A program made the position numbers and the translations under genes. A DNA stretch of 64,000 nt, from assembly GCA_944386055.1 (NCBI GenBank), contig CALWZP010000005.1, positions 1-64,000 of the forward strand, read 5' to 3'. The notes beneath the pieces were generated by a model. That model was given only the letters and a program-made list of their open reading frames with translations. It searched no databases and had not been told where the DNA came from. The DNA comes from an uncultured Oscillospiraceae bacterium (GTDB taxonomy: Bacteria > Bacillota > Clostridia > Oscillospirales > Oscillospiraceae). Positions 1 to 64,000 of the stretch are shown here, piece by piece. Position 1 is the first letter of the stretch, and every line of letters starts with the position of its first letter.

Positions 1-152
1 TCCAGCGCCGTGTCCACCCGGTCCAGCACCGCCTCCCGCTTCTCCAGCTCCGTGCGCTCCCGCCGGTCCTTCCGGTCAAAATATCGCTTGATGAAAAACA
101 GGAGCACCCCGTTGACCCCCAGTACGCTCAGCACGCTGATCAGCAGTTCCAA
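1..152 (-). CDS. small membrane protein, 3' end outside window (partial)
   Basis: The gene reads leftwards off the window edge, so only the first ~50 residues are visible. A TTG start at 150-152 is preceded by a GGAGGGG ribosome site about 9 bases upstream, which favours it over other starts. The product begins with a hydrophobic segment of about 20 residues followed by a highly charged Lys/Arg/Glu helix (FDRKDRRERTELEKREAVL) that looks like a short coiled coil. This resembles the small single-pass proteins often left as hypothetical in Clostridia. No family is recognised and no function is assigned. Confidence 0.45.
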   Translation of the reverse strand, partial: MELLISVLSVLGVNGVLLFFIKRYFDRKDRRERTELEKREAVLDRVDTAL

Positions 153-256
153 TGGCCGCCCCTCCCTCTCTTCCCCTGTTCCCTTTCGCACCCCTCCCCG
201 TTCCGCCCTCTTTTGTTTCCCCTTTTCGTACACTCCGCCCTGCGGCATATAAAAAC

Positions 257-292
257 ATCAGGGGCGCGATTCAAATGGACCGCGCCCCTGAT
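257..292 (-). terminator. second intrinsic terminator downstream of the tRNA operon
   Basis: A perfect 12-bp stem (257-268 with 281-292) and a 12-base loop are followed, on the minus strand, by GTTTTTAT. It lies about 75 bp beyond the first terminator of the tRNA operon and just upstream of the small membrane gene at the window edge. Confidence 0.6.
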
Positions 293-331
293 GCCGTTGG
301 GCTGCCGCAAAAAGGGACCGATTGAAAAAGA

Positions 332-364
332 AAAAGCCCTGAGGCTTAGAACCTCAGGGCTTTT
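332..364 (-). terminator. intrinsic terminator of the Met-Glu-Val tRNA operon
   Basis: A 9-bp GC-rich stem (336-344 with 352-360) and 7-base loop are followed on the minus strand by a T run. It starts a few bases after the CCA end of tRNA-Val. Confidence 0.75.
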
Positions 365-368
365 CAGA

Positions 369-445
369 TGGTGGAGACTGCTGGACTCGAACCAGTGACC
401 TCCTGCGTGTGAAGCAGGCGCTCTAACCAGCTGAGCTAAGCCTCC
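369..445 (-). tRNA. tRNA-Val (CAC)
   Basis: On the minus strand the 77-nt sequence folds as a cloverleaf. The acceptor stem is GGAGGCT/AGTCTCC, the D-arm contains AGCTCAG, the anticodon loop is TTCACAC (anticodon CAC, reading GUG), and the T-arm is GGTTCGAGTCC. The 3' CCA is encoded. It is the third tRNA of a Met-Glu-Val array and is followed at once by an intrinsic terminator. Confidence 0.93.
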
Positions 446-474
446 ATGCTGACGGGAGCGATCCCCTCCCGTCA

Positions 475-549
475 TGGTGACGCGTACGGGAATCGAACCC
501 GTGTTACCGCCGTGAAAGGGCGGTGTCTTAGCCGCTTGACCAACGCGCC
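475..549 (-). tRNA. tRNA-Glu (TTC)
   Basis: A 75-nt minus-strand cloverleaf with acceptor GGCGCGT/ACGCGTC, anticodon loop CTTTCAC (anticodon TTC, glutamate), T-loop GGTTCGATTCC and an encoded CCA end. It lies between tRNA-Met and tRNA-Val in one transcription unit. Confidence 0.93.
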
Positions 550-576
550 AAGGGCTGCATGCCTTTTAAAAAGGCT

Positions 577-653
577 TGGTAGCGGCAATGTGATTCGAAC
601 ACATGACACTCCGGGTATGAACCGAATGCTCTAGCCAACTGAGCTATGCCGCC
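577..653 (-). tRNA. tRNA-Met (CAT), elongator type
   Basis: A 77-nt minus-strand cloverleaf with acceptor GGCGGCA/TGCCGCT, anticodon loop TTCATAC (CAT) and an encoded CCA. The first acceptor pair is G-U rather than the mismatch typical of initiator tRNA, and the anticodon stem lacks the GGG/CCC signature, so the elongator type is favoured. Misreading of a tRNA-Ile with modified CAU cannot be excluded by eye. It is the first gene of the operon. Confidence 0.88.
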
Positions 654-682
654 AAGTTGGCCCTTCGAACAGGGCAAGGGAT

Positions 683-711
683 ATTATACCCAAATCCCTT
701 GCCCTTGTCAA
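683..711 (-). promoter_or_regulatory. promoter of the tRNA operon, with palindrome over the -10
   Basis: On the minus strand TTGACA (706-711) and TATAAT (683-688) are separated by exactly 17 bp, a consensus vegetative promoter starting roughly 20-30 nt before tRNA-Met. A perfect 12-bp inverted repeat (671-682 with 694-705) brackets the -10 box; see findings. Confidence 0.85.
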
Positions 712-741
712 TCTTTTTTTCCGCTTCCCGCAATCTTTTTC

Positions 742-969
742 TCAAATCAGGATCAGCGATATCGCCAGCAGCGCCGCCGCCGGGATAAAATTCGTCCAGC
801 GCAGCGGCGCCAGCAGCGCCTTGATCAGCAGGATCACCGCGGCGACCCGCAGCAGCCAGGGGAACAGCCCAAGCACGATCACCAGGGGCAGGCTCAGCAG
901 CAGCATCCCCCCTGTCAGAAGGGCAACGCCCAGCAGACACAACAGGCACAGCACAGACAGCGTCAGCAT
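742..969 (-). CDS. small hydrophobic membrane protein
   Basis: A 75-residue protein that is almost entirely hydrophobic, with two or three predicted membrane segments (Leu/Val/Ala-rich stretches around residues 1-35 and 40-75, split by RVAAV and LRWT). The ATG at 967-969 is chosen because AGGAGG lies 8 bases upstream; the ATG six bases earlier is only 2 bases from that site. It stands alone between the tRNA operon and an oppositely spaced transporter. No family is recognised. Confidence 0.55.
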   Translation of the reverse strand: MLTLSVLCLLCLLGVALLTGGMLLLSLPLVIVLGLFPWLLRVAAVILLIKALLAPLRWTNFIPAAALLAISLILI

Positions 970-1068
970 TTCCATCTCCTCCTTTTCTGTCGTCCCCAGT
1001 ATACTGTCTCAGTCTGAAAATCGTCTGAAAAGGAGGATTAAAATCTCATGAAAATTTTCCTGTCATCG

Positions 1069-2175
1069 TCACAGCCAAAGGGCCGCCGGGATCAGCACCG
1101 CCAGCGCCCCTGCGTTCACCGCGGTGAACAGCCACAGATACCGCCCCGGCCGCGCCCCGGGGATGGCGATGTAAAGCTTGAAGGAGATCAGACTGGCCAG
1201 AGAGGCGATGAGGGTCCCCAGTCCCCCCACATCCACCCCCAGCAGCAGCCCCCGCCAGTCCGCGGTGAACTCGGCCAGCAGCGCCGCGGCTGGGACATTG
1301 CTGATGACCTGGCTGGCCAGCAGCGCGCAGAGGAAGGCGTTCTCCTCCAGCAGCTGGGACAGCCCCTGCCGCACCGCGGGGATATTCCCCAGATTCCCGG
1401 AAAAGATGAAGAAGCACACGAAGGTGAGCAGCAGCCCGTAGTCCACCCGGCGCAGCAGCCGCCGGTCCAGCAGTGCTATCACCGCCGCCACCACCGCGGT
1501 GAGCAGCCCATAGGGCAGCACCCGGAACACCGAGAGCAGACACAGGGCGAACAGCGTCAGGCAGGCCCAGAGCTTCTTCCGCTCCAGCTCCTGAGGCGCG
1601 CCGAAGGCCACATGGATCACCTCCCGGGGGACCATCCACATGGTCGCCGCCGCCAGTCCCGCGAAGCTCAGCAGGGTCAGCGGGACCACCGCCGCGAAAA
1701 ACTCCCCCGCCCCCAGCTGGAAGTGGGAATAGAGGAACAGATTCTGCGGATTGCCCACCGGGGTCGCCATGCTGCCCAAATTGGCCGCCACCGTTTGCAG
1801 CACCACCACCCGGGGCAGCAGCTCCTCCCGCCCCACCAGGCGCAGGGTCAGGATGGCAAAGGGCACGAAGGTCAGCAGCGCCACATCGTTGGTCACCAGC
1901 ATGGAGGCGAAAAAGGGCAGTCCCACCAGCAGAAGCCCCACGGTGCGCAGCCGGTGCCGCCCCGCGAGCAGCCGCTGGGCCAGAGCGGTGAACAGCCCGC
2001 AGCTCTGCAGGCCCGCCACCACCGCCATCAGGCAGAACAGCAGGCACAGCACCCGCAGGTCCACATACCCCAGATATTCCGGCCCCGGCGGCACCGCCGC
2101 CGCGGACAGGGCCGCCGCCGCCGCGGACACCGTCAGCACCGGCTCCCGTTTGATGAAATGCAGGATGGATGACAA
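1069..2175 (-). CDS. SLC13/ArsB-type anion permease
   Basis: A polytopic membrane protein of about 368 residues, with roughly ten hydrophobic segments. Its sequence is typical of the SLC13/DASS and ArsB/NhaD permease superfamily, which moves dicarboxylates, sulfate or other anions with sodium or protons. Visible signatures are the paired family motifs TNDVALLTFVP and ATPVGNPQNL in the first half, and SNVPAAALLA in the second half. A TTG start (2173-2175) is chosen because GGAGG lies 9 bases upstream and it gives the usual start (LSSILHFIKREPVL); an ATG at 2211 would add 12 residues but has no ribosome site. The substrate cannot be read from sequence. It sits alone, head-on to nothing and upstream of gpr on the same strand with a short gap. 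Confidence 0.85.
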   Translation of the reverse strand: MSSILHFIKREPVLTVSAAAAALSAAAVPPGPEYLGYVDLRVLCLLFCLMAVVAGLQSCGLFTALAQRLLAGRHRLRTVGLLLVGLPFFASMLVTNDVALLTFVPFAILTLRLVGREELLPRVVVLQTVAANLGSMATPVGNPQNLFLYSHFQLGAGEFFAAVVPLTLLSFAGLAAATMWMVPREVIHVAFGAPQELERKKLWACLTLFALCLLSVFRVLPYGLLTAVVAAVIALLDRRLLRRVDYGLLLTFVCFFIFSGNLGNIPAVRQGLSQLLEENAFLCALLASQVISNVPAAALLAEFTADWRGLLLGVDVGGLGTLIASLASLISFKLYIAIPGARPGRYLWLFTAVNAGALAVLIPAALWL

Positions 2176-2251
2176 GGAATACCGCCTCCCGGAGGTGTTC
2201 TCCAAACCCATCCATCATACCATGTTTTCCCGGGAAGTCAACCTTCTTCCG

Positions 2252-3136
2252 TCAGCTCAGCAGCAGCTCCAGCTCCTCCATCGTCAGGCCCGGATTGGCC
2301 GCCAGGGTGATGCCGAAGCCGATCACCTTGGCCAGGTCTGCCACCCGGCTGTCGATGTCCCGGGGGGTGACCATCAGGCCCCTTCCCGCCCCCTTCAGCG
2401 GCGGGATCTCCTCCAGCCCCAGCAGGTCGGCCGCCAGGGTCGCGCCGTCCACCACCGTGGGCACCCCCACCGCGATCACCGGCACCCCCACGGTCTCCCG
2501 GTCCAGCGCCTGCCGGTGGTTCCCCACCCCGGAGCCGGGGACGATCCCCGTGTCTGCCAGCTGCACCGTGGTGCACAGGCGGTGCACACTGCGGGAGACC
2601 AGGGCGTCTACCGCCACCACACAGCTGGGGCGGATGGCCTCCGCCACCGCCCGGATCAGCCGGCCGCTCTCCACCCCGGTGGTGCCCAGCACTCCGGCGG
2701 ACAGGGCCGCCACCGGCCGGCCCTCCCTCAGCAGCGGGATCTTCTCCCCCATCAGATGCCGGGTCACCAGGGTGTGCTGGTGGGCCAGAGGCCCCACCGC
2801 ATCCGGCGTGATGGCCCGGTTGCCCAGCCCCGCCACCAGGATCCCCCCTTTGGGGGGCAGCATGGCCGCCAGCTCCGCCGCCACCGCATGCACCGCCGCG
2901 GCAAAGCTCCCCGGAGCCCGGTGTTCCAGGCCCCGGAGCGTCAGAGTGACATACCGCCCCACCGGCTTGCCCAGGGCCCGGGCGCCCGCCGGGGACAGGA
3001 TGCGGATCTCCTCCACCGGAACCCCCTCCCGGCTGCGTGTCCGGGCCGCCACCCCCCGCAGCCGCGTGGTCTCCTCTGCGCTCTGCCGCCAAAGCTCTCT
3101 GGCCTCCAGCGCCAGGTCAGTCCGCCGCATCAGCAT
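2252..3136 (-). CDS. gpr: germination protease GPR
   Basis: This 294-residue protein matches the GPR family, the aspartate-type protease that degrades small acid-soluble proteins during spore germination. The N-terminus MLMRRTDLALEAR corresponds to the propeptide region that is autoprocessed. Family blocks are clear: GILVAGLGNRAITPDAVGP, the segment GTTGVESGRLI, VVAVDALVSRS, and TGIVPGSGVGN. Length is slightly below the usual 320-370. The start is supported by GGGAGG 9 bases upstream. In B. subtilis gpr lies near rpsT, and here too it is divergent from rpsT. Expression in the forespore is expected from the family; I could not identify a convincing SigG promoter. Confidence 0.95.
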   Translation of the reverse strand: MLMRRTDLALEARELWRQSAEETTRLRGVAARTRSREGVPVEEIRILSPAGARALGKPVGRYVTLTLRGLEHRAPGSFAAAVHAVAAELAAMLPPKGGILVAGLGNRAITPDAVGPLAHQHTLVTRHLMGEKIPLLREGRPVAALSAGVLGTTGVESGRLIRAVAEAIRPSCVVAVDALVSRSVHRLCTTVQLADTGIVPGSGVGNHRQALDRETVGVPVIAVGVPTVVDGATLAADLLGLEEIPPLKGAGRGLMVTPRDIDSRVADLAKVIGFGITLAANPGLTMEELELLLS

Positions 3137-3244
3137 TTTCCGCGCCTCCCATCACAAGATATGGTGCCTTCCGGGCCCATCCCCTCTATCTTTTGCATCA
3201 TAAGGGGCGCTATCCAAAAAGCCGGGAAAAAATCAAAAAAACAG

Positions 3245-3273
3245 TTGCTTTTTTCCCCGGCTGGTGCTAAAAT
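3245..3273 (+). promoter_or_regulatory. promoter of rpsT
   Basis: TTGCTT (3245-3250), 17-bp spacer, TAAAAT (3268-3273), about 55 bp before the rpsT start. Confidence 0.65.
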
Positions 3274-3333
3274 AGATTTCCGCACAGATGTAGTGTCTGT
3301 CCATGGAAATTAAAATCGGAGGAGGTGTTTGGT

Positions 3334-3600
3334 TTGCCGAATATTAAGTCTGCCAAGAAGCGTGTTCTGGTGAACAAGACCAAGGCCATGCAGAACAAGG
3401 TCGCGAAGTCCGCGCTGAAGACTACTTTGAAGAAGTTTGACGCCGCGGTGGCTGATGGCAACCGCAGCGAGGCCGATATCGCTTACAAGGTGGCTGTTCA
3501 GGCGGTGGACAAGGCGGCCGGCAAGGGCCTGCTGCACCGCAACAACGCCGCGCGCAAGAAGAGCGCCATGACCCTGAAGCTGAACAAGCTGGAGGGCTGA
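3334..3600 (+). CDS. rpsT: 30S ribosomal protein S20
   Basis: An 88-residue basic protein beginning (TTG)PNIKSAKKRV, the diagnostic start of bacterial S20, and continuing with the Lys/Arg-rich helices that bind 16S rRNA at the base of the small subunit. The true start is a TTG at 3334-3336: GGAGGAGG occupies 3318-3325, so the earlier GTG at 3325 falls inside the ribosome site. It is divergent from gpr, has its own promoter and is followed by a strong intrinsic terminator, so it is monocistronic. S20 synthesis is autoregulated through its non-AUG start in E. coli; the TTG here is at least compatible with similar control. Confidence 0.97.
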   Translation: MPNIKSAKKRVLVNKTKAMQNKVAKSALKTTLKKFDAAVADGNRSEADIAYKVAVQAVDKAAGKGLLHRNNAARKKSAMTLKLNKLEG

Positions 3601-3609
3601 CACCACAGG

Positions 3610-3642
3610 AAAACCGTCTGCCAAAGCAGACGGTTTTTGCTT
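3610..3642 (+). terminator. intrinsic terminator of rpsT
   Basis: A 9-bp stem (3613-3621 with 3626-3634) with a 4-base loop followed by TTTTTGCTTTT. Confidence 0.85.
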
Positions 3643-3654
3643 TTCCGCCAACCA

Positions 3655-3697
3655 AAAAAGGGGAGTGCCCGGCAATCAGCCAGGCACTCCCCTTTTA
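3655..3697 (-). terminator. terminator of the MATE exporter gene (bidirectional shape)
   Basis: A 13-bp stem (3657-3669 with 3683-3696) flanked by A and T runs. On the minus strand it ends in TTTTTT just after the MATE coding region. Confidence 0.75.
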
Positions 3698-3718
3698 TTC
3701 TCGCAAGCCGCGGGCCGC

Positions 3719-5113
3719 TCACTCCGCCGCCCGCTCCAGCGCCTGTGCCGGCGCCGGCACATCCTCCCGGGGGGTGAGCCAATGGCCGAACCGGTAGTAC
3801 AGCAGCAGGGCCAGAGAGGTGATGGTCCAGGTGATGGGATAGCTGGCCATCACAACGATGATGGTGTGGTGAGCCTGTGCCACGGTGAACAGCCACAGCA
3901 GCCGCAGTCCGCACACCCCGAACACCGAGATCAGCATGGGCACCAGGCTCTTCCCCGCCCCCCGGATGGCGCCGCACAGCAGTTCCACCAGGATATAGGT
4001 GATGTAGAAGGGGGTGAGGAAGCGCACCATCTCCACCCCCACCGCCAGCACCGCGTCATCGGGGGAGAAGATGGCCAGAATGGGCCGGGCGAAGAGGAAC
4101 AGGGTTCCGCTGATGAACACCGCCAGGCAAGCGGTCATGCCGGCGGACACCCACACACAGCGGCGCATCCGGTCGTACCGGCCGGCGCCGCAGTTCTGTC
4201 CGGCGAAGGTGGTCACCGCCTGAGACATGGCGGTGAGGGTCATCCAGAAGATGACATCCATCTTGCTGTACGCCGTCCAGGCCGCCACCGCGTCGGTGCC
4301 GAAGGAGTTGATGAAGGCCTGAATGACGATGTTGGAGGAGCTGTACATCACTGACTGCAGCGCGGTGGGCACCCCCACCCGCATGATGTCCGCGAAGGGC
4401 TTCCGGCGCAGGCGCAGCTCCCGCAGGGACAGCTGGATGGGGGAGCCCACCGCCCGCATCAGGGACAGCACCACCAGCGCCGCGGACAGCACCTGGGAGC
4501 ACACCGTGGCGATGGCCACCCCCAGCACATCCAGATGGAACACCAGCACCAGCAGCAAATCCAGGATGATGTTGCACACCGAGGCGGCGATGAGGAAGTA
4601 CAGCGGCCGCTTGGCGTCCCCCACCGCCCGGAGCACGCCGGTGCCCATATTATAGATCACATTGGGGATCATCCCCAGGAAATACACCCGCAGGTACAGC
4701 ACCGCCCCCGGCATGGCCTCCGCCGTGGTGCCCATCATGGTCAGCGCCCAGGGGGTGATGAGAAAGCCCGCCACCATAAAGAAGGCGCCGATGAGCACCG
4801 CCAGGGTCATGGCGGTGTGGACGCTGTTGTGCACCCGGTCCACCCGTCGGGCGCCGTAGTGCTGGGCGATGAGCACCACCGCCCCGCTGGAAAGTCCGGT
4901 AAAGATGCCCACCGTCAGGTTCACGATCACCCCGGTGGAGCCCACCGCCGCCAGGGCCTCCTTGCCCACGAACTGCCCCACCACCACGGTGTCCACCGTG
5001 TTGTAGAGCTGCTGGAAGAAGGTCCCCAGCCACAGGGGAAAGAAAAAACCCAGAAGCTGCTTCCAGATCACGCCCTGGGTGATGTCTCCCACCGGCTGCC
5101 GCAGCCGCAGCAT
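3719..5113 (-). CDS. MATE family multidrug/metabolite exporter
   Basis: A 464-residue protein with twelve predicted membrane helices in two homologous halves, the fold of the DinF-like MATE transporters that expel cationic compounds with sodium or protons. Typical segments include the N-terminal WKQLLGFFFPLWLGTFFQQLYNTVDTVVVGQFVG and the second-half counterpart VGVPTALQSVMYSSSNIVIQAFINSFGTDAVAAW. The start ATG at 5111-5113 has GAGGAGG a few bases upstream. The longer frame reaching to 5200 lacks a ribosome site, so it is not used. A minus-strand promoter lies at 5164-5192. The substrate is unknown. Confidence 0.93.
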   Translation of the reverse strand: MLRLRQPVGDITQGVIWKQLLGFFFPLWLGTFFQQLYNTVDTVVVGQFVGKEALAAVGSTGVIVNLTVGIFTGLSSGAVVLIAQHYGARRVDRVHNSVHTAMTLAVLIGAFFMVAGFLITPWALTMMGTTAEAMPGAVLYLRVYFLGMIPNVIYNMGTGVLRAVGDAKRPLYFLIAASVCNIILDLLLVLVFHLDVLGVAIATVCSQVLSAALVVLSLMRAVGSPIQLSLRELRLRRKPFADIMRVGVPTALQSVMYSSSNIVIQAFINSFGTDAVAAWTAYSKMDVIFWMTLTAMSQAVTTFAGQNCGAGRYDRMRRCVWVSAGMTACLAVFISGTLFLFARPILAIFSPDDAVLAVGVEMVRFLTPFYITYILVELLCGAIRGAGKSLVPMLISVFGVCGLRLLWLFTVAQAHHTIIVVMASYPITWTITSLALLLYYRFGHWLTPREDVPAPAQALERAAE

Positions 5114-5163
5114 GGCGCCCTCCTCCTCTCCGCGAATCTCACCGGCCTCTGACCGTAACGCCG

Positions 5164-5192
5164 ATTTTACTCGCATCAGGGAGAAATGACAA
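5164..5192 (-). promoter_or_regulatory. promoter of the MATE exporter
   Basis: On the minus strand TTGTCA (5187-5192), 17 bp, TAAAAT (5164-5169), about 50 bp before the chosen start. Confidence 0.6.
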
Positions 5193-5274
5193 GGGGGCAA
5201 TCTCCATAAATTTCTCTCTCCACGCCCTTGGGTTGTTATGCATTTGTGGACCTGCCGGCAGCGCCGGGAAGCCG

Positions 5275-5312
5275 AGCGGGAGCGGCGCCCCGCAGCGCCG
5301 CTCCCGCTCTCC
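5275..5312 (-). terminator. hairpin after bofA
   Basis: A very stable GC stem (AGCGGGAGCGGCGC with its complement, loop CCCGCA) directly after the bofA stop. It has no T run, so it may end or protect the transcript rather than act as a classical terminator. Confidence 0.4.
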
Positions 5313-5318
5313 CCCGGC

Positions 5319-5597
5319 TTACAGCATCCAGTGCAGCATCAGCAGCAGCCCGAAGCCGGGCAGGCCCAGCAGGCCCAATACCGCCCCGTTGAACAGGTTT
5401 ACCCCCAGGCCGATGCCCAGCAGATTCCCCACCGGTGCGAACACCGCCAGGCCGGCCAATCCCAATCCTGTTCTGGCCGCCAGCCGGCCCAGCTGCCGCA
5501 GCGGGCGGCCCAGAATCAGCAGACCCAGCCCCGCCGCCAGCAGGCCCAGCACCCACCACACCGCAGAGGGCAGGGCCTCCAGCCAGCCGCCCATCAC
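5319..5597 (-). CDS. bofA: pro-sigma-K processing inhibitor BofA family protein
   Basis: A 92-residue integral membrane protein with two or three hydrophobic segments. The C-terminal GIGLGVNLFNGAVLGLLGLPGFGLLLML is the conserved block of the BofA family. In B. subtilis BofA sits in the outer forespore membrane and holds the SpoIVFB protease inactive until the forespore signals, delaying sigma-K activation. Its start codon overlaps the stop of the DUF2508 gene (shared bases at 5594-5597), so the two are translationally coupled. The same yaaL-bofA order occurs in Bacillus, though without recR visible here. Confidence 0.9.
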   Translation of the reverse strand: MMGGWLEALPSAVWWVLGLLAAGLGLLILGRPLRQLGRLAARTGLGLAGLAVFAPVGNLLGIGLGVNLFNGAVLGLLGLPGFGLLLMLHWML

Positions 5598-5836
5598 TCC
5601 TCTCCTCCCAGCTCCTTCATCCGGCGCAGCAGATAGTTGTACCGCGCCTGCAGGGCGTTGATCTCGAACACATAGGAATCGATAAGGTCGGGATCATCCG
5701 CGGTATCAAACCCACTGTACGCCTGGTTGATCTGCCGCTTGGTCTGGGCCAGCCCGTCCGCCAGCGCCTTCCGCGCCGCCTCGTCCTCCGCCCTGCGGCG
5801 GGAGGGCAGTGTAAAGATGCCGATGGTCTCTTCCAT
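5594..5836 (-). CDS. DUF2508 (YaaL-like) protein
   Basis: An 80-residue, mostly helical, charged cytoplasmic protein matching DUF2508 (B. subtilis YaaL): QTKRQINQAYSGFD, DPDLIDSYVFEINALQARYNYLLRR. Function is unknown. Its conserved position immediately upstream of bofA, here with overlapping stop and start codons, suggests a role connected with sporulation. A good ribosome site (AAGGAGAAGGAC) precedes the ATG. Confidence 0.9.
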   Translation of the reverse strand: MEETIGIFTLPSRRRAEDEAARKALADGLAQTKRQINQAYSGFDTADDPDLIDSYVFEINALQARYNYLLRRMKELGGEE

Positions 5837-5909
5837 GTCCTTCTCTCCTTCCCGCGGTCTGCGGTATTAATTTATGGTTATTCTGGACATTTATTCCTCT
5901 CTTTATGCG

Positions 5910-5951
5910 TGAAAAACGCCGGCGCGCTGTTTGTGCGCGCCGGCGCTTTTC
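5910..5951 (-). terminator. terminator of the 121-residue membrane protein gene
   Basis: A perfect 11-bp stem (5917-5927 with 5935-5945) and 7-base loop, followed on the minus strand by GTTTTTC. It separates the gene at 5961 from the DUF2508-bofA pair. Confidence 0.75.
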
Positions 5952-5960
5952 CGTATGTCC

Positions 5961-6326
5961 TCACATGATGTCCCTGGTTCCGCCCTGGCGCTTCACCTGG
6001 GCCTCGGGGAGATCCTCCCACTTTTTGGGCTTCAGGTCATACACCGAGATATAGATCACCAGGCTGGCGGCCAAAAGCACCACATACTTCCAGAACCACC
6101 CGGGGAGATACCGGTCGATGAAATATCCCGCCGCGCAGGCCACGGCGAACAGCAACATATAGATCCCCGTGTTCCGGTACTCCCGGTCAGTCATGACCTT
6201 CTCCCGCTCCTCCGGGCTCAGAATGAAAAAGTGCACGCAGGGGATGATGGGGCCCTTGTGCAGGAGCATCAGGATCCCGTAAATCAGAAACACCGCAGCC
6301 AGCACCAGCAGTACATTCACAATCAT
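5961..6326 (-). CDS. four-helix membrane protein of unknown function
   Basis: A 121-residue protein with an N-terminal hydrophobic helix (residues 3-22), two central helices (about 54-70 and 78-98) and a charged C-terminal tail. Between them lies SPEEREKVMTDREYRNTGIYMLLFAV, reminiscent of the DUF3784-type small membrane proteins of Firmicutes, but I am not certain of that assignment. A strong AAGGAGGGGGC ribosome site supports the start. It is monocistronic, with its own terminator. Confidence 0.7.
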   Translation of the reverse strand: MIVNVLLVLAAVFLIYGILMLLHKGPIIPCVHFFILSPEEREKVMTDREYRNTGIYMLLFAVACAAGYFIDRYLPGWFWKYVVLLAASLVIYISVYDLKPKKWEDLPEAQVKRQGGTRDIM

Positions 6327-6434
6327 GGGGAGAGCCCCCTCCTTATATTTTTCTTCATCTGTCCGGCCGGGGCCGCCCGGCCGACCTTATTTATTATATC
6401 AGGGGCATCTCTTCCGCGCAAGGGAAATATTCTC

Positions 6435-7220
6435 TCAGTCCCCGATATCCACCCGTTCCACCGACAAGCACCTGCGTGTGCCGCTGTCCAGAGTGAACAG
6501 CACGCTCTCCAGCTTGCAGGGGCCGGGGGCCTCCTGATAACGCTGATGGACTCCTCCCAAAAACAGGTTGATGGACTGCTCCGGCCGCATTCCCAGCACC
6601 GACTGCTCCGGACCCGTCATCCCCAGATCGGTGACGAAGCCCGTCCCCTTGGGCATCACCCTGGCATCGGCGGTGGGCACATGGGTGTGGGTTCCCCACA
6701 GGGCCTGGATCCGTCCGTCCAGATACCAGGCCATGGCCCCCTTCTCACTGGTGGCCTCGGCGTGGAAGTCCGCCACCAGGAGATCCACTCTCTCCTCCGC
6801 CTCCGCCAGCAGGCGGTCCGCCGTGGTGAAGGGGTTCTCCAGGTGGGGGGAGAGCTCTACCCGCCCCATCAGATTCATCACCCCGATGCGCAGCCCCCGG
6901 GGGCCGTCGAAGATCCCAAAGCCCCGGCCGGGGCAGCGCGCGGTATAGTTGGCGGGCCGAAGGATATAGGGGCTCTCCTCCAGAAAGTCCACGATCTGCC
7001 GCCGGTTCCAGGTGTGGTTGCCCAGGGTGATCACATCCGCCCCGGCATCCAGGATCTCCTGGGCCTGCTGGGGGGTGATGCCCACCCCCGAGGCGTTCTC
7101 CCCGTTCACCACCGCGAAATCCACCTGGTGCAGCCTGCGCAGGGTGCGCAGGTGGCGGCTGAGCATCCTCAGGCCGCCCTCTCCCACCACATCTCCCACC
7201 GCCAGGATGTTCACACGCAT
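6435..7220 (-). CDS. TIGR00282-family metallophosphoesterase (YmdB-like)
   Basis: A 261-residue calcineurin-like phosphoesterase. Metal-binding motifs are all visible: NILAVGDVVGE near the N-terminus, VVNGENASG, GNHTWNR, VADFHAEATSEK and GTHTHVPTAD. B. subtilis YmdB is a cyclic-nucleotide phosphodiesterase that influences RNA turnover and biofilm/motility decisions. The ATG at 7218-7220, with GGAGGAG upstream, gives the family start MRVNILAVGD; 14 extra in-frame residues are probably untranslated. In many Firmicutes ymdB adjoins rny; here rny is 9 kb away. Confidence 0.93.
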   Translation of the reverse strand: MRVNILAVGDVVGEGGLRMLSRHLRTLRRLHQVDFAVVNGENASGVGITPQQAQEILDAGADVITLGNHTWNRRQIVDFLEESPYILRPANYTARCPGRGFGIFDGPRGLRIGVMNLMGRVELSPHLENPFTTADRLLAEAEERVDLLVADFHAEATSEKGAMAWYLDGRIQALWGTHTHVPTADARVMPKGTGFVTDLGMTGPEQSVLGMRPEQSINLFLGGVHQRYQEAPGPCKLESVLFTLDSGTRRCLSVERVDIGD

Positions 7221-7401
7221 CTCGGCTCCTCCTCTCCGCCCGGGGCGGTTTTGTCTGCTCACATTATAAACTTCCCCGGCCCAAAAGGCAACGCCCGCCC
7301 GCCCCGGCGCCTAAACCCCGCATGATTTCACAGTTCCGCGCCCGACAGGCCGGTGGTTTTTGACAGGACCGACAAAATCCGCTGCTGTCAGGGGAAATTC
7401 G

Positions 7402-7430
7402 TTGACAAGCTCCCCCACGCGTGGTAGGAT
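7402..7430 (+). promoter_or_regulatory. promoter of the lysine-riboswitch transporter operon
   Basis: TTGACA (7402-7407), 17-bp spacer, TAGGAT (7425-7430). The expected start point, around 7437, leaves just enough leader for the riboswitch. A TGACAG/CTGTCA inverted repeat lies immediately upstream (about 7360-7390). Confidence 0.8.
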
Positions 7431-7452
7431 ACAGTCAAAATTGAATCGCTTG

Positions 7453-7625
7453 AGAAGATAGAGGCGCGGTGTCCATCAGTACCGCTCCGGCAAGGCCAGG
7501 CAAGCCGCCGGAGGGAAAAGGGGCCACCGCCGAAGCGGGGGAAACGCTTGCCTGGCATCCCCCCGCTGGGCCGGCAGAGAACATCTGCCGGACTGTCACA
7601 AAATCCTTTGTGAAGCGCTATCAAT
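7453..7625 (+). ncRNA. lysine riboswitch (L-box)
   Basis: The leader carries the L-box signature in order: AGAAGATAGAGGCGC, AGTA, a purine-rich GGGAAAAGGGG segment, CACCGCCGAAGCG, CTGGGCCGGC, and a closing CTGTCACAAAATCCTTTGTG hairpin. GATAG at 7457-7461 can pair with CTATC at 7618-7622 to form P1. The order and loop sequences match the B. subtilis lysC leader that I know. A T-run terminator follows (7671-7703), so lysine binding is expected to end transcription before the transporter genes. Confidence 0.9.
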
Positions 7626-7670
7626 GGCCGCGGGCGGCCCCAAGAGGGGGCTCCGTTTCCGCCAGTTCCA

Positions 7671-7703
7671 TGGACCGCTTGACAAGGCGGTCCAATTTTT
7701 TAT
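7671..7703 (+). terminator. riboswitch expression-platform terminator
   Basis: An 8-bp stem TGGACCGC/GCGGTCCA (7671-7678 with 7687-7694) followed by ATTTTTTAT, lying between the L-box and the first gene. It presumably alternates with an antiterminator in the absence of lysine. Confidence 0.8.
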
Positions 7704-7753
7704 CCCCACCGGGGGAGAAAAACCCGGAACTTCTGCCAAGAAAGGTGATTGAA

Positions 7754-8728
7754 ATGAAAAAGCTTCTGTCCCTGGCCCTGGCGCTGTCCATGGCCCTGAC
7801 CCTGGCCGCCTGCGGCGGCGCCGGCGGCGAGACCAACTCTCCCTCCGGCGAGAACACCGCCCCGGTGGAGTCCCCCGCAGAAAGCGAGTCCGCCGCCCCC
7901 GAGGTGACCATCCCCCCCGTGGAGGATCTCACCGGCGTGGACACCAGCTCCATCCCCGGGGTGGAGGACGGCGTGCTCACCGTGGGCATGGAGTGTGCCT
8001 ACGCCCCCTATAACTGGATGCAGATGGACGACTCCAACGGCGCCGTGCCCATCTCCAATGTCCCCGGCTCCTACGCCAACGGGTACGATGTGATGATCGC
8101 CAAGCGCATCTGCGAGGCCTACGGCTGGGAGCTGGAGATCGTCTCCAGCGCCTGGGAGTCCCTGGCCCCCGCGGTGCAGTCCGGCACCATGGACATCAAC
8201 ATCGCCGGCCAGTCCATGACCGCCGAGCGCATGTCCCAGGTGGACATGGCGGGCCCCTACTACTACGCCACCATCGTCTGCGTCACCACCGCCGACTCCC
8301 CCAACGCCAGCGCCACCTCCATCCACGACCTCGCCGGCACCTGCACCGCCCAGACCGGCACCATCTGGTATGAGACCTGCCTGCCCCAGATCGAGAATGC
8401 CGAGATCCTGGCCCCTGCGGACACCGCCCCGGCCATGATCATGCAGCTGCAGACCGGCACCGTGGACTTCATCTGCACCGACCTGCCCACCGCCATGGGC
8501 GCCGCCGCCAAGGACGACAGCCTGGTGATCCTGAACTTCTCCGGCACCGACGGTGACTTCCAGTTTGCCGACGAGGAGGAGCGGGCCGAGAATGTGAACA
8601 TCGGCATCTCGGTGCAGAAGGGCAACACCCAGCTCACCGACGCCATCAACACCGTGCTCTCCCAGCTCAACGAGGACCAGTTCAACGCCCTCATGGACCA
8701 GGCCATCGCCATCCAGCCCGAGGTCTGA
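7754..8728 (+). CDS. amino-acid ABC transporter substrate-binding lipoprotein (lysine predicted)
   Basis: A 324-residue family 3 extracellular solute-binding protein. The N-terminus MKKLLSLALALSMALTLAAC ends in a lipobox (LAAC), so it should be lipid-anchored outside the membrane. A Ser/Glu/Pro-rich linker follows. The binding domain starts near GVLTVGMECAYAPYNW, the classic start of polar amino-acid binding proteins, and includes YDVMIAKRICEAYGWELEIV and the C-terminal SVQKGNTQLTDAINTVLSQL. The upstream lysine riboswitch and the permease and ATPase genes downstream predict lysine, or a related basic amino acid, as ligand. The start is the ATG preceded by AAAGGTGA. Confidence 0.93.
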   Translation: MKKLLSLALALSMALTLAACGGAGGETNSPSGENTAPVESPAESESAAPEVTIPPVEDLTGVDTSSIPGVEDGVLTVGMECAYAPYNWMQMDDSNGAVPISNVPGSYANGYDVMIAKRICEAYGWELEIVSSAWESLAPAVQSGTMDINIAGQSMTAERMSQVDMAGPYYYATIVCVTTADSPNASATSIHDLAGTCTAQTGTIWYETCLPQIENAEILAPADTAPAMIMQLQTGTVDFICTDLPTAMGAAAKDDSLVILNFSGTDGDFQFADEEERAENVNIGISVQKGNTQLTDAINTVLSQLNEDQFNALMDQAIAIQPEV

Positions 8729-8749
8729 TCCCCATCTTGAAATACACCG

Positions 8750-8784
8750 CCGCGTCCGGCCCCGGCAACGGGGCCGGACTGCGC
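8750..8784 (+). promoter_or_regulatory. intercistronic hairpin between binding protein and permease
   Basis: An 11-bp perfect stem (8754-8764 with 8769-8779) and GCAA tetraloop, without T run. Such hairpins after binding-protein genes usually stabilise the upstream mRNA and lower expression of the permease. Confidence 0.55.
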
Positions 8785-8810
8785 GCGGAGATACGAAAGG
8801 AGCGCCCCGT

Positions 8811-9686
8811 ATGCAGCGGTTCCTCGACCTTTGTCAGGATGTGGCCCTGCTGTGGCAGAACTACTGGCCCGGCTACCTCAACGGCGTGAAGAACACCCTG
8901 ATCCTGGCCCTCATCGGCACCGTCATCGGCTGTGTCATCGGCCTGGTGTGCGGCATTCTGAACACCATCCCCTACTCCAAGAGCGACCCCGCCCCCAAGC
9001 GCTTTCTGCTCAAGCTGATCCGGATCGTGGTGCGCGTCTATGTGGAGGTCTTCCGGGGTACCCCCATGATCCTCCAGGCGGTGTTCATCTACTACGGCCT
9101 GCCCTACTTCACCTACAACGCCGTGCAGTGGCCCAGCGTGTGGGCGGCCTCCATCCTGGTGGTGTCCATCAACACCGGCGCCTATATGGCGGAATCGGTG
9201 CGGGGCGGCATCATCTCCATTGATCCGGGACAGACCGAGGGGGCCAAGGCCATCGGCATGACCCATTTCCAGACCATGACCTCGGTGATCCTGCCCCAGG
9301 CCCTGCGCAACATCATGCCCCAGATCGGCAACAACTTCATCATCAATGTGAAGGACTCCTCCGTGATGTTCATCATCACCTTTACCGAGTTCTTCGCCTT
9401 CCACCGCTACATCACCGGCATCAACATGATGTACTTCCCCTCCGCCACCGTGGAGATGATCGGCTACCTCACCATGACCCTCATCGCCTCCTTCATCCTG
9501 CGCTGGGTGGAGAAGCGGATGGACGGCAGCGACAGCTATGAGCTGGTCCAGGCCGACCAGCTGACCATGGCCGCCGGCACCTATACCCACCCGGACAAGG
9601 GCACCCCCTTTGACGAGCGGAGCAAGGAGCACCGGGAGCGCGTCCGTCAGGAACTGAAATACGGCAGACCGAAGGGGGATCGGTAA
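8811..9686 (+). CDS. amino-acid ABC transporter permease
   Basis: A 291-residue inner-membrane permease of the HisM/GlnP type. The EAA loop that docks the ATPase is visible as [26 protein letters not shown], and the N-terminal helix [23 protein letters not shown] is typical. About five membrane segments are seen. The protein ends with an unusual hydrophilic tail of roughly 55 residues (after [15 protein letters not shown]) rich in charged residues, absent from minimal family members. GGAG precedes the ATG. It works with the binding protein upstream and the ATPase that begins one base after its stop. Confidence 0.95.
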
Positions 9687-9687
9687 G

Positions 9688-10428
9688 ATGAGCGAGCTTG
9701 TATTGGAAGTGCGGCACCTGTCCAAGTCCTTCGGCAGCAACGAGGTGCTCCGGGACATCGACTTCACCGTCTCCAAGGGGGATGTCACCGCCATCATCGG
9801 GGCCTCCGGCTCCGGCAAGTCCACCCTGCTGCGGTGCATCAACCTGCTGGAGACCCCCACCTCGGGGGAGATCCTCTTCCACGGCCAGAATGTGGCCGCC
9901 CGAGGGACCGACCCCTGCGCCTACCGCACCAAGGTGGGCATGGTGTTCCAGTCCTTCAACCTGTTCAACAACATGACGGTGCTCCAGAACTGCATGGTGG
10001 GGCAGACCAAGGTCCTCCGCCGCCCCAGCGACGAGGCCCGGGCCACCGCCCTGCACTATCTGGAAAAGGTGGGCATGGCCCCCTATATCAACGCCAAGCC
10101 CCGGCAGATCTCCGGCGGCCAGAAGCAGCGGGTGGCCATCGCCCGGGCCCTGGCCATGGGCCCCGAGGTGCTCCTCTTTGACGAGCCCACCTCCGCCCTG
10201 GACCCGGAGATGGTGGGGGAGGTGCTCACCGTCATGCAGGACCTGGCCCGGGAGGGGATGACCATGCTGGTGGTCACCCACGAGATGGCCTTCGCCCGGG
10301 ATGTGTCCACCCATGTGGTGTACATGAACCAGGGGGTCATCTGCGAGGAGGGCACCCCCGAGCAGGTGCTGGGCAATCCCCAGAAGAAGGAGACCCAGGA
10401 CTTCCTGGCCCGCTTCCGGGGGCAGTGA
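9688..10428 (+). CDS. amino-acid ABC transporter ATP-binding protein
   Basis: A 246-residue GlnQ/HisP-type ATPase. Walker A is GASGSGKST (residues 38-46), the Q-loop is [16 protein letters not shown], the ABC signature is [15 protein letters not shown], Walker B is [13 protein letters not shown], and the switch histidine is in VVTHEMAFA. It starts one base after the permease stop and so is translationally coupled. It completes a lysine-controlled importer cassette and is followed by a strong hairpin. Confidence 0.96.
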
Positions 10429-10431
10429 AAA

Positions 10432-10475
10432 AAATCAGACGGGGCCCCGGCGCGCACGCGCCGGGGCCCCGTTTC
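10432..10475 (+). terminator. hairpin ending the ABC transporter operon
   Basis: A very GC-rich stem (about 14 bp, arms from 10440 and to 10471, loop CACG-like) follows the ATPase stop. An A run precedes it on the plus strand, giving a T run on the minus strand, so it can also serve the convergent gene at 10476. Confidence 0.6.
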
Positions 10476-11582
10476 CTATTCTCCCTGCAGAAGCTCCGTC
10501 AGGGCCTCGCTTCGTTGCAGCCAGTACCGCCCGTCGTCGCAGAGCAGCACCCACACAGGTCCCGCGATCTCCGTCTGGGCCGGGTCGTTGAGCTGCCCCC
10601 AGATGCGGAACGACCCCTTCAGGTCCAGAAAGCCTCTCCAGTCCACCCGCACCTCCGGGGTCAGGCACCACATGCCGTCGGGCAGCCAGGGGTACTCCTG
10701 CCGGGTCTCCCAAAGGGCAGAGGAGGTCCACCGCGTCGTATCCTCCAGCAGCACCGCCCGCTCCGTCCTGGCCCTCAGGGCGTCCCGGTCCATCAGCTCC
10801 TGCTCCGCCACGGCATAGGCGGTGATCCGGAAGGGGCAGCCCTCCTGCTCCTGGCTGTAATACGCCAGCAGCTCCTCCAGCAGCCGCTTGGCGGCCTCCT
10901 CCGGGGTCAGCCCCTCCCCGTCGGTGAGGACGAAGGCCCGCCGGGTGTACAGCGGGTTTTCACAGGCAGGGTCGGCCTCCACGGCCCGCTCCAGCAGTTC
11001 CCCGTCAAACAGCTCCGCCGGGTCCAGCGCCGCGTAGACGCCCCCGTCCGCCCAGCCCACCAGGTCGGCGAAGGCCTCCTCCACCTCCCCCGCCGGGTCA
11101 CGGGTGGGGGTGGGGGTGGGGACCGGCTCGGGCATTTCCGCCACATCGGCGGAGAGCGTCCTGCCCCCCGCCTGGGTCACGGTGACCATGCGGACCTGCC
11201 CGTCCACATAGAGGAGGGCCGCCTGGACGCAGTCCTCCGGCTCCGCGGGGGTATAGCGGATCTCAAACACCCCGCCCTTTACCACCTCCACCCTCCCCAT
11301 CTCGGCGCAGTTGGGGAGATAGGGGGCCAGCAGCGCCCCGTCGTACCAGACGGAGGCGGACGAGCTCTCCCCCTCCGGGGCCGGGACCTGGGGCGCCTCC
11401 GCCACCACCTGCGCCAGCAGGGCGGTCACGGGGGCGTCCTCCGCGAAGAGGAACTGGTCGTAATACCCGCTCTCCGCCGCGGGCTCCACATCCACCCCGA
11501 CGAGCCAGATCGTCCACCCGATGAACGCCGCCGCGATGATCACCGCGGTGACCCCGGCGATGCGCTTTTTTGTCCCCGTCAT
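10476..11582 (-). CDS. single-pass extracytoplasmic protein of unknown function
   Basis: A 368-residue protein with one N-terminal membrane anchor (about residues 8-28, after a short MTGTKKR), followed by a soluble, acidic domain presumed to be outside the cell. A PEPVPTPTPTRDP linker near residue 155 separates two parts. The second half (WADGGVYAALDPAELFDGELLERAVE to the end) is Trp/Glu-rich and could be a ligand-binding or enzyme-like fold. I do not recognise a family. The start has GAAGGAGGG upstream. It lies 34 bp behind the membrane protein at 11617-12261 and probably forms an operon with it. Confidence 0.7.
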   Translation of the reverse strand: MTGTKKRIAGVTAVIIAAAFIGWTIWLVGVDVEPAAESGYYDQFLFAEDAPVTALLAQVVAEAPQVPAPEGESSSASVWYDGALLAPYLPNCAEMGRVEVVKGGVFEIRYTPAEPEDCVQAALLYVDGQVRMVTVTQAGGRTLSADVAEMPEPVPTPTPTRDPAGEVEEAFADLVGWADGGVYAALDPAELFDGELLERAVEADPACENPLYTRRAFVLTDGEGLTPEEAAKRLLEELLAYYSQEQEGCPFRITAYAVAEQELMDRDALRARTERAVLLEDTTRWTSSALWETRQEYPWLPDGMWCLTPEVRVDWRGFLDLKGSFRIWGQLNDPAQTEIAGPVWVLLCDDGRYWLQRSEALTELLQGE

Positions 11583-11616
11583 GCCCTTCCCTCCTTCTCC
11601 CGCGGGTCTCCCCGCC

Positions 11617-12261
11617 CTACGCCAGGTCCCAGGGGTCCACGGGCGCCCGGTGCTGCCGGCGGTCCCACCAGCGGGTGAGGCGGGGCAGGAGCATCAGCAG
11701 CACCAGGGACGCCACAAAGTACACCGCCCCGGTGACATAGGGCTCCGGGGAGACCGGCCCCGCGGTGAAGTTCGCCACGATGAACGCGGCGTAGAGGAAC
11801 CGTATCCCGGGGAAGATGGACAGGAGGGCCAGCGCCGCCCCGAAGTGGACGGCCCGCCGGTCATGCCCCCGCCAGGCGGCGAAGCCGAACCGCGCCAGCA
11901 CCACCGCCAATCCCACCAGATAGAACAGCATGGTCCACCGGTTCACCCGCACCCCCAGCAGCCACACCCCCAGCAGGACGAACACCGCCATGCATGGAAT
12001 GGCCGCCTTCCAGAAGAAGGGGGGATAGACAGGGCCCCGGGGCTCCTCCGGCCCCGCCGGGCGCTCCCGGGGGACCGGCTCCGGCTCCGCCCGGCGGGCC
12101 GCCTCCTCCTTCCGCCGCCGGGCCTCCTCCTCCCGCTGCTCCGGGGGCACCCAGGTCTCCCCGAACCGGTCGCTGAGCTTGCCCGCCAGCTTGGCGATCA
12201 GCGCCAGCAGCAGCAGCCCGCCCACAAACAGCAGCCCGGTCAGCCATCTCGGCCAGATCAT
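11617..12261 (-). CDS. multi-pass membrane protein of unknown function
   Basis: A 214-residue protein. An N-terminal helix (residues 6-28) is followed by a long charged segment rich in Glu/Arg (EQREEEARRRKEEAARR), then four further hydrophobic helices from about residue 80, ending in a short basic tail (RLTRWWDRRQHRAPVDPWDLA). The charged segment is probably a cytoplasmic coiled coil. No family is recognised. It is first in a two-gene unit with the 368-residue anchored protein; a GGGAGGG ribosome site supports the start. Confidence 0.65.
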   Translation of the reverse strand: MIWPRWLTGLLFVGGLLLLALIAKLAGKLSDRFGETWVPPEQREEEARRRKEEAARRAEPEPVPRERPAGPEEPRGPVYPPFFWKAAIPCMAVFVLLGVWLLGVRVNRWTMLFYLVGLAVVLARFGFAAWRGHDRRAVHFGAALALLSIFPGIRFLYAAFIVANFTAGPVSPEPYVTGAVYFVASLVLLMLLPRLTRWWDRRQHRAPVDPWDLA

Positions 12262-12314
12262 GTCAAGCCCTCCCGTCTCTGATGATGATTCGGCGAACCT
12301 ATTACCGGACCATA

Positions 12315-12500
12315 AAATGGTAAAATCTTCTGATCAGATACTCCCGGGGGTTCCAAGCCCCTCCGCGGCTCCGCCGGGGCCGTGCCTCTTGTCCCACCAG
12401 TCCACCAGCTTCACCGCCAGGACCAAGAATCCCCGCCGCCAGCATCAAAACCGCCCACAGCTGCCGGCGAAAATGGTGCGGCGTCCCGCCGCCCCTCTCC
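12315..12500 (-). pseudogene. possible remnant of a small membrane protein gene
   Basis: A strong minus-strand promoter (12512-12541) points into a stretch where no frame stays open from a good start. One frame gives RRQLWAVLMLAAG, and the frame one base away continues with FLVLAVKLVDWWDKRHGPGG, ending at a stop. Joined, they would make a membrane protein tail resembling the C-terminus of the neighbouring 214-residue protein (LTRWWDRRQHRAP). The junction is in a run of four G near 12436. This fits a one-base frameshift in a small, perhaps duplicated, gene, but the evidence is thin. The remainder of 12262-12659 holds only a promoter and a hairpin. Confidence 0.3.
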
Positions 12501-12511
12501 GGTTTTGTTCC

Positions 12512-12541
12512 ATTATACCATATTTCATCGAATTGTTTCAA
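12512..12541 (-). promoter_or_regulatory. strong promoter with no intact downstream gene
   Basis: On the minus strand TTGAAA (12536-12541), 18-bp spacer, then extended -10 TGGTATAAT (TATAAT at 12512-12517). It drives the region with the frameshifted remnant and possibly the 214-residue membrane protein beyond. Confidence 0.65.
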
Positions 12542-12591
12542 CCTGTTCTGTGCAGAAATCCCACCCCGGCCCCTTCCGGCGGGAAGGGAGG

Positions 12592-12622
12592 CCCCCGGCG
12601 GGAAAGTATTTCCCGCCGGGGG
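12592..12622 (-). terminator. hairpin after the four-gene accessory cluster
   Basis: A 14-bp perfect stem (12592-12605 with 12609-12622) and 3-base loop, located about 40 bp after the stop of the last cluster gene. It lacks a T run, so it is a weak terminator call. Confidence 0.4.
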
Positions 12623-12659
12623 TGGGGGCTGGGATTTTGGTTCCACGCTTTTGCTGAGA

Positions 12660-12953
12660 TCACTTAACTTGCTTTTTGCCTCGATACCCAACCAAGAGAA
12701 GCAATAACTCACTGGCCACGCCTGAGACCAGAAGGCCCAGGAGAGAGACCGCACTTCCATGGACTGCCGCCAGAGTAAAAATGAACAGGACGATTTGCAA
12801 AAGGTAAAAAACCAGCATGGGACGCCATACCGTCTTGTCGTGCCGACAAGCCAGGAAGCACAGTACAGCATTGAGCACAAGGACAGCGGCAAATATGCTC
12901 ACCATGATTGGGAAATAATGGGTATCTGTGGCCAGTTGAAGACAATCAAACAT
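12660..12953 (-). CDS. small three-helix membrane protein, accessory cluster
   Basis: A 97-residue protein with three hydrophobic helices (roughly residues 15-35, 45-65, 70-90) and a basic end (GYRGKKQVK). Its codon use is visibly more AT-rich than that of flanking genes. It overlaps the preceding gene by 8 bases, so the two are probably translated together. No family is recognised. It is the last gene of the secreted/membrane cluster that follows the second ECF-type promoter element. Confidence 0.6.
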   Translation of the reverse strand: MFDCLQLATDTHYFPIMVSIFAAVLVLNAVLCFLACRHDKTVWRPMLVFYLLQIVLFIFTLAAVHGSAVSLLGLLVSGVASELLLLLVGYRGKKQVK

Positions 12954-13287
12954 GGGGTTCTTCTCCCTCCTCGGACTTATCTTTGCTCTTCTTCGTTAGG
13001 AGAGTATTTCGGAAAAGCAGTGGGATAAGGCTGAAAAGCCATAATATGCCGGCCACGAGGAACGCCTCCGCTTCGAGATCATACCTGTTCAAAATATGGG
13101 CGGAGGGAATGTTTATGCCCCAAAATACCTGGCGTGTGGCAAGCCATGCAAACACGATGTGAATTACGAGAAGGCCTCGTGCCTGAAGATGCAGCACTAT
13201 TTTCCCAAATATGGCAATTAAGATGCCATACAGTGCAAACAGGAAAAGAACGGCATCGCATACGATTCGGACCGATGTAGAATCCAT
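12946..13287 (-). CDS. small membrane protein, accessory cluster
   Basis: A 113-residue protein with three predicted helices (about 8-30, 38-58, 75-95) and a charged, Lys/Glu-rich tail (LLTKKSKDKSEEGEE). It shares the AT-richer composition of its neighbours and overlaps the downstream 97-residue gene by 8 bases. The two may form a membrane complex. The short upstream gap (13288-13316) contains 14 bases identical to the start-site region of the ECF-type element at 15029-15042. A GAGAGG ribosome site lies before the ATG. Function unknown. Confidence 0.6.
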   Translation of the reverse strand: MDSTSVRIVCDAVLFLFALYGILIAIFGKIVLHLQARGLLVIHIVFAWLATRQVFWGINIPSAHILNRYDLEAEAFLVAGILWLFSLIPLLFRNTLLTKKSKDKSEEGEEPHV

Positions 13288-13316
13288 TTGCAGCCTCTCT
13301 ATTCTAATTGCCCGAA

Positions 13317-14477
13317 TTACTCAACCACAAGGTTTGAATAGTTGGGAACGATGATATCGACATCGGTAGCTTCCGGATGATCAGCAAGCCAGAGTGCTTC
13401 GCTAATGTCTGCAATCAAAACCAGAGGATTTTGAGACAGGCTTTCATAAGTGTTGGTTGCACTGTTGATCATAACATTCATGGAAACAATGCCCTCATAG
13501 GAACACAGTTCTTTTCCAGCGTCATTTATGCACGATTCCACTCCATCAATAACTGATTCTTCTTCCAACATAGATGTTTGGGCGTACCACAGGTCCTCGC
13601 TGTTATCCCGGAATACGGCCTGGTAATTCAAAAGAGTTGCACCGCTGGTATCCAGCACGGCGTTCATCTGAGATAAAGTCATCGGCTGAGCAAATGTAAC
13701 GGTGCATTTAAAGTCTTCTGCTGTATCTTTCAATGTGCTGATATACTCGCTTTTTTGATTTGCTTCCTTTTCTGCAAGTGTATTTATTGTAGCCTCTTTT
13801 TCATAGAGGATCACCTGCTGTTCAGGAAGGCTGTCCATGCCTATATTCAAAGGCTCTGATGCGCTTTCAAGAGAGAAGACGCTTTGGCTCGAATTGGAAA
13901 ATCGGTTGTCATAGCAAATTGAAGTACCCATAGGGTTTGATGTACCAGGAATAGTGTTGTACCTATCCCCCACTGGAAATTCAAAAGATCTCGATCCCCA
14001 TAGATCTACATTGCTTTGGTACCACTCATTATTGTTGAAAAAGCGTGAATACATATTGTATTCTTTATTAGCAACTACCTGGCCTGTTACAGCAATTTCA
14101 AATTCATCATAGTAACCATCTTTTGGCTCACTGTCATCGTCAAAATCAAAATAGGGACCAGGTAAACTTGTAACTTGAAGTGTGGTATCGACATCATACC
14201 CATTAGAGGATGTTACTTCTCCGCCTTTTACAGTTCCACCAATTTTGTGATCAAATGTCAGAACCCCTCCAGATCCGTTGGTTGCAATGGCCTGGTTGGA
14301 ACTAAAGGTAAAGGTTGATCGTGTTGTTACACACGCTTGATTGTTTACGGTAGTTGCAGAAGCTGTATGATATGTCACCGTAGGCAGCCAAGGAGCTGAA
14401 TTAGAAGTGGCAAACGACTGTATCGCACACAATGCTGTGCATAAAACAACAGCGCCAATCAGCTTAATTCTTTTCAT
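13317..14477 (-). CDS. secreted protein of unknown function, accessory cluster
   Basis: A 386-residue protein with a clear signal peptide (MKRIKLIGAVVLCTALCAIQSFA, cleavage near residue 24). The mature part is Ser/Thr/Asn-rich with beta-like repeats and an acidic DFDDDSEPKDGYYDEFE segment that could bind calcium. A Glu/Lys-rich helical stretch lies around residues 230-255. Four Cys residues are present. Composition is clearly more AT-rich than the core genome, consistent with horizontal acquisition. It is preceded by TAGGAGG. It lies 45 bp behind the smaller secreted protein and has no promoter of its own that I can see. No family is recognised. Confidence 0.7.
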   Translation of the reverse strand: MKRIKLIGAVVLCTALCAIQSFATSNSAPWLPTVTYHTASATTVNNQACVTTRSTFTFSSNQAIATNGSGGVLTFDHKIGGTVKGGEVTSSNGYDVDTTLQVTSLPGPYFDFDDDSEPKDGYYDEFEIAVTGQVVANKEYNMYSRFFNNNEWYQSNVDLWGSRSFEFPVGDRYNTIPGTSNPMGTSICYDNRFSNSSQSVFSLESASEPLNIGMDSLPEQQVILYEKEATINTLAEKEANQKSEYISTLKDTAEDFKCTVTFAQPMTLSQMNAVLDTSGATLLNYQAVFRDNSEDLWYAQTSMLEEESVIDGVESCINDAGKELCSYEGIVSMNVMINSATNTYESLSQNPLVLIADISEALWLADHPEATDVDIIVPNYSNLVVE

Positions 14478-14522
14478 CTGTAAAGCCTCCTAAAAATGTT
14501 TTTCAGAGTCTACAAGGTTTCC

Positions 14523-14936
14523 TCACGGGCACTCCACCGGGGTGGAGTACACGGTGACGGTCTCCTCCTGTCCGGAGGAGTTGGTGACGGTGGCGGTCAC
14601 TCCCAGGCGGTAGGTGACCCCGGGCTCCCGGCGGATGGCCTCGCCGTTCAGGGAGAGGGTGCTGCCGGTGGTGGTGCGGGAGGACCAGGTGACGATGGTC
14701 TCATACCGCCCGTTGTCCTTCAGCTCCTGGAGGAAGATCCGGCCGGTGATCTCGGTGGTGCCGGATTTTCCGATGATCGTGGCGTTCCCTACCGCCGTTG
14801 TTCCGGAAAAGGTCAGCGTCCTAAGAATGCTGCTGGTGTTGTCCCACAGGGGGACAATGCTCTGTGCCATGGCGGCGGTGGTCATGGCGCACATCATCAG
14901 CACCGCCATGGCCAGGGAAATTGCTTTGGTTCTCAT
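14523..14936 (-). CDS. small secreted protein, first gene behind the ECF-type element
   Basis: A 137-residue protein with a signal peptide (MRTKAISLAMAVLMMCAMTTAAMA, cleavage around residue 24-25). The mature domain of about 110 residues is Thr/Ser-rich with alternating beta-strand patterns (TEITGRIFLQELKDNGRYETIVTWSSRT, GVTYRLGVTATVTNSSGQEE), suggesting an Ig-like or jelly-roll fold. The ATG at 14934-14936 with GGAGGAAA upstream is preferred to an earlier in-frame ATG. It is downstream of two tight leader hairpins and the second copy of the ECF-type promoter element, so it is the likely direct target of the sigma factor at 15856. Confidence 0.75.
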   Translation of the reverse strand: MRTKAISLAMAVLMMCAMTTAAMAQSIVPLWDNTSSILRTLTFSGTTAVGNATIIGKSGTTEITGRIFLQELKDNGRYETIVTWSSRTTTGSTLSLNGEAIRREPGVTYRLGVTATVTNSSGQEETVTVYSTPVECP

Positions 14937-14977
14937 TGTTTTTTCCTCCTTATTTGTATTTGGCTCCACCCGGGCTC

Positions 14978-15018
14978 ATCCGGACCAACGGTCCGGATGG
15001 CGGCCCCATCGGGCCGCC
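14978..15018 (-). promoter_or_regulatory. tandem leader hairpins before the small secreted protein
   Basis: Two perfect stems lie back to back: 14978-14986 with 14990-14998 (9 bp, AAC loop) and 14999-15006 with 15011-15018 (8 bp). They lie between the putative ECF promoter and the coding start and have no T run. Confidence 0.5.
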
Positions 15019-15030
15019 CCCTTGAGAGCT

Positions 15031-15100
15031 CTCTATTCTAATAAACGCACGATGCCCCCCATTTCTCCGCAAAAATCGAAAAATTTTTTAAATTTTTTCG
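15031..15100 (-). promoter_or_regulatory. ECF-type promoter element, copy B
   Basis: Read on the minus strand: A-tracts (AAAAAATTT repeats), ATTTTTGCGGAGAAATGG, a short G-rich spacer, CGTGCGTTTAT, then AGAATAGAG. It matches the element upstream of the ECF sigma gene (16471-16540) almost base for base outside one short variable segment. It lies upstream of the secreted protein gene and directly after the anti-sigma gene. Confidence 0.65.
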
Positions 15101-15163
15101 GGTCCGGACGGCAAAAAACCCGCCAGCCCTTGGGGGCCAACGGGTCGACGCACTTAAAAATTT

Positions 15164-15859
15164 TTAATTTTTCTGGACGCTCTCCGCGATCCGGATCAAT
15201 TCCTCCGGTGAAAGCTCCGCCAGAAGAGAGAAGGCCGTGCCGGAAGCCTGATCGTACCAGGTCAGGCTGCTCTGGTATCCCGGCTCCACCGCCCGAAGCA
15301 GATATCCGGGACAATCGTTGATCCAGACATCCATCTCTTCATGATGCTCATTGTTGAAACTGGTGATTGTGGCAGATGATGTGCATTGAAAAAAGATGAC
15401 ATTGCCGTTATTGTTTGTGTAAATAGACAACGGTCCGACTCCTTCATTGTTGTACTCTGTCAACTCATACCCCCTTGGCAGCCAAGCGGGGACCCACTGT
15501 CCGGTCTGGCCGGCCTGTCCGCCGGTCTCGTCCACAAAGCGGATGGTGGTGTACTCCTCCAAAATCTCCACGATCAGGTTCCGCGCCCACGCCCGGGCCT
15601 CGGGGCTCACCGCCAGCACTGTCCCGGCGGTGAGGGCGGCGGCCAGGGCCACGGCGGCGGCGGACCGGCCCAGGGCGCGGCGACGGCGCCGCCGGTCCCC
15701 GAAGGGATCGGAGAGCAGGGGGCGCAGGCGCCGCAGAAGCTCAGGAGGCAGAGGCAGCTCCTCCGCCTCCCCGGGGCGGAGATGGAGGTACTCCGCCTCC
15801 TCCGCCTGCAGCAGGGCCAGGCGCAGCGCCTCATCCGTCAAAACGATGATCTCACTCAT
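15164..15859 (-). CDS. anti-sigma factor, DUF4367-type
   Basis: A 231-residue single-pass membrane protein. Residues 1-70 form a charged cytoplasmic part expected to hold the sigma factor. A basic RRRRRRALGR block precedes one membrane helix (about residues 80-100). The outer domain, from VDETGGQ to the end, contains VPAWLPRGYELTEYNNEG and WYDQASGTAFSLLAELSPEEL, which match the DUF4367 domain found on Clostridia anti-sigma factors. Its ATG overlaps the stop of the sigma gene by four bases. The outer domain probably senses an envelope signal. Confidence 0.8.
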   Translation of the reverse strand: MSEIIVLTDEALRLALLQAEEAEYLHLRPGEAEELPLPPELLRRLRPLLSDPFGDRRRRRRALGRSAAAVALAAALTAGTVLAVSPEARAWARNLIVEILEEYTTIRFVDETGGQAGQTGQWVPAWLPRGYELTEYNNEGVGPLSIYTNNNGNVIFFQCTSSATITSFNNEHHEEMDVWINDCPGYLLRAVEPGYQSSLTWYDQASGTAFSLLAELSPEELIRIAESVQKN

Positions 15860-16395
15860 GGGTGGATCCCCTCCTCCAAAAGTCTCTCCTGCAGCAGCTT
15901 CCGCCCCTGGGAGAAGCGGCGGTAAATCGTCTCCACCGGCAGCCCCATGGCCGCGGCCGTCTCCTCCGGGCTCTCCTCCAGCACCAGCCGCCGGCGCAGC
16001 ACCTCCCGATAGGTCTCGGGCATGGCCAGAATCAGCCCCACCAGCCGCTGGTACCCCTCCGCCGCCTCCGCGGCCTCGGTGGGGTCCGGCCCGCCGGGCA
16101 GGGCCTCCCCATCGTCCAGGCCGGTGTACCGCCCCTCCCGGCGCAGCAGGTCGATGGCGCTGGTGCGCACCGCCGCCAGCAGATAGGCCCGCTGGGCCCG
16201 GGGGGGCAGCGCCGCCACCCTGGAGAAGTTCCGGGCCACGGCGGTGAAGGCCTCCTGCACCGCGTCCTGGGACAGGTTCCCGTCCAGGTGCCGCCGGGCG
16301 GCCCGGAGGGCCAGGCCGGCGTGGGCCTGGAAGAAGGCCCGGAACTGCTCCCGCAGCTCCGGCCGGTCCAGCGCCGCCAGGCAGATGCTCAGCAT
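15856..16395 (-). CDS. ECF-family RNA polymerase sigma factor
   Basis: A 179-residue sigma-70-like factor with only regions 2 and 4. Region 2 is seen in LSQDAVQEAFTAVARNF and AYLLAAVRTSAIDLLRRE (the -10 recognition helix). Region 4 is seen in YREVLRRRLVLEESPEETAAAMGLPVETIYRRFSQGRKLLQERL, the -35 recognition helix-turn-helix. It overlaps the anti-sigma gene. The repeated A-tract/GCGGAGAAAT/CGTGCG element upstream (16471-16540) suggests autoregulation. Confidence 0.9.
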   Translation of the reverse strand: MLSICLAALDRPELREQFRAFFQAHAGLALRAARRHLDGNLSQDAVQEAFTAVARNFSRVAALPPRAQRAYLLAAVRTSAIDLLRREGRYTGLDDGEALPGGPDPTEAAEAAEGYQRLVGLILAMPETYREVLRRRLVLEESPEETAAAMGLPVETIYRRFSQGRKLLQERLLEEGIHP

Positions 16396-16470
16396 CCCAC
16401 CGCCCCCTTTCTCCTCCAGTGTAGCAGACTACACCGCCGCTGTCCAGTTTTTGGTTTTCTTGCCGTAGGT

Positions 16471-16540
16471 CTCTACTCTTATAAACGCACGACAACGCCA
16501 TTTCTCCGCAAAAATCCGAAAATTTTTTGAATTTTTTCAA
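16471..16540 (-). promoter_or_regulatory. ECF-type promoter element, copy A (sigma operon)
   Basis: On the minus strand: A-tracts, ATTTTTGCGGAGAAATGG, spacer, CGTGCGTTTAT, AGAGTAGAG, about 75 bp before the sigma gene. Nearly identical to copy B at 15031-15100; the spacer between the AAAT block and GTGCG is one base shorter here. Confidence 0.65.
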
Positions 16541-16570
16541 AAAAATTTTTTCACCCCCGGCAAGGGGCGC

Positions 16571-16607
16571 AAAAAGCCGGGCGCCGCCACCGCGGCGCCC
16601 GGCTTTT
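16571..16607 (-). terminator. intrinsic terminator of rny
   Basis: A 15-bp stem (about 16572-16586 with 16592-16606) flanked by A and T runs, ending in TTTTT on the minus strand directly after the rny stop. Confidence 0.8.
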
Positions 16608-16615
16608 CGGGGATC

Positions 16616-18163
<1,548 letters not shown>

Positions 18164-18309
18164 AGGCTTAAATGGTACACCTCCATATCAGTTGATGTTC
18201 TGCCCCGCGCGGGGGCTATCGCGGACGGGCGGGGCCGGCCCCTGGCCGCCCCGCCGGTGAATGAGATTGAAAAACTTTCCCCGTTCGTTTTTCAAAATAA
18301 TCCTTTTAC

Positions 18310-18338
18310 ATTTTAATTCTCAGCCGCTTTGATGTCAA
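18310..18338 (-). promoter_or_regulatory. promoter of rny
   Basis: On the minus strand TTGACA (18333-18338), 17 bp, TAAAAT (18310-18315). The leader between it and rny includes palindromic CCCCGCGCGGGG. Confidence 0.8.
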
Positions 18339-18353
18339 CCATAACATTCGCAT

Positions 18354-18394
18354 TCTAAAAAATTGGCCGGCGCCGCAGAAGCCGCGCCGGCCGG
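18354..18394 (-). terminator. terminator of the dCMP deaminase gene
   Basis: A 9-bp GGCCGGCGC/GCGCCGGCC stem (18365-18373 with 18384-18392) followed on the minus strand by AATTTTTTAG. It overlaps the region upstream of the rny promoter. Confidence 0.75.
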
Positions 18395-18406
18395 ATATTC
18401 ATGCAT

Positions 18407-18889
18407 TCAGACCGGTTCCGGTACCGTGTCGTCCTCCCGCACCCAGTCCTCCACATGGACCACACTGTACTCCGTGGGGGTGTTGCGGATGACCACCCGG
18501 GAAATCCCCGCGTTGATGATCAGCCGCCGGCACATGGAGCAGGAGGTGGTGCCCGGCACCAGCTCTCCGGTGTTTGGGTCCTTGCAGGCCATATACAGGG
18601 TGGCGCCCAGCAGGTCCCGCCGGGCGGCGGAGATGATGGCGTTGGCCTCGGCGTGGACCGAGCGGCACAGCTCGTACCGCTGCCCGGAGGGGATCTTCAG
18701 CTCCTCCCGGGTGCACAGGCCCAGGTCCACGCAGTTCTTCCGCCCCCGGGGCGCGCCGTTATAGCCGGTGGCGATCACCTCGTCGTTGCGCACGATGATG
18801 GCGCCGTAGCACTTGCGCAGGCAGGTGGCCCGGCCCAGCACCGCCTGGGCGATGTCCAGATAGTAATTCTCCTTGTCGATCCGCTTCAT
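18407..18889 (-). CDS. deoxycytidylate deaminase family protein (ComEB-like)
   Basis: A 160-residue zinc-dependent cytidine/deoxycytidylate deaminase. The catalytic motif is HAEANAI (His79, Glu81), with the zinc-binding pair in TSCSMC (Cys117, Cys120). The N-terminal GAIIVRNDEVIATGYNGAPRGRKNC is typical of dCMP deaminases. The enzyme turns dCMP into dUMP for thymidylate synthesis. A GAGGAGGAG ribosome site precedes the ATG. It is transcribed alone, between rny and a divergent gene. Confidence 0.93.
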   Translation of the reverse strand: MKRIDKENYYLDIAQAVLGRATCLRKCYGAIIVRNDEVIATGYNGAPRGRKNCVDLGLCTREELKIPSGQRYELCRSVHAEANAIISAARRDLLGATLYMACKDPNTGELVPGTTSCSMCRRLIINAGISRVVIRNTPTEYSVVHVEDWVREDDTVPEPV

Positions 18890-18966
18890 GGCTCCTCCTC
18901 TTCTCCCCCGGGCTGTCCGCCCCTGGCGGTCACTGGATTATTTACATTTCGTTTACAAAAGACTTC

Positions 18967-18995
18967 TTGACGGCGCAACTGGAACAAGCTATGAT
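18967..18995 (+). promoter_or_regulatory. promoter of the zinc-ribbon membrane protein
   Basis: TTGACG (18967-18972), 17 bp, TATGAT (18990-18995), about 75 bp before the coding start. Confidence 0.7.
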
Positions 18996-19072
18996 AAGTA
19001 TCGATGTCTTGGTGGCCGAGGGGGCTGTCCCCTCCCCACGCACGCGATCCAATGAAGGAGGGACCCCGCCGC

Positions 19073-19468
19073 ATGATCCGCAACTTTCTCCAGCGATTCA
19101 TGTATGGGCGTTACGGCAGTGATGCGCTGTCTTTTTTTCTGCTGGGATGCTATGTGGTCCTGTACCTGATCAGCTATCTGGCCGATCTCCCCGCGCTGTA
19201 TCTGGTGGCGGATGTGCTGCTCCTGTGGGGCTTCTTCCGCATTCTCTCCCGCAACTATGAGCGCCGCCGGGCGGAAAACGCCGCCTTTCTGCGGCTGGCC
19301 GGCCCCGTTATCCGGTGGTTCAAGCTGCGCCGCTGCGCCCGCCGGGACAGGGACTACTGCTACTTCACCTGCCCCCACTGCAAGCAGATGCTCCGCGCCC
19401 CCAAGGGGAAGGGGAAGATCCATGTCACCTGCCGCACCTGCGGCACCGTGTTCGAGAAAACGACCTGA
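19073..19468 (+). CDS. membrane protein with C-terminal zinc ribbon
   Basis: A 131-residue protein. Two membrane helices (about residues 18-60) are followed by a basic stretch (RWFKLRRCARRDRD) and a zinc-ribbon-like CPHCKQ...CRTCGTVF with two CxxC pairs. The ATG at 19073 is chosen because AGGAGGG lies 10 bases before it; the ATG at 19052 overlaps that site. Comparable small zinc-ribbon membrane proteins are common in Oscillospiraceae but uncharacterised. No function is assigned. Confidence 0.75.
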   Translation: MIRNFLQRFMYGRYGSDALSFFLLGCYVVLYLISYLADLPALYLVADVLLLWGFFRILSRNYERRRAENAAFLRLAGPVIRWFKLRRCARRDRDYCYFTCPHCKQMLRAPKGKGKIHVTCRTCGTVFEKTT

Positions 19469-19575
19469 ACGATCTCTGTCCGCTCTCTCCGGCCCGCGGC
19501 CTGGGGAGGGCGTTTTCCTGTCCCCGCCGTGCTGCAGGCGGACGATCTTCCTTAAGAAAGGCGGGCCGATGCCCT

Positions 19576-20004
19576 ATGATCCGAAGGATGCGGGACGACG
19601 ATCTCCCCGCCGTGGCCCGGCTCTGGCTGGAGGCCAACCTGGACGCCCACAGCTTCATCCCCTCCGACTACTGGCGGGGACAGCTGGACCGCGTCCGCTC
19701 CATGCTCCCCCTGGCGGAAGTCTATGTCCACGAGACGGCGTCCGGCCGGGGGATCGACGGCTTTTTAGGGCTAAGCGGCGGCCATATCCAGGGACTCTTT
19801 GTCCGGCGGGAGGCCCGGTGCGGCGGGATCGGAAAGGCGCTTCTGGACGCGGTCAAGGCCCGCTGTCCCCGTCTGACCCTCCAGGTCTACCGGGACAACC
19901 CCCGGGCCGCGGCCTTCTACCGCCGGGAGGGGTTCCGCGTTCTGGAGGAGGGCGTGGACGAGGATACCGGCCGTGCGGAGTACCTCATGGTCTGGGAACG
20001 GTAA
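19576..20004 (+). CDS. GNAT family N-acetyltransferase
   Basis: A 142-residue GNAT fold protein. The acetyl-CoA binding motif A is GLFVRREARCGGIGKALLDAVK, and motif B contains RLTLQVYRDNPRAAAFYRREGFRVLEE, the standard family signatures. The ATG at 19576 gives the usual start MIRRMRDDDLPAVARLW. It follows the zinc-ribbon gene by about 105 bp and precedes a strong terminator. The acceptor substrate is unknown. Confidence 0.88.
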   Translation: MIRRMRDDDLPAVARLWLEANLDAHSFIPSDYWRGQLDRVRSMLPLAEVYVHETASGRGIDGFLGLSGGHIQGLFVRREARCGGIGKALLDAVKARCPRLTLQVYRDNPRAAAFYRREGFRVLEEGVDEDTGRAEYLMVWER

Positions 20005-20020
20005 AACACCGCCGCACTGC

Positions 20021-20057
20021 CCGCCCCGCTGTCCGATTTGGACGGCGGGGCGTTTTT
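20021..20057 (+). terminator. terminator after the acetyltransferase gene
   Basis: A 12-bp stem (CGCCCCGCTGTCC with its complement, loop GATTT) followed by GTTTTTC. Confidence 0.8.
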
Positions 20058-20063
20058 CATCCC

Positions 20064-21170
20064 TCAAACTCCGTCCCAGGGGAAGGTGAAGTCCAGCTTC
20101 AGGTCATCCCGCACGGCGGACAGCTCCCTCTGCACCGCCTCGTTGATCTCCAGGCCGTCCTTCCGCTCCAGGGAGGTGAGGTACTCCTTCTCCCCGGCGG
20201 TGTAGATCCGGTCATGTCCCGGGGCCTTCTCGCTGGCCCGCAGGGCCCGGAGGATCTCGCCGCAGGTGTGTTCGAACTCCGCCCGGCCCAGGAAGGCCTC
20301 GGTGTCGATGGCCAGGAAGAAGTGCCCCAGGCCGTAAGGACGCTTGGAGCCGTCGGGGGCCACGCCGGACAGGGCATGGAGGAAATGCCCCTGCTGCAGG
20401 GCGGCGGAGAGCACCTCCACCACGGTGGCGTAGCCATAGCCCTTATAGCCCGCCATCTCCTCCCCCACGCCTCCCAGAGGGGCCAGGGCGGCCTTCCCCT
20501 CGGTGAGGGCCTTGAGGATATACGCGGAGTCGGTGAGCACGCTGCCGTCCCGGCCGATGACCTGGCCGGCGGGGGTGTCCTTCCCGATGCGCTCGTAGTA
20601 CTCGATCTTCCCACGCTGGCTCACCGAGGTGGCGCAGTCCAGCACGAAGGGGAAGGGCTCGTCGGTGGGCAGGCCGAAGGTGAGGGGGTTGGTGCCCAGC
20701 ATGTTCTCCACCCCGAAGGTGGGGGCGATGGAGGGCCGGGCGTTGGTGCCCGTCATGCCGATGCATCCCTCCCTGGTGGCCATGGTGGCGTAGTAGCCGG
20801 CGATGCCGTAGTGGGTGGAATTGCGCACCGCCACCATACCCATGCCGTACTTCTTCGCCTTTTCAATGGCCATGGACATGGCCCGGTGGCCGATGACCTG
20901 GCCCATGCCGTCGTGACCGTCCAGCACCGCGGTGGTGGGGGTCTCCCGCACCACCTCCAGCTCCGTCACCGGGTGCTGGATGCCCGCCTGGATGCGGTCG
21001 ATGTAGATGGGCTTGAAGCGGTTGACCCCGTGGCTTTCGATGCCCCGGCGGTCGGACTCCAGCAGCACATCGGTGCAGATCTCCGCGTCCCTCTCCGGGA
21101 CGCCGCAGCCCCGGAAGGCGGCGGTGATGAATTCAGACAGGGGCTCCCATTTCATAAAGCAGCTTGCCAT
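20064..21170 (-). CDS. LDH2-family malate/lactate/ureidoglycolate dehydrogenase
   Basis: A 368-residue NAD(P)-dependent oxidoreductase of the LDH2/MDG2 family, unrelated to classical lactate dehydrogenases. Family landmarks are ESDRRGIESHGVNRF with the catalytic His, VRNSTHYGIAGYYA, and VENMLGTNPLTFGLPT. Members reduce or oxidise 2-oxo/2-hydroxy acids such as malate, ureidoglycolate or sulfolactate; the substrate cannot be chosen from sequence. GGAGGAAG precedes the ATG. It lies 25 bp after mnmE on the same strand and may be cotranscribed. Confidence 0.9.
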   Translation of the reverse strand: MASCFMKWEPLSEFITAAFRGCGVPERDAEICTDVLLESDRRGIESHGVNRFKPIYIDRIQAGIQHPVTELEVVRETPTTAVLDGHDGMGQVIGHRAMSMAIEKAKKYGMGMVAVRNSTHYGIAGYYATMATREGCIGMTGTNARPSIAPTFGVENMLGTNPLTFGLPTDEPFPFVLDCATSVSQRGKIEYYERIGKDTPAGQVIGRDGSVLTDSAYILKALTEGKAALAPLGGVGEEMAGYKGYGYATVVEVLSAALQQGHFLHALSGVAPDGSKRPYGLGHFFLAIDTEAFLGRAEFEHTCGEILRALRASEKAPGHDRIYTAGEKEYLTSLERKDGLEINEAVQRELSAVRDDLKLDFTFPWDGV

Positions 21171-21195
21171 GTGCGCTTCCTCCTCTTTGGTGTAT

Positions 21196-22566
21196 TCACT
21201 TTCCCACGCAGAAGCGGGAGAAGATGCGGTCTGTGATGTCCTCCCGGACGGTGCGGCCGGTGAGCTCCCCCAGGGCGGACAGGGCCTGCTCCACCTCGGT
21301 GAGCACCGCGTCGGGGGTGACCCCGGCCCTCAGGGCCGCCTGGGCCCGACTCACCGCCGCCGCCGCCCGGTCCGCGGCCTCCGCCTGCCGGGCGTTGGTG
21401 AGCAGCTCCCCCGCCGGGGCGGAGCGCTCCGGGGGAAACAGGGCGGCCACCGCCGCCTCCAGCTCCTCCAGGCCCTGTCCCGTTTTGGCGCTCACCGTCA
21501 CCTCCGGCGGCATAGGGTCCAGGGCCAGGAAGGGCACGGGGGCGGGGGGCAGGTCCCCCTTGGCGTGGACCAGGACGGTGGGGGCCAGGGATACGGCCCG
21601 GGCCAGCAGCTCCCCGTCCTCCTCCCGGGCAGGGACGGAGCCGTCCCACACCACCAGGATCAGCTCCGCCTCCTCCATGGCCGCCCGGCTGCGCTCCACC
21701 CCGAGGCGCTCGATGGGGTCGCCGCTCTCCCGCAGGCCGGCGGTGTCGATGAGGCGCAGCAGCACGCCCCCCAGGCGCACCCGCTCCTCCACCGTGTCCC
21801 GGGTGGTGCCGGGGATGTCGGTGACGATGGCCCGCTCGTACCCCACCAGGGCGTTGAGGAGGGAGGATTTGCCCGCGTTGGGCCGCCCTACGATGGCGCA
21901 GGGCACCCCCTGGGTCAGCTGCCTGCCCCGGCGCCAGGTCCCGGCCAGGGCCTCCAGCTCCCCCGCCGCCCGGTCCAGGGCGGCGGCCATCTCCTCGGCC
22001 TGGAAGGGCTCGATGTCCTCGTCGGGGTAGTCCAGCACCGCGTGGAAGTGGGCCATCAGGTCCACCAGGCCGTCGTAGATCCCCCCGATGCGTCCGGACA
22101 GCGCCCCCGCCAGCTGGCCTGCCGCCTGGCGGGCCGCCTCGGGGGTCTGGGCGTCGATGAGGTCGATGACTGCCTCCGCCTGGGTCAGGTCCAGCCGTCC
22201 GTTGAGAAAGGCCCGCCGGGTGAACTCCCCCGGCCCCGCCTGCCTCACCCCTCGGGCAAACAGCGCCTCCAGCCCCAGGGAGAGCACCATGGGGGAGCCG
22301 TGGCACTGCAGCTCGGCGGTGTCCTCCCCGGTGTAGCTGCCCGGTCCCCGGGTGACGGTGGCAAGGCACCGGTCGATCTCCCTGCCCTCCCGGTCCCGGA
22401 GCACGCCGTACACCAGCTGCCGGTCCGGCCGCCGGGACATGGGCTCCCCCCGGAGGGGGGTGAACACCCCGTCCAGCGCGGCAAGGGCCCCCGGCCCCGA
22501 CAGCCGGAGGATGCCGATGGCGCAGGGCTGTCCCCCGGTGGCGACGGCGGCGATGGTGTCTGACAC
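21196..22566 (-). CDS. mnmE: tRNA uridine-5-carboxymethylaminomethyl GTPase MnmE
   Basis: A 456-residue GTPase that, with MnmG, modifies the wobble uridine of several tRNAs. The N-terminal domain starts DTIAAVATGGQPCAIGILRLSGP and binds the folate cofactor. The G domain has GRPNAGKSSLLNAL (Walker A), DIPGTTRDT and DTAGLR. The C-terminus ends in the catalytic CxGK motif (CVGK). A GTG start at 22564-22566 with AAGGAGG upstream is chosen; the open frame extends 57 codons further without a credible start. It is separated from mnmG and rsmG, which are not in the window. Confidence 0.97.
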   Translation of the reverse strand: MSDTIAAVATGGQPCAIGILRLSGPGALAALDGVFTPLRGEPMSRRPDRQLVYGVLRDREGREIDRCLATVTRGPGSYTGEDTAELQCHGSPMVLSLGLEALFARGVRQAGPGEFTRRAFLNGRLDLTQAEAVIDLIDAQTPEAARQAAGQLAGALSGRIGGIYDGLVDLMAHFHAVLDYPDEDIEPFQAEEMAAALDRAAGELEALAGTWRRGRQLTQGVPCAIVGRPNAGKSSLLNALVGYERAIVTDIPGTTRDTVEERVRLGGVLLRLIDTAGLRESGDPIERLGVERSRAAMEEAELILVVWDGSVPAREEDGELLARAVSLAPTVLVHAKGDLPPAPVPFLALDPMPPEVTVSAKTGQGLEELEAAVAALFPPERSAPAGELLTNARQAEAADRAAAAVSRAQAALRAGVTPDAVLTEVEQALSALGELTGRTVREDITDRIFSRFCVGK

Positions 22567-22988
22567 GGCGCTTCCCCTCCTTCTCCCCCCACGGCCGGTG
22601 GAGCGTATGACTATCGTGGGTATTGTATCACAGCGCCCGGAAAAAGGAAAGTGCTTTCCATCCCGCCGGACGCAGCGGGCGGCGGAGCCTCTTCGGCCCG
22701 CCGCCCTACACGGCCCGTCCTGACCGTGTTCCTGCAAAAATGAAGTTTGTGTAAATTTCTCCTCAACCCGCTCTTGACAGATATTATGTCACCCTTTTGA
22801 TGCATATTCCCTGGGAAACCGTCTCCACACCGCATGTGGGAAACCCTGTGGATAATGTGGAAAACCCATGTGGGACCGGCGTTTCTTCTCCCCGCCCGGC
22901 GGTGCATATTCCCCTGTCAAAACCATAATTCTCGCAACCGGCTGTCTCTTCTCTCTCCGTCGATTTCTGCAGGACGGGCTGCGCCCCC
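22567..22988 (-). other. intergenic region with clustered DnaA-box-like sequences
   Basis: About 420 bp with no credible gene. Around 22840-22870 the minus strand reads TTTTCCACA, TTATCCACA (a perfect DnaA box) and TTTCCCACA in close succession. A direct repeat TGCATATTCCC occurs twice about 100 bp apart (near 22801 and 22903). On the plus strand CTTGACAGATATTATGTCA lies near 22772. Nothing else is recognised here. Confidence 0.45.
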
Positions 22989-23996
22989 TCAATTCCACAC
23001 CGGGCAGTCGCCGATGGTCACCCCGGTGTAGTACCAGGTGAGGATCTCCCGCCAGCCGGCACCCTCCGCCGCCATGGCGTTGGCGCCGTACTGGCTCAGC
23101 CCCACCCCGTGGCCGTACCCGGTGACCGAGAAGGTCAGCTCCTCCGCCCCCGCCGCCAGGGTGAAGGAGGTGGAGCGCAGGGAGAACAGCTCCCGCAGCT
23201 TTGTCCCCGGGATCTCCGCCCCGCCGATGGTCATGGCGGCCACATTTCCCGCACTGCCGTACTCCGTCTCCCCCAGCCATTCCTCCGGCGTGCCGGACAA
23301 GTCCGCCTGGGGATACGCCCCCAGGATGGTCTGGCGGAACTCCTCCGCCCCCACCGTCACCTGGGTGTGGTAGTTGGGCACCTCCTCCCCCTCCGGGCTG
23401 GTCACCCCCGACAGATAGGGCACCTCGCTGCCCCACACCTCCACCGCCGCCAGGGTCTCCCCCGCCGCGGCGGAGAAAAACACCGCCTGGATGGGCTCTC
23501 CCTGGTAGAGGATCACCTGTCCGTCGGTCTCCGACACCGCCCGGCTGATCTTCTCCTCATATGCGTCGGCGTTCTCTCCCCAGTTGGTCCGGGCCTCCTC
23601 CCGGGTGATGTAGGCCTGGCAGCAGCCTATGTCGGTACACACATCCGCCTGGGGATGGGCCGCCGTCCCCACCAGCTGCTTGCGCACCGTATAGGTCCGG
23701 GCCGCCGCCGCCTGGGCACACAGGGCCTCCTGCTCAAAGGAGGCGGGCATCTCCGCCGCCACCACTCGCCACAGGTACTCGTCCATGGCCAGCTCCTCCA
23801 CCGCCCCGTCCTCCATCAGCACCCGGACGGTGTGGGCCCCGTCGGCGGAGCCGCCGCCCTCCGTCCGGGGCGGGGAGAGGGTCTCCACCGGCGCGCCGTC
23901 CAGGCGCTGTGCCAGCTCGTCCTCCCCCAGCACAGCCAGCGGCAGCAGGTAAAACAGCAGATACAGCCCCAGAGCCAGCACGATCACCTTCCGCAT
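22989..23996 (-). CDS. spoIID: stage II sporulation protein D
   Basis: A 335-residue (337 from the earlier start at 24002) membrane-anchored lytic transglycosylase that helps digest septal peptidoglycan during engulfment. An N-terminal hydrophobic helix (residues 3-25) is followed by the SpoIID domain: VRVLMEDGAVEELAMDEYLWRVVAAEMPASFEQEALCAQAAAARTY, then ISRAVSETDGQVILYQGEPIQAVFFSAAAGET, and the C-terminal VTGYGHGVGLSQYGANAMA. These are hallmarks of the family, including the catalytic Glu in AAEMP. It normally works with SpoIIP and SpoIIM, which are not in this window. Confidence 0.95.
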   Translation of the reverse strand: MRKVIVLALGLYLLFYLLPLAVLGEDELAQRLDGAPVETLSPPRTEGGGSADGAHTVRVLMEDGAVEELAMDEYLWRVVAAEMPASFEQEALCAQAAAARTYTVRKQLVGTAAHPQADVCTDIGCCQAYITREEARTNWGENADAYEEKISRAVSETDGQVILYQGEPIQAVFFSAAAGETLAAVEVWGSEVPYLSGVTSPEGEEVPNYHTQVTVGAEEFRQTILGAYPQADLSGTPEEWLGETEYGSAGNVAAMTIGGAEIPGTKLRELFSLRSTSFTLAAGAEELTFSVTGYGHGVGLSQYGANAMAAEGAGWREILTWYYTGVTIGDCPVWN

Positions 23997-24081
23997 GATC
24001 ATCCCCCATTTCTTTCGTTTCGTCGCCGCAGTCCGTCAAATTTTCCTCCCCGGGCCGGTCCCTCTTTGTCCCTTTCTGCGC

Positions 24082-24110
24082 TTGACCCATGGGGAAAAAT
24101 AGGGTATAAT
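24082..24110 (+). promoter_or_regulatory. promoter of citrate synthase
   Basis: TTGACC (24082-24087), 17 bp, TATAAT (24105-24110), about 50 bp before the start. Confidence 0.85.
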
Positions 24111-24162
24111 CCGTTCTATTCCACATATTTTGTTGTTATAAAAAGTGAAGGAGGTCTTCCCT

Positions 24163-25536
24163 ATGCCGGACGCGCACATCGAGGCCAATACGGCCTTTCT
24201 CCACAGTCTATGCGGCGAATTTCAGAAACATAACCAGATCGATCCAGCGCTTTACCAGCGGTTCGATGTAAAGCGCGGGCTGCGCAACGCCGACGGCACC
24301 GGCGTGCTGGCGGGAATCACCCAGATCGGCAATGTCCAGGGCTACTACATCCAGGACGGGGAGAAGACCGCCATGCCCGGCCGGCTGATTTACCGGGGCA
24401 TCAATGTGGAGGACCTGATCCGCGGCTTTATGAGCGAGCACCGCTTCGGTTTTGAGGAGACCGCCTATCTGCTGCTGCTGGGCTCTCTGCCCACCCGGGG
24501 GCAGCTGGAGGGCTTCACCCGCATCCTGGCGGAGTACCGCACTCTGCCCGACCGGTTCACCGAGGACATGATTCTGTCCGCCCCCAGCCATGATGTGATG
24601 AACAAGCTGGCCCGCTCGGTGCTGGCCCTGTACTCCTATGACAGCGATCCGGACAACAACGGCATTGAAAACGAGATGCGTCAGGCCATGCAGCTCATCG
24701 CCCGCTGCTCCACCATCGTGGCCCACGCCTTCGCCGTGAAGCGCCACTACTTCGACAACGAGAGTCTGTACCTCCACCGGCCTCAGGACGACCTGTCCCT
24801 GGCCCAGAATTTCCTCCACTCCATCCGCCGGGACAATCAGTACACCGAGGAGGAGGCCCGCCTGCTGGACCTGTGCCTGGTACTCCATATGGAGCACGGC
24901 GGCGGCAACAACTCCGCCTTTGCCTGCCGGGTGCTGTCCTCCTCGGGCACCGACATCTACTCCTCCATCGCCGCGGCGGTGGGCTCCCTGAAGGGACCCC
25001 GGCACGGCGGCGCCAACAAGAAGGTCATGGAGATGTTCGGCTATATCGAGTCGGCGGTGCAGGACTGGAAGGACGACGGGCAGATCCGGGACTATCTGGT
25101 CAAGATCCTCCGGAAGGAGGGGGGGGACCGCTCCGGCCTGATCTACGGCATGGGCCACGCCATCTACACCCTCTCCGATCCCCGGGCGGTGATCCTCAAG
25201 CGCTTTGCCAAAAACCTGGCCGCCCAGGACCCCGAAATGCTGGAGGAGTTCGAGCTGTTCGAGGCGGTGGAGCGCCTCACCCCCGAGGTATTCCGCGACA
25301 TCACAGGCAGCGACAAGGTCATCTGCGCCAATGTGGATCTGTACTCCGGCCTGGTGTACAAGATGCTGGGCATCCCAGAGGAGCTGTACACCCCCCTGTT
25401 TGCCATGGCCCGCATCGTGGGCTGGTGCGCCCACCGGATGGAAGAGGTCTACAATCCGGGCAACAAGATCATCCGTCCCGCCTACAAGGCGGTGGCCCCC
25501 CGGCGGGAGTTTGTCCCTCTGGACAGCCGGGGTTAA
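24163..25536 (+). CDS. citrate synthase
   Basis: A 457-residue citrate/2-methylcitrate synthase that joins oxaloacetate and acetyl-CoA. Family motifs are GRLIYRGINVEDLI, the catalytic-region histidines in LHMEHGGGNNSAF and GLIYGMGHAIY, the LKGPRHGGANKKVMEMF block, and the C-terminal ARIVGWCAHRMEE. The length, with an N-terminal extension, is typical of Clostridia enzymes. The ATG at 24163 follows GAAGGAGG; six upstream codons from 24145 are probably untranslated. It has its own promoter and terminator. It likely supplies 2-oxoglutarate and glutamate in an incomplete TCA cycle. Confidence 0.96.
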   Translation: MPDAHIEANTAFLHSLCGEFQKHNQIDPALYQRFDVKRGLRNADGTGVLAGITQIGNVQGYYIQDGEKTAMPGRLIYRGINVEDLIRGFMSEHRFGFEETAYLLLLGSLPTRGQLEGFTRILAEYRTLPDRFTEDMILSAPSHDVMNKLARSVLALYSYDSDPDNNGIENEMRQAMQLIARCSTIVAHAFAVKRHYFDNESLYLHRPQDDLSLAQNFLHSIRRDNQYTEEEARLLDLCLVLHMEHGGGNNSAFACRVLSSSGTDIYSSIAAAVGSLKGPRHGGANKKVMEMFGYIESAVQDWKDDGQIRDYLVKILRKEGGDRSGLIYGMGHAIYTLSDPRAVILKRFAKNLAAQDPEMLEEFELFEAVERLTPEVFRDITGSDKVICANVDLYSGLVYKMLGIPEELYTPLFAMARIVGWCAHRMEEVYNPGNKIIRPAYKAVAPRREFVPLDSRG

Positions 25537-25551
25537 CCCCCCGCGGCACAG

Positions 25552-25594
25552 AAGGGAGCCTGCGCCCTGTGAGACGGCGCAGGCTCCCTTTTTA
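25552..25594 (+). terminator. terminator of citrate synthase
   Basis: A 13-bp stem (25554-25566 with 25576-25588) followed by TTTTTAT. Confidence 0.85.
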
Positions 25595-25707
25595 TACCGT
25601 CCGGCACAGCGGCGGGCTTTCCTGCGGAATAGGTGGTATTTTCTCCCCAAATCTGCTATACTGAGAAAAACCTGATGTTCCAACACCATGTGACGGGAGG
25701 CCCGCCT

Positions 25708-26418
25708 ATGAACCCTCTCATCGGCATCACCCCGCTGCACAACCCGCGGCGGGGGACTCTGTGGATCCACCCGGACTACTGCGCCGCGCTGGAGGCCGCC
25801 GGCGCCCTTCCGGTGCTCCTCCCCCTCACCGACGACGCCGGCGTGCTGAGGTCTCTGGCCTCCCGGCTGGACGGCCTGCTGCTGTCCGGCGGCCACGATG
25901 TGGACCCCGCCCTGTACGGAGAGGAGCTGCTGCCCTGCTGCGGCCCGCTCTCCCCCGCCAAGGACCGGATGGAACGCGCCATCCTGGAGCAGTTTCTCCG
26001 CCTGGACAAGCCGGTGCTGGCCCTGTGCCGGGGGATGCAGCTGCTGAATGTCCATCTGGGGGGAAGTCTGTATCAGGATCTGCCCACCCAGTTTCCCACC
26101 CGGGTGGTCCACAATCAGCCGCCCCCCTATCATCTCCCGGTCCATGCCGTGTCCGTGGTCCCGGGCGGGCTTCTCCATACCATCGTGGGGAGGGAGCAGC
26201 TGGCGGTGAACAGTTATCACCACCAGGCGGTGCGGGACGCCGCCACCGCCCTGTCCGTCCAGGCCAGGGCCCCCGACGGTCTGGCGGAGGCTCTGGCCCT
26301 TCCCGGAGTCCGGTTTGTCCTGGGACTGCAGTGGCATCCGGAAAATCTGTTCCGGGAAGACGAGTGCTCCGCCGCCGTCTTCACCGCTTTCCTCGACGCC
26401 TGCAGAACATCAAAATAA
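25708..26418 (+). CDS. gamma-glutamyl-gamma-aminobutyrate hydrolase family (class I glutamine amidotransferase)
   Basis: A 236-residue PuuD-like hydrolase. The nucleophile is Cys107 in LALCRGMQ, the catalytic His/Glu are in QWHPEN (His210, Glu212), and the oxyanion region is GLLLSGGHDVDPALYGE. Family members cleave gamma-glutamyl amides such as gamma-Glu-GABA or related peptides. The start is supported by GGGAGG upstream. It is transcribed alone and followed by a strong bidirectional terminator. Confidence 0.92.
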   Translation: MNPLIGITPLHNPRRGTLWIHPDYCAALEAAGALPVLLPLTDDAGVLRSLASRLDGLLLSGGHDVDPALYGEELLPCCGPLSPAKDRMERAILEQFLRLDKPVLALCRGMQLLNVHLGGSLYQDLPTQFPTRVVHNQPPPYHLPVHAVSVVPGGLLHTIVGREQLAVNSYHHQAVRDAATALSVQARAPDGLAEALALPGVRFVLGLQWHPENLFREDECSAAVFTAFLDACRTSK

Positions 26419-26423
26419 CCTGC

Positions 26424-26466
26424 AAAAAAGACGCGCAGCGGCTCATCGCCGCTGCGCGTCTTTTTT
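26424..26466 (+). terminator. bidirectional terminator between the amidotransferase and VOC genes
   Basis: An 18-bp perfect stem including A and T runs (26424-26441 with 26449-26466), loop of 7 bases, placed between convergent genes. Confidence 0.9.
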
Positions 26467-26473
26467 CAATCCG

Positions 26474-26836
26474 TTATGCAAGATGCTCTGTCAGCTGGAT
26501 CAGCACCCCGTCCGGATCACGGATCAGGGCAAACCGCACATGGGGATTGGGACTCGCCGGGCCAGAAACGGGGGTGATTCCCGCCTCTGCCAGTCCGGCC
26601 AGAGTGCTGTCCAGATCCTCCACCGCAAAGCCCAGAGACAGATTGTCCCCCGCCCGCTTCTCCCCGCTCTCCGGCCCGGCCACCAGCTCCAGCTGGATGC
26701 CGCCCGCCGCCAGGAACACGATCTCGTTGGGTCCCGCCTGGAACCGGCGGTCGATGTTCAGGCCAAGCGCCCCCTGGTAGAAGTTCAGGGCGGAGGCCAG
26801 ATCTCTGGTCCGAATGGTGGCAAACTCCAGGTTCAT
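26474..26836 (-). CDS. VOC family protein (glyoxalase-like)
   Basis: A 120-residue vicinal oxygen chelate protein with the two babbab modules of the fold: MNLEFATIRTRDLASALNFYQGALGL and the C-terminal VRFALIRDPDGVLIQLTEH. Candidate metal ligands include Glu58 region (IQLELV) and the final Glu. Members include glyoxalase I, dioxygenases and antibiotic-binding proteins, so the reaction cannot be named. The ATG at 26834-26836 follows a GGGGGG-rich ribosome site. It lies 17 bp after the PII-like gene and may be cotranscribed. Confidence 0.85.
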   Translation of the reverse strand: MNLEFATIRTRDLASALNFYQGALGLNIDRRFQAGPNEIVFLAAGGIQLELVAGPESGEKRAGDNLSLGFAVEDLDSTLAGLAEAGITPVSGPASPNPHVRFALIRDPDGVLIQLTEHLA

Positions 26837-26852
26837 ATCCCGTTCCCCCCTC

Positions 26853-27557
26853 TCAGGCAAGTCCGATGGCGTCGCTCACCGGCAGGGAGAACACCACGCC
26901 CTTGCCCGGAGACCTCAGGCCCGCGGTCTCGCTGATGGCTTTCATCACATCCAGCCGGGTCTCGCTCTCCACCACCATGAATACCACTTCCTTTTCCGCC
27001 TGGATGGAAACGCCGAGGAACTGCTCCACCTCTTCCCGGGCGATGCCCCGGGCATTGAGCACGGTGCCGCCCCGGGCTCCCACCTGTCGGGCGGCGTCCA
27101 TCACCAGATTGGTATATCCATGGTTGATCACGGTGACTACCACCTCGTATTTTCTCTTCGGCTCATCCACCTGCGTTCTCTCCTTTCTGGTCTCCTGGGC
27201 GTTGTTCTCACTCCATGTGGTCACCGCCCGGTACAGCTTTCCATTGACACTGTTCAGCGGCACCGCAAACGCGATCCCCTTCCCGGGATAGCGCATCTGC
27301 AGTCCATCTGCCAGCCGGCCCAGCAGCACCGGCACTGTCCGGCTGGGGGTCAGGCAGAATACCGCGCCCTTCTTGGTCTCTCCCAGCCCCAGCAGATCCA
27401 GCATCTCGGTGCGGGCGGTGCCGTGGCAGAGGCTCACCAGGTGGAACAGCACGCCCGCCTGCTGGCACACCTCCACAGCCTTCTCGCACCGGTTGGCGTC
27501 CACCACGGACACCACCGCATGCAGGGGGACGATGGTCTTGTTCTGTTCAGCGCTCAT
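26853..27557 (-). CDS. tandem PII-like signal protein
   Basis: A 234-residue protein made of two PII-like halves. Each half starts with a beta-strand/helix pattern (VVSVVDANRCEKAVEVCQQAG; VVTVINHGYTNLVMDAARQVGARGG) and ends in a matched PGKG block (RYPGKGIAFAVPL near residue 95; RSPGKGVVFSLPV near residue 220). GTVLNARG in the second half corresponds to the nucleotide-binding T-loop base of PII proteins. PII proteins report nitrogen, carbon or energy state by binding ATP/ADP and small effectors. It overlaps the DUF1538 membrane gene by 11 bases and should regulate or gate that protein. Confidence 0.8.
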   Translation of the reverse strand: MSAEQNKTIVPLHAVVSVVDANRCEKAVEVCQQAGVLFHLVSLCHGTARTEMLDLLGLGETKKGAVFCLTPSRTVPVLLGRLADGLQMRYPGKGIAFAVPLNSVNGKLYRAVTTWSENNAQETRKERTQVDEPKRKYEVVVTVINHGYTNLVMDAARQVGARGGTVLNARGIAREEVEQFLGVSIQAEKEVVFMVVESETRLDVMKAISETAGLRSPGKGVVFSLPVSDAIGLA

Positions 27558-29112
27558 GATATCCCTCCTCCGGCATCAGCTCCACGATCTCGTCGTCATC
27601 CGTATCCCACACCGGTGTCTCGGGAGACGGCACAGCCTCCAGCTCAGTGTCATCCACGCGATAGCGCTGCTGCACCCGGTGGATGACCCCCAGCACCTGG
27701 ATGGTGATCAGCGGGGTCATGGCTACCATAGCCACCACGCCGAAGGCATCGGTAAGCACATTCCCGCCCACCGCCTCGCACGCCCCCATGGCAAAGGGGA
27801 GCAGGAAGCAGGTGGTCATGGGGCCGCTGGCCACGCCGCCGGAGTCAAAGGCGATGCTGGTGAACAGCCTGGGACTGAAGAAGGTGAGCGCCATCGCCAC
27901 CAGATAGCCGGGGATGACCAGCCAATAGATGGAAATCCCGGTGATCACCCGGGTCATGGCCAGCCCCACCGACACCGCCACGCTGATGGACAGGGAGAGC
28001 ATGATGGCCCGGCGCGGGATGCCGCCGTCGGTGATCTCCTCCACCTGCTTGGTCAGCACATGGACGGCAGGCTCCGCCGTGACGATGAAGTAGCCCACCA
28101 CCATACCGATGGGAATCAGCCACCAGCCGATGCCGCTGCCCGCCAGACTGCCGCCCAGATAATAGCCTGCCGGCAAAAAGCCCACATTCACCCCGGTGAG
28201 GAACAGGGCCAGGCCCAGGAAGGTGTAGACGAAGCCCACCCCGATCTTCTGCAGCTGCAGCTTATGGAAGCGGCGAAAGATCAACTGGAAAATGGCGCAG
28301 AAGGCCACGATGGGCAGCAGCGCCACCAGCACCTCACCGGTATAGTCGGGCAGCTCCTCCAGGAACGCAATGGCCAGGTCCCGGCTGGTGGCCACATCGA
28401 CGGCCTCCACCGGGGAGTAGGCCGGGTCTCCTCCCCGATAAAAGATCCCCAGGATCAGCACCGCCAGGATGGGGCCGATGGAGCACAGGGCCACCAGGCC
28501 GAAGCTGTCCTCCTGGGCCTCCTTGTCGCCGCGGACAGAGGCCAGGCCGACACCCAGAGCCAGGATGAAGGGCACCGTGATGGGCCCGGTGGTGACGCCG
28601 CCGGAGTCAAAGGCCACCGCCACATACTCCCGGGGCACAAAGGCGGACAGCACGAACACCAGGATGTAAAAAAACACCAGAAGCCGGACCAGGCTGATCT
28701 TGTACAGGGTACGCAGTACCGCCAGGACAAAGAACAGCCCCACCCCCACCGCCACCGTGAGGATCAGCACCATATTGGGGATGGAGGGCACCTGGGTGGC
28801 CAGCACCTGCAGATCCGGCTCTGCAATGGTGATGAGGATGCCGATGATCAGTGTCACCACCACCGCCACAGCCACCCGGCGGGTCTTGGCAATCTGGGCG
28901 CCGATTCCGTCCCCCATAGGGGTCATGGCCACATCGGTGCCCAGAGAAAACAGCGACATACCCAGGATCAGCAGCACTGCGCCAGCCACGAACATCCCCA
29001 GTGTCCCCACCGGCATAGGTGCCACTGTTACGCTGAGCAGCAGCATGATCGCCGTGATGGGCAGCACCGATCCCAGCGATTCTTTGATTTTTTCCATCAG
29101 TATTTTGTTCAT
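27547..29112 (-). CDS. DUF1538 membrane protein (duplicated transporter-like)
   Basis: A 521-residue protein with about twelve membrane helices made of two repeats. Each repeat carries AFDSGGV followed by TGP or SGP (VAFDSGGVTTGPITVPF; IAFDSGGVASGPMTTCF) and then a SFGLVALCSIGPIL / AFGVVAMVAMTPLI segment. This is the DUF1538 architecture. The inverted or tandem repeat suggests a transporter or channel; the substrate is not known to me. A TTGCCA-17-TAAACT promoter lies at 29155-29183. The coupled PII-like protein downstream suggests its activity is controlled by nucleotide or metabolite levels. Confidence 0.88.
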   Translation of the reverse strand: MNKILMEKIKESLGSVLPITAIMLLLSVTVAPMPVGTLGMFVAGAVLLILGMSLFSLGTDVAMTPMGDGIGAQIAKTRRVAVAVVVTLIIGILITIAEPDLQVLATQVPSIPNMVLILTVAVGVGLFFVLAVLRTLYKISLVRLLVFFYILVFVLSAFVPREYVAVAFDSGGVTTGPITVPFILALGVGLASVRGDKEAQEDSFGLVALCSIGPILAVLILGIFYRGGDPAYSPVEAVDVATSRDLAIAFLEELPDYTGEVLVALLPIVAFCAIFQLIFRRFHKLQLQKIGVGFVYTFLGLALFLTGVNVGFLPAGYYLGGSLAGSGIGWWLIPIGMVVGYFIVTAEPAVHVLTKQVEEITDGGIPRRAIMLSLSISVAVSVGLAMTRVITGISIYWLVIPGYLVAMALTFFSPRLFTSIAFDSGGVASGPMTTCFLLPFAMGACEAVGGNVLTDAFGVVAMVAMTPLITIQVLGVIHRVQQRYRVDDTELEAVPSPETPVWDTDDDEIVELMPEEGYHER

Positions 29113-29497
29113 TCATGACCTCCCGGTTCCAGCCTGATTTCACTCTCTATTTTTAGTTTAACACGGAAAACATACACTGGCAAGTCAAAATAAGCTAAAA
29201 ATTCATTTGTCTGTTTAATGCTTCTGTTTTCTTTCGTTTTTTCTTTTTTCTGCGATTTTATGTTGAAGCAAATCTAAAATTCCATTCTTTATTCCACGCC
29301 TTATTCCGTCCTTCAGAAGCCGCCTTCCGCCGTATGGCCGGGGCGTGCGTCTAAATGCTCCCGGAAACACGAAAATCGTTCCGGCTGCTTCCTTTTTCTC
29401 CGTTTTCGGCAATATGGCCGTTATACCCTGCAGCGCAAGCCCTCCAGTTTCTTCTAAGCGAATCAGAGCCTTTCCGGAAAACTTTTTTCGGCAGGGG
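29113..29497. other. intergenic region between divergent DUF1538 and XRE operons
   Basis: About 385 bp of AT-richer DNA (T-rich stretch near 29220-29260). It contains the minus-strand promoter of the DUF1538 gene at its left end. No credible open frame or RNA was recognised in the remainder. Confidence 0.5.
29155..29183 (-). promoter_or_regulatory. promoter of the DUF1538-PII operon
   Basis: On the minus strand TTGCCA (29178-29183), 17 bp, TAAACT (29155-29160), about 45 bp before the start. Confidence 0.6.
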
Positions 29498-29526
29498 TTG
29501 ACATTGCCGCTCTGCCGCTGTAATAT
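29498..29526 (+). promoter_or_regulatory. promoter of the XRE-led operon with overlapping repeats
   Basis: TTGACA (29498-29503), 17 bp, TAATAT (29521-29526). From about 29524 to 29558 the sequence contains three GAAG/CTTC half-sites arranged as overlapping inverted repeats (ATGAAGTTAGCTTCAC and TGAAGTTTCCTTCA), a likely operator for the regulator encoded next. Confidence 0.75.
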
Positions 29527-29578
29527 GAAGTTAGCTTCACATGAAGTTTCCTTCATATCAAGAGGAGGGGGAGCCGCC

Positions 29579-29809
29579 GTGAAAACACGCATCCGGGAGC
29601 TGCGCACCGCCGCCGGCCTGACCCAGCAGCAGCTGGCGGACCTGGTCCATGTCTCCAGCCGGACCATCATCTCCATCGAGAAGGAGCAGTACAGCCCCTC
29701 CCTCCTGCTGGCCTACCGCATGGCGAAGGTGTTCGGGGTGACGGTGGAGGAGCTGTGCTGTCTGGAGGAAAATATGAGATTGGAGGATCGGCAGTATGAA
29801 GATCTATAA
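29579..29809 (+). CDS. XRE/Cro-type helix-turn-helix regulator
   Basis: A 76-residue protein that is essentially one HTH_3 domain: RIRELRTAAGLTQQQLADLVHVSSRTIISIEKEQYSPSLLLAYRMAKVFGVTVEELC. The start is a GTG at 29579-29581 following GGAGGGGG; the longer open frame upstream is not coding. It is the first gene of an operon with two membrane proteins and overlaps the next gene by 14 bases. The repeats over its own promoter suggest autorepression. Confidence 0.9.
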   Translation: MKTRIRELRTAAGLTQQQLADLVHVSSRTIISIEKEQYSPSLLLAYRMAKVFGVTVEELCCLEENMRLEDRQYEDL

Positions 29810-30225
29810 CAAAAAGGCATTTGCCTCAGGGGTGTTTTCTCTTGTGCTCGGGCTGGCCCTTCTGGCCGCCATGGCAGCCACCGGGAACTGGCGGCCCAAA
29901 TCGGTGGTGCTGTGCGTGCTGTGCCTGCTGTTCGGCGTCGGATCGGTGACCCGGGCGCTGTCCCGGGACAAGGCGGTCCGGGACCTCATCGACGCCCGGG
30001 ACGAGCGGAACATTCTGGTGGCTCTGCGCACCAAGAACCTGCTTCACCGTGCTGCAGACCGCTCTGTGGGTGCTGTGCGTGGCCTGCGCTTTGGGTATTG
30101 CCTTCCACCCGGTGGAGGAGGCCAAGCTCATCTTCGCCGGCGTGTTGATCGTCTGCGGGCTGCTGTGGTTCTTCTCCCTGGTGCTGGAGCTGGTCTGCTC
30201 CATCCACTATGACAACAAGCTGTAA
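29796..30225 (+). pseudogene. small membrane protein gene with a frameshift
   Basis: The first ~82 codons (MKIYNKKAFASGVFSLVLGL... LRTKN) encode a helix, RPKSVVLCVLCLLFG and RALSRDKAVRDLIDARDERN, typical of two-gene units where such a protein follows an XRE regulator. After AAGAACC near 30041 the natural continuation is one base out of frame: CFTVLQTALWVLCVACALGIAF, two more hydrophobic helices, ending NKL at 30223-30225 just before the next gene. The annotated frame instead runs into Arg/Gly-rich nonsense. The gene is therefore frameshifted, or the base is a sequencing error, or frameshifting is programmed; the site is not a classic slippery heptamer. Confidence 0.7.
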
Positions 30226-30239
30226 AGGAGGCACATCCC

Positions 30240-30995
30240 ATGACTGACCGCAATGAGGAGGCCCGGCGTCTGCGGGAGCTGCACCTGCTCCGGGACGAGC
30301 GGGACCGGGCGGAGGAACAGGCCGCCCGGGGGACGGCGGGAAGCGTGCTCACCTGCCTGGCCCTGCTGTTCTCCGCCGCCTGCCTGCTCCAGGGCAGCCC
30401 CGCCTGGACAGGATTTCTGGCCCTGGTGTTCGCCGGGGGCGCCGGGCGGTGCGGCCGGCGCTGGACCCTGGACCGGGAGGAGCCCTTCTTCCTGGTGGCT
30501 GCGGTGCTGTGTGCCCTGGCTGCAGCGGGACTGGGGATCGCCTTTCTTCACGGGCTGGCGGGGGCGGGGCTGTATTCTCTGAAGCGGCTGCTCGTCCTCG
30601 CCGCCCTGTCCTGCGTCATGTATGAGCTGGCCGCCATTCTCTTCCTTCCCCTGGTGCTGGGGGCGCTGTGGCTGGTGGGGCTGTCCCTCCGGCGCGACCC
30701 GGAGCGGTGGGAGCAATGGTTCCGGGCCCGCTCTACCACGGCGCTGCTGTTATGGCTGGGGGGACTGCTGGCGGCGGCCGCCGCCCTCACCGCCCTGCTG
30801 GCCTGCCTGCTCTTCACCGCCCTGCATTTCCCCGCCCCGGAGAAGCTGGCCCTGGTCTATCTGCTGGGGTGCTGGCTGCTCCAGTTCCGGAAGTTCAGCG
30901 GCAGCCGGGAGGACCTGCTGCGCAAGCTGCTGCGGCTGAAGCCGGGGGCGGCTTCCGCCACGCCGCAGACGCCCGACGGCCCGGAGGAACTGTGA
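30240..30995 (+). CDS. multi-pass membrane protein of unknown function
   Basis: A 251-residue protein. A charged helical N-terminus (NEEARRLRELHLLRDERDRAEEQAARG) is followed by about six hydrophobic segments, and then a basic C-terminal tail (RKFSGSREDLLRKLLRLKPG). AAGGAGG lies before the ATG. It begins 15 bp after the frameshifted gene, in the XRE-led operon. No family is recognised. Confidence 0.65.
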   Translation: MTDRNEEARRLRELHLLRDERDRAEEQAARGTAGSVLTCLALLFSAACLLQGSPAWTGFLALVFAGGAGRCGRRWTLDREEPFFLVAAVLCALAAAGLGIAFLHGLAGAGLYSLKRLLVLAALSCVMYELAAILFLPLVLGALWLVGLSLRRDPERWEQWFRARSTTALLLWLGGLLAAAAALTALLACLLFTALHFPAPEKLALVYLLGCWLLQFRKFSGSREDLLRKLLRLKPGAASATPQTPDGPEEL

Positions 30996-31007
30996 GTTCC
31001 CTTTTCC

Positions 31008-31055
31008 GCAAAATAACGCCCGGAGAGACAGGCCTGTGTCTCTCCGGGCGTTGTT
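31008..31055 (+). terminator. terminator between the XRE operon and signal peptidase
   Basis: A 16-bp perfect stem (31015-31030 with 31037-31052), loop GGCCTG, followed by TTGTTCGCTTTC; suitable in both directions for convergent genes. Confidence 0.75.
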
Positions 31056-31084
31056 CGCTTTCTGTCTGCTATCTGTCATGTCTG

Positions 31085-31705
31085 TCAGATGGGGCCGATC
31101 CGGTCCAGGGGGAACAGCACCAGCACCGCCTTTCCCAGAACATACCGCTCATCAATGGTTCCAACCTGGACATGGCGGCTGTCGGTGGAATTGTTGCGGT
31201 TGTCCCCCAGCACGAAGATACTCCCCTCGGGGACTGTCACACTGGTGATGGTCATGTTGGAGTTTACCAGACCGGGGTCCCGCATGGCCTCCTTGATATA
31301 GGGCTCGTCCAGCACCACTCCGTCCACCGTCACCGTGCCGGTGACATAGTCGATCTCCACCGTCTGTCCCTCGGTTGCGATGCACCGCTTGACAATGGCG
31401 TCGCCGTCCAGCACGGAGGAGGTGTATTTGTTCAGCACCACGATGTCCCCCTGCCGGGGCTCGTACCCCACGCTCTGGATGATGAGCAGCTCGCCGTTGC
31501 TCAGGGTGGGCTCCATGGACTGCCCCACCACCACCACGATGCGGCCGAAGAAGGTGAATACCACCGTCAGGGCCACCAGCGCCACCACCAGGGCCTGCAG
31601 CCAGTAGAACAGGTTCACCTTCAGCCCGGATTCCTCCTTGGCCATCCCGTCCCGGGCCGGATCCCCTTCCTCCGGAACCTGGCGTTTCTCCGTCTCCTCT
31701 GACAA
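31085..31705 (-). CDS. lepB: signal peptidase I
   Basis: A 206-residue S26 serine protease that removes signal peptides outside the membrane. The catalytic serine is Ser63 in GQSMEPTL and the general-base lysine Lys106 in GDAIVKRCI; the C-terminal FVLGDNRNNSTDSR is the family box E. One membrane helix (residues 32-55) precedes them. A TTG start at 31703-31705 is chosen because GGAGG lies 8 bases upstream; the open frame extends 43 codons further without support. An internal ATG (20 codons later) is the alternative. Confidence 0.93.
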   Translation of the reverse strand: MSEETEKRQVPEEGDPARDGMAKEESGLKVNLFYWLQALVVALVALTVVFTFFGRIVVVVGQSMEPTLSNGELLIIQSVGYEPRQGDIVVLNKYTSSVLDGDAIVKRCIATEGQTVEIDYVTGTVTVDGVVLDEPYIKEAMRDPGLVNSNMTITSVTVPEGSIFVLGDNRNNSTDSRHVQVGTIDERYVLGKAVLVLFPLDRIGPI

Positions 31706-31925
31706 TGGCGGCGCCTCCTCTCCCGCTGCGCCCCACCGGGCCGCGCGGTCATGATTTGCTATTATATCCGCTTTCTCCGCCGATTGCAAGGGCAAACCGG
31801 CGGCAGTCTCTCTCTTCCAGCAAAGTCCGCTCAACGGCAGGTCTTAGAGCCTGTCCCCGGGCCGCGGGGGTCCTGCATGCCCTTCGATATGCTCTGTTCC
31901 TCACGGCGCTTCCGTACAAGACATA

Positions 31926-32288
31926 TCACTCCCGGGTCAGCATATCCACCGCTTCTTCTCTTGTGGAGACAAAGAACACGCTTTTCCCCTTATTGCTTTC
32001 ATAGATGAAATCCTTCAGCGGCTCACTGGCACTGTGCAGATCGTTCCCATAAATTGCAATGCGGCCACCATAGTTGATATATTTTTGCAGGATCTCTCCC
32101 GCGAGTCCCGTGCTGAGGTGAAAGAATTCCTCTGCAATCTGGCTGCGGCTGATCACGATGTTTTTTGTGCCCGCTTCATATGCCGCGCACATCAGAAGAT
32201 CCAGTGCGGATTGCGCATCCCGAATCACAACCTCGCCGCCGGTTACGGCCGCGCACAGCGTCCCATTTCTTACAATTTTCTCAAGCAT
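31926..32288 (-). CDS. DUF4180 protein
   Basis: A 120-residue soluble protein matching DUF4180, with the family block EEFFHLSTGLAGEILQKYINYGGRIAIYGND and the C-terminal LKDFIYESNKGKSVFFVSTREEAVDML. Such proteins are widespread in Firmicutes and uncharacterised; some lie near regulators. Codon use is less GC-rich than neighbours. It is flanked by signal peptidase and PFOR genes without close coupling. Confidence 0.85.
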   Translation of the reverse strand: MLEKIVRNGTLCAAVTGGEVVIRDAQSALDLLMCAAYEAGTKNIVISRSQIAEEFFHLSTGLAGEILQKYINYGGRIAIYGNDLHSASEPLKDFIYESNKGKSVFFVSTREEAVDMLTRE

Positions 32289-32406
32289 AAATTCTCCTCA
32301 TTCTCTTTTATCGTTTTATTGTGATACCCCCTCTGTCCGCATATATGCCAAGCCGCCGGCCCGGATGATTCCGAGCCGGCGGCCGCGCGTTATGTCAGAA
32401 GACGCT

Positions 32407-35400
32407 TCAATCCTTCTTATCCACCGCGTAGAGCTGAGACAGGCGCTCCAGATGCTCGTACTTCTCCTTGGCCTCCTCCTGGGCCTGCTCGAAGAGGGTC
32501 TTGGCCCGCTCGGGGAAGGCGCGCTCCAAAGAGGAGTAGCGCACCTCGCCCTTGAGGAAGGACAGGTAGTCGCCGGTGGGCTTCTTGCTGTCCATGATGA
32601 AGGGGTTCTTTCCCTCCTTGGCCAGGTCGGGGTTATAGCGGAACAGATGCCAATAGCCCGCCTTTACCGCATTCTTCATCTCCAGCATGGCGTTGCCCAT
32701 GCCCACCCGGATGCCGTGGTTGATGCAGGGGGAGTAGGCGATGACGATGGAGGGGCCCTGATAGGCCTCCGCCTCCTTCAGCGCCTTGATGGTCTGCTGA
32801 TAATCGGCGCCCATGGCCACCTGTGCCACATAGACATAGCCGTACTGCATGGCGATCTGGGCCAGGTCCTTCTTGCGCACGCTCTTGCCCGCGGCGGCAA
32901 ACTGTGCCACCGCGCCGGTGGGGGTGGCCTTGGAGGCCTGCCCGCCGGTGTTGGAGTAGACCTCGGTATCGAAGACCAGGATATTCACATTCTCGCCGGA
33001 AGCCAGCACATGGTCCAGGCCGCCGTACCCGATGTCATAGGCCCAGCCGTCGCCGCCCAGGATCCACATGGTCTTCTTCTCCAGCATATCCCGCATGTCG
33101 TACATCTCGTTGAGCAGGGGGTAATCCCGGGGGGCGTAGGAGTCCTGCTCCAGTTCCATGCGGATGGAGCGGATCAGCTCGGCGCTGGCCCAGGCGGACT
33201 TGTCGGTGTCCCGCTCCTCCAGCCAGATCTTGGCCGCCTCCCGGATCTCCGGCGGGCACTGAGTGCAGTCGGAGGCGCACATGGTCTTGGCCAGATCCAC
33301 CGCCTTGGCCCGGCGCTGCTGTACGGCCAGGGCCATACCCAGGCCGAACTCGGCGTTGTCCTCAAACAGGGAGTTCTCCCAGGCGGGACCCTTCCCCTTC
33401 TTGTTCACCGTGTAGGGGGTGGAGGGGGCGCTGCCGCCCCAGATGGAGGAGCAGCCGGTGGCGTTGGCGATATACATGTGGTCGCCGAACAGCTGGGTGA
33501 TCAGCTTGGCATAGGGGGTCTCGCCGCAGCCGGCGCAGGCGCCGGAGAACTCGAACAGGGGCTGCTTGAACTGGGAGCCCTTCACCGTGAACGGATCGAA
33601 GGGGAGCTTCTTGTCCTGCACCCGGGCCACCGCGTAGTCAAAGGCCACCTGCTTGCCGCGCTGGTCCAGGAAGCGGTCAGGCTGCAGCGCCTTCTTCTTG
33701 GCGGGACACACATTGATGCAGGACCCGCAGCCGGTGCAGTCGTACTGGGAGACCACCACGCCGAACTGGTACTCCTCGCAGCCCTTGCCCGTCATGGGGA
33801 CGGTAACCAGCTCCTGAGGCGCCTCCTCCCGCTCCGCCTTGTCCAGCACGAAGGGGCGGATGGCGGCATGGGGGCAGACATAGGCGCACATATTGCACTG
33901 GATACAGTTCTCGGGGATCCAAACAGGCACATCCACCGCGATGCCCCGCTTCTCAAAGGCGGCGGAGCCCTGGGGCACGGTGCCGTCCGCGCCGGGCATC
34001 AGCTTGGAGACCGGGATGGTGTCCCCCTTCATGTTGTTGGCGGGGATGAGCACATTCTCCACATAGGCCTTCAGGTCCGCCCGCTTGGTGTACACCGCCG
34101 GCGCGGCGGTCTCCTCCTGGCACTCGCTCCACTGGGCGGGGATGTCCAGCCGGGTCACCGCGTTCAGTCCGGCGTCCACCGCGGCCTGGTTCATGGCCAC
34201 GATGTCGTCCCCCTTGTGGCCGTAGGTCTTGACGATGGCGGTCTTCATATACTTCACCGCGTCGTCGATGGGGATGATGTTGGCCAGCTTGAAGAAGGCG
34301 GCCTGGAGGATCATATTGGTCCGGTTGCCCAGGCCGATCTCCCGGGCCAGGCTGGTGGCATCGCAGACATAGACCTGGATGTCGTTGTCCGCCAGATACT
34401 TCTTGGCCCGGGCGGGGAGCACCTGGCCCAGGTGCTCGATGTCGAAGCTGCCGTTGATCAGCAGGGTCCCGCCGGGCTTGATATCCTGAACGATGTCATA
34501 CTGGCTGAGGTACGCCGGGCAGTGGCAGGCCACGAAGTCCGCCCGGGAGACATAGTAGGAGGAGCGGATGTGGTCCTTGCCGAAGCGCAGGTGGGAGATG
34601 GTCACGCCGCCCGACTTCTTGGAGTCGTACTGGAAGTAGGCCTGCACCCGCAGCTTGGTGTGGTCGCCGATGATCTTGATGGAGTTCTTGTTGGCGCCCA
34701 CGGTGCCGTCGGAGCCCAGCCCCCAGAACTTGCAGCACACCGTGCCGGCGGGGGTGACCTCCGGCTCCTCGGTGATGGGCAGGGACAGGTGGGTCACATC
34801 GTCGGTGATGTTGATGGTGAAGCCGTGGACGGGGTCCATGGCGCAGGCGTTGCGGTAGGCCGCCAGCACGCCGCCGGGGGTGGTGTCCTTGCTGCCCAGG
34901 CCGTACCGGCCGCCCACCACCCGGATATTGCGGCCGGAGTAGTGCACCGCGGCGCTGACATCCATATACAGCGGCTCGCCGATGGCGCTGGCCTCCTTGC
35001 AGCGGTCCATGGCCACCATATACCGGCAGGTCTTGGGGATGGCGGCCAGGAAGCGCTCGGTGGCGAAGGGGCGGAACAGGCGCACCTTAATCAGGCCCAC
35101 CTTCATCTGCCCGCTCTGGTTGAGGTAGTCGCATACCTCCTCGGCGCAGTCGCACATGGAGCCCATGGCCACCATGACGGTCTCGGCGTCGGGGGCACCG
35201 TAGTAGTTGAACAGCTTGTAGTTCTTGCCGGTCTTCTCGTTGACCTGGTCCATACAGCCCTGGACCACATCGGGCAGCCGGCGGTAATACTCGTTGACGC
35301 ACTCCTTGTTCTGGAAGAAGATGTCCGGGTTCTGGGCCGAGCCCCGCAGCACCGGGTGGTCGGGATTCAGGGCATGCTCCCGGAACTCCTTCAGGGCCTT

Positions 35401-35991
35401 CCAGTCCACCATCTCCGCCAGATCCTTGTAGTCCCAGGAGGCGATCTTCCGGATCTCGTGGGAGGTGCGGAAGCCGTCGAAGAAGTGGATGAAGGGCATG
35501 TGCCCCTTGATGGCGGCCAGGTGGGCCACCGCGCCCAGGTCCATGCACTCCTGGGGATGGATGGAGCACAGCATGGCGTAGCCGGTGGAGCGGCATGCCA
35601 TGACATCGGAGTGGTCCCCGAAAATGGACAGGGCGTGAGTGGCCACTGCCCGGGCGGAGACATGGATGACATTGGGCTGCAGGCTGCCGGCGATCTTGTA
35701 CATGTTGGGGATCATCAGCAGCAGGCCCTGGGAGGCGGTGAAGGTGGTGGTCAGCGCGCCGGTGGTCAGAGAACCATGGACCGCGCCGGCCGCGCCGCCC
35801 TCGGACTGCATCTCAGCGATGCGCACGGTCTGGCCGAAGATGTTCTTCCGGCCGGTGGCGCTCCACTTGTCGGTGAGCTCCGCCATGACGGAAGAGGGGG
35901 TGATGGGATAGATGGCAGCCACCTCGGTAAAGGCGTAGGCCACATGCGCAGCGGCTGTATTTCCATCCATAGTGATCAGTTTTCGTTCCAT
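32407..35991 (-). CDS. nifJ: pyruvate:ferredoxin (flavodoxin) oxidoreductase
   Basis: A 1194-residue single-chain PFOR that oxidises pyruvate to acetyl-CoA, CO2 and reduced ferredoxin, the main pyruvate-using step of anaerobic clostridia. Domain order is complete. The N-terminal TPP/pyruvate domain has VAYAFTEVAAIYPITPSSVMAELTD. Two ferredoxin clusters follow around residues 690-770 (CIQCNMCAYVCPHA; CTGCGSCINVCPAKK). CAGCGETPYAKL is the third cluster, and a TPP-binding site GGDGWAYDIGYGGLDHVL plus EVYSNTGGQASKATPTGA completes it. GAGG precedes the ATG. The promoter lies at 36033-36061. Confidence 0.98.
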   Translation of the reverse strand: MERKLITMDGNTAAAHVAYAFTEVAAIYPITPSSVMAELTDKWSATGRKNIFGQTVRIAEMQSEGGAAGAVHGSLTTGALTTTFTASQGLLLMIPNMYKIAGSLQPNVIHVSARAVATHALSIFGDHSDVMACRSTGYAMLCSIHPQECMDLGAVAHLAAIKGHMPFIHFFDGFRTSHEIRKIASWDYKDLAEMVDWKALKEFREHALNPDHPVLRGSAQNPDIFFQNKECVNEYYRRLPDVVQGCMDQVNEKTGKNYKLFNYYGAPDAETVMVAMGSMCDCAEEVCDYLNQSGQMKVGLIKVRLFRPFATERFLAAIPKTCRYMVAMDRCKEASAIGEPLYMDVSAAVHYSGRNIRVVGGRYGLGSKDTTPGGVLAAYRNACAMDPVHGFTINITDDVTHLSLPITEEPEVTPAGTVCCKFWGLGSDGTVGANKNSIKIIGDHTKLRVQAYFQYDSKKSGGVTISHLRFGKDHIRSSYYVSRADFVACHCPAYLSQYDIVQDIKPGGTLLINGSFDIEHLGQVLPARAKKYLADNDIQVYVCDATSLAREIGLGNRTNMILQAAFFKLANIIPIDDAVKYMKTAIVKTYGHKGDDIVAMNQAAVDAGLNAVTRLDIPAQWSECQEETAAPAVYTKRADLKAYVENVLIPANNMKGDTIPVSKLMPGADGTVPQGSAAFEKRGIAVDVPVWIPENCIQCNMCAYVCPHAAIRPFVLDKAEREEAPQELVTVPMTGKGCEEYQFGVVVSQYDCTGCGSCINVCPAKKKALQPDRFLDQRGKQVAFDYAVARVQDKKLPFDPFTVKGSQFKQPLFEFSGACAGCGETPYAKLITQLFGDHMYIANATGCSSIWGGSAPSTPYTVNKKGKGPAWENSLFEDNAEFGLGMALAVQQRRAKAVDLAKTMCASDCTQCPPEIREAAKIWLEERDTDKSAWASAELIRSIRMELEQDSYAPRDYPLLNEMYDMRDMLEKKTMWILGGDGWAYDIGYGGLDHVLASGENVNILVFDTEVYSNTGGQASKATPTGAVAQFAAAGKSVRKKDLAQIAMQYGYVYVAQVAMGADYQQTIKALKEAEAYQGPSIVIAYSPCINHGIRVGMGNAMLEMKNAVKAGYWHLFRYNPDLAKEGKNPFIMDSKKPTGDYLSFLKGEVRYSSLERAFPERAKTLFEQAQEEAKEKYEHLERLSQLYAVDKKD

Positions 35992-36032
35992 GGGGAGGCC
36001 TCCTTACTCAGTTTTTCAGGGAGATATTTTTT

Positions 36033-36061
36033 ATTTTAGCACCGATTTTTCCCTTTGTAAA
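36033..36061 (-). promoter_or_regulatory. promoter of nifJ/PFOR, abutting the yifB promoter
   Basis: On the minus strand TTTACA (36056-36061), 17 bp, TAAAAT (36033-36038). Its -35 box directly adjoins the -35 box of the divergent promoter at 36062. Confidence 0.7.
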
Positions 36062-36090
36062 TTGAATCTTATGCTTGTTTATGATATAAT
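36062..36090 (+). promoter_or_regulatory. promoter of yifB/comM
   Basis: TTGAAT (36062-36067), 17 bp, extended -10 TGATATAAT (TATAAT at 36085-36090), about 45 bp before the coding start. Confidence 0.8.
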
Positions 36091-36133
36091 GCCACCGGTA
36101 AAATTGTTCGTTTTTGACAGGGGAGATGCCGTG

Positions 36134-37651
36134 ATGGTATGTAAAATCCGTTCTCTTGGGCTGCACGGGGTGACCGGTTACGAGGTGGGTGTGGAGTGTG
36201 ATCTGGCCTCCGGACTGCCTGTTTTCACTGTGGTCGGGCTGCCTGATGCGGCGGTGAGCGAGGCCCGGGAGCGGGTCAGATCCGCCATAAAGAACAGCGA
36301 TTTTCAGTTCCCCGTCAGCCGGATCACCGTGAATCTCGCCCCGGCTGACCGCAAAAAATCGGGCACGATCTACGACCTTCCCATCCTTGTAGGCATCCTG
36401 TGCGCCGGGGGTCAGCTGCGGCTGGACGACCCGGACTGCGCCTTTGTGGGGGAGCTGTCCCTGGCCGGGGCGCTGCGCCCCACCGCGGGGATGCTGCCCA
36501 TGGCCATGGCGGCCAGGCGTGCCGGGATCCGGCGGCTGTATGTCCCGGCGGACAACGCGCCGGAGGCCACCCTGGCCGGCGGGCTGGAGGTCTATCCCGT
36601 CACCGATGTGCGCCAACTGGCCGCCCACCTGTCCGGGCGAACGCCGATCCCTCCGGCCCAGCCCTGGCAGCCCGGCGAGACCGCTTTTGCCGCCCCCGAC
36701 TTTGCCGAGGTGAAGGGGCAGGAGAATGTGAAGCGGGCGCTGGAGATCGCCGCCGCCGGGGGACACAACCTGCTGATGATCGGTCCGCCTGGTTCCGGGA
36801 AATCCATGCTGGCCCGCCGCCTGCCCTCCATCCTCCCCGACATGACCCGGCAGGAGGCCATGGAGAGCACCGAGATCCACTCGGTGGCAGGGCTGACCTC
36901 CAAGGACGCGCCCATGCTGCTCCAGCGGCCCTTCCGCGCCCCTCACCACACCATCTCCCCCATGGGGATGGCCGGCGGGGGCAGCAATCCCCGTCCCGGC
37001 GAGATCTCCCTGGCCCACAACGGAGTGCTGTTTTTGGACGAGCTGCCCGAGTTTCAGAAGGATGTGCTGGAGGTACTGCGCCAGCCTCTGGAGGACGGGG
37101 TGGTGCAGATCTCCCGGGCCTCCGGCTCGGTGGTCTACCCCAGCCGGTTCATGCTGGTGGCCGCCATGAACCCCTGCAAATGCGGCTGGTACGGCCATCC
37201 CTCCGGCCGCTGCCGCTGCTCCGAGGCGGCGGTGGAGCGCTATCAGGGCCGCATCTCCGGCCCGCTGCTGGACCGCATCGACCTGTTTGTAGAGGTGGAG
37301 GCGCTGGAATTCGACACCATTTCTCAGCGTCAGACGGGGGAAAATTCCGCCGATATCCGCGTCAGAGTGAACGCCGCAAGGGCCGTTCAGACCGCCAGAT
37401 TCAGCCCGGACGGGCCGAAAAACAACACCCAAATGGGGCAGAAAGAGCTTCAAAATTGGTGTAATCTGGATGAAAATGGGCTGAAAATCATGCGTTCCGC
37501 CTTTGAAAAACTGGGTCTTACCGCCCGTTCCTACGACCGGATTCTGCGGGTTGCGCGCACCATTGCGGACCTGGACGGCAGCGAAACCATCTCTCCCGCC
37601 CACCTGGCCGAGGCCCTCCAGTACCGCCCGCCGGTGTATCTGCGGCGGTGA
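36134..37651 (+). CDS. YifB/ComM-family Mg-chelatase-like AAA ATPase
   Basis: A 505-residue AAA+ ATPase. The N-terminal domain starts MVCKIRSLGLHGVTGYEVGVECDLASGLPVFTVVGLPDAAV, a diagnostic for YifB/ComM. Walker A is GPPGSGKSML, Walker B GVLFLDELPEF, and the C-terminal zinc-like NPCKCGWYGHPSGRCRC is family-specific. ComM-type hexamers are branch-migration helicases in natural transformation. The ATG at 36134 is chosen although a GTG one codon earlier is also possible. A hairpin follows the gene; its T run is on the minus strand. Confidence 0.94.
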   Translation: MVCKIRSLGLHGVTGYEVGVECDLASGLPVFTVVGLPDAAVSEARERVRSAIKNSDFQFPVSRITVNLAPADRKKSGTIYDLPILVGILCAGGQLRLDDPDCAFVGELSLAGALRPTAGMLPMAMAARRAGIRRLYVPADNAPEATLAGGLEVYPVTDVRQLAAHLSGRTPIPPAQPWQPGETAFAAPDFAEVKGQENVKRALEIAAAGGHNLLMIGPPGSGKSMLARRLPSILPDMTRQEAMESTEIHSVAGLTSKDAPMLLQRPFRAPHHTISPMGMAGGGSNPRPGEISLAHNGVLFLDELPEFQKDVLEVLRQPLEDGVVQISRASGSVVYPSRFMLVAAMNPCKCGWYGHPSGRCRCSEAAVERYQGRISGPLLDRIDLFVEVEALEFDTISQRQTGENSADIRVRVNAARAVQTARFSPDGPKNNTQMGQKELQNWCNLDENGLKIMRSAFEKLGLTARSYDRILRVARTIADLDGSETISPAHLAEALQYRPPVYLRR

Positions 37652-37665
37652 TTTTCGAAAAAATA

Positions 37666-37714
37666 TACAGAAAAAATGCGGGGCGGAGAGGAATTTTTCC
37701 TCTCCGCCCCGCGG
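37666..37714 (-). terminator. terminator of the flavodoxin-family gene (bidirectional stem)
   Basis: A 16-bp stem (about 37678-37693 with 37697-37712) between convergent genes. On the minus strand it is followed by ATTTTTTC, so it best terminates the gene at 37749. Confidence 0.75.
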
Positions 37715-37748
37715 CAGCTCCCCGGATAAATAAGGGGGTGACGGTCCT

Positions 37749-38384
37749 TCAGCGGATGAAGTTGGTAAACGCCTTGCGCACCGGCTGGGGGGCGGGGACG
37801 GCGTCTTTGCCGTAGTCCACCAGCTTCATCAGCCAGGCCATGTTCTGCCCCAGCACCTGCATGATCTGGACCCCCTCGTCATCCTGCTCCACCTGGCCGG
37901 GCTTGAGCCCGTGGATCACATTCCAGTAGTTGGAGGTGGGCATGAGCATCTCGGAGTAGGTGATATAGTGGTTCATGATGTCCACCGCCGGCACTCCGCC
38001 GGAGCGGCGCACCGCCGTCACCGCCGCGGCCACCTTGTGGCGCAGCAGACCGCCGTTGTTGCCGCAGACATAGGTGGCCCGGTCCAAGAACGCCTTCATG
38101 GCCGCGGAGGGGCCTGCGAAGTGGACGGGGCTGCCGAACAGGATGCCGTCCGCCTCCTTCATCTTCTGGATCCAAAGGTTCAGCTCATCCCCCTGGAGCA
38201 CGCACTTCTCGTCCCGGTTGCGGGCGCACATGTTGCACCCCATGCATCCCCGCACCGGCGCTCCCCCGATGTGGATGATCTCCACCTCGATGCCCTCTTT
38301 TTCCAGCTCGTCGGCCACCATGCGCAGGGCGTGGTAGGTGTTGCCCTCCTTCTTGGGGCTTCCGTTAAACGCCACGACTTTCAT
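37749..38384 (-). CDS. flavodoxin/NADPH-dependent FMN reductase family protein
   Basis: A 211-residue FMN-binding protein. The phosphate-binding loop is FNGSPKKEGNT, and a second flavin contact is GILFGSPVHFAGPSAAMKAFLDR. GCMGCNMCARNRDEKC contains four Cys, as in the iron-sulfur flavoprotein (Isf) group, but spacing suggests it may or may not hold a cluster. It may transfer electrons from ferredoxin in central metabolism. The substrate is unknown. A strong start lies after GGAGGAGT. Confidence 0.88.
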   Translation of the reverse strand: MKVVAFNGSPKKEGNTYHALRMVADELEKEGIEVEIIHIGGAPVRGCMGCNMCARNRDEKCVLQGDELNLWIQKMKEADGILFGSPVHFAGPSAAMKAFLDRATYVCGNNGGLLRHKVAAAVTAVRRSGGVPAVDIMNHYITYSEMLMPTSNYWNVIHGLKPGQVEQDDEGVQIMQVLGQNMAWLMKLVDYGKDAVPAPQPVRKAFTNFIR

Positions 38385-38504
38385 CTGTCGGACTCCTCCT
38401 TGTTCCGTTTCCTCCCCCGGGGCGCGCCCGGGTCTTCTCTGCTATGATATCGCGCGCCGCCCGCCGCTGTCAAGGCGTCCCGCGCCGGCAGGCACAGCTT
38501 TTGC

Positions 38505-38533
38505 TTGACTTTTGAGTGCTTCCTGCCTAAAAT
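38505..38533 (+). promoter_or_regulatory. promoter of proS
   Basis: TTGACT (38505-38510), 17 bp, TAAAAT (38528-38533). The leader of about 70 nt holds a CCGGGCG/CGCCCGG hairpin (about 38563-38589). I see no T-box. Confidence 0.75.
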
Positions 38534-38607
38534 AAGGACTACGACCATACTTCTAATATAAAAACCGGGCGCGGCCATCGCCGCCCGGAAAAGGACGGGA
38601 GCGTTTT

Positions 38608-40047
38608 ATGGCAAAAGAGAAGAAGCAGGTGGAGCAGATCACCGACATGGAGGTGGACTTCGCCCAGTGGTACACCGATGTGTGCAGGAAGGCGGAGCTC
38701 ATCGACTATTCCTCCATCAAGGGGATGTTCATCTACCGCCCCTATGGCTACGCCATCTGGGAGAACATCCAGGCGGAGCTGGACCGGCGGTTCAAGGCCA
38801 CCGGCCACGAGAATGTCTATCTGCCCGTGCTCATCCCCGAGAGCCTGCTGCAGAAGGAGAAGGATCATGTGGAGGGCTTCGCTCCCGAGTGCGCCTGGGT
38901 GACCACGGGGGGCAGCGAGAAGCTGGAGGAGCGCTACTGCATCCGCCCCACCTCCGAGACGCTGTTCTGCGAGCACTACAAGAACATCATCCACTCCCAC
39001 CGGGATCTGCCCAAGCTGTACAACCAGTGGTGCTCCGTCCTGCGCTGGGAGAAGACCAGCCGTCCCTTCCTCCGCCACCGGGAGTTCCTGTGGCAGGAGG
39101 GCCACACCATGCACGCCACCGCGGAGGAGGCCATTGCCGAGACCGAGCAGCAGCTGGAGGAGTACGCCACCTTCTGCGAGGATGTGCTGGCCATGCCGGT
39201 GGTGCGGGGCGTCAAGACGGACAAGGAGAAGTTCGCCGGGGCGGAGCGCACCTATACCATCGAGTGCATGATGCACGACCGCAAGGCGCTGCAGTCGGGC
39301 ACCAGCCACTATTTCGGGGACGGCTTCGCCCGGGCCTTTGACATCACCTACACCGGGAAGGACAATCAGCTCCACTACCCCCATCAGACCAGCTGGGGCC
39401 TGTCCACCCGGATCATCGGCGGCATCATCATGACCCACGGGGACAACAACGGCCTGGTGCTGCCTCCCCGCATCGCCCCCATCCAGGCCATGGTCATCCC
39501 CGTGGCCCAGCACAAGGAGGGGGTGCCGGAGGCCGCCCGGGCCCTGCTGGAGCGCCTGAAGGCCGCCGGCATCCGGGCCGGCATCGACGAGTCCGACCAG
39601 TCCATGGGCTGGAAGGCCGCCCAGTACGAGATGAAGGGGGTCCCCCTGCGGGTGGAGATCGGCCCCAAGGACATGGAGAAGGACCAGTGCTGCATCTGCC
39701 GCCGGGACTCCGGGGAGAAGGTCTTTGTCCCCCTGGCCGAACTGGAGGGGCGGACAAAGGAGCTGCTGGACGCGGTCCATGACGGGCTGTACCAGCGGGC
39801 CAAGAAAAACCTGGAGGACCACACCAAGGTGTGCCGCACCCTGGACGAGGTCAAGCAGTTCATGGAGACCGAGGGCGGCTTCGCCAAGACCATGTGGTGC
39901 GGCGAGCTGGACTGCGAGCTGAAGATGAAGGAGCAGGCCGGGGTCTCCTCCCGGTGCATGCCCTTCCAGCAGGAGCAGGTCTCCGATGTGTGCGTATGCT
40001 GCGGCAAACCCGCCAAGCACATGATCTACTGGGGGGTGGCCTACTGA
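38608..40047 (+). CDS. proS: prolyl-tRNA synthetase, archaeal/eukaryal-like type
   Basis: A 479-residue class II aminoacyl-tRNA synthetase of the ProS type 3 group found in many clostridia, lacking the editing insertion of the bacterial type. Motif 2 is in [27 protein letters not shown] and motif 3 in [29 protein letters not shown]. The C-terminal zinc-binding-like segment [29 protein letters not shown] ends as in family members. It lies directly before, and overlaps by one base, a YcxB-like gene. Confidence 0.97.
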
Positions 40048-40529
40048 TGGAGGGCTTTACCGTCACAGTAGACGGCATCCGCCGTAACGAGTTTATGCAG
40101 GCCAACCACTTCCTGGCAATGAAGCAGTATCTGGCTACGGCTGGCCTGCTGCTCCTGCTGGCAGTATCTATTCTCATTGTCAATGGGTCCGACCAATTTC
40201 GCAATCTGTGGGCTCTGCTGATTATTATTCCCATCGTGCCCATCGTCTACCATTTCTCCTTCCTTCGGGCTTATGGCAAGCAGCCCTATGGAGAGATGGA
40301 GATGTCTTATTCCTTCGATGAAAACGGCTGGCGGCTCACTGTCAACGGCCAGACCGGGGTGGTGGCCTGGGTGAACACCCTGAAGCTGCGGCGCACCAAG
40401 ACGGTGTTCCTGCTGTACGCCCGGGTGGAGGGCCGCCGGGGCATGGTGAGCAATGTGCTCCCCCGCCGCTGCCTCACCGACGAACAGGCGGACCAGATCG
40501 TGGCCTGGTTCAACGCGAAGAAGATCTGA
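40047..40529 (+). CDS. YcxB-like membrane protein
   Basis: A 160-residue protein with two central membrane helices (about residues 30-50 and 55-75) and a soluble C-terminal domain, the arrangement of the YcxB-like family: MSYSFDENGWRLTVNGQTGVVAWVNTLKLRRTKTVFLLYAR and PRRCLTDEQADQIVAWFNAK. Its ATG overlaps the proS stop (TGATG), so it is translationally coupled to it. Function unknown. A terminator follows. Confidence 0.75.
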   Translation: MEGFTVTVDGIRRNEFMQANHFLAMKQYLATAGLLLLLAVSILIVNGSDQFRNLWALLIIIPIVPIVYHFSFLRAYGKQPYGEMEMSYSFDENGWRLTVNGQTGVVAWVNTLKLRRTKTVFLLYARVEGRRGMVSNVLPRRCLTDEQADQIVAWFNAKKI

Positions 40530-40540
40530 ATACACAGCGA

Positions 40541-40585
40541 CGCGCCCCCGGGCTCTCAAAGGAGCCCGGGGGCGTTTGTTTTCTG
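40541..40585 (+). terminator. terminator of the proS operon
   Basis: A 13-bp stem (40543-40555 with 40562-40574), loop TCAAAG, followed by TTTGTTTTCTG. Nearly the same hairpin recurs at 41430-41471. Confidence 0.8.
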
Positions 40586-40607
40586 TTCTTGGCAGTTGGG
40601 AAATGCC

Positions 40608-40850
40608 CTATTTGATCTCCTGCTCCAGCTGGTCAAACACCGGGGCGGAGAAGAACTCCCCCAGGGTGATGCCCAGGCCGTCGCAGAGGAGCTTGATGGT
40701 GAGAAGTTTGGGATTTTGGCTTTTTCCGTACAGGATGTTTTTCACACTGGACGGCGGCACCGCGGACAGGGTGGCCAGCTTGTTGATGCTGATGCCGCGC
40801 AGCTCGCACAGCTCCAAAATGCGGTCCCGAACTGCGGTGACGGTATCCAT
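40608..40850 (-). CDS. XRE-family helix-turn-helix regulator
   Basis: An 80-residue protein with one HTH domain: VRDRILELCELRGISINKLATLSAVPPSSVKNILYGKSQNPKLLTIKLLCDGLGITLGEFF. This is the short Cro/C1-type regulator common beside accessory genes. It is divergent from the SLOG gene at 40966; the shared 115-bp interval contains repeated TAGGCTA and a GGCTA/TAGCC palindrome over a promoter, the likely operator. Confidence 0.9.
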   Translation of the reverse strand: MDTVTAVRDRILELCELRGISINKLATLSAVPPSSVKNILYGKSQNPKLLTIKLLCDGLGITLGEFFSAPVFDQLEQEIK

Positions 40851-40900
40851 CGCTGCCCACCCCCCGATCGCTTGGTTGGGAATAGCTTACCCCATTTCGG

Positions 40901-40940
40901 TGGACAATGTAGGCTATGCGTGCTACTATTAGGCTACACA
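40901..40940 (+). promoter_or_regulatory. promoter and probable operator of the SLOG gene
   Basis: TGGACA (40901-40906), 17 bp, TACTAT (40924-40929). TAGGCTA occurs at about 40910 and 40930, and GGCTACACATAGCC forms a palindrome just downstream of the -10 box. Confidence 0.65.
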
Positions 40941-40965
40941 TAGCCACCTGGAGGAGGGGTAAGAG

Positions 40966-41427
40966 ATGGAACACGCCTGTTTTTTCATCGGTCAGCGCAC
41001 CGCCGGGGAGGAGGTGTACCCGGCTCTGGCGGAGGCAGTGGAGCGCCACATCACCGGGTACGGGGTGCGCCGCTTCTATGTGGGGCGCTACGGAAATTTC
41101 GACCGCATGGCCGCCCAGGCGGTAGGGGAGGCCAAGGCGCGCCATAGCGGGGTGGAACTGGTGCTGGTGCTGCCCTATCACCCCGCCCAGCACCCCGTCC
41201 CCGTCCCGCCGGGGTTCGACCGGAGTCTCTACCCCTGGGAGGGGGAGCGGGTCCCGCCCCGGCTGGCCATCCTCCGCACCGATCAGCGCATGGTGGAACG
41301 ATGCGCCTTCCTCATCGCCTGCGCCCGCCCTCATCTGGGCGGCTCCGGTCAGGTGCTGGACTTCGCCCAGCGCCGGGCCGCCCGGGGGTTGCTGCGGGTG
41401 GAGGAGCTGGACCCCGCCGGGATATGA
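40966..41427 (+). CDS. DUF1273/SLOG-superfamily protein
   Basis: A 153-residue protein of the SLOG superfamily (DUF1273, YpsA-like). The N-terminal FFIGQRTAG loop and VGRYGNFDRMAAQAV are the nucleotide/ligand-binding Rossmann segments; VELVLVLPYHP and ERCAFLIACARPHLGGSGQVLDFAQRRAARG complete the pattern. SLOG proteins bind nucleotides or related ligands; some act in stress or defence signalling. GAGGAGGGG precedes the ATG. It pairs divergently with an XRE regulator. Confidence 0.8.
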   Translation: MEHACFFIGQRTAGEEVYPALAEAVERHITGYGVRRFYVGRYGNFDRMAAQAVGEAKARHSGVELVLVLPYHPAQHPVPVPPGFDRSLYPWEGERVPPRLAILRTDQRMVERCAFLIACARPHLGGSGQVLDFAQRRAARGLLRVEELDPAGI

Positions 41428-41429
41428 CA

Positions 41430-41471
41430 GCGCCCCCAGGCTCCAAAGGAGCCCGGGGGCGCAATTTTTTC
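41430..41471 (+). terminator. terminator of the SLOG gene
   Basis: A stem GCGCCCCCAGGCTCC with GGAGCCCGGGGGCGC (one A-C mismatch), loop AAA, followed by AATTTTTTC. It closely resembles the proS terminator 890 bp away. Confidence 0.8.
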
Positions 41472-41687
41472 GGCCCACTCGGCGCGTCTGTCCGTGTCAC
41501 TTGGCGCTTATGCTGCTGAGATGGACTCCTCTCATGGTCCATCTATGAAATCATCTTCTCTGCAGGATCAAAAACACGCCGGCTTCATTGGGAACATACG
41601 GGGTTTGGCTCTCCGCCCTTTGCGGCGCATACCACAGATCCCATTCGGATTTTCTCTGTCTCCCGTCGTGTTCCGTCCGCCGCTTGC

Positions 41688-42224
41688 CTATTCCTCCGCC
41701 AGAGCAAATTCCGCTGCCAGGAGGAATTCCTTCAGCGTCTCCCCCTGTCCGGTGGTAAGGCGGGTGACCACGCGGTACTCCCCCGGGGGCAGCGGGCCGT
41801 AAATCCCCGTCCAGTCAAAGGTCTCCCGGTTCTGCGCCGCGCTGGCCGGAGACTGGTCCGGCACCAGCAGCCGGCCCCAGAGGGGAAAGGCAGGCTCCTC
41901 CCCGGACAGGGTGGGCAGAGCGGTCCATTCCCCCGTCTTCTGCTCCTCCACCCGGAACCAGGCGCCGCAGGTCAGGTCGCTGCGTCCCGCCTCGTTGAGA
42001 TACCGGACCTCCAGCCCGGTGGGGCTAATGCTGCCTTCCGGGATCTCCAGCCAGACCCCCGGCAGGTCATTGGGGAGAGACTCCGGCCTCTCCGCCGTCC
42101 CTTGGAGGCGGGAAATGCTGAAGATCAGCAGCAGCGCGGCGGCCAAGGCGATCAGGATCACTGTCCAGGCCCGCCGAACGCCGTGTTTCACCCTTGTCCG
42201 CTGGGCGGTTTTTGTCTCACTCAT
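41688..42224 (-). CDS. secreted/anchored protein with Ig-like domain (putative)
   Basis: A 178-residue protein with one N-terminal membrane helix (about residues 22-42), then a soluble domain. The end, WTGIYGPLPPGEYRVVTRLTTGQGETLKEFLLAAEF, resembles the closing strands of bacterial Ig-like domains (Big_14-like) seen in clostridial surface proteins. The ATG at 42222-42224 has GGAGGAG upstream; an ATG 6 codons earlier overlaps the ribosome site. It lies downstream of, and on the same strand as, another anchored protein (57-bp gap), so they probably form an operon. Function unknown. Confidence 0.65.
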   Translation of the reverse strand: MSETKTAQRTRVKHGVRRAWTVILIALAAALLLIFSISRLQGTAERPESLPNDLPGVWLEIPEGSISPTGLEVRYLNEAGRSDLTCGAWFRVEEQKTGEWTALPTLSGEEPAFPLWGRLLVPDQSPASAAQNRETFDWTGIYGPLPPGEYRVVTRLTTGQGETLKEFLLAAEFALAEE

Positions 42225-42280
42225 TGTGCGCTTCTCCTCCATCCTCCTGCCTGTCTCTCTTCCCTATGTCCTCCGCTCCG

Positions 42281-42772
42281 TCACGCCAGGTCGTTCCACA
42301 GATCCTCCAGCACCGGCAGGCGCACCAGCCGCGCCTCCGCGCCGGGGGAGAGATAGCTCCCGCCGGACCAGAGCACACCCTGCCAGGCGTCTCCCCCGTC
42401 GGACAGCACCAGCAGGGACAGGGCAATATCCTCTCCGTCTGCCCCGGTGAAGGTCATGCGCAGCTCCGCCGCCGCGCCCACGATCCACTCCTCCGGCGGC
42501 TCCCCCGCCACCCGGGCCGCGGAGAGCCGCTCCAGCAGCTGCCGGGCCTGTTCTCCGTCCCCCTGCCGCGTCTCACCGGCACTCTGCAAATCGGACCAGG
42601 TCACCCGGACGCCGGTGACGGACGCCCCCTCGGGCAGCGGGAAGCCGTCATCGGCCACCGGCGGCCCCGGCCTCCCCAGCCGCAGGCCCGCCAGCACCCC
42701 CGCGATCACCACCGCAGTCAGAAGCAGGAGCAGCCCCGTCCGGGCCGCGGCGCTCATCTGTCTGTGTCCCAT
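42281..42772 (-). CDS. membrane-anchored extracytoplasmic protein
   Basis: A 163-residue protein with an N-terminal anchor (about residues 10-30) and a soluble domain without recognised family: VTWSDLQSAGETRQGDGEQARQLLERLSAARV, AAAELRMTFTGADGEDIALSLLVL, and ARLVRLPVLEDLWNDLA. The pattern suggests a small alpha/beta sensor-like domain, perhaps working with the Ig-like protein encoded next. A TTGACA-17-TATAAT promoter lies at 42828-42856. Confidence 0.6.
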   Translation of the reverse strand: MGHRQMSAAARTGLLLLLTAVVIAGVLAGLRLGRPGPPVADDGFPLPEGASVTGVRVTWSDLQSAGETRQGDGEQARQLLERLSAARVAGEPPEEWIVGAAAELRMTFTGADGEDIALSLLVLSDGGDAWQGVLWSGGSYLSPGAEARLVRLPVLEDLWNDLA

Positions 42773-42827
42773 GACGCCAGCCCCCCTTCATTCGTCATTC
42801 TGCCCAATATTTTCTTGTCTCTCCTTT

Positions 42828-42856
42828 ATTATACTGGATGTTTTGTCCGCTGTCAA
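42828..42856 (-). promoter_or_regulatory. promoter of the two-gene anchored-protein operon
   Basis: On the minus strand TTGACA (42851-42856), 17 bp, TATAAT (42828-42833): a consensus vegetative promoter. Confidence 0.85.
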
Positions 42857-42859
42857 CGA

Positions 42860-42900
42860 AGAAGCGGCAGGGCGCACCTGCCGGGCGCCCTGCCGCTTGC
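42860..42900 (-). terminator. terminator-like hairpin of nrdG
   Basis: A 14-bp stem (42862-42875 with 42885-42898) directly after the nrdG stop, followed on the minus strand by TTCTTCGTT. Confidence 0.55.
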
Positions 42901-43449
42901 TCAATTCCGGGATTCCTCTGTCCAGGGGATCAGCCGTCCCTCCTCCAAAGACCGGGCGCACCACAAAATGCGCTGGTTGGCGGAGCCCCGGAAGCGGAGG
43001 GAGAGGTCCTTCTCCGCCTGGACAAAGGGGCCGTCCACCAGCACATCGATGTCCCGGAGCATGTTCTGGGTGTGCTCCGTCCACGCCCGCCCCCCGGGGC
43101 ACAGGTCCCGGTCCAGGAGATAGCCGGTGTAACACCACACCGTCTTGTCCGGATACGCCGCCCGCACCCGGCGCAGGAAGGGGGCCAGGGCGGGCTGGTT
43201 CCGGGGATCGAAGGGCTCGCCCCCCAGCAGGGAGAGACCCTTGACGAAGTCGGGGGCCAGGTCGGCCAGCACGGCGTCCTCCGTCTCCCGGGTGAAAGGA
43301 CGGCCGTAGTCAAAATCCCACGCCTCCGGGTTGAAGCAGCCGGGGCAGCGGTGCTCGCACCCCGACACGAACAGGGACACCCGCACCCCCGGCCCGTTGG
43401 CCACATCCCGGCGCTTGATGGTCGCATAATTCACATACAGCCCTCCCAT
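42901..43449 (-). CDS. nrdG: anaerobic ribonucleotide reductase activating enzyme
   Basis: A 182-residue radical SAM activase that installs the glycyl radical on NrdD. The cluster-binding triad is Cys31, Cys35 and Cys38 (GCEHRCPGCF). LLGGEPFDPRN is the second SAM-binding segment. The C-terminal VDGPFVQAEKDLSLRFRGSANQRI is the usual NrdG ending. The ATG at 43447-43449, with AGGGG upstream, is preferred over a TTG two codons earlier. It has its own promoter (43476-43504) and is separated from nrdD by the kinase gene and its broken 5' part. Confidence 0.95.
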   Translation of the reverse strand: MGGLYVNYATIKRRDVANGPGVRVSLFVSGCEHRCPGCFNPEAWDFDYGRPFTRETEDAVLADLAPDFVKGLSLLGGEPFDPRNQPALAPFLRRVRAAYPDKTVWCYTGYLLDRDLCPGGRAWTEHTQNMLRDIDVLVDGPFVQAEKDLSLRFRGSANQRILWCARSLEEGRLIPWTEESRN

Positions 43450-43464
43450 CTCCAACCCCTGAGC

Positions 43465-44562
43465 TCACTGGGTTGATTGTATCACATTCTCCCCCGCCGG
43501 GCAACCTCTGCTCTCCCCGGGGGCGTAGACAAAGCTGCGCACCGCGTCCCGGAGCAGCTGGGCGCTGCGCTCCACGCCATAGCCGGACACATCCAGGCAC
43601 AGGTCGTAGTCGCTGGCCAGTCCCCAGGCCCGGCCGGTGTTGTGGCGATAGCGCCGGGCCCGCTCGCTGTCGGTGCGTGTGAGCAGGGCTCGGGCCTGGC
43701 CCTCCTTCAGGCCGAACTCCTCCATGGTCTCCGCCAGACGCCACTTGGGGTCGGCGTGGAGGTAGACATGGAACAACCCCGGCCCCTTGCCCAGAATGAA
43801 GTTGGCGCTGCGCCCCAGAATGACGCAGTCCTCCTCCGCCGCCAGCCGGCGAATCACACGCTGCTGGGCCTGAAAGAGGGCGTCGTCCGCCGTCCGCTGG
43901 CCGGGTGCGTACTCAAAGCTCTGGGCGTACAGGTCGTACAGCAGGCCGCGGCTCAGCCGCTCCTCATTCTTCCGGACAAAATTGGGGTCCAGGCCGCTCT
44001 CCCGGATAGCCAGGTCCACCAGTTCCTCGTCATACAGCTTCAGCCCCAGCTCCCGGGCCAGGGCGTGGGCGATCTTCACCCCGTTGGGCCCGAACTCCCG
44101 GGCGATGGTAATCACCAGGCGGGGCTTGGCCGGGGCGGGGGCCTCCGCTCCGGCGGTGGCTGCCCCGGCGCGGGGCGCCCACAGCCGGTCCAGCCAGCCC
44201 AGGCGGCGGCCGCACAGCTGCACCACCAGGCCCACCGCCACCGCGGCCACCACGGTGCCCTCCCGGATGCCCGCCAGCCCCCGGAACAGCGCCAGGGACA
44301 GCGCCACACCCAGCGCCAGCAAAGAGCAGTCCACCGCGATCTTCATCCTGCCGAACTCCTGCCGGGTCACCTGGGCGATGGCGCTGGCAATCCCCTCGCT
44401 GGCCAGGATGATCACATTGGCCTTCACCGTCAGAAATACCCCGAAGCCGGTGACCAGCACGCTGAGCAGGCACAGGACCGCCTGGGTAGGATAAGAGGCG
44501 GCGTCCACCCCTGTCAGCAGCATCAGGGACAGGTCCACAAACTCGCCGTACAGCACCGCCAT
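43465..44562 (-). CDS. cytidylate kinase-like protein with membrane domain, N-terminal part cut off
   Basis: The open 365-codon frame starts with MAVLYGEFVDLSLMLLTGV, which looks like the middle of a YczE/YitT-type membrane domain: three or four helices to about residue 125, then an APRAGAATAGAEAPAPAK linker, then a cytidylate kinase-like domain (LVITIAREFGPNGVKIAHALARELGLKLYDEELVDLA, VILGRSANFILGKG, FHVYLHADPKWRL). The kinase-like domain is intact. The missing N-terminal helices are encoded immediately upstream (44569-44814), separated by a TAG in frame. It may be a still-useful remnant, or only the reader's fragment of a pseudogene. Confidence 0.75.
   Translation of the reverse strand: MAVLYGEFVDLSLMLLTGVDAASYPTQAVLCLLSVLVTGFGVFLTVKANVIILASEGIASAIAQVTRQEFGRMKIAVDCSLLALGVALSLALFRGLAGIREGTVVAAVAVGLVVQLCGRRLGWLDRLWAPRAGAATAGAEAPAPAKPRLVITIAREFGPNGVKIAHALARELGLKLYDEELVDLAIRESGLDPNFVRKNEERLSRGLLYDLYAQSFEYAPGQRTADDALFQAQQRVIRRLAAEEDCVILGRSANFILGKGPGLFHVYLHADPKWRLAETMEEFGLKEGQARALLTRTDSERARRYRHNTGRAWGLASDYDLCLDVSGYGVERSAQLLRDAVRSFVYAPGESRGCPAGENVIQSTQ
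43476..43504 (-). promoter_or_regulatory. promoter of nrdG
   Basis: On the minus strand TTGCCC (43499-43504), 17 bp, TACAAT (43476-43481), lying inside the end of the kinase-like gene. Confidence 0.6.
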
Positions 44563-44568
44563 GGGCAG

Positions 44569-44814
44569 CTACAGCAGATTCACCGGGCGGTACTTCCGCC
44601 GCAGCAGCAGGATCTGGAGTCCCACAAAGCTAAAGTTCTGGATCATGGTCAGCTGCCCCATGCTGACAGGCAGTGCCAAACTCAGCACATAGGCCGGCAG
44701 GGACAGGGGAAGAATGCCCAAATTGCTCTTGGTTGACAATGCCACCCCAAAAGCAGAAAGAAAGACTCCCGCAACAAACACCGCCAGGCGGATAACTCAG
44801 CCTCTCACATCCAC
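44569..44814 (-). pseudogene. 5' part of the membrane/cytidylate-kinase-like gene, interrupted by two stops
   Basis: In the same reading frame as the kinase gene, this segment encodes IRLAVFVAGVFLSAFGVAL, STKSNLGILPLSLPAYVLSLALPVSMGQLT and IQNFSFVGLQILLLRRKYRPVNLL, the start of a YczE-like membrane domain. A TAG at 44569-44571 (expected Gln) and a TGA at 44797-44799 (possibly Trp) interrupt it. No ribosome site precedes the internal GTG at 44779-44781. A GGGGGAG site lies before a GTG at about 44812-44814. Nonsense mutation in a formerly single gene is the simplest reading. Confidence 0.7.
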
Positions 44815-45033
44815 TTCTCTCCCCCGTACTGTCATATATACTCTCCTTTCCGGCGGATCCCACCGCCCAACGGTCAGCCGCCCCATGGGCGGCAAAATTC
44901 AGCATTCTGCCCGGCGGCGCCTTTGCCCCGAGGCATTTGACATTATTATCTTATTATAATTTTTTAATTATTTCAACTATAATTATAAGGTTATTTTTAA
45001 TTTTGTATACTACCCCCTGGCTCCTTGCGAATC
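44815..45033. other. AT-rich intergenic region before the interrupted gene
   Basis: About 220 bp, including a markedly AT-rich stretch at 44940-45010 unlike the rest of the window. On the minus strand TTGAAA, 17 bp and TAAGAT could be a promoter for the interrupted gene. No gene is seen. Confidence 0.4.
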
Positions 45034-45085
45034 TTACAAAAAAGCGCCCCGCTTTTCGGCATTATGCCGAAAAGCGGGGCGCTTC
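45034..45085 (-). terminator. terminator of nrdD
   Basis: A 21-bp near-continuous palindrome (45042-45062 with 45064-45084) followed on the minus strand by TTTTTTGT. Confidence 0.9.
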
Positions 45086-45112
45086 CAACCTTCTTTTGTC
45101 AGCTGCCCGGTC

Positions 45113-47236
45113 TCACAGATGCAGGACCCGGGCCTTGATCTCCTTGGTCTTGCCCACATTCCAGAAGTTCTCGCCCAGGTAGCCGCAGGTGCGCCGGGTG
45201 ACATTCATCTTGGCGTGGTCCTTGTTGCCGCAGCTGGGGCACTCCCACTCGCCCTCGTCGTTGATGATGATCTCCCCGTCGTAGCCGCACACCTGGCAGT
45301 AGTCGCTCTTGGTGTTGAACTCGGCGTACTGGATGTTGTCATAGATGAAGCGCACCACATCCTCCAGCGCCTCCAGGTTGTGGCGCATGTTGGGGATCTC
45401 CACATAGGAGATGGCGCCGCCGGAGGAGATCTTCTGGAACTGGCTCTCAAACTCAAACTTGGAGAAGGCGTCGATGTCCTCCCGCACATCCACATGGTAG
45501 GAGTTGGTGTAGTACCCCTTGTCGGTGACATCCTCGATGGTCCCGAATCGCTCCTTGTCGATGCGGGCGAAACGGTAGCACAGGCTCTCCGCCGGGGTGC
45601 CGTACAGGGCAAAGCCCAGGCCGGTCTCCTTCTTCCAGCGGTCGGTGGTCTCCCGCAGGTGGCGCATCACCGCCAGGGCGAACTCCTCCCCCTCGGGCTC
45701 GGTGTGGGAGCAGCCCTTCACCAGGCGGGTGAGCTCATACAGCCCGATGTAGCCCAGGGACAGGGTGGAGTACCCCCCCACCAGCAGCTTATCGATGGTC
45801 TCCCCCTTCTTCAGCCGGGCGATGGCCCCGTACTGCCAGTGGATGGGGGAGACATCGCTGCGCACCCCCTTCAGGGCGTTGTGGCGGCACATCAGCGCCT
45901 GGAAGCACAGCTCCAGCCGGCGGTCCAGCTCGGGCCAGAAGGCCTCCTCGTCCCCGCCGCACACGATGCCCACCTGGGGCAGGTTGATGGACACCACCCC
46001 CTGGTTGAAGCGGCCCTCGAACTTGTAGTTTCCGTTCTCGTCCTTCCAGGGGGAGAGGAAGGAGCGGCAGCCCATGGGGGAGAACACATTCCCCTCGTAG
46101 TTCTCCCGCATCAGCTTGGCGGAGATATAGTCGGGGTACATCCGCTTGGCGGAGCACTTCACCGCCAGCTCGGTGAGGTAGTCGTACTCCCCGCCCTTCA
46201 GGCAGTTGCACTCGTCCAGCACATACACCAGCTTGGGGAAGGCGGGGGTGATGTAGACCCCCTTCTCGTTCTTGATGCCCTCCAGCCGCTGCTCCAGGAT
46301 CTCCTGGATGATGGCGGCGTTCTCCTTGATATAGGGGTCGCCCTCCCGCAGCACCAGGAACAATGTGACGAAGGGGGACTGCCCGTTGGTGGTCATAAGG
46401 GTGTTGATCTGGTACTGGATGGTCTGTACGCCGCTTTTCAGCTCGTCCCTGGTGCGGGCGGCGGCGATCTTCTCCACGGTCTCGTCGGGAAGCTCGGGGG
46501 CGGCCTCCTTAGTCCTGCGGACATACTTCTCGTGGGTCAGGCGCAGGTACTTGCCCAGGTGGCTCATCTCCACGCTCTGCCCGCCGTACTGGTTGGAGGC
46601 CACGCAGGCGATGATCTGGGTGACGATGGTGCAGGCCACCTGGAAGCTCTTGGGGGACTCGATGAGCTTGCCGTTGATCATGGTGCCGTTGTCCAGCATG
46701 TCCCCGATGTTCACCAGGCAGCAGTTGAAGATATGCTGCACGAAATAGTCCGCGTCGTGGAAGTGGAGCACCCCCTCGTCGTGGGCCTTGGAGATCTCCT
46801 CGGGCAGCAGGATGCGCCTCGTCAGGTCCCGGCTCACCTCGCCGGCGATGTAGTCCCGCTGGGTGGCGGCGATGGCGGTGTTCTTGTTGGAGTTCTCCTC
46901 CGCCAGATCCTTGTTGTCATTGCGGATCAGGGCCAGAATGGACTCGTCGGTGGTGTTGGCCTTGCGCACCAGGGCGCGGGTATAGCGGTAGATGATATAC
47001 GCCTTGGCCAGCTGATACTTCCCCGCCTCCATCAGCGCCTTCTCCACCATGTCCTGGATGTCCTCCACCAGCAGGCGCTGGCGGCCCTTGGCGGCCACCA
47101 TGTCGGCGATGGCATCCACCGACTTCTGATCCAGGCGCTCGTCCTCCTCCACGGCGGCGTTGGCCTTCTGGATGGCGGTCACGATTTTGGAGCGGTCAAA
47201 ATCCACGGTGGTGCCGTCCCGCTTGATGACTTTCAT
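45113..47236 (-). CDS. nrdD: anaerobic ribonucleoside-triphosphate reductase
   Basis: A 707-residue class III ribonucleotide reductase. The N-terminal ATP-cone regulatory domain is MKVIKRDGTTVDFDRSKIVTAIQKA. The C-terminal zinc site has two CxxC pairs (CQVCGYDG; CPSCGNKDH), and the glycyl-radical motif RRTCGYLGEN lies near residues 682-690. The enzyme makes deoxynucleotides without oxygen and is activated by NrdG. Two NrdR-like boxes overlap its promoter (47315-47407). A very strong terminator follows. Confidence 0.98.
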   Translation of the reverse strand: MKVIKRDGTTVDFDRSKIVTAIQKANAAVEEDERLDQKSVDAIADMVAAKGRQRLLVEDIQDMVEKALMEAGKYQLAKAYIIYRYTRALVRKANTTDESILALIRNDNKDLAEENSNKNTAIAATQRDYIAGEVSRDLTRRILLPEEISKAHDEGVLHFHDADYFVQHIFNCCLVNIGDMLDNGTMINGKLIESPKSFQVACTIVTQIIACVASNQYGGQSVEMSHLGKYLRLTHEKYVRRTKEAAPELPDETVEKIAAARTRDELKSGVQTIQYQINTLMTTNGQSPFVTLFLVLREGDPYIKENAAIIQEILEQRLEGIKNEKGVYITPAFPKLVYVLDECNCLKGGEYDYLTELAVKCSAKRMYPDYISAKLMRENYEGNVFSPMGCRSFLSPWKDENGNYKFEGRFNQGVVSINLPQVGIVCGGDEEAFWPELDRRLELCFQALMCRHNALKGVRSDVSPIHWQYGAIARLKKGETIDKLLVGGYSTLSLGYIGLYELTRLVKGCSHTEPEGEEFALAVMRHLRETTDRWKKETGLGFALYGTPAESLCYRFARIDKERFGTIEDVTDKGYYTNSYHVDVREDIDAFSKFEFESQFQKISSGGAISYVEIPNMRHNLEALEDVVRFIYDNIQYAEFNTKSDYCQVCGYDGEIIINDEGEWECPSCGNKDHAKMNVTRRTCGYLGENFWNVGKTKEIKARVLHL

Positions 47237-47314
47237 CTGGCTTCCCTCTTTCTGTAAACTTTCTGTGAATCATCACGCCGGCCTTCCAGACCGGCGGCAG
47301 TCGCGTCGATGCCT

Positions 47315-47407
47315 ATTGTAGCACACCCCTCTCCCCTTGTCCACCATATCTTGTGGTAATTATTCTTTTTTTCGTTATTGACCACCATATCCTGTTTGGC
47401 TATCCTG
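47315..47407 (-). promoter_or_regulatory. nrdD promoter with two NrdR-like boxes
   Basis: On the minus strand TGGACA (47338-47343), 17 bp, TACAAT (47315-47320). CCACCATATCTTGTGG (47341-47356) and CCACCATATCCTGTTT (47392-47407) resemble the NrdR box; the first overlaps the -35 element. The two start 51 bp apart, about five helical turns. Confidence 0.75.
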
Positions 47408-47454
47408 CAGAGGCGCGGGAGCCCTGCAAATGGAAGTTTTTCCGCAAAGCAAAG

Positions 47455-47483
47455 TTGTATTTCCCGGGGAACCGTGCTATAAT
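47455..47483 (+). promoter_or_regulatory. promoter of the MoxR operon
   Basis: TTGTAT (47455-47460), 17 bp, TATAAT (47478-47483), about 30 bp before the coding start. Confidence 0.75.
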
Positions 47484-47515
47484 TTCAGCACTTTGACCAA
47501 GACGAGGTGATCTCT

Positions 47516-48484
47516 GTGTCTGTGGACATCCCCGCCCTCACCGGGCGGATCCTGGAACAGGTGGAAAAGATCGTGGTGGGCAAGGAGGAGCAGACCCGGC
47601 TGATGATCACGGCGATCCTCTCCCAGGGGCACATCCTGCTGGACGACCTGCCCGGGGTGGGCAAGACCACCCTGGTAAAGACGCTGTCCATCGCCCTGGG
47701 CTGCCAGTTCAAGCGGGTGCAGTTCACCCCCGACCTGCTGCCCTCCGATGTGGTGGGCATGAACATCTATGACCAGAACAGCAACGCCTTCCGGCGCATG
47801 GACGGGCCGGTGATGACCAACCTGCTGCTGGCGGATGAGATCAACCGGGCCATCCCCCGCACCCAGTCCGCCCTGCTGGAGGCCATGGAGGAGCGGCAGG
47901 TCACCATCGACGGAGAGACCACCCCCCTGCCGGCCCCCTTCGTGGTGATGGCCACCCAGAACCCCGTGGAATTCGAGTCCACCTTCCGCCTCCCCGCCGC
48001 CCAGATGGACCGGTTCTTCCTGCGCCTCTCCCTGGGCTATCCCCAGCGGGAGGAGGAAGTCCGGATGCTCCGGGGCGTTGGGGATGAGATCCCCTTTGAT
48101 CAGGTAGAGGCGGTGACCTCCGCCGAAGAGCTGGTGACGGTGCAGGAGCAGATCCGCGCCGTGACGGTGTCGGACAGCGTGCTGGACTATCTGGTCTCCC
48201 TGGTGTCCGCCACCCGGGACCACCCCCTCATCCGCATGGGGGCGGGTCCCCGGGGCTCCCGGGCTCTGTTCCGGGGGAGCAAGACCCTGGCCGCCATGGC
48301 GGGCCGGGACTTCATCACCCCCGACGATGTGCAGCAGCTCGCCGTCCCCGTGCTGGCCCACCGGCTGGTGCTGAGCAACGAGGCCCGCCTGGCCGGGGAG
48401 GATGCGGAGTCCCTTCTGACCAAGCTGCTCCAGACCGTCCCGGTCCCCCCCTCCCGCCGGGAGATGCTGGATGGACGGAACTGA
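47516..48484 (+). CDS. MoxR-family AAA+ ATPase
   Basis: A 322-residue AAA ATPase of the MoxR group. Walker A is LPGVGKTTLVK, Walker B LLLADEINRAIPRTQSALLEAMEE, sensor 1 FVVMATQNPVEFE, and the arginine finger region QMDRFFLRL. MoxR proteins act as chaperones for envelope or enzyme assembly and lie next to DUF58 and transglutaminase-like genes, as here. A GTG at 47516 with GAGGTGA upstream is preferred; another GTG three codons earlier is possible. Its stop region overlaps the DUF58 start by 14 bases. Confidence 0.94.
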   Translation: MSVDIPALTGRILEQVEKIVVGKEEQTRLMITAILSQGHILLDDLPGVGKTTLVKTLSIALGCQFKRVQFTPDLLPSDVVGMNIYDQNSNAFRRMDGPVMTNLLLADEINRAIPRTQSALLEAMEERQVTIDGETTPLPAPFVVMATQNPVEFESTFRLPAAQMDRFFLRLSLGYPQREEEVRMLRGVGDEIPFDQVEAVTSAEELVTVQEQIRAVTVSDSVLDYLVSLVSATRDHPLIRMGAGPRGSRALFRGSKTLAAMAGRDFITPDDVQQLAVPVLAHRLVLSNEARLAGEDAESLLTKLLQTVPVPPSRREMLDGRN

Positions 48485-49793
48485 GCAGGGCGCCGTCCGG
48501 GAGGCGGCGCGCCCCTCCGCCGGAAAGGGGCGTCTGGGCAGGCTGTCCGGACTGCTGGCCTCCCGCGAGGTGACCTGGGGCGCCCTGGTGGGGGCGCTGG
48601 TGATGAATCTGGTGGGCTATGGCCTTCTGTCGGTGCTGCTGCTCTTTTTCGCCCTGCTGGGGCTGTGCGCGCGGCAGTGGGGCCTGCGCGCCCTGGACCG
48701 GGTAGAGGTGTCCGCCGCAGGGGGGCATTCCGCCCTGTTTGCCGGGGAGGAGGTCACGCTGCGCTATCAGGTGACCAACGACAAGCTGCTTCCGCTCACC
48801 TGGCTGGAGGTATGTCAGGACCTCCCCGTCAACGGGTGTATGGAACCCCTGGACGGCTTCGAGCGCTATGAGCTGGAGCAGTTCGAGCGCTCTGACGACC
48901 CCCGCGGGGCCGGGGCGCTGTACCGCCGGCGGCTGGTGTTCCTCATGGGGCTGCAGACCGTCTCATGGGACACCGTCTGGGCCGCACGGCGGCGGGGTAT
49001 CTATCAGCTGGGCAGTGTGGCGCTGCGCTCCGGCGACGGTTTCGGCCTGACTCAGACAGAGGCCCGCAGCCCCCTGGCCGCACCTCCCGCCTTCGTGGTC
49101 TATCCCCGGCGGGTGGCGGTGGACCCCTCCCCCTTCCTGCGGCAGCTGTGGAACGGGCAGACCGGCCAGCAGGGACATTTTGAGGATGTCACCGTGATGA
49201 AATCGGTGCGCCCCTATCAGCCGGGGGACAGCTGGAAGCGCATCGACTGGCGGCTGGCCGCCCGGCAGCAGGGCCTTCAGGTCCGCCAGTATGAGACCAT
49301 TCAGCCCCGCACCGTCCATTTTATTCTGGACGGCGCGTCCTTTTTGGGCCTCTCCCCCGGCAATGACGAGCTGGAGGAGGCCCTGTCCGTCCTGTCCTCC
49401 CTGCTGGTGGAGCTGGACGGAGCGGGGGTGCGCTGCGGGCTCTCCCTGCCCCAGACCGCCCTCAGTCCCAATGTGGACCTGTCCCCCGACGACCGCTCCC
49501 TGACCCTGGGCGACCTTCTGTTCCAGCTGGCGGGTTTTGACGGGGACACCGCCCAGTCGGTGTTCCCCGGGGCGCTGCTGGCCTCTCTGCAGAACACCGT
49601 GGGGCAGATGTGCCTGCTCACCCACAGCCGGGCCCGCCTGTCCTGCCCCCAGCTGCCGGGACAGCTGGATGCGGGACGGCTGCTGGCGCTGCCTTTTGAC
49701 GACAGCCCGGCCCCGCCGGGCGGCGGAGATCCTCTGGGATCGTGCATGGTGCTGCCGCTGAGCCGTCTGAAAGGAGGTGCGCGCCGTGGATGA
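48471..49793 (+). CDS. DUF58-domain protein
   Basis: A 440-residue protein with two N-terminal membrane helices (about residues 36-68) followed by the DUF58 core: SVRPYQPGDSWKRIDWRLAARQQGLQVRQYE, the family signature, then a von Willebrand-like stretch (TVHFILDGASFLGLSPGNDELEEALSVLSSLL). DUF58 proteins are conserved partners of MoxR ATPases. It overlaps both neighbours, so the three genes are one translational unit. Confidence 0.93.
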   Translation: MDGTEQGAVREAARPSAGKGRLGRLSGLLASREVTWGALVGALVMNLVGYGLLSVLLLFFALLGLCARQWGLRALDRVEVSAAGGHSALFAGEEVTLRYQVTNDKLLPLTWLEVCQDLPVNGCMEPLDGFERYELEQFERSDDPRGAGALYRRRLVFLMGLQTVSWDTVWAARRRGIYQLGSVALRSGDGFGLTQTEARSPLAAPPAFVVYPRRVAVDPSPFLRQLWNGQTGQQGHFEDVTVMKSVRPYQPGDSWKRIDWRLAARQQGLQVRQYETIQPRTVHFILDGASFLGLSPGNDELEEALSVLSSLLVELDGAGVRCGLSLPQTALSPNVDLSPDDRSLTLGDLLFQLAGFDGDTAQSVFPGALLASLQNTVGQMCLLTHSRARLSCPQLPGQLDAGRLLALPFDDSPAPPGGGDPLGSCMVLPLSRLKGGARRG

Positions 49794-51102
49794 CCGCCCC
49801 TCCCTGCTGACGGGCGCCGCCTACTGCGGGCTGTTCGCCCTGCCGCTCCAGGCGGCCTTTGCCACCTTTCTCATGCGGGCCGACCCGACGCCCTGCCTGG
49901 CTGTGCTCCCCCTGTTCGTCCTGATGGCCGTGCTGTATCTGGTCAGCCGGCTGCTGCTGGGCCGGGGGGTGACCCCGCCGGTGCTGGCTGCGGCGGCCCT
50001 GGCCCTGACGGCGGCGGGCCTGGCCGCAGTGCTGGCCCTGTCCCGCACCACCGGGGCGGGGCAGATCGCGTTTGCCGTGGTACTGATCCTGGCCGGCGCC
50101 GGCATCGCGCTGTACTCCGCTTTCAACCCCGTCACCATTCCCAAGCTGCTCACGCAAAGCGATGTTCTGATGCTGTGCACCCTGTGGGCCTGTCTGCTGG
50201 AGGCGGCGGGCGCCCTCACTGCCGGCGATCTGCTGTTTTTCCTGGGCGGTCTGCTGCTCAATCTGATCTGCCTGCTGTTTCTGCGCACCTTCGGCGGCAG
50301 TCATGCGGTGATCTACGGCTCCCGCCTGCAGGGCACGCTGCTGTCCGTGGGACTGCTGGCGGTGATCGGCGGACTGCTGGTGCTGTTCGTGCGCTGCCTG
50401 TCCGGGGCGTCCCGCAGCGCCCTGGCCGCCCTGCTGGACGGGGCGCTCGCCCTGCTGGACGGGGCCTGGGGGCTGTTCAACCGCTTCTTTCAGTGGCTGG
50501 CCGGCCTGTTCCCTCCCTCTGAGACGGAGGGCGCCCTCCCCCCCGATGTCTCCATGGGCGGCGGCGCCGACAGTGAACTGACCCAGGTGGAGGTGGACGC
50601 CGGCTTGCTCGCCGCTCTGGGGATCGCGCTGGCCGCCGTCGCCGCCGTGGTCCTGATCGTCGTTCTGGTGCGGATGCGCCGGGTCCGCCTGCGTCTGTCC
50701 GCCCCCGCGTCCGGCGGCGGCCGGAGGGCCGCCCCCACCCGGCAGAGCGGGGCGCTGGCGCGGCGGCTGCGGGAGCTGCTGTTCCGCCTGCGGTTCCGTC
50801 TGACCTTTGCGCTGCGCCGGGGCACCCCCGCCGGGGTGCTGGTGTGGCTGGAGCGCTGGGGGGCGCGCCACGGCGCGCCACGGCTGCCGGGGGAGACTCC
50901 CCGGGCCTATCTTCTGCGGCTGGGCGCGCTGCCCCAGCTGGCCGGAGAGGAGACCCTGCACCGCCAACTGGGCACTCTGGCCGACTGTCTGGATCTGCAG
51001 TACTTCGGAGGAAAGCCCTCCCGCCTGCCCCCGGGGGATGCCGGGGCCATCCGGCACAGTGTGGGCCGCCTGTCCCGGACCGGCGCGGCTGAAAGGCCAT
51101 GA
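49786..51102 (+). CDS. TgpA-like membrane protein lacking the transglutaminase domain
   Basis: A 438-residue protein. About seven N-terminal helices are followed by an outer loop and one more helix (about residues 275-295), then a basic cytoplasmic tail. The tail contains LPGETPRAYLLRLGALPQLAGEETLHRQLGTLADCLDLQYFGG, similar to the DUF4129 end of TgpA-like proteins. In typical MoxR-DUF58-TgpA operons the third gene carries an outer transglutaminase domain with a Cys-His-Asp triad; none is seen here. The GTG at 49786 follows AAAGGAGGT. Confidence 0.8.
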   Translation: MDDRPSLLTGAAYCGLFALPLQAAFATFLMRADPTPCLAVLPLFVLMAVLYLVSRLLLGRGVTPPVLAAAALALTAAGLAAVLALSRTTGAGQIAFAVVLILAGAGIALYSAFNPVTIPKLLTQSDVLMLCTLWACLLEAAGALTAGDLLFFLGGLLLNLICLLFLRTFGGSHAVIYGSRLQGTLLSVGLLAVIGGLLVLFVRCLSGASRSALAALLDGALALLDGAWGLFNRFFQWLAGLFPPSETEGALPPDVSMGGGADSELTQVEVDAGLLAALGIALAAVAAVVLIVVLVRMRRVRLRLSAPASGGGRRAAPTRQSGALARRLRELLFRLRFRLTFALRRGTPAGVLVWLERWGARHGAPRLPGETPRAYLLRLGALPQLAGEETLHRQLGTLADCLDLQYFGGKPSRLPPGDAGAIRHSVGRLSRTGAAERP

Positions 51103-51128
51103 ACATTCTCAGGAGAGGAGGAAGCCCC

Positions 51129-52166
51129 ATGTCGGAAACGGTGCTGGTGGGCATGAGCGGCGGAGTGGACAGCTCGGTGGCCGCCTGGCTGCTGAAGGAG
51201 CAGGGCTTTTCCGTGACGGGGGCCACCCTGCGCATGTTCCCACGCCCCGGCGGCGGAGAGGAGGCGGACGCCGCCCAGACCGCCGCCGCCCTTGGCATTC
51301 CCCACCATGTGCTGGACCTCACCGGCGGCTTCCGCCAAGCGGTCATCGAGCCCTTCGTCCGGGCCTATGAGGAGGGGCGCACCCCCAATCCCTGCGTGCT
51401 GTGCAACCGGGCGGTGAAGTTTGCCGCTCTGGTGGACCTCGCCCCCGGTCTGGGCTGTCAGACGGCGGCCACCGGGCATTACGCCCGGGTGGAGCGGGGC
51501 CCCGGCGGCCGGTGGCTGCTGAAAAAGGCCTGCCGGCCCGAAAAGGACCAGAGCTATGTCCTCTACTCCCTCACCCAGGCCCAGCTCTCCCGGGTTCGCC
51601 TCCCCCTGGGCGCGCTGTCCAAGGAGGAGGTGCGGGACATCGCCGCCGGGCTGGGGCTGGCCAGCGCCCACCGCCGGGACAGCCAGGACATCTGCTTCAT
51701 CCCCGACGGGGACTACGCCGCCTTCATCCGCCGGTGGACGGGGCGGGAATACCCCCCCGGGCCCTTTCTGGACCGGGAGGGCCGGGTGCTGGGCACCCAT
51801 CGGGGGATCATCCACTATACCCTGGGACAGCGGAAGGGGCTGGGACTGGCTCTGCCCGCCCCCATGTATGTGTGCGCCAAGGATGTGGCGCGCAACGCGG
51901 TCATCCTGGGCAGCAACGACGACCTGTTCCGCCGGGAGCTGGACGCCGGGGCGCTCAACCTCATCGCCTGCGACCGCATGGACGCCCCGCTGCGCCTGTC
52001 CGCCAAGATCCGGTACAGCCAGTCGGAGCAGCCCGCCACTGTGGAGCAGACGGGGGAGGACCGGCTCCATGTGGTCTTTGACCGGCCTCAGCGGGCCATC
52101 ACGCCGGGACAGTCGGTGGTCCTCTACGACGGCGATACCGTGGTGGGGGGCGGCACCATCCTCTGA
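51129..52166 (+). CDS. mnmA: tRNA 2-thiouridine(34) synthase MnmA
   Basis: A 345-residue enzyme that thiolates the wobble uridine of Lys, Glu and Gln tRNAs. The PP-loop motif is LVGMSGGVDSSVAA. The two catalytic cysteines are Cys89 (NPCVLC) and Cys189 (QDICFI). HYTLGQRKGLGLA is typical. The ATG at 51129 follows AGGAGAGGAGG; the open frame from 51099 adds 10 residues including that site. It is somewhat shorter than the usual 360. It follows the MoxR operon closely. Confidence 0.96.
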   Translation: MSETVLVGMSGGVDSSVAAWLLKEQGFSVTGATLRMFPRPGGGEEADAAQTAAALGIPHHVLDLTGGFRQAVIEPFVRAYEEGRTPNPCVLCNRAVKFAALVDLAPGLGCQTAATGHYARVERGPGGRWLLKKACRPEKDQSYVLYSLTQAQLSRVRLPLGALSKEEVRDIAAGLGLASAHRRDSQDICFIPDGDYAAFIRRWTGREYPPGPFLDREGRVLGTHRGIIHYTLGQRKGLGLALPAPMYVCAKDVARNAVILGSNDDLFRRELDAGALNLIACDRMDAPLRLSAKIRYSQSEQPATVEQTGEDRLHVVFDRPQRAITPGQSVVLYDGDTVVGGGTIL

Positions 52167-52172
52167 TGAATT

Positions 52173-52216
52173 CCAAAGCCCTCCGGACCAGCGATCTGGT
52201 CCGGAGGGCTTTTCTT
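52173..52216 (+). terminator. terminator of mnmA
   Basis: A 17-bp stem (52175-52191 with 52196-52212) and CGAT loop followed by TTTCTTC; convergent with the YihY gene. Confidence 0.8.
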
Positions 52217-52226
52217 CTGCCGCGGG

Positions 52227-53105
52227 TCACCCCGCCGTCCGTTCTGCCCGGCGGCGCAGCCGCCGGCGGTACCACACCCGGTTGAACACGCTGCCCAGCA
52301 GCAGGATGTTGCCGCACAGATACAGCCACACCATCAGGATGATCACCGACGCCAATGACCCGTACAGCAGCGAATACCGGGAGGAGACACCCAAAAACCA
52401 GGAGAACACCATGGAGCACGCCACCAGAGACACTGAGGCGAGCACGCCGCCTGTGACCACCGGGGCACGCACCCTCTCCCCCCTGGGCGCACCGATGCGG
52501 TACAGCCCCAGCACCAGCAGCATTACGAAGCAGAACAGCAGCAGATATTTCATCCACACCCACAGCTCCGCCGCGGCGGAAAATCCCGTCCACTCCAGAA
52601 GCATGTCAGGCAGGATCTCCTCCAGCAGGTGGAGGAACCAGTCCCCGGTGATCACCACCACCAGGGACAGGTACATGGTGAGGAGGAGGAGCAGCGAGAG
52701 CACCACGCTGAACACCAGCCGTCTAAAGCCCCGAACCGCCGGCCGGTCGTGGATGCTGTCCATGGTGTCCATCAGGGTGCGCAGCGCGGCGGAGGCGGAG
52801 ACCAGCAGGGCGGCCAGACCCGCGGCCAGCAGGGCGGCGGACTGGTTCTCCGACACATAGACGATATACTCCCCCACCAGCGCCGCGGCGGAGGCGGGGA
52901 TGATGCCGGTGAGGGCGTCCAGGATGGCCTCGCTGTCCAGATGGAGCAGGCCCACAAAGGCGTTGATGCAGATCAGCAGGGGGAAGATGGTCAGCAGCAG
53001 AAAATAGGTCAGCGCCGCCGCCGACCGGGGGATGCTTTTTTCGAAATATAAAGTGATCAATTCCCGCAGGAAGCTCACCGGCGGCCAGTTCCACACCCGC
53101 TGCAT
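52227..53105 (-). CDS. YihY/BrkB-family membrane protein
   Basis: A 292-residue membrane protein with six helices, matching the YihY/virulence factor BrkB family (formerly mis-annotated as RNase BN). Typical segments are RSAAALTYFLLLTIFPLLICINAFVGLL, LLVSASAALRTLMDTMDSIH and YSLLYGSLASVIILMVWLYLCGNILLLGSVFN. The function of the family is unclear. It is monocistronic and convergent with mnmA. Confidence 0.93.
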   Translation of the reverse strand: MQRVWNWPPVSFLRELITLYFEKSIPRSAAALTYFLLLTIFPLLICINAFVGLLHLDSEAILDALTGIIPASAAALVGEYIVYVSENQSAALLAAGLAALLVSASAALRTLMDTMDSIHDRPAVRGFRRLVFSVVLSLLLLLTMYLSLVVVITGDWFLHLLEEILPDMLLEWTGFSAAAELWVWMKYLLLFCFVMLLVLGLYRIGAPRGERVRAPVVTGGVLASVSLVACSMVFSWFLGVSSRYSLLYGSLASVIILMVWLYLCGNILLLGSVFNRVWYRRRLRRRAERTAG

Positions 53106-53303
53106 CCCGTTCCCTCCTTTCCGGCGTCCCGCGCCCTGTTTTCTCTGATTATACTCCCCCGCTCCATCCGGCGCAACCGTCCCCTGTCGGATCCTGTCCC
53201 GGAAAAAAGGCCACGGATTTTTCCGCCTTCCCCCTTTCTCCCGGGAGGATTGTGTGCTATACTGTTAAAGTTATTCCAATCTGTCTTTCGGGAGGACAAG
53301 CCC

Positions 53304-54086
53304 ATGAGAGAACGACCCTCCGCCCGGCGCGCCGACCCCGCCGACAGCGAGGCGGACGGCATCATCGAGGGCCGCAACGCGGTCCTGGAGGCGCTGCGCT
53401 CCGGCACCGCCATTGACAAGCTCTATCTCGCCAAAGGGGAGACCGACGCCGCTCTGCGGCGCATCGCCGCCATGGCCCGGGAGAAGGGCGTGGTGGTGGT
53501 GGACGCCGACCGGCGCAAGCTGGACGCCCTCAGCCGCACCCACGCCCACCAGGGGGTCATCGCCATGGCCGCCGTACGGGAGTACGCCGGGGTGGACGAC
53601 CTGCTCTCTCTGGCCCGGGAGCGGGGGGAGCCCCCCCTGCTGGTGGTGTGCGACGAGCTCAGCGACCCCCACAACCTGGGGGCGGTGATCCGCACCGCCG
53701 AGTGCGCCGGCGCCCACGGGGTCATCATCCCCAAGCGCCGCTCCGCCGGCCTCACCGCCGTGGTGGCCAAGACCTCCGCCGGGGCGGTGAGTCACCTGCC
53801 CGTGGCCCGGGTGGCCAACCTGCCCGCCTGCCTGAAGGATCTGAAGCAGCAGGGCATCTGGGTGTTCGGCACCGCCGCCGACGGGGACACCCCCCTGTAT
53901 CAGGCGGACCTGAAGGGCCCCGCCGCCATCGTCATCGGCAGCGAGGGGACCGGCATGGGCCGTCTGGTGGCGGAGACCTGCGACTTCAAAGTCAGTATCC
54001 CCATGCGGGGAAAGCTCAATTCCCTCAACGCCAGCGCGGCTGCCGCCATCGTGCTGTACGAGGCGGTGCGCCAGCGTCTGGGCTGA
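53304..54086 (+). CDS. rlmB: 23S rRNA (guanosine-2'-O)-methyltransferase RlmB family
   Basis: A 260-residue SpoU-type SPOUT methyltransferase. The knot motifs are VVCDELSDPHNLGAVIRTAECAGAHGVIIPKRRSAGLT, AAIVIGSEGTGMGRLVAETCDFKVSIPMRGKLNSLNASAAAAIVLYEA. The N-terminal substrate-binding part starts IEGRNAVLEALRSG. The ATG at 53304 follows GGGAGG; the extra open frame from 53250 is not coding. It precedes the pseudo-P-type ATPase gene by 34 bp and probably shares a transcript with it. Confidence 0.94.
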   Translation: MRERPSARRADPADSEADGIIEGRNAVLEALRSGTAIDKLYLAKGETDAALRRIAAMAREKGVVVVDADRRKLDALSRTHAHQGVIAMAAVREYAGVDDLLSLARERGEPPLLVVCDELSDPHNLGAVIRTAECAGAHGVIIPKRRSAGLTAVVAKTSAGAVSHLPVARVANLPACLKDLKQQGIWVFGTAADGDTPLYQADLKGPAAIVIGSEGTGMGRLVAETCDFKVSIPMRGKLNSLNASAAAAIVLYEAVRQRLG

Positions 54087-54120
54087 ACGGCCCGGGACCG
54101 GAACAGGAGGTGACGCCGGG

Positions 54121-56418
54121 ATGTCCCACACCCACGACCAAGACCCGCCCCAGGACCAGGAGTACTCGCTGGAGGAGATCCTGGCGGAGTTCTCCAGCAA
54201 AAAGCCCCCCCAGACGGCGGTGCCCGTCACGCCGGATCCCCACGCCGGGGCGGACGGCGGGACGGCGGAGGCCCCGGACAGTCCGGAGCCCGACCTGCCC
54301 TGGCCGGAAGCGCCCCGCACCCACCGCCGCCGGGGGAAGGTGATCTCCTTCCCCGGTGCCCCCCGGGAGCGTTCCCCGGAAGAGGCCTCCCCGCCCGGGG
54401 ATGATCCGGTTTCCGCTTCCTCCCCTGAGGAAGCGGACCACCCCCGGCCGGAGCGCGGCGGAGACGGCCCCGAAGAGGCTCTCCCCGAGAATCCGGACGA
54501 GGCGGAGGACGAAGAGGCAGACGAAGGGGAGCAGCCCGGAGAGGCGGACAACCTGGTGGCCTTCCCCCGCCGCCGCTCCCCCCTGGCCCTGCTGGTGCGC
54601 CGGCTGAACCGGAAGATGGACCGCTATGCCGACCAGATGTACCAGGAGGAGGGGGTGGAGGTCTCTGACGCCACCCGCCGGGCGGAGGAGCTCATCCCCG
54701 GGGTGGACCGGGAGGAGGAACCCGCCGGTCCGGAGCCCCGGCGGCGCCGCCCGGCGCCGCCCCCGCCGCCCGATGTACCCCCCCAGGAGCTGCTCCAGCG
54801 CTGGTCCAAAGGTCTGAAGTCCCTGGGCACCCGCAGCGTCCTGCTGCTGCTCCCCTGTGTACTCCAGCTGTACCTGATGGCGGCGGCGGCCGTGCCCCAG
54901 GTGCCTCTGCCGCCGCCCCTGGCGGACTCCTTCCAGCTTCAGGTCTGGCTGTCGGCCGGACTGCTGATTCTGGCGCTGTGTCTGTGCGGCGATGTGGTGC
55001 TGCAGGCACTGGCCAACATCTTCCGGCTGTCCATGGGGCTGGACACCCTGGCGGTGCTGGGCTGTCTGGCCACCCTGGCCGATGCGCTGACCATGCTCAC
55101 CCTGGACCCCCGGGAAGAGCACCTGCCCTATTGCGGTGTGTGCTGCTTCGCCCTGCTGGCACTCAGCCGGGGTGCCTATTTCAAACGCCGGGGACTGCGG
55201 CTGGCCTGCCGGACGGCCGCCGCTGCGGCGGAGCCCTATCTGGTCACCCTGGACGAGGGGAAGTGGAACGGCCGGGACACCTACACCAAGTGGCAGGGCA
55301 CCGCCGCCGGTTTCGGAAGCCAGATCCAGACCGAGGACGGCGCTCAGCGGATCTTCCGGGTGGCCGCCCCCCTGCTGCTGCTGGCCGCCCTGCTGTTCTC
55401 CCTGCTCTCCTCCCTGGGGCGGGAGCGGCCGGAGCACCTGCTGTGGTGCCTCTCCGCCACCCTGACGGCGGCGGGCTCCTTCTCCGCCCTGCTGGTCTAC
55501 GGAAAGCCCTTTTTCCTGGTCTCCCGCCGGCTGGCCAAGGACGGCGCTGCCCTGGCCGGCTGGCCGGGAATCGGCCGCTCCAGGGCCCGGTGCGGCATCC
55601 TGCTCACCGACACCGACCTGTTTCCCCCGGGCTCGGTGGAGCTCAACGGCATCAAGGTGTTCGGCTCTTTCCCGCTGGAACGGGTGGTGGCCTACACCGC
55701 CACCCTCATCCGGGACTCGGGCAGCGGATTGGACCGGGTGTTCCACGATCTGCTCCGCGCCCAGGGGGCGCTGTACCGCCGGGCGGAGGGGCTGTGCTGC
55801 TACGAGGGGGGCGGACTGTCCGCCAATATCCGGGGAGACCAGGTGCTGGTGGGCTCCGCCGCCTTTATGAACCTGATGGAGGTGGCCCTGCCCCAGGGAT
55901 TGAATGTGAAAAACGCCGTGTTCTGCGCCATCAACGGCGATCTGGCGGGCATCTTCGCCCTGAACTACGACCTGCCCGACACCGTCCCACCCGCCCTGTC
56001 CGCCCTGCTGCGCAACCATGTGGGGCCGGTGCTGGCCACCCGGGACTTCAACCTCATCCCCGCCATGCTCCGCCAGCGCTTCAAGCTGCCGGTGGACCGG
56101 ATGGAGTATCCCCCGGTGGAGCGCCGGCGGGAGCTGTCCCGTTCCGATCAGCCCCACAGCGAGGTACTCACCGCCGTTCTCTGCCGGGAGGGGCTGGCCC
56201 CCTTTACCGAGGCAGTGGTGGGCGGGAAGCGGCTGCGCGCCGCGGTGGTCCTGGGCGCGGGATTGGCCTGCCTGGGCAGTGCGCTGGGGCTGCTGCTCAC
56301 CTTCTACCTCACCTTTGTGGACGCCTATTCCTCCCTGGGGGCGCTGAGCCTGCTGGCCTTCTGCGCCGCCTGGCTGGTCCCCACCTGGCTGATCTCCGGC
56401 TGGGTAAATCAATACTGA
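54121..56418 (+). CDS. P-type ATPase-like membrane protein lacking the phosphorylation motif
   Basis: A 765-residue protein. Residues 1-230 are acidic and Pro-rich, probably disordered. Membrane helices follow (about 238-260, 280-305, 320-345, 415-470, 700-765). The middle cytoplasmic part follows the P1B-ATPase plan but with altered catalytic sites. Where DKTGTLT is expected, residues 497-504 read DTDLFPPG. GSAAFMNLM (from Gly578) replaces the nucleotide-binding G-x-G region. The TGDN hinge is replaced by ATRDFN (about 638-643). GDLAGIFALNYDLPDTV remains recognisable. It therefore looks like a P-type ATPase that has lost ATPase chemistry. Function unknown. AGGAGGTGACG precedes the ATG. Confidence 0.75.
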   Translation: MSHTHDQDPPQDQEYSLEEILAEFSSKKPPQTAVPVTPDPHAGADGGTAEAPDSPEPDLPWPEAPRTHRRRGKVISFPGAPRERSPEEASPPGDDPVSASSPEEADHPRPERGGDGPEEALPENPDEAEDEEADEGEQPGEADNLVAFPRRRSPLALLVRRLNRKMDRYADQMYQEEGVEVSDATRRAEELIPGVDREEEPAGPEPRRRRPAPPPPPDVPPQELLQRWSKGLKSLGTRSVLLLLPCVLQLYLMAAAAVPQVPLPPPLADSFQLQVWLSAGLLILALCLCGDVVLQALANIFRLSMGLDTLAVLGCLATLADALTMLTLDPREEHLPYCGVCCFALLALSRGAYFKRRGLRLACRTAAAAAEPYLVTLDEGKWNGRDTYTKWQGTAAGFGSQIQTEDGAQRIFRVAAPLLLLAALLFSLLSSLGRERPEHLLWCLSATLTAAGSFSALLVYGKPFFLVSRRLAKDGAALAGWPGIGRSRARCGILLTDTDLFPPGSVELNGIKVFGSFPLERVVAYTATLIRDSGSGLDRVFHDLLRAQGALYRRAEGLCCYEGGGLSANIRGDQVLVGSAAFMNLMEVALPQGLNVKNAVFCAINGDLAGIFALNYDLPDTVPPALSALLRNHVGPVLATRDFNLIPAMLRQRFKLPVDRMEYPPVERRRELSRSDQPHSEVLTAVLCREGLAPFTEAVVGGKRLRAAVVLGAGLACLGSALGLLLTFYLTFVDAYSSLGALSLLAFCAAWLVPTWLISGWVNQY

Positions 56419-56433
56419 TCTGCAAAGGCTTCC

Positions 56434-56468
56434 CGCCGGCGGGCACACTCTCTGTGTGCCCGCCGGTC
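56434..56468 (+). terminator. hairpin after the pseudo-P-type ATPase gene
   Basis: A 13-bp perfect stem (56436-56448 with 56454-56466) with TCTCT loop, without T run. Confidence 0.4.
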
Positions 56469-56532
56469 CGCTCTGTCCCCTCCCCAACCGTCCCGCTCCC
56501 GCATAGGATGGCGGGAAGGGAGCGTGGACGAC

Positions 56533-57081
56533 ATGGACTGGACTTCTGCGGCCGCCGCCCTGATCTTCGGGGCGGCAGCCAACCTGGATACCTTCATCCT
56601 CGCCCTGGCCTGGGGAACCCGGGGTGGGCGGCTGTCCCCCGGGCAGGGGGCGGTGATCGGCGGGGTGACCACCGCCGTGACCTGGTGCGCCCTGGCCCTG
56701 GGCCGTGTCGCCGCGGCGCTGACCGCGGCGGCCGCCGTGCTGGGGCCGGTGCTGCTGGTGGTACTTGGATTTTGGACCCTGCTGGACTGGCTCCGCCGCC
56801 TGGGGCAGACAGAGACCCCGCCCCCGCCGCCCGCCGGGCTGCGGGGCTGTCTGCCGCTGGCGGCGGCCCTGGCGGTGAACAATGCGGGCATGGGGATGGC
56901 CGCCGGGGCGGCGGGCCTGTCTCCCCTGTGGGCCTCGGCGATCAACCTGGGCGTCACGCTGCTGGCGCTCCTTGCGGGCTGTTCTCTGGGTCGCCGCGCC
57001 GCCGGACACGGCTGGCACCGCTGGGCGCTGCCCCTGTCCGGGGCGCTGCTGGTGGTGCTGGGAGCTTTAGAGATGCTGTGA
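56533..57081 (+). CDS. YtaF/MntP-like membrane protein
   Basis: A 182-residue protein with six helices, the arrangement of the YtaF/MntP superfamily. MntP-type signatures are weak: the N-terminal helix carries FGAAANLDTFILALAWG (Asn/Asp in helix 1) and a second, similar segment carries AALAVNNAGMGMAAGAAG. The repeat suggests an inverted-repeat transporter, possibly for divalent metals. YtaF is a sporulation protein of unknown function in B. subtilis. The ATG at 56533 is chosen since the GTG three codons earlier sits against the ribosome site. Confidence 0.75.
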   Translation: MDWTSAAAALIFGAAANLDTFILALAWGTRGGRLSPGQGAVIGGVTTAVTWCALALGRVAAALTAAAAVLGPVLLVVLGFWTLLDWLRRLGQTETPPPPPAGLRGCLPLAAALAVNNAGMGMAAGAAGLSPLWASAINLGVTLLALLAGCSLGRRAAGHGWHRWALPLSGALLVVLGALEML

Positions 57082-57085
57082 CCCC

Positions 57086-57114
57086 TTGCCATCCGGCGGC
57101 GGGGATGGTACAAT
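57086..57114 (+). promoter_or_regulatory. promoter of the dipeptidase gene
   Basis: TTGCCA (57086-57091), 17 bp, TACAAT (57109-57114), about 115 bp before the start. Confidence 0.65.
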
Positions 57115-57230
57115 ATGCTGTCTGAAGGATAGATTGCGGCATCTTGATATGTCCCGGACGGCCTGCCCGGGTCCGCTGTATCCGGGATGAGATCCCTGTA
57201 TTCCTGCTTTTGTACAGAAGGGGGGCTCCC

Positions 57231-58739
57231 ATGGAAAGCCAGACGCTCACCGCGCTCCTTGGTAACGACGCTGCCATCATCCAGGGGGTGCTCTCTGAAT
57301 TTCTCCCCCTGTGCGACATCCCCCACCCCTCCCGCCACGAGGAGGCCATCGCCCGCCGTCTGGCGGACCTGCTCTCCCGCCGGGGCTGGACAGTGGAGCT
57401 GGACGGGGCCTGGAACCTGCGGGCGGATCTGCCCGGCACCCCGGGGCTGGAAAACGCCCCCCTGGTGGCCATCCAGGGGCACACCGACATGGTGTGCGCC
57501 GTCCGGCGGGGCAGCGGCTACCGCCCGGAGGAGGACCCGGTGCACACCGTGGTGGAGGGGGACCTCCTGCGCACCGACGGCCGCTCCTCCCTGGGGGCGG
57601 ACTGCAACATGGGCAACGCCGCCGCCCTGTGGCTGCTCACCCGTCCCATCCCCCACGGACCGGTGCGGCTGCTGCTCACCGCCGCGGAGGAGGTTGGTCT
57701 GGAGGGGGCCTCCCAGGTGCAGGACGCCTGGCTGAAGGGGATCTCCTTCCTCCTCAACACCGACGGCTTCCGCCTGGGGGACCTGGTGGTCAGCTCCGCC
57801 GGCGGCCGGCGGGAGCTGTATACCCGCCCCCTGCACACCGTGCTGCGCCGGGGGACCCGGGCCTTCCGCCTGTCCTTCCACGGTTTTCTGGGAGGGCACT
57901 CCGGCTATGACATCCACCTGGGCCGGGCCAACCCCATCAAGCTGATGGCCCTGGTGCTGGGGGAACTGCGGGAGACGGTGGAGTACGAGCTGGCGGAGCT
58001 GTCCGGCGGCCACAGCCCCAACTCCATCCCCATGGAGTGCTCTGCCACCATCGCCCTGGACCCTCAATTCATCCCCGCCCTTGCCCAGGCCGCGGCCCAT
58101 ATCTCGGGGAAGCTGAGCTCCCTCTACGGCCGGCGGGACCCGGACGGACGGCTGTCCCTCACCGAGGTGCAGCCCCCTGAGCGGGTGTGGACCACCCCCT
58201 GCCGGGACGGGACGCTGGACCTGCTGAGCCTGCTGTACACCGGAGTGTACGCCATGCACGACACCATCCCCGACCGGGTGAGCGCCTCCTCCAACCTGGG
58301 CATGGTCTATACCCAGGAGAAGGAGATCGTGGTGCGCACCTTCCTGCGCTGCACCCATGACTTCAGCGAGGAGATCCTGGCCTTCCAGCACGCCCGGGCG
58401 GCCCGGTCCGCCGGCTTCTCCCTCGCCTCCCACGGCTACCCCGGCTGGCCCGGGGATGCGGACGACCCCCTGGCCCGGGCCATGGCCCGGATCTACCGCC
58501 GGGTGAACGGGCACCGGGCCCGGATCACCGCCATCCATGCGGGGCTGGAGCCCTCCGTCCTCCGGGCCAAAAATCCGGACATGCGCATCGTCAGCACCGG
58601 CCCGGACATTTTCAACCCCCACTCCACCGACGAGCATGTGCGCCTGTCCTCCCTGCCCCCCTATGTGCGGCTGCTGGCCGCCGCGCTGGAGGAGCTGGCC
58701 CTCCATCCCCCCGGCGGAAAACGAAAGAAGAAAGCGTGA
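57231..58739 (+). CDS. pepD: aminoacyl-histidine/beta-alanyl dipeptidase PepD (M20 family)
   Basis: A 502-residue dinuclear zinc peptidase. Metal ligands are in VAIQGHTDMV (His and Asp), LGADCNMGNAAAL (Asp), LTAAEEVGLEGA (catalytic Glu pair) and LNTDGF (Asp). The lid-domain block FHGFLGGHSGYDIHLGRANPIKLMA and the final PDIFNPHSTDEHVRLSSL are typical of PepD. In most PepD proteins the third segment reads GADNGIG; here it is GADCNMG, with the metal Asp kept. The ATG at 57231 follows AGGGGGG. Confidence 0.93.
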   Translation: MESQTLTALLGNDAAIIQGVLSEFLPLCDIPHPSRHEEAIARRLADLLSRRGWTVELDGAWNLRADLPGTPGLENAPLVAIQGHTDMVCAVRRGSGYRPEEDPVHTVVEGDLLRTDGRSSLGADCNMGNAAALWLLTRPIPHGPVRLLLTAAEEVGLEGASQVQDAWLKGISFLLNTDGFRLGDLVVSSAGGRRELYTRPLHTVLRRGTRAFRLSFHGFLGGHSGYDIHLGRANPIKLMALVLGELRETVEYELAELSGGHSPNSIPMECSATIALDPQFIPALAQAAAHISGKLSSLYGRRDPDGRLSLTEVQPPERVWTTPCRDGTLDLLSLLYTGVYAMHDTIPDRVSASSNLGMVYTQEKEIVVRTFLRCTHDFSEEILAFQHARAARSAGFSLASHGYPGWPGDADDPLARAMARIYRRVNGHRARITAIHAGLEPSVLRAKNPDMRIVSTGPDIFNPHSTDEHVRLSSLPPYVRLLAAALEELALHPPGGKRKKKA

Positions 58740-58746
58740 CCTCTCT

Positions 58747-59646
58747 TTGGAAATCATCTATCTGCAGCTCCAGATCTTCCTGCTGGTGGCCGTGGGCTTC
58801 CTGCTGTCCAAGCTGGGCATGATGGCCCTGGTCACCCGCAAACAGCTCACCGACCTGGTGATCTATGTGGTGCTCCCCTGCAACATCGTGGAGTCCTTCC
58901 AGATCGACCTGACCCACGAGCTGCTCCTCTCCACCGGGATCGTGCTCCTGCTGGGCTTCGGGGCCCAGGGGCTGTACGCCCTGCTCAACCTGTTTCTGTG
59001 GCGGAGGTTCGACTCCCGGCGGCAGATCAACCTGAAATACGGCACCATCTGCTCCAACGCCGGCTTTATGGGCCTGCCCATCTCCCTGGCGGTGTTCGGC
59101 TCCACCGGGCTGATGTACGCCTCGGTGGCCCTGCTGCCCATCCGGCTGTTCATGTGGTCGGCGGGGCTGTCCCTGTACACCGCCACCACCAAGAAGCAGG
59201 TGCTCAAGACCCTGGCCACTCACCCCTGCATCATCGCGGTGTTCGTGGGCTTTGCCCTGATGTTCTCCGGGCTGGAGCTGCCCACCTTCCTCAACGACAC
59301 CATCAACAGCCTGGGCAACTGCTGCACCGCCCTTTCCATGGTGGTCATCGGGGCCATCCTGGCCGATGTGGACCCCCGCACGGTGCTGGAGCCGGCGGTG
59401 ATCTACTATGTTATCATCCGGCTCATCGCCATCCCGGCGGTGCTGTATGGAATCCTCCTCCTGCTCCATGTGGATGGGCTGGTCACCGGCATCATCGTCA
59501 TTCTCTCCGCCATGCCCGCCGGCAGCACCACCGCCATGCTGGCCCAGAAGTACGACCAGGACCCGGAGTTCGCCTCCAAGATGGTCTTTCTCTCCACCCT
59601 GGTCTCCCTGGTGACCCTGCCCCTGTGGGCGCTGCTGCTCACCTGA
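58747..59646 (+). CDS. AEC-family transporter
   Basis: A 299-residue membrane protein with ten helices in two repeats, matching the auxin efflux carrier (AEC) family, e.g. malate permeases. The first repeat includes LTDLVIYVVLPCNIVESFQ and the N-rich CSNAGFMGLPISLAVFG; the second carries LSAMPAGSTTAMLAQKYDQDPEFASKMVFLSTLVSLVTLPLW. A TTG start (58747) is used since no ATG is available and the reading frame upstream lies in pepD; it starts 7 bp after the pepD stop and is probably cotranscribed, so it may export or import a peptide-derived acid. Confidence 0.88.
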   Translation: MEIIYLQLQIFLLVAVGFLLSKLGMMALVTRKQLTDLVIYVVLPCNIVESFQIDLTHELLLSTGIVLLLGFGAQGLYALLNLFLWRRFDSRRQINLKYGTICSNAGFMGLPISLAVFGSTGLMYASVALLPIRLFMWSAGLSLYTATTKKQVLKTLATHPCIIAVFVGFALMFSGLELPTFLNDTINSLGNCCTALSMVVIGAILADVDPRTVLEPAVIYYVIIRLIAIPAVLYGILLLLHVDGLVTGIIVILSAMPAGSTTAMLAQKYDQDPEFASKMVFLSTLVSLVTLPLWALLLT

Positions 59647-59666
59647 CCTTTCCCATTTTCCGATCT

Positions 59667-59713
59667 AAAACGCCCCCGGCGCGGAACGGATTCCGCGCCG
59701 GGGGCGTTGTTCT
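59667..59713 (+). terminator. bidirectional terminator between the AEC and Mrp genes
   Basis: An 18-bp perfect stem (59669-59686 with 59691-59708), CGGA loop, then TTGTTCTC. Confidence 0.8.
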
Positions 59714-59732
59714 CTCATGGGTGTGTACGGGC

Positions 59733-60563
59733 TTACTGGGGCTGATCCAGCTGCTCCGCCACGCCCTCCAGATAGTTGGGCTGCAGGTCCTCGATCTCGC
59801 CGGCGTCGAACGCCCGGGCCACCTTGGGGTCGATGGGCAGCCGCGCCAGCAGCTTCACCCCCATGGAGCGGGCCACCAGGTCGATGCGGCTCTCGCCGAA
59901 GATGGCGTGCTCGCTGCCGCAGTCGGGACACTTGAAATAGCTGTAGTTCTCCACCAGGCCCAGGATGGGGATATTCATCATCTTGGCCATGTTCACCGCC
60001 TTGGCCACGATCATGCTCACCAGGTCCTGGGGAGAGGTGACCACGATGATGCCGTCCACCGGCAGGGACTGGAACACCGTCAGGGGCACATCTCCGGTGC
60101 CCGGGGGCATATCCACGAACAGGTAGTCCACATCCCCCCAGACCACATCGGTCCAGAACTGCTTCACCACGCCCGCCAGCACGGGACCGCGCCAGATCAC
60201 CGGGTCGGTCTCATTGGCGGTGAGCAGATTCAGGGACATCACCCGCACCCCCGTCCTGCTCAGGGAGGGGAGAATGCCCGCCTCGCTGGCGGAGGCCTTT
60301 TCATGGATGTGGAAGGCCTGGGGGATGGAGGGGCCGGTGATGTCGGCGTCCAGGATGCCGACGGTATGGCCCCGTTTGGCCATGGCGGAGGCCAGGCTGG
60401 CAGTGACGGTGCTCTTGCCCACCCCGCCCTTGCCGCTGACCACGGCGATGACCTTCTTGATGTGGGACTGCTCGTTGCACTTCTCGTGCATGTCCTGGGG
60501 CGCGGTGCGCTCGGCGCAGCTGGAGCCGCAGGAGGAACAGTCGTGGGTGCATTCTTCAGACAT
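59733..60563 (-). CDS. Mrp/NBP35-family iron-sulfur carrier ATPase
   Basis: A 276-residue P-loop ATPase. The deviant Walker A is SGKGGVGKST, with a second switch LDADITGPSIP and DMPPGTGDVPLTV. An N-terminal Cys-rich start (CTHDCSSCGSSC) and CPDCGSEHAIFGE give cysteines for holding a [4Fe-4S] cluster. Mrp/ApbC proteins load clusters onto apoproteins. AAGGAGAG precedes the ATG. It is followed by a strong terminator. Confidence 0.94.
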   Translation of the reverse strand: MSEECTHDCSSCGSSCAERTAPQDMHEKCNEQSHIKKVIAVVSGKGGVGKSTVTASLASAMAKRGHTVGILDADITGPSIPQAFHIHEKASASEAGILPSLSRTGVRVMSLNLLTANETDPVIWRGPVLAGVVKQFWTDVVWGDVDYLFVDMPPGTGDVPLTVFQSLPVDGIIVVTSPQDLVSMIVAKAVNMAKMMNIPILGLVENYSYFKCPDCGSEHAIFGESRIDLVARSMGVKLLARLPIDPKVARAFDAGEIEDLQPNYLEGVAEQLDQPQ

Positions 60564-60618
60564 GTTGCAACTCTCCTTTGTTTATTTTTTCATTGGGAAC
60601 AGGCCGGAGAACCGGCCG

Positions 60619-61557
60619 TTAGGAATAGTGATAGCTTCCGCCGCCGATGAACTCCCGCAGCAGGGAGTCCTTGGCCACCAGCTGGGGGTCGATGGGTTCA
60701 AAATAGTCAAAGGCGGCGATGAGGTCCAGCAGCTCACTGCGCCGGGCGTTCTCCGGAGGCACCGCCTCCAGCAGCGGGCGGGCGTAGTGTTTCATCACCG
60801 ACACCTCATAGGGCAGGGAGGAGTCAAAGATGATGTCCGCCCGATTTTTGTAGGGGGAGATGTACAGCTTCTCCCCCCGGCGGACATTGGCCCACATGGC
60901 CAGGGTCTCCGCCACACCGGTATTGCGGAAGTTATAGTCCCGCACCGCCCGGCGGGTCAGGCGCATCCAGGTGCCCTTGAAGCGCAGCTGGGACCCCTCG
61001 TTCACATCGGAGCGGGCGGAGATGTACAGCTTGATGGCCTCGGGATGGCGGCCGGCGATGTCGTCGTTCAGGGCGTGGATCCCCTCGAAAATGGCGATCT
61101 CATTCTTCCCCAGGCGCAGGGGTGTGCCGCGGTTGTCATTGCGCATCTGACGGGCGAACTCAAACTTGGGGACCACCACCTCCTCCCCCCGGGACAGGGC
61201 GGTGAAATGCCGGTCCAGCAGCTCCATATCCAGGCACTGGGGGGACTCAAAGTCGATGTCCCCTTCCGGTGTGCGCGGCGCGGTGGCGCGGTTCAGGCTC
61301 TTAAAGTAGTTGTCCATGGCGACGGCATGGGAATTCACCCCACGGCGGCGCAGCTCCTCCTCGATCTTCAGGGCCGTGGTGGTCTTGCCCGAACCGGAGG
61401 GCCCGGACAGAAGCACCAGGGGGCTGCGCTCCAGATTGGCCATGATCTTGTCCGCCGCCAAAGCGATCCGCTGACGGTAGTTCTGGTCGCACTCCTCCAA
61501 AAACGCGGTCACATCGGTGCGGATGCGCTCGTTGATCTCCTGCAGTTGATACGCCAT
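60619..61557 (-). CDS. nucleoside (uridine) kinase family protein
   Basis: A 312-residue protein of the uridine kinase-like P-loop family. Walker A is LLSGPSGSGKTTTALKI; AMDNYFKSLNRATAPRTPEGDIDFESPQCLDMELL is the nucleoside-binding region and FEGIHALNDDI the second family block. It should phosphorylate uridine or cytidine for salvage. The start is the ATG at 61555-61557 with GAGG upstream; the frame extends further without support. It lies 7 bp after hemZ. Confidence 0.9.
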   Translation of the reverse strand: MAYQLQEINERIRTDVTAFLEECDQNYRQRIALAADKIMANLERSPLVLLSGPSGSGKTTTALKIEEELRRRGVNSHAVAMDNYFKSLNRATAPRTPEGDIDFESPQCLDMELLDRHFTALSRGEEVVVPKFEFARQMRNDNRGTPLRLGKNEIAIFEGIHALNDDIAGRHPEAIKLYISARSDVNEGSQLRFKGTWMRLTRRAVRDYNFRNTGVAETLAMWANVRRGEKLYISPYKNRADIIFDSSLPYEVSVMKHYARPLLEAVPPENARRSELLDLIAAFDYFEPIDPQLVAKDSLLREFIGGGSYHYS

Positions 61558-61564
61558 TGAAACC

Positions 61565-63055
61565 TCACTCTTCTTCCGTGGGCAGTCCCTGCCAGAAGGA
61601 CAGGGCCGCCCGCTTTGCCTCCATCCAGCGCTCCCGCTGGCCGATATAGTCATATGGATACTTGGGGTTGGATATGCGCCGGATCTTCCCCGCACCGGGG
61701 TCCACCAGCTTGGTGACCCCGCCGCCCCCCAGGGCCAGGATGGAGTGAAGCTCCTCCATCATGGCGATGTTGTACAGGCTCTCATATCCCGGGCGGCACC
61801 AGCCCACATTCTCAAACCCGCCGGACATGTACTTCTGCCGGTACAGGTAATAGGGGACATACCCCGCCCTCCGCAGCCGGTCCCAGGCGTAGTCCAGCAT
61901 CCGGGCCACCTCCTCCCCGCCGGGGAGCGGCGCGCCGCCGGTCAGGCCGGAGCCCCGCTTCAAGGCCAGGGTGTGGACGGTGATATTCTCCGGTCCCAGG
62001 TCCAGCACGCCGTCCAGACTGTACCGGAAGCCCTCCGGGCTGTCCCCCGGCAGTCCGGCGATCAGGTCCATGTTCACCGCGGCAAAGCCTGCCTCCCGGG
62101 CCAGGGCATAGGCCGCGCGCACCTGCTCCGCCGTGTGCCGGCGGCCGATGGCGGCGAGCACCTCGTCCCGCAGGGTCTGGGGGTTTACCGACACCCGGTC
62201 CGCCCCCGCCCGGCGCAGGGCGGAGAGTTTTTCCCGGGTAATGGTGTCCGGGCGCCCCGCCTCCACGGTGTACTCCTCACAGGAGGACAGGTCGAAGGCC
62301 TGTCCCAGGGTGGACAGCACCTCTGTCAGCTGCTCCGCCGACAGGGTGGTGGGGGTGCCGCCCCCCACATACACCGAGCGCACCCGCATCCCGGCCTGTC
62401 TTGTCAGCTCCCCCGACAGGGCGATCTCCTCCCGCAGGGTCTCCAGGAAGGGCTCCACCAGCTTCAGGCACCCCTTCACATCCGCGGAGATGAAGGAGCA
62501 GTAGGCGCACCGGCTGGGGCAAAAGGGGATCCCCAGATACAGGGAGATATCCCGGGGGCCCAGGCCCCGCTTCACCGCCAGGCTGGCCTTTGCGCAGTCC
62601 ATGGCCAGCCGCCGCCGCAGCGGGGAGACATCGTATCTCTGGCGCAGCTCCTTCTCCGCCTGAGCGGGAGTCATCCCCCCCTCCATGGCCCGGGTGGGCA
62701 GCTTCACCGGCCGCACACCGGTGAGGGCGCCCCAGGCCGGCCGCCGTCCGGTGAGCTCTACCGCCGCCCGGTAGAAGGCGCTCTTCAGCGCCCGCTGCTC
62801 CGCCCGGGCCAGCAGCACCGGGTCTCCTCCCGGCGGCAGGGGCGCCCGGCCCGTCCGCCGGACCTCCCTCCCCCCCAGGCGCAGCCGGGCCGTACCGGTG
62901 AGCCACCTCTCCCCCCGGTGCAGGGTGAGCCACAGGGCGTCCTCCCCCTCCCCCGGCGGGGCGTCCGGGTACTCCGGCCGCTGGTCCGGGAATAGGGTGA
63001 GGAGCATCTGCTCCGTCCCGTACCGGTGGTTGTGCCCGGCGAGATAGAGCTTCAT
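61565..63055 (-). CDS. hemZ: coproporphyrinogen dehydrogenase HemZ
   Basis: A 496-residue radical SAM enzyme of the HemN/HemZ family. The cluster-binding cysteines are Cys179, Cys183 and Cys186 (FCPSRCAYCSF). SVYVGGGTPTTLSAEQL is family-specific. The N-terminal ~165 residues form the extra domain that separates HemZ from HemN. It may oxidise coproporphyrinogen III without oxygen. In clostridia HemZ-like proteins are not always tied to haem synthesis, so the exact reaction is uncertain. Its ATG overlaps the MBL gene stop (63052-63055). Confidence 0.92.
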   Translation of the reverse strand: MKLYLAGHNHRYGTEQMLLTLFPDQRPEYPDAPPGEGEDALWLTLHRGERWLTGTARLRLGGREVRRTGRAPLPPGGDPVLLARAEQRALKSAFYRAAVELTGRRPAWGALTGVRPVKLPTRAMEGGMTPAQAEKELRQRYDVSPLRRRLAMDCAKASLAVKRGLGPRDISLYLGIPFCPSRCAYCSFISADVKGCLKLVEPFLETLREEIALSGELTRQAGMRVRSVYVGGGTPTTLSAEQLTEVLSTLGQAFDLSSCEEYTVEAGRPDTITREKLSALRRAGADRVSVNPQTLRDEVLAAIGRRHTAEQVRAAYALAREAGFAAVNMDLIAGLPGDSPEGFRYSLDGVLDLGPENITVHTLALKRGSGLTGGAPLPGGEEVARMLDYAWDRLRRAGYVPYYLYRQKYMSGGFENVGWCRPGYESLYNIAMMEELHSILALGGGGVTKLVDPGAGKIRRISNPKYPYDYIGQRERWMEAKRAALSFWQGLPTEEE

Positions 63056-63678
63056 CCCTCCCCCTGGAGGGCCTGGACCATGTAGTAGTTGTTCCGCCGC
63101 TCCTGCTCCAGGGTGCTCATCCCCTCGTGTCCGGGGCAGACGGTGAAGTCCCCGCCCAGCCGGCCCAGCCGCCGCAGGGAGGCGATGATCTGTTCATAGC
63201 TCCCGTCGGGGAAGTCGGTACGCCCGCAGGAGCCGGCGAAGAGGGTGTCCCCGGTGAAGAGCACATCGTCCACCTTCAGGGTCACCGACCCGGCGGAGTG
63301 CCCCGGGGTGTGGAACACCTCCACCGGGATGTCCCCCACCATCACCGTGTCCCCGTCGTCATAGAAGCGCACCAGGGGCAGGTCACGGGGCAGGGGGAAC
63401 AGCTCGGGGGGTTTGTCCTCGAAGTCCGCCCGGTGGATGTACACCGGCACATTGGGCAGCGTCTCCCTCAGAGCGGGGATGGCGCACACATGGTCATAAT
63501 GCCCGTGGGTGAGCAGGATGCTCTCCACCTGCATCTCCGGGTCGTCCTGCGCCACCGCCGCCAGGATGGCGTCGGCGTTCTCTCCCGGGTCGATGATGGC
63601 GGCCTTCCGGGCCCGGTCGTCCTCCACGATGTAGCAGTTGGTGCCGATGGGGCCCACCTGCAGTCCTTTAATTCTCAT
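63052..63678 (-). CDS. MBL-fold metallo-hydrolase (glyoxalase II-like)
   Basis: A 208-residue metallo-beta-lactamase fold protein. Metal ligands are in LLTHGHYDHVCAI (HxHxDH), FHTPGHSAGSVTL, LFTGDTLFAGSCGRTDF and VCPGHEGMSTL. This is the YqgX/GloB-like group that may hydrolyse thioesters such as S-lactoylglutathione or related bacillithiol/CoA adducts. The ATG at 63676-63678 follows GGGGGT. It is translationally coupled to hemZ. Confidence 0.93.
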   Translation of the reverse strand: MRIKGLQVGPIGTNCYIVEDDRARKAAIIDPGENADAILAAVAQDDPEMQVESILLTHGHYDHVCAIPALRETLPNVPVYIHRADFEDKPPELFPLPRDLPLVRFYDDGDTVMVGDIPVEVFHTPGHSAGSVTLKVDDVLFTGDTLFAGSCGRTDFPDGSYEQIIASLRRLGRLGGDFTVCPGHEGMSTLEQERRNNYYMVQALQGEG

Positions 63679-63699
63679 CAAAATTTACCCCCGTTTTTC

Positions 63700-63777
63700 A
63701 GATAGGAGTCATGAATAGGAGATAGAAGATGGGCGCAGAAGCGGAAGGATATCTCCCATCTCCTCACTCCTATCTCA
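63700..63777 (-). repeat. AG-rich imperfect inverted repeat between dtd and the MBL gene
   Basis: Two ~30-base arms (around 63700-63735 and 63748-63777) rich in AGGAG/CTCCT can pair, with outer AGATAGGAGT against ACTCCTATCT. Short direct repeats of ATAGGAG also occur within the left arm. The right arm overlaps the dtd stop. Confidence 0.5.
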
Positions 63778-64000
63778 TATCTCAAATAAAATGGTCACCG
63801 GCCCGTCGTTCACCGACGAGACCTGCATCTCCGCGCCGAACCGCCCGTGCTCCACCCGGAAGCCCCGCTGCCGGCAGCGGGCCAAAAACCGCTCATACAG
63901 CGGGACGGCCACCTCCGGCTTCGCCGCGCCGGTAAAGCCGGGGCGGCGGGAGGAGGTGTCGGCGTACAGGGTGAACTGGCTCACCACCAGCAGCGCGCCC
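63775..64000 (-). CDS. dtd: D-aminoacyl-tRNA deacylase, 5' end outside window (partial)
   Basis: The last 74 codons of a Dtd family protein that removes D-amino acids wrongly loaded on tRNA. Diagnostic segments are [24 protein letters not shown] (with the SQFTLY motif) and the C-terminal [20 protein letters not shown] (NxGP(V/F)T motif). The missing N-terminal half lies beyond the right end. It reads towards the MBL-HemZ-kinase group on the same strand. Confidence 0.92.

Follow-up and report, generated by a model that had tools for sequence, protein, structure and literature searches.

A predicted ECF sigma factor regulon with a duplicated self-promoter in an uncultured Oscillospiraceae bacterium

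A near-identical 74-bp element occurs twice on the minus strand of the window (the whole stretch of 64,000 nucleotides analysed here), once before an ECF sigma factor gene (copy P1) and once before an operon of secreted and membrane proteins (copy P2). A predicted ECF sigma regulon with a duplicated self-promoter is well supported, and the original prediction, which had proposed such a regulon, was right in substance. We consider it highly probable that P1 and P2 are promoters of the adjacent sigma factor. P1 would drive the sigma/anti-sigma operon in positive autoregulation, with a sigma-A-like promoter possibly supplying basal sigma. On an outside signal, the predicted DUF4367 anti-sigma factor would let the sigma go, and the freed sigma would bind P1 and P2 and turn on the operon behind P2. 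A further site, P3, would be a target controlled in trans, and the role of the regulon may be envelope-related. The reading of a promoter shared by sigma and targets is supported by the co-occurrence of element and sigma within the genus, by P1/P2 pairs at two loci of other genera (L018 and L069) and by a swap of cassettes between species.

Gene order and the duplicated element

The minus-strand order is rny (RNase Y), P1, the ECF sigma gene, the DUF4367 gene, P2, and a four-gene operon that encodes a secreted protein of 137 aa, a protein of 386 aa and two small membrane proteins. The sigma factor (15859-16395, minus strand, 179 aa), here called type A, scored above cut-off for Pfam Sigma70_r2 (30.1 bits) and Sigma70_r4_2 (40.6 bits) and for TIGR02937 (62 bits, cut-off 42.9). 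It has sigma-70 regions 2 and 4 only, as in ECF (group IV) factors, with no further domain above the Pfam cut-off. The gene of the DUF4367 protein (15164-15859, minus strand, 231 aa) overlaps the end of the sigma gene. Its product has one membrane-spanning segment (residues 66-86) and, from its position and topology, is the predicted anti-sigma factor. The two protein identities proposed from the letters alone were borne out by Pfam.

Ten of the 12 DUF4367 proteins examined had one membrane-spanning segment according to hydropathy. The two others accompany a paralogous sigma (type B) in the source genome of the window, G000 (L035:10132-10785, contig C14), and in a second genome of the genus, G150 (L047:1619-2245, contig C95); they had no such segment, and the sensor there may therefore be cytoplasmic. 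The G150 protein scored below the DUF4367 cut-off (18.6 vs 22.1). The terminator scan omits the T-run hairpins visible by eye downstream of rny and of the anti-sigma gene, and no weight is therefore placed on them.

In the 74-column alignment of P1 with P2, 63 columns are identical, 8 are mismatched and 3 contain gaps. The alignment scored 90, whereas 2000 pairs of dinucleotide shuffles averaged 19.7 (sd 2.8) and never exceeded 35; without the A-tracts the score was 57 and the shuffle maximum 28. Together with a check of positions, this confirmed the two near-identical minus-strand copies of the original prediction. In the 2.30 Mb draft of G000 (90.2% complete), the strict pattern GCGGAGAAATGG-N4-8-TCGTGCG occurred twice, as did the 22-mer TCGTGCGTTTATNAGANTAGAG with up to 3 mismatches, and the backward control of each gave no match. 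A generic repeat found at many unrelated loci, which would have spoken against the regulon, was rejected on these counts. Two looser patterns each added one site, P3 (G000:C14:12163-12221). A 12-mer alone, with up to 2 mismatches, was found at 15 places in the window against 8.0 expected; since this word is common, the special feature is the whole element and not the word.

Behind P2, the first gene (14523-14936, minus strand) has a ribosome-binding site and encodes a secreted beta-sandwich protein of 137 aa from a family without a name or a Pfam entry. Its structural model had a mean pLDDT of 83.5 and matched PDB structures weakly (best E-value 4.8e-4, TM-scores of at most 0.52 in the 50 matches listed), and no function is claimed from this likeness. 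The second gene (13317-14477, minus strand) lies in an AT-rich stretch and encodes a 386-aa protein with a signal-peptide-like start, for which a protein search gave two entries only (97% and 88% identical). Operon genes 3 (12946-13287) and 4 (12660-12953), also on the minus strand, encode membrane proteins of 113 and 97 aa. The stretch 12660-14477, which holds the 386-aa orphan and these two small membrane proteins, has a GC-content of 40-48% compared to 60-72% around it, and its genes were possibly acquired.

The P2 leader (14937-15036, minus strand) folds into two hairpins inside a closing stem, at -46.7 kcal/mol (z -4.2), with none of 200 shuffles as stable. Six leader stretches were folded and three of them beat all 200 shuffles: those of P2 in G000 and in G150 (z -5.0) and one in G334 (z -4.0). 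The P2 leaders of G000 and G150 (L046:3389-3500) are both strongly structured and differ in sequence. A known RNA family was rejected for the leader, with no Rfam match at the gathering score there or at the G150 or C14 sites. Elsewhere in the window, a lysine riboswitch (7451-7628, 105.5 bits) lies ahead of a set of genes that by eye resembles an amino-acid ABC transporter.

Predicted promoter anatomy

Boxes were assigned from an alignment of ten sites, comprising six of type A, three before the type-B sigma and one from another genus (G045). In P1 (16471-16552, minus strand), the A-tract (about 16552-16515) would be followed by the -35 region TTTTTGCGGAGAAA (16514-16501), the -10 box CGTTTAT (16487-16481) and the predicted start region AAGAGTAGAG (16480-16471). 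The corresponding parts of P2 (15031-15103, minus strand) are an A-tract (about 15103-15076), a putative -35 region (15075-15062), a -10 box CGTTTAT (15047-15041) and a predicted start region TAGAATAGAG (15040-15031). Transcription is predicted to start near AGANTAGAG, and the A-tract may act as an UP element.

The promoter reading of the original prediction gained support from this alignment, but its choice of CGTGCG as the -10 box was rejected. The CGT that aligns with the type-B and G045 sites is that of CGTTTAT, three bases downstream of the start of CGTGCG, so that CGTTTAT is most likely the -10 box; the -35 region was set to TTTTTGCGGAGAAA from the same alignment. CGT, canonical for ECF -10 boxes, and AGAG were invariant in 10/10 sites, and the A-tract core was nearly so. 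AAC, described as usual in ECF -35 boxes (PMC8103513), is absent from TTTTTGCGGAGAAA and its relatives among the aligned sites, a point against the reading as ECF promoters.

The A-tract pattern AAAAATTTTTTGAAAAAWTTT (up to 3 mismatches) gave six hits genome-wide at four distinct places, with none in the control. Three of the places lie before ECF sigma genes (C14:9460, C5:16529 and C5:103474) and one elsewhere (C2:3476). The third ECF sigma gene (identified by Pfam; G000:C5:103474-103644) is preceded by a similar A-tract and CGTTTACAGAG. A scan for sigma-A-like promoters gave the candidate TGGACA-17-TACACT (16418-16446, minus strand; 9/12 consensus matches) in the interval from P1 to the sigma gene. 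The 13 bases TTAGAATAGAGAG at the predicted P2 start recur exactly at 13295-13307, before the gene of the 113-aa membrane protein; this copy has no -10 box and overlaps the likely ribosome-binding site.

Co-occurrence and cassette exchange within the genus

Three genomes of the genus (G000, G150 and G087) were compared, all drafts, of 57 to 160 contigs, with one genome per species. The element and the type-A sigma co-occurred across them. Type-A sigmas, 77% identical to each other, were present in G000 and G150, each with three distinct type-A sites (P1, P2 and P3 at C14:12163 in G000; two on C20 and one on C10 in G150). G087 had no type-A site, and no type-A sigma was found in this 85%-complete genome, where the best match was of type B (60%). 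In the backward control, the loose pattern gave one hit each in G000 and G150.

The promoter region of the type-B sigma has the same kind of A-tract, a similar -10 and a different -35. Its form, ATCCTGTCA-N16-19-CGTYY, was found before the type-B sigma in 3/3 genomes (control 0) and at one additional place, in G087. Comparison of the two type-A with the three type-B sigmas gave 14 fixed differences, seven in region 4 but only one in the recognition helix; the differences thus do not cluster in the helix (1/14), which counts against the promoter reading.

The predicted third target site, P3, adjoins cassette B yet has the type-A form. A type-A -35 beside the paralogous sigma points to control in trans. 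P3 precedes the MSAWVKQHK gene, and the G150 partner of this gene lies downstream of P2 with one small membrane gene between. In its C-terminal half, a protein encoded in the window (10476-11582) shares 50% identity with the same half of the P3 target; this protein is found at the rny locus in both species.

The cassettes themselves have changed places between species. At the rny locus, the window and contig C95 of G150 agree in both flanks (94% across the 975 columns that end at 16571 and 85% across 2305 columns from 11548 on), with cassette A in the window and cassette B in G150. At the pgi locus (Pfam PGI), the flanks of contigs C14 of G000 and C20 of G150 also agree (89% on the upstream side, 90% and 86% on the downstream side), with cassette B in G000 and cassette A in G150. 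G087 also has type B at rny. The cassette A match extends in the window from 16570 to 15043 (74% over 1551 columns), and the conserved block begins just ahead of the P1 A-tract and ends at the P2 -10. Judged by these alignments, the predicted promoter (-35) type follows the sigma and not the chromosomal address.

In G150 (L046:3870-4400 and L047:3898-4140), the MSTWV gene on the pgi side is truncated, and the rny locus carries a fragment resembling the end that this gene lacks, which suggests a rearrangement at rny. No match to the MSTWV-type protein was obtained in G087.

The draft state of the genomes, with a single one per species, raises the question of whether the swap is an assembly error and so uninformative on promoter specificity. 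We regard this as unlikely, since both flanks and the cassette lie on a single contig at all four places in G000 and G150, and A and B sites share a tract of no more than about 20 bases. Neither the co-occurrence nor the P1/P2 evidence, moreover, relies on the swap.

The swap also bears on whether the element is instead the site of another regulator, a repressor or activator over both operons, with the sigma gene merely one of its targets. Such a site would suit a conserved stretch that exceeds the -35 and -10, with TCGTG between them and AGAG after. However, no other regulator gene accompanies the conserved block, the sites, when aligned with those of the paralogue and of G045, are laid out as a promoter would be (an A-tract, then a variable -35 and a -10 with CGT), and the -35 type changes along with the sigma, which makes another regulator very unlikely. 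Recognition of P1 and P2 by the adjacent sigma is the reading that we retain.

Distribution beyond the genus and relation to known systems

A profile search for the secreted protein in ~5.8 billion proteins listed 40 entries, counting that of the window itself. In 400 genomes of the bacterial family, the secreted family gave seven matches (again including the window's own) in six genomes of five genera. All seven genes directly follow a sigma-70 gene (regions 2 and 4) and a DUF4367 gene, the stretch fetched for G200 beginning inside its sigma gene. Within a set of loci retrieved on account of their sigma, the profile of the seven homologues picked up 12 more, one of them a weak match. CGTT was present before 7/7 of the secreted-family genes, a count reached by 3 of 1000 shuffle sets, and GTTTAT before 5/7, reached by 0 of 1000.

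Stretches before the sigma gene (P1-like) and behind the anti-sigma-like gene (P2-like) were compared over 51 sigma loci. The ORF rule gave no anti-sigma at six loci, of which G000 and G150 were restored by hand and L011, L015, L034 and L102 were excluded; L071 was left out because its upstream stretch was too short. The locus's own pair beat all cross-pairings at five of the 51 loci (G150, G000, L018, L069 and L093). L018 and L069 belong to other genera and have -35 letters unlike the window's, and the L093 match consists of 14 bases that are not promoter-like. Permuted partners reached the observed P1/P2 sum in 0/5000 cases, and in 23/20000 without G000 and G150 (49 loci). The remaining 46 loci had no P1-P2 match, several of those listed carrying a sigma-A-like sequence before the sigma gene, and the arrangement is thus not universal. 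The small share of loci with such a pair counts against the shared-promoter reading.

The A-tract and -10 pattern matched in 12 of the 400 genomes compared to 5 of 400 for the backward control, and these control hits weigh against the reading. Outside the genus, only the G045 match sits at a cassette of sigma, DUF4367 and secreted-protein genes; a match in G185 is followed by a sigma-like reading frame, and chance may account for the others. Among the best 80 matches of a sigma-alignment scan of named genomes, there was one close relative (60%), none of the others exceeding 39% identity across the part that matched.

It is highly improbable that P2 is a remnant of an old sigma-promoter duplication that drives nothing useful: P1/P2 scores within genomes (126 in G150, with 68/70 columns identical, and 90 in G000) do exceed those between genomes (62 for P1 vs P1, 55 for P2 vs P2), as expected after recent copying, but the gene behind P2 has its ribosome-binding site, the CGTT/GTTTAT box recurs before homologous secreted genes in other genera where the flanks have diverged, and P3 keeps the motif with a different spacer and start letters.

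Within the reading of P1 and P2 as promoters of the sigma, it is possible, and we propose it tentatively, that the element marks the edge of a relocatable unit of promoter, sigma, anti-sigma and promoter. The right-hand copy would be an output port for whichever genes lie beyond it. These are the secreted operon with its AT-rich orphan genes in one species and a small membrane gene with the MSTWV gene in another. The promoters may provide homology for moving the unit or exchanging it with its paralogue, and P3-like promoters left behind would keep former neighbours in the regulon.

The SigW-type envelope stress sigma of Bacillus subtilis is an ECF sigma with a membrane-bound regulator. The window's sigma resembles it in its predicted regulator of this kind and a predicted action on envelope genes and differs from it in the -35. 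It did not qualify as a member of the SigW family, scoring 20.5 bits for SigW_bacill (TIGR02948, cut-off 243.1), and reached 28.4 bits for PRK09641 (cut-off 209).

Autoregulated ECF sigma/anti-sigma systems (PMC8103513) share with this locus a two-domain sigma, an adjacent membrane anti-sigma (predicted here), a predicted promoter before the sigma's own operon and its targets, and CGT in the -10. Compared with that account, the locus has no AAC in the -35 and a long A-tract, the block ends in a second copy of the predicted promoter immediately after the anti-sigma gene, and the predicted anti-sigma carries DUF4367. In the literature searched, DUF4367 was not found, either alone or with a sigma factor. 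For orthogonal ECF sigma/promoter pairs, specificity is attributed to the combination of -35 and -10, which keeps related sigmas apart (PMC3817407). Here, by comparison, the separation appears to be between two paralogues within one genus and to reside in the -35, the A-tract and -10 having changed little.

The regulatory logic is ordinary for ECF factors, and it is the cassette exchange that merits further attention. This exchange offers an unusually clear natural experiment in the insulation of a duplicated sigma from its sister, as the cassettes were swapped and the predicted promoter type was kept with the sigma, with a clear change at the -35. A secreted protein family that has no name is linked with the DUF4367 domain in one recurring module, which makes the two testable together. 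Should the promoters themselves be the ends at which recombination takes place, a regulatory site would at the same time form the border of a moving unit.
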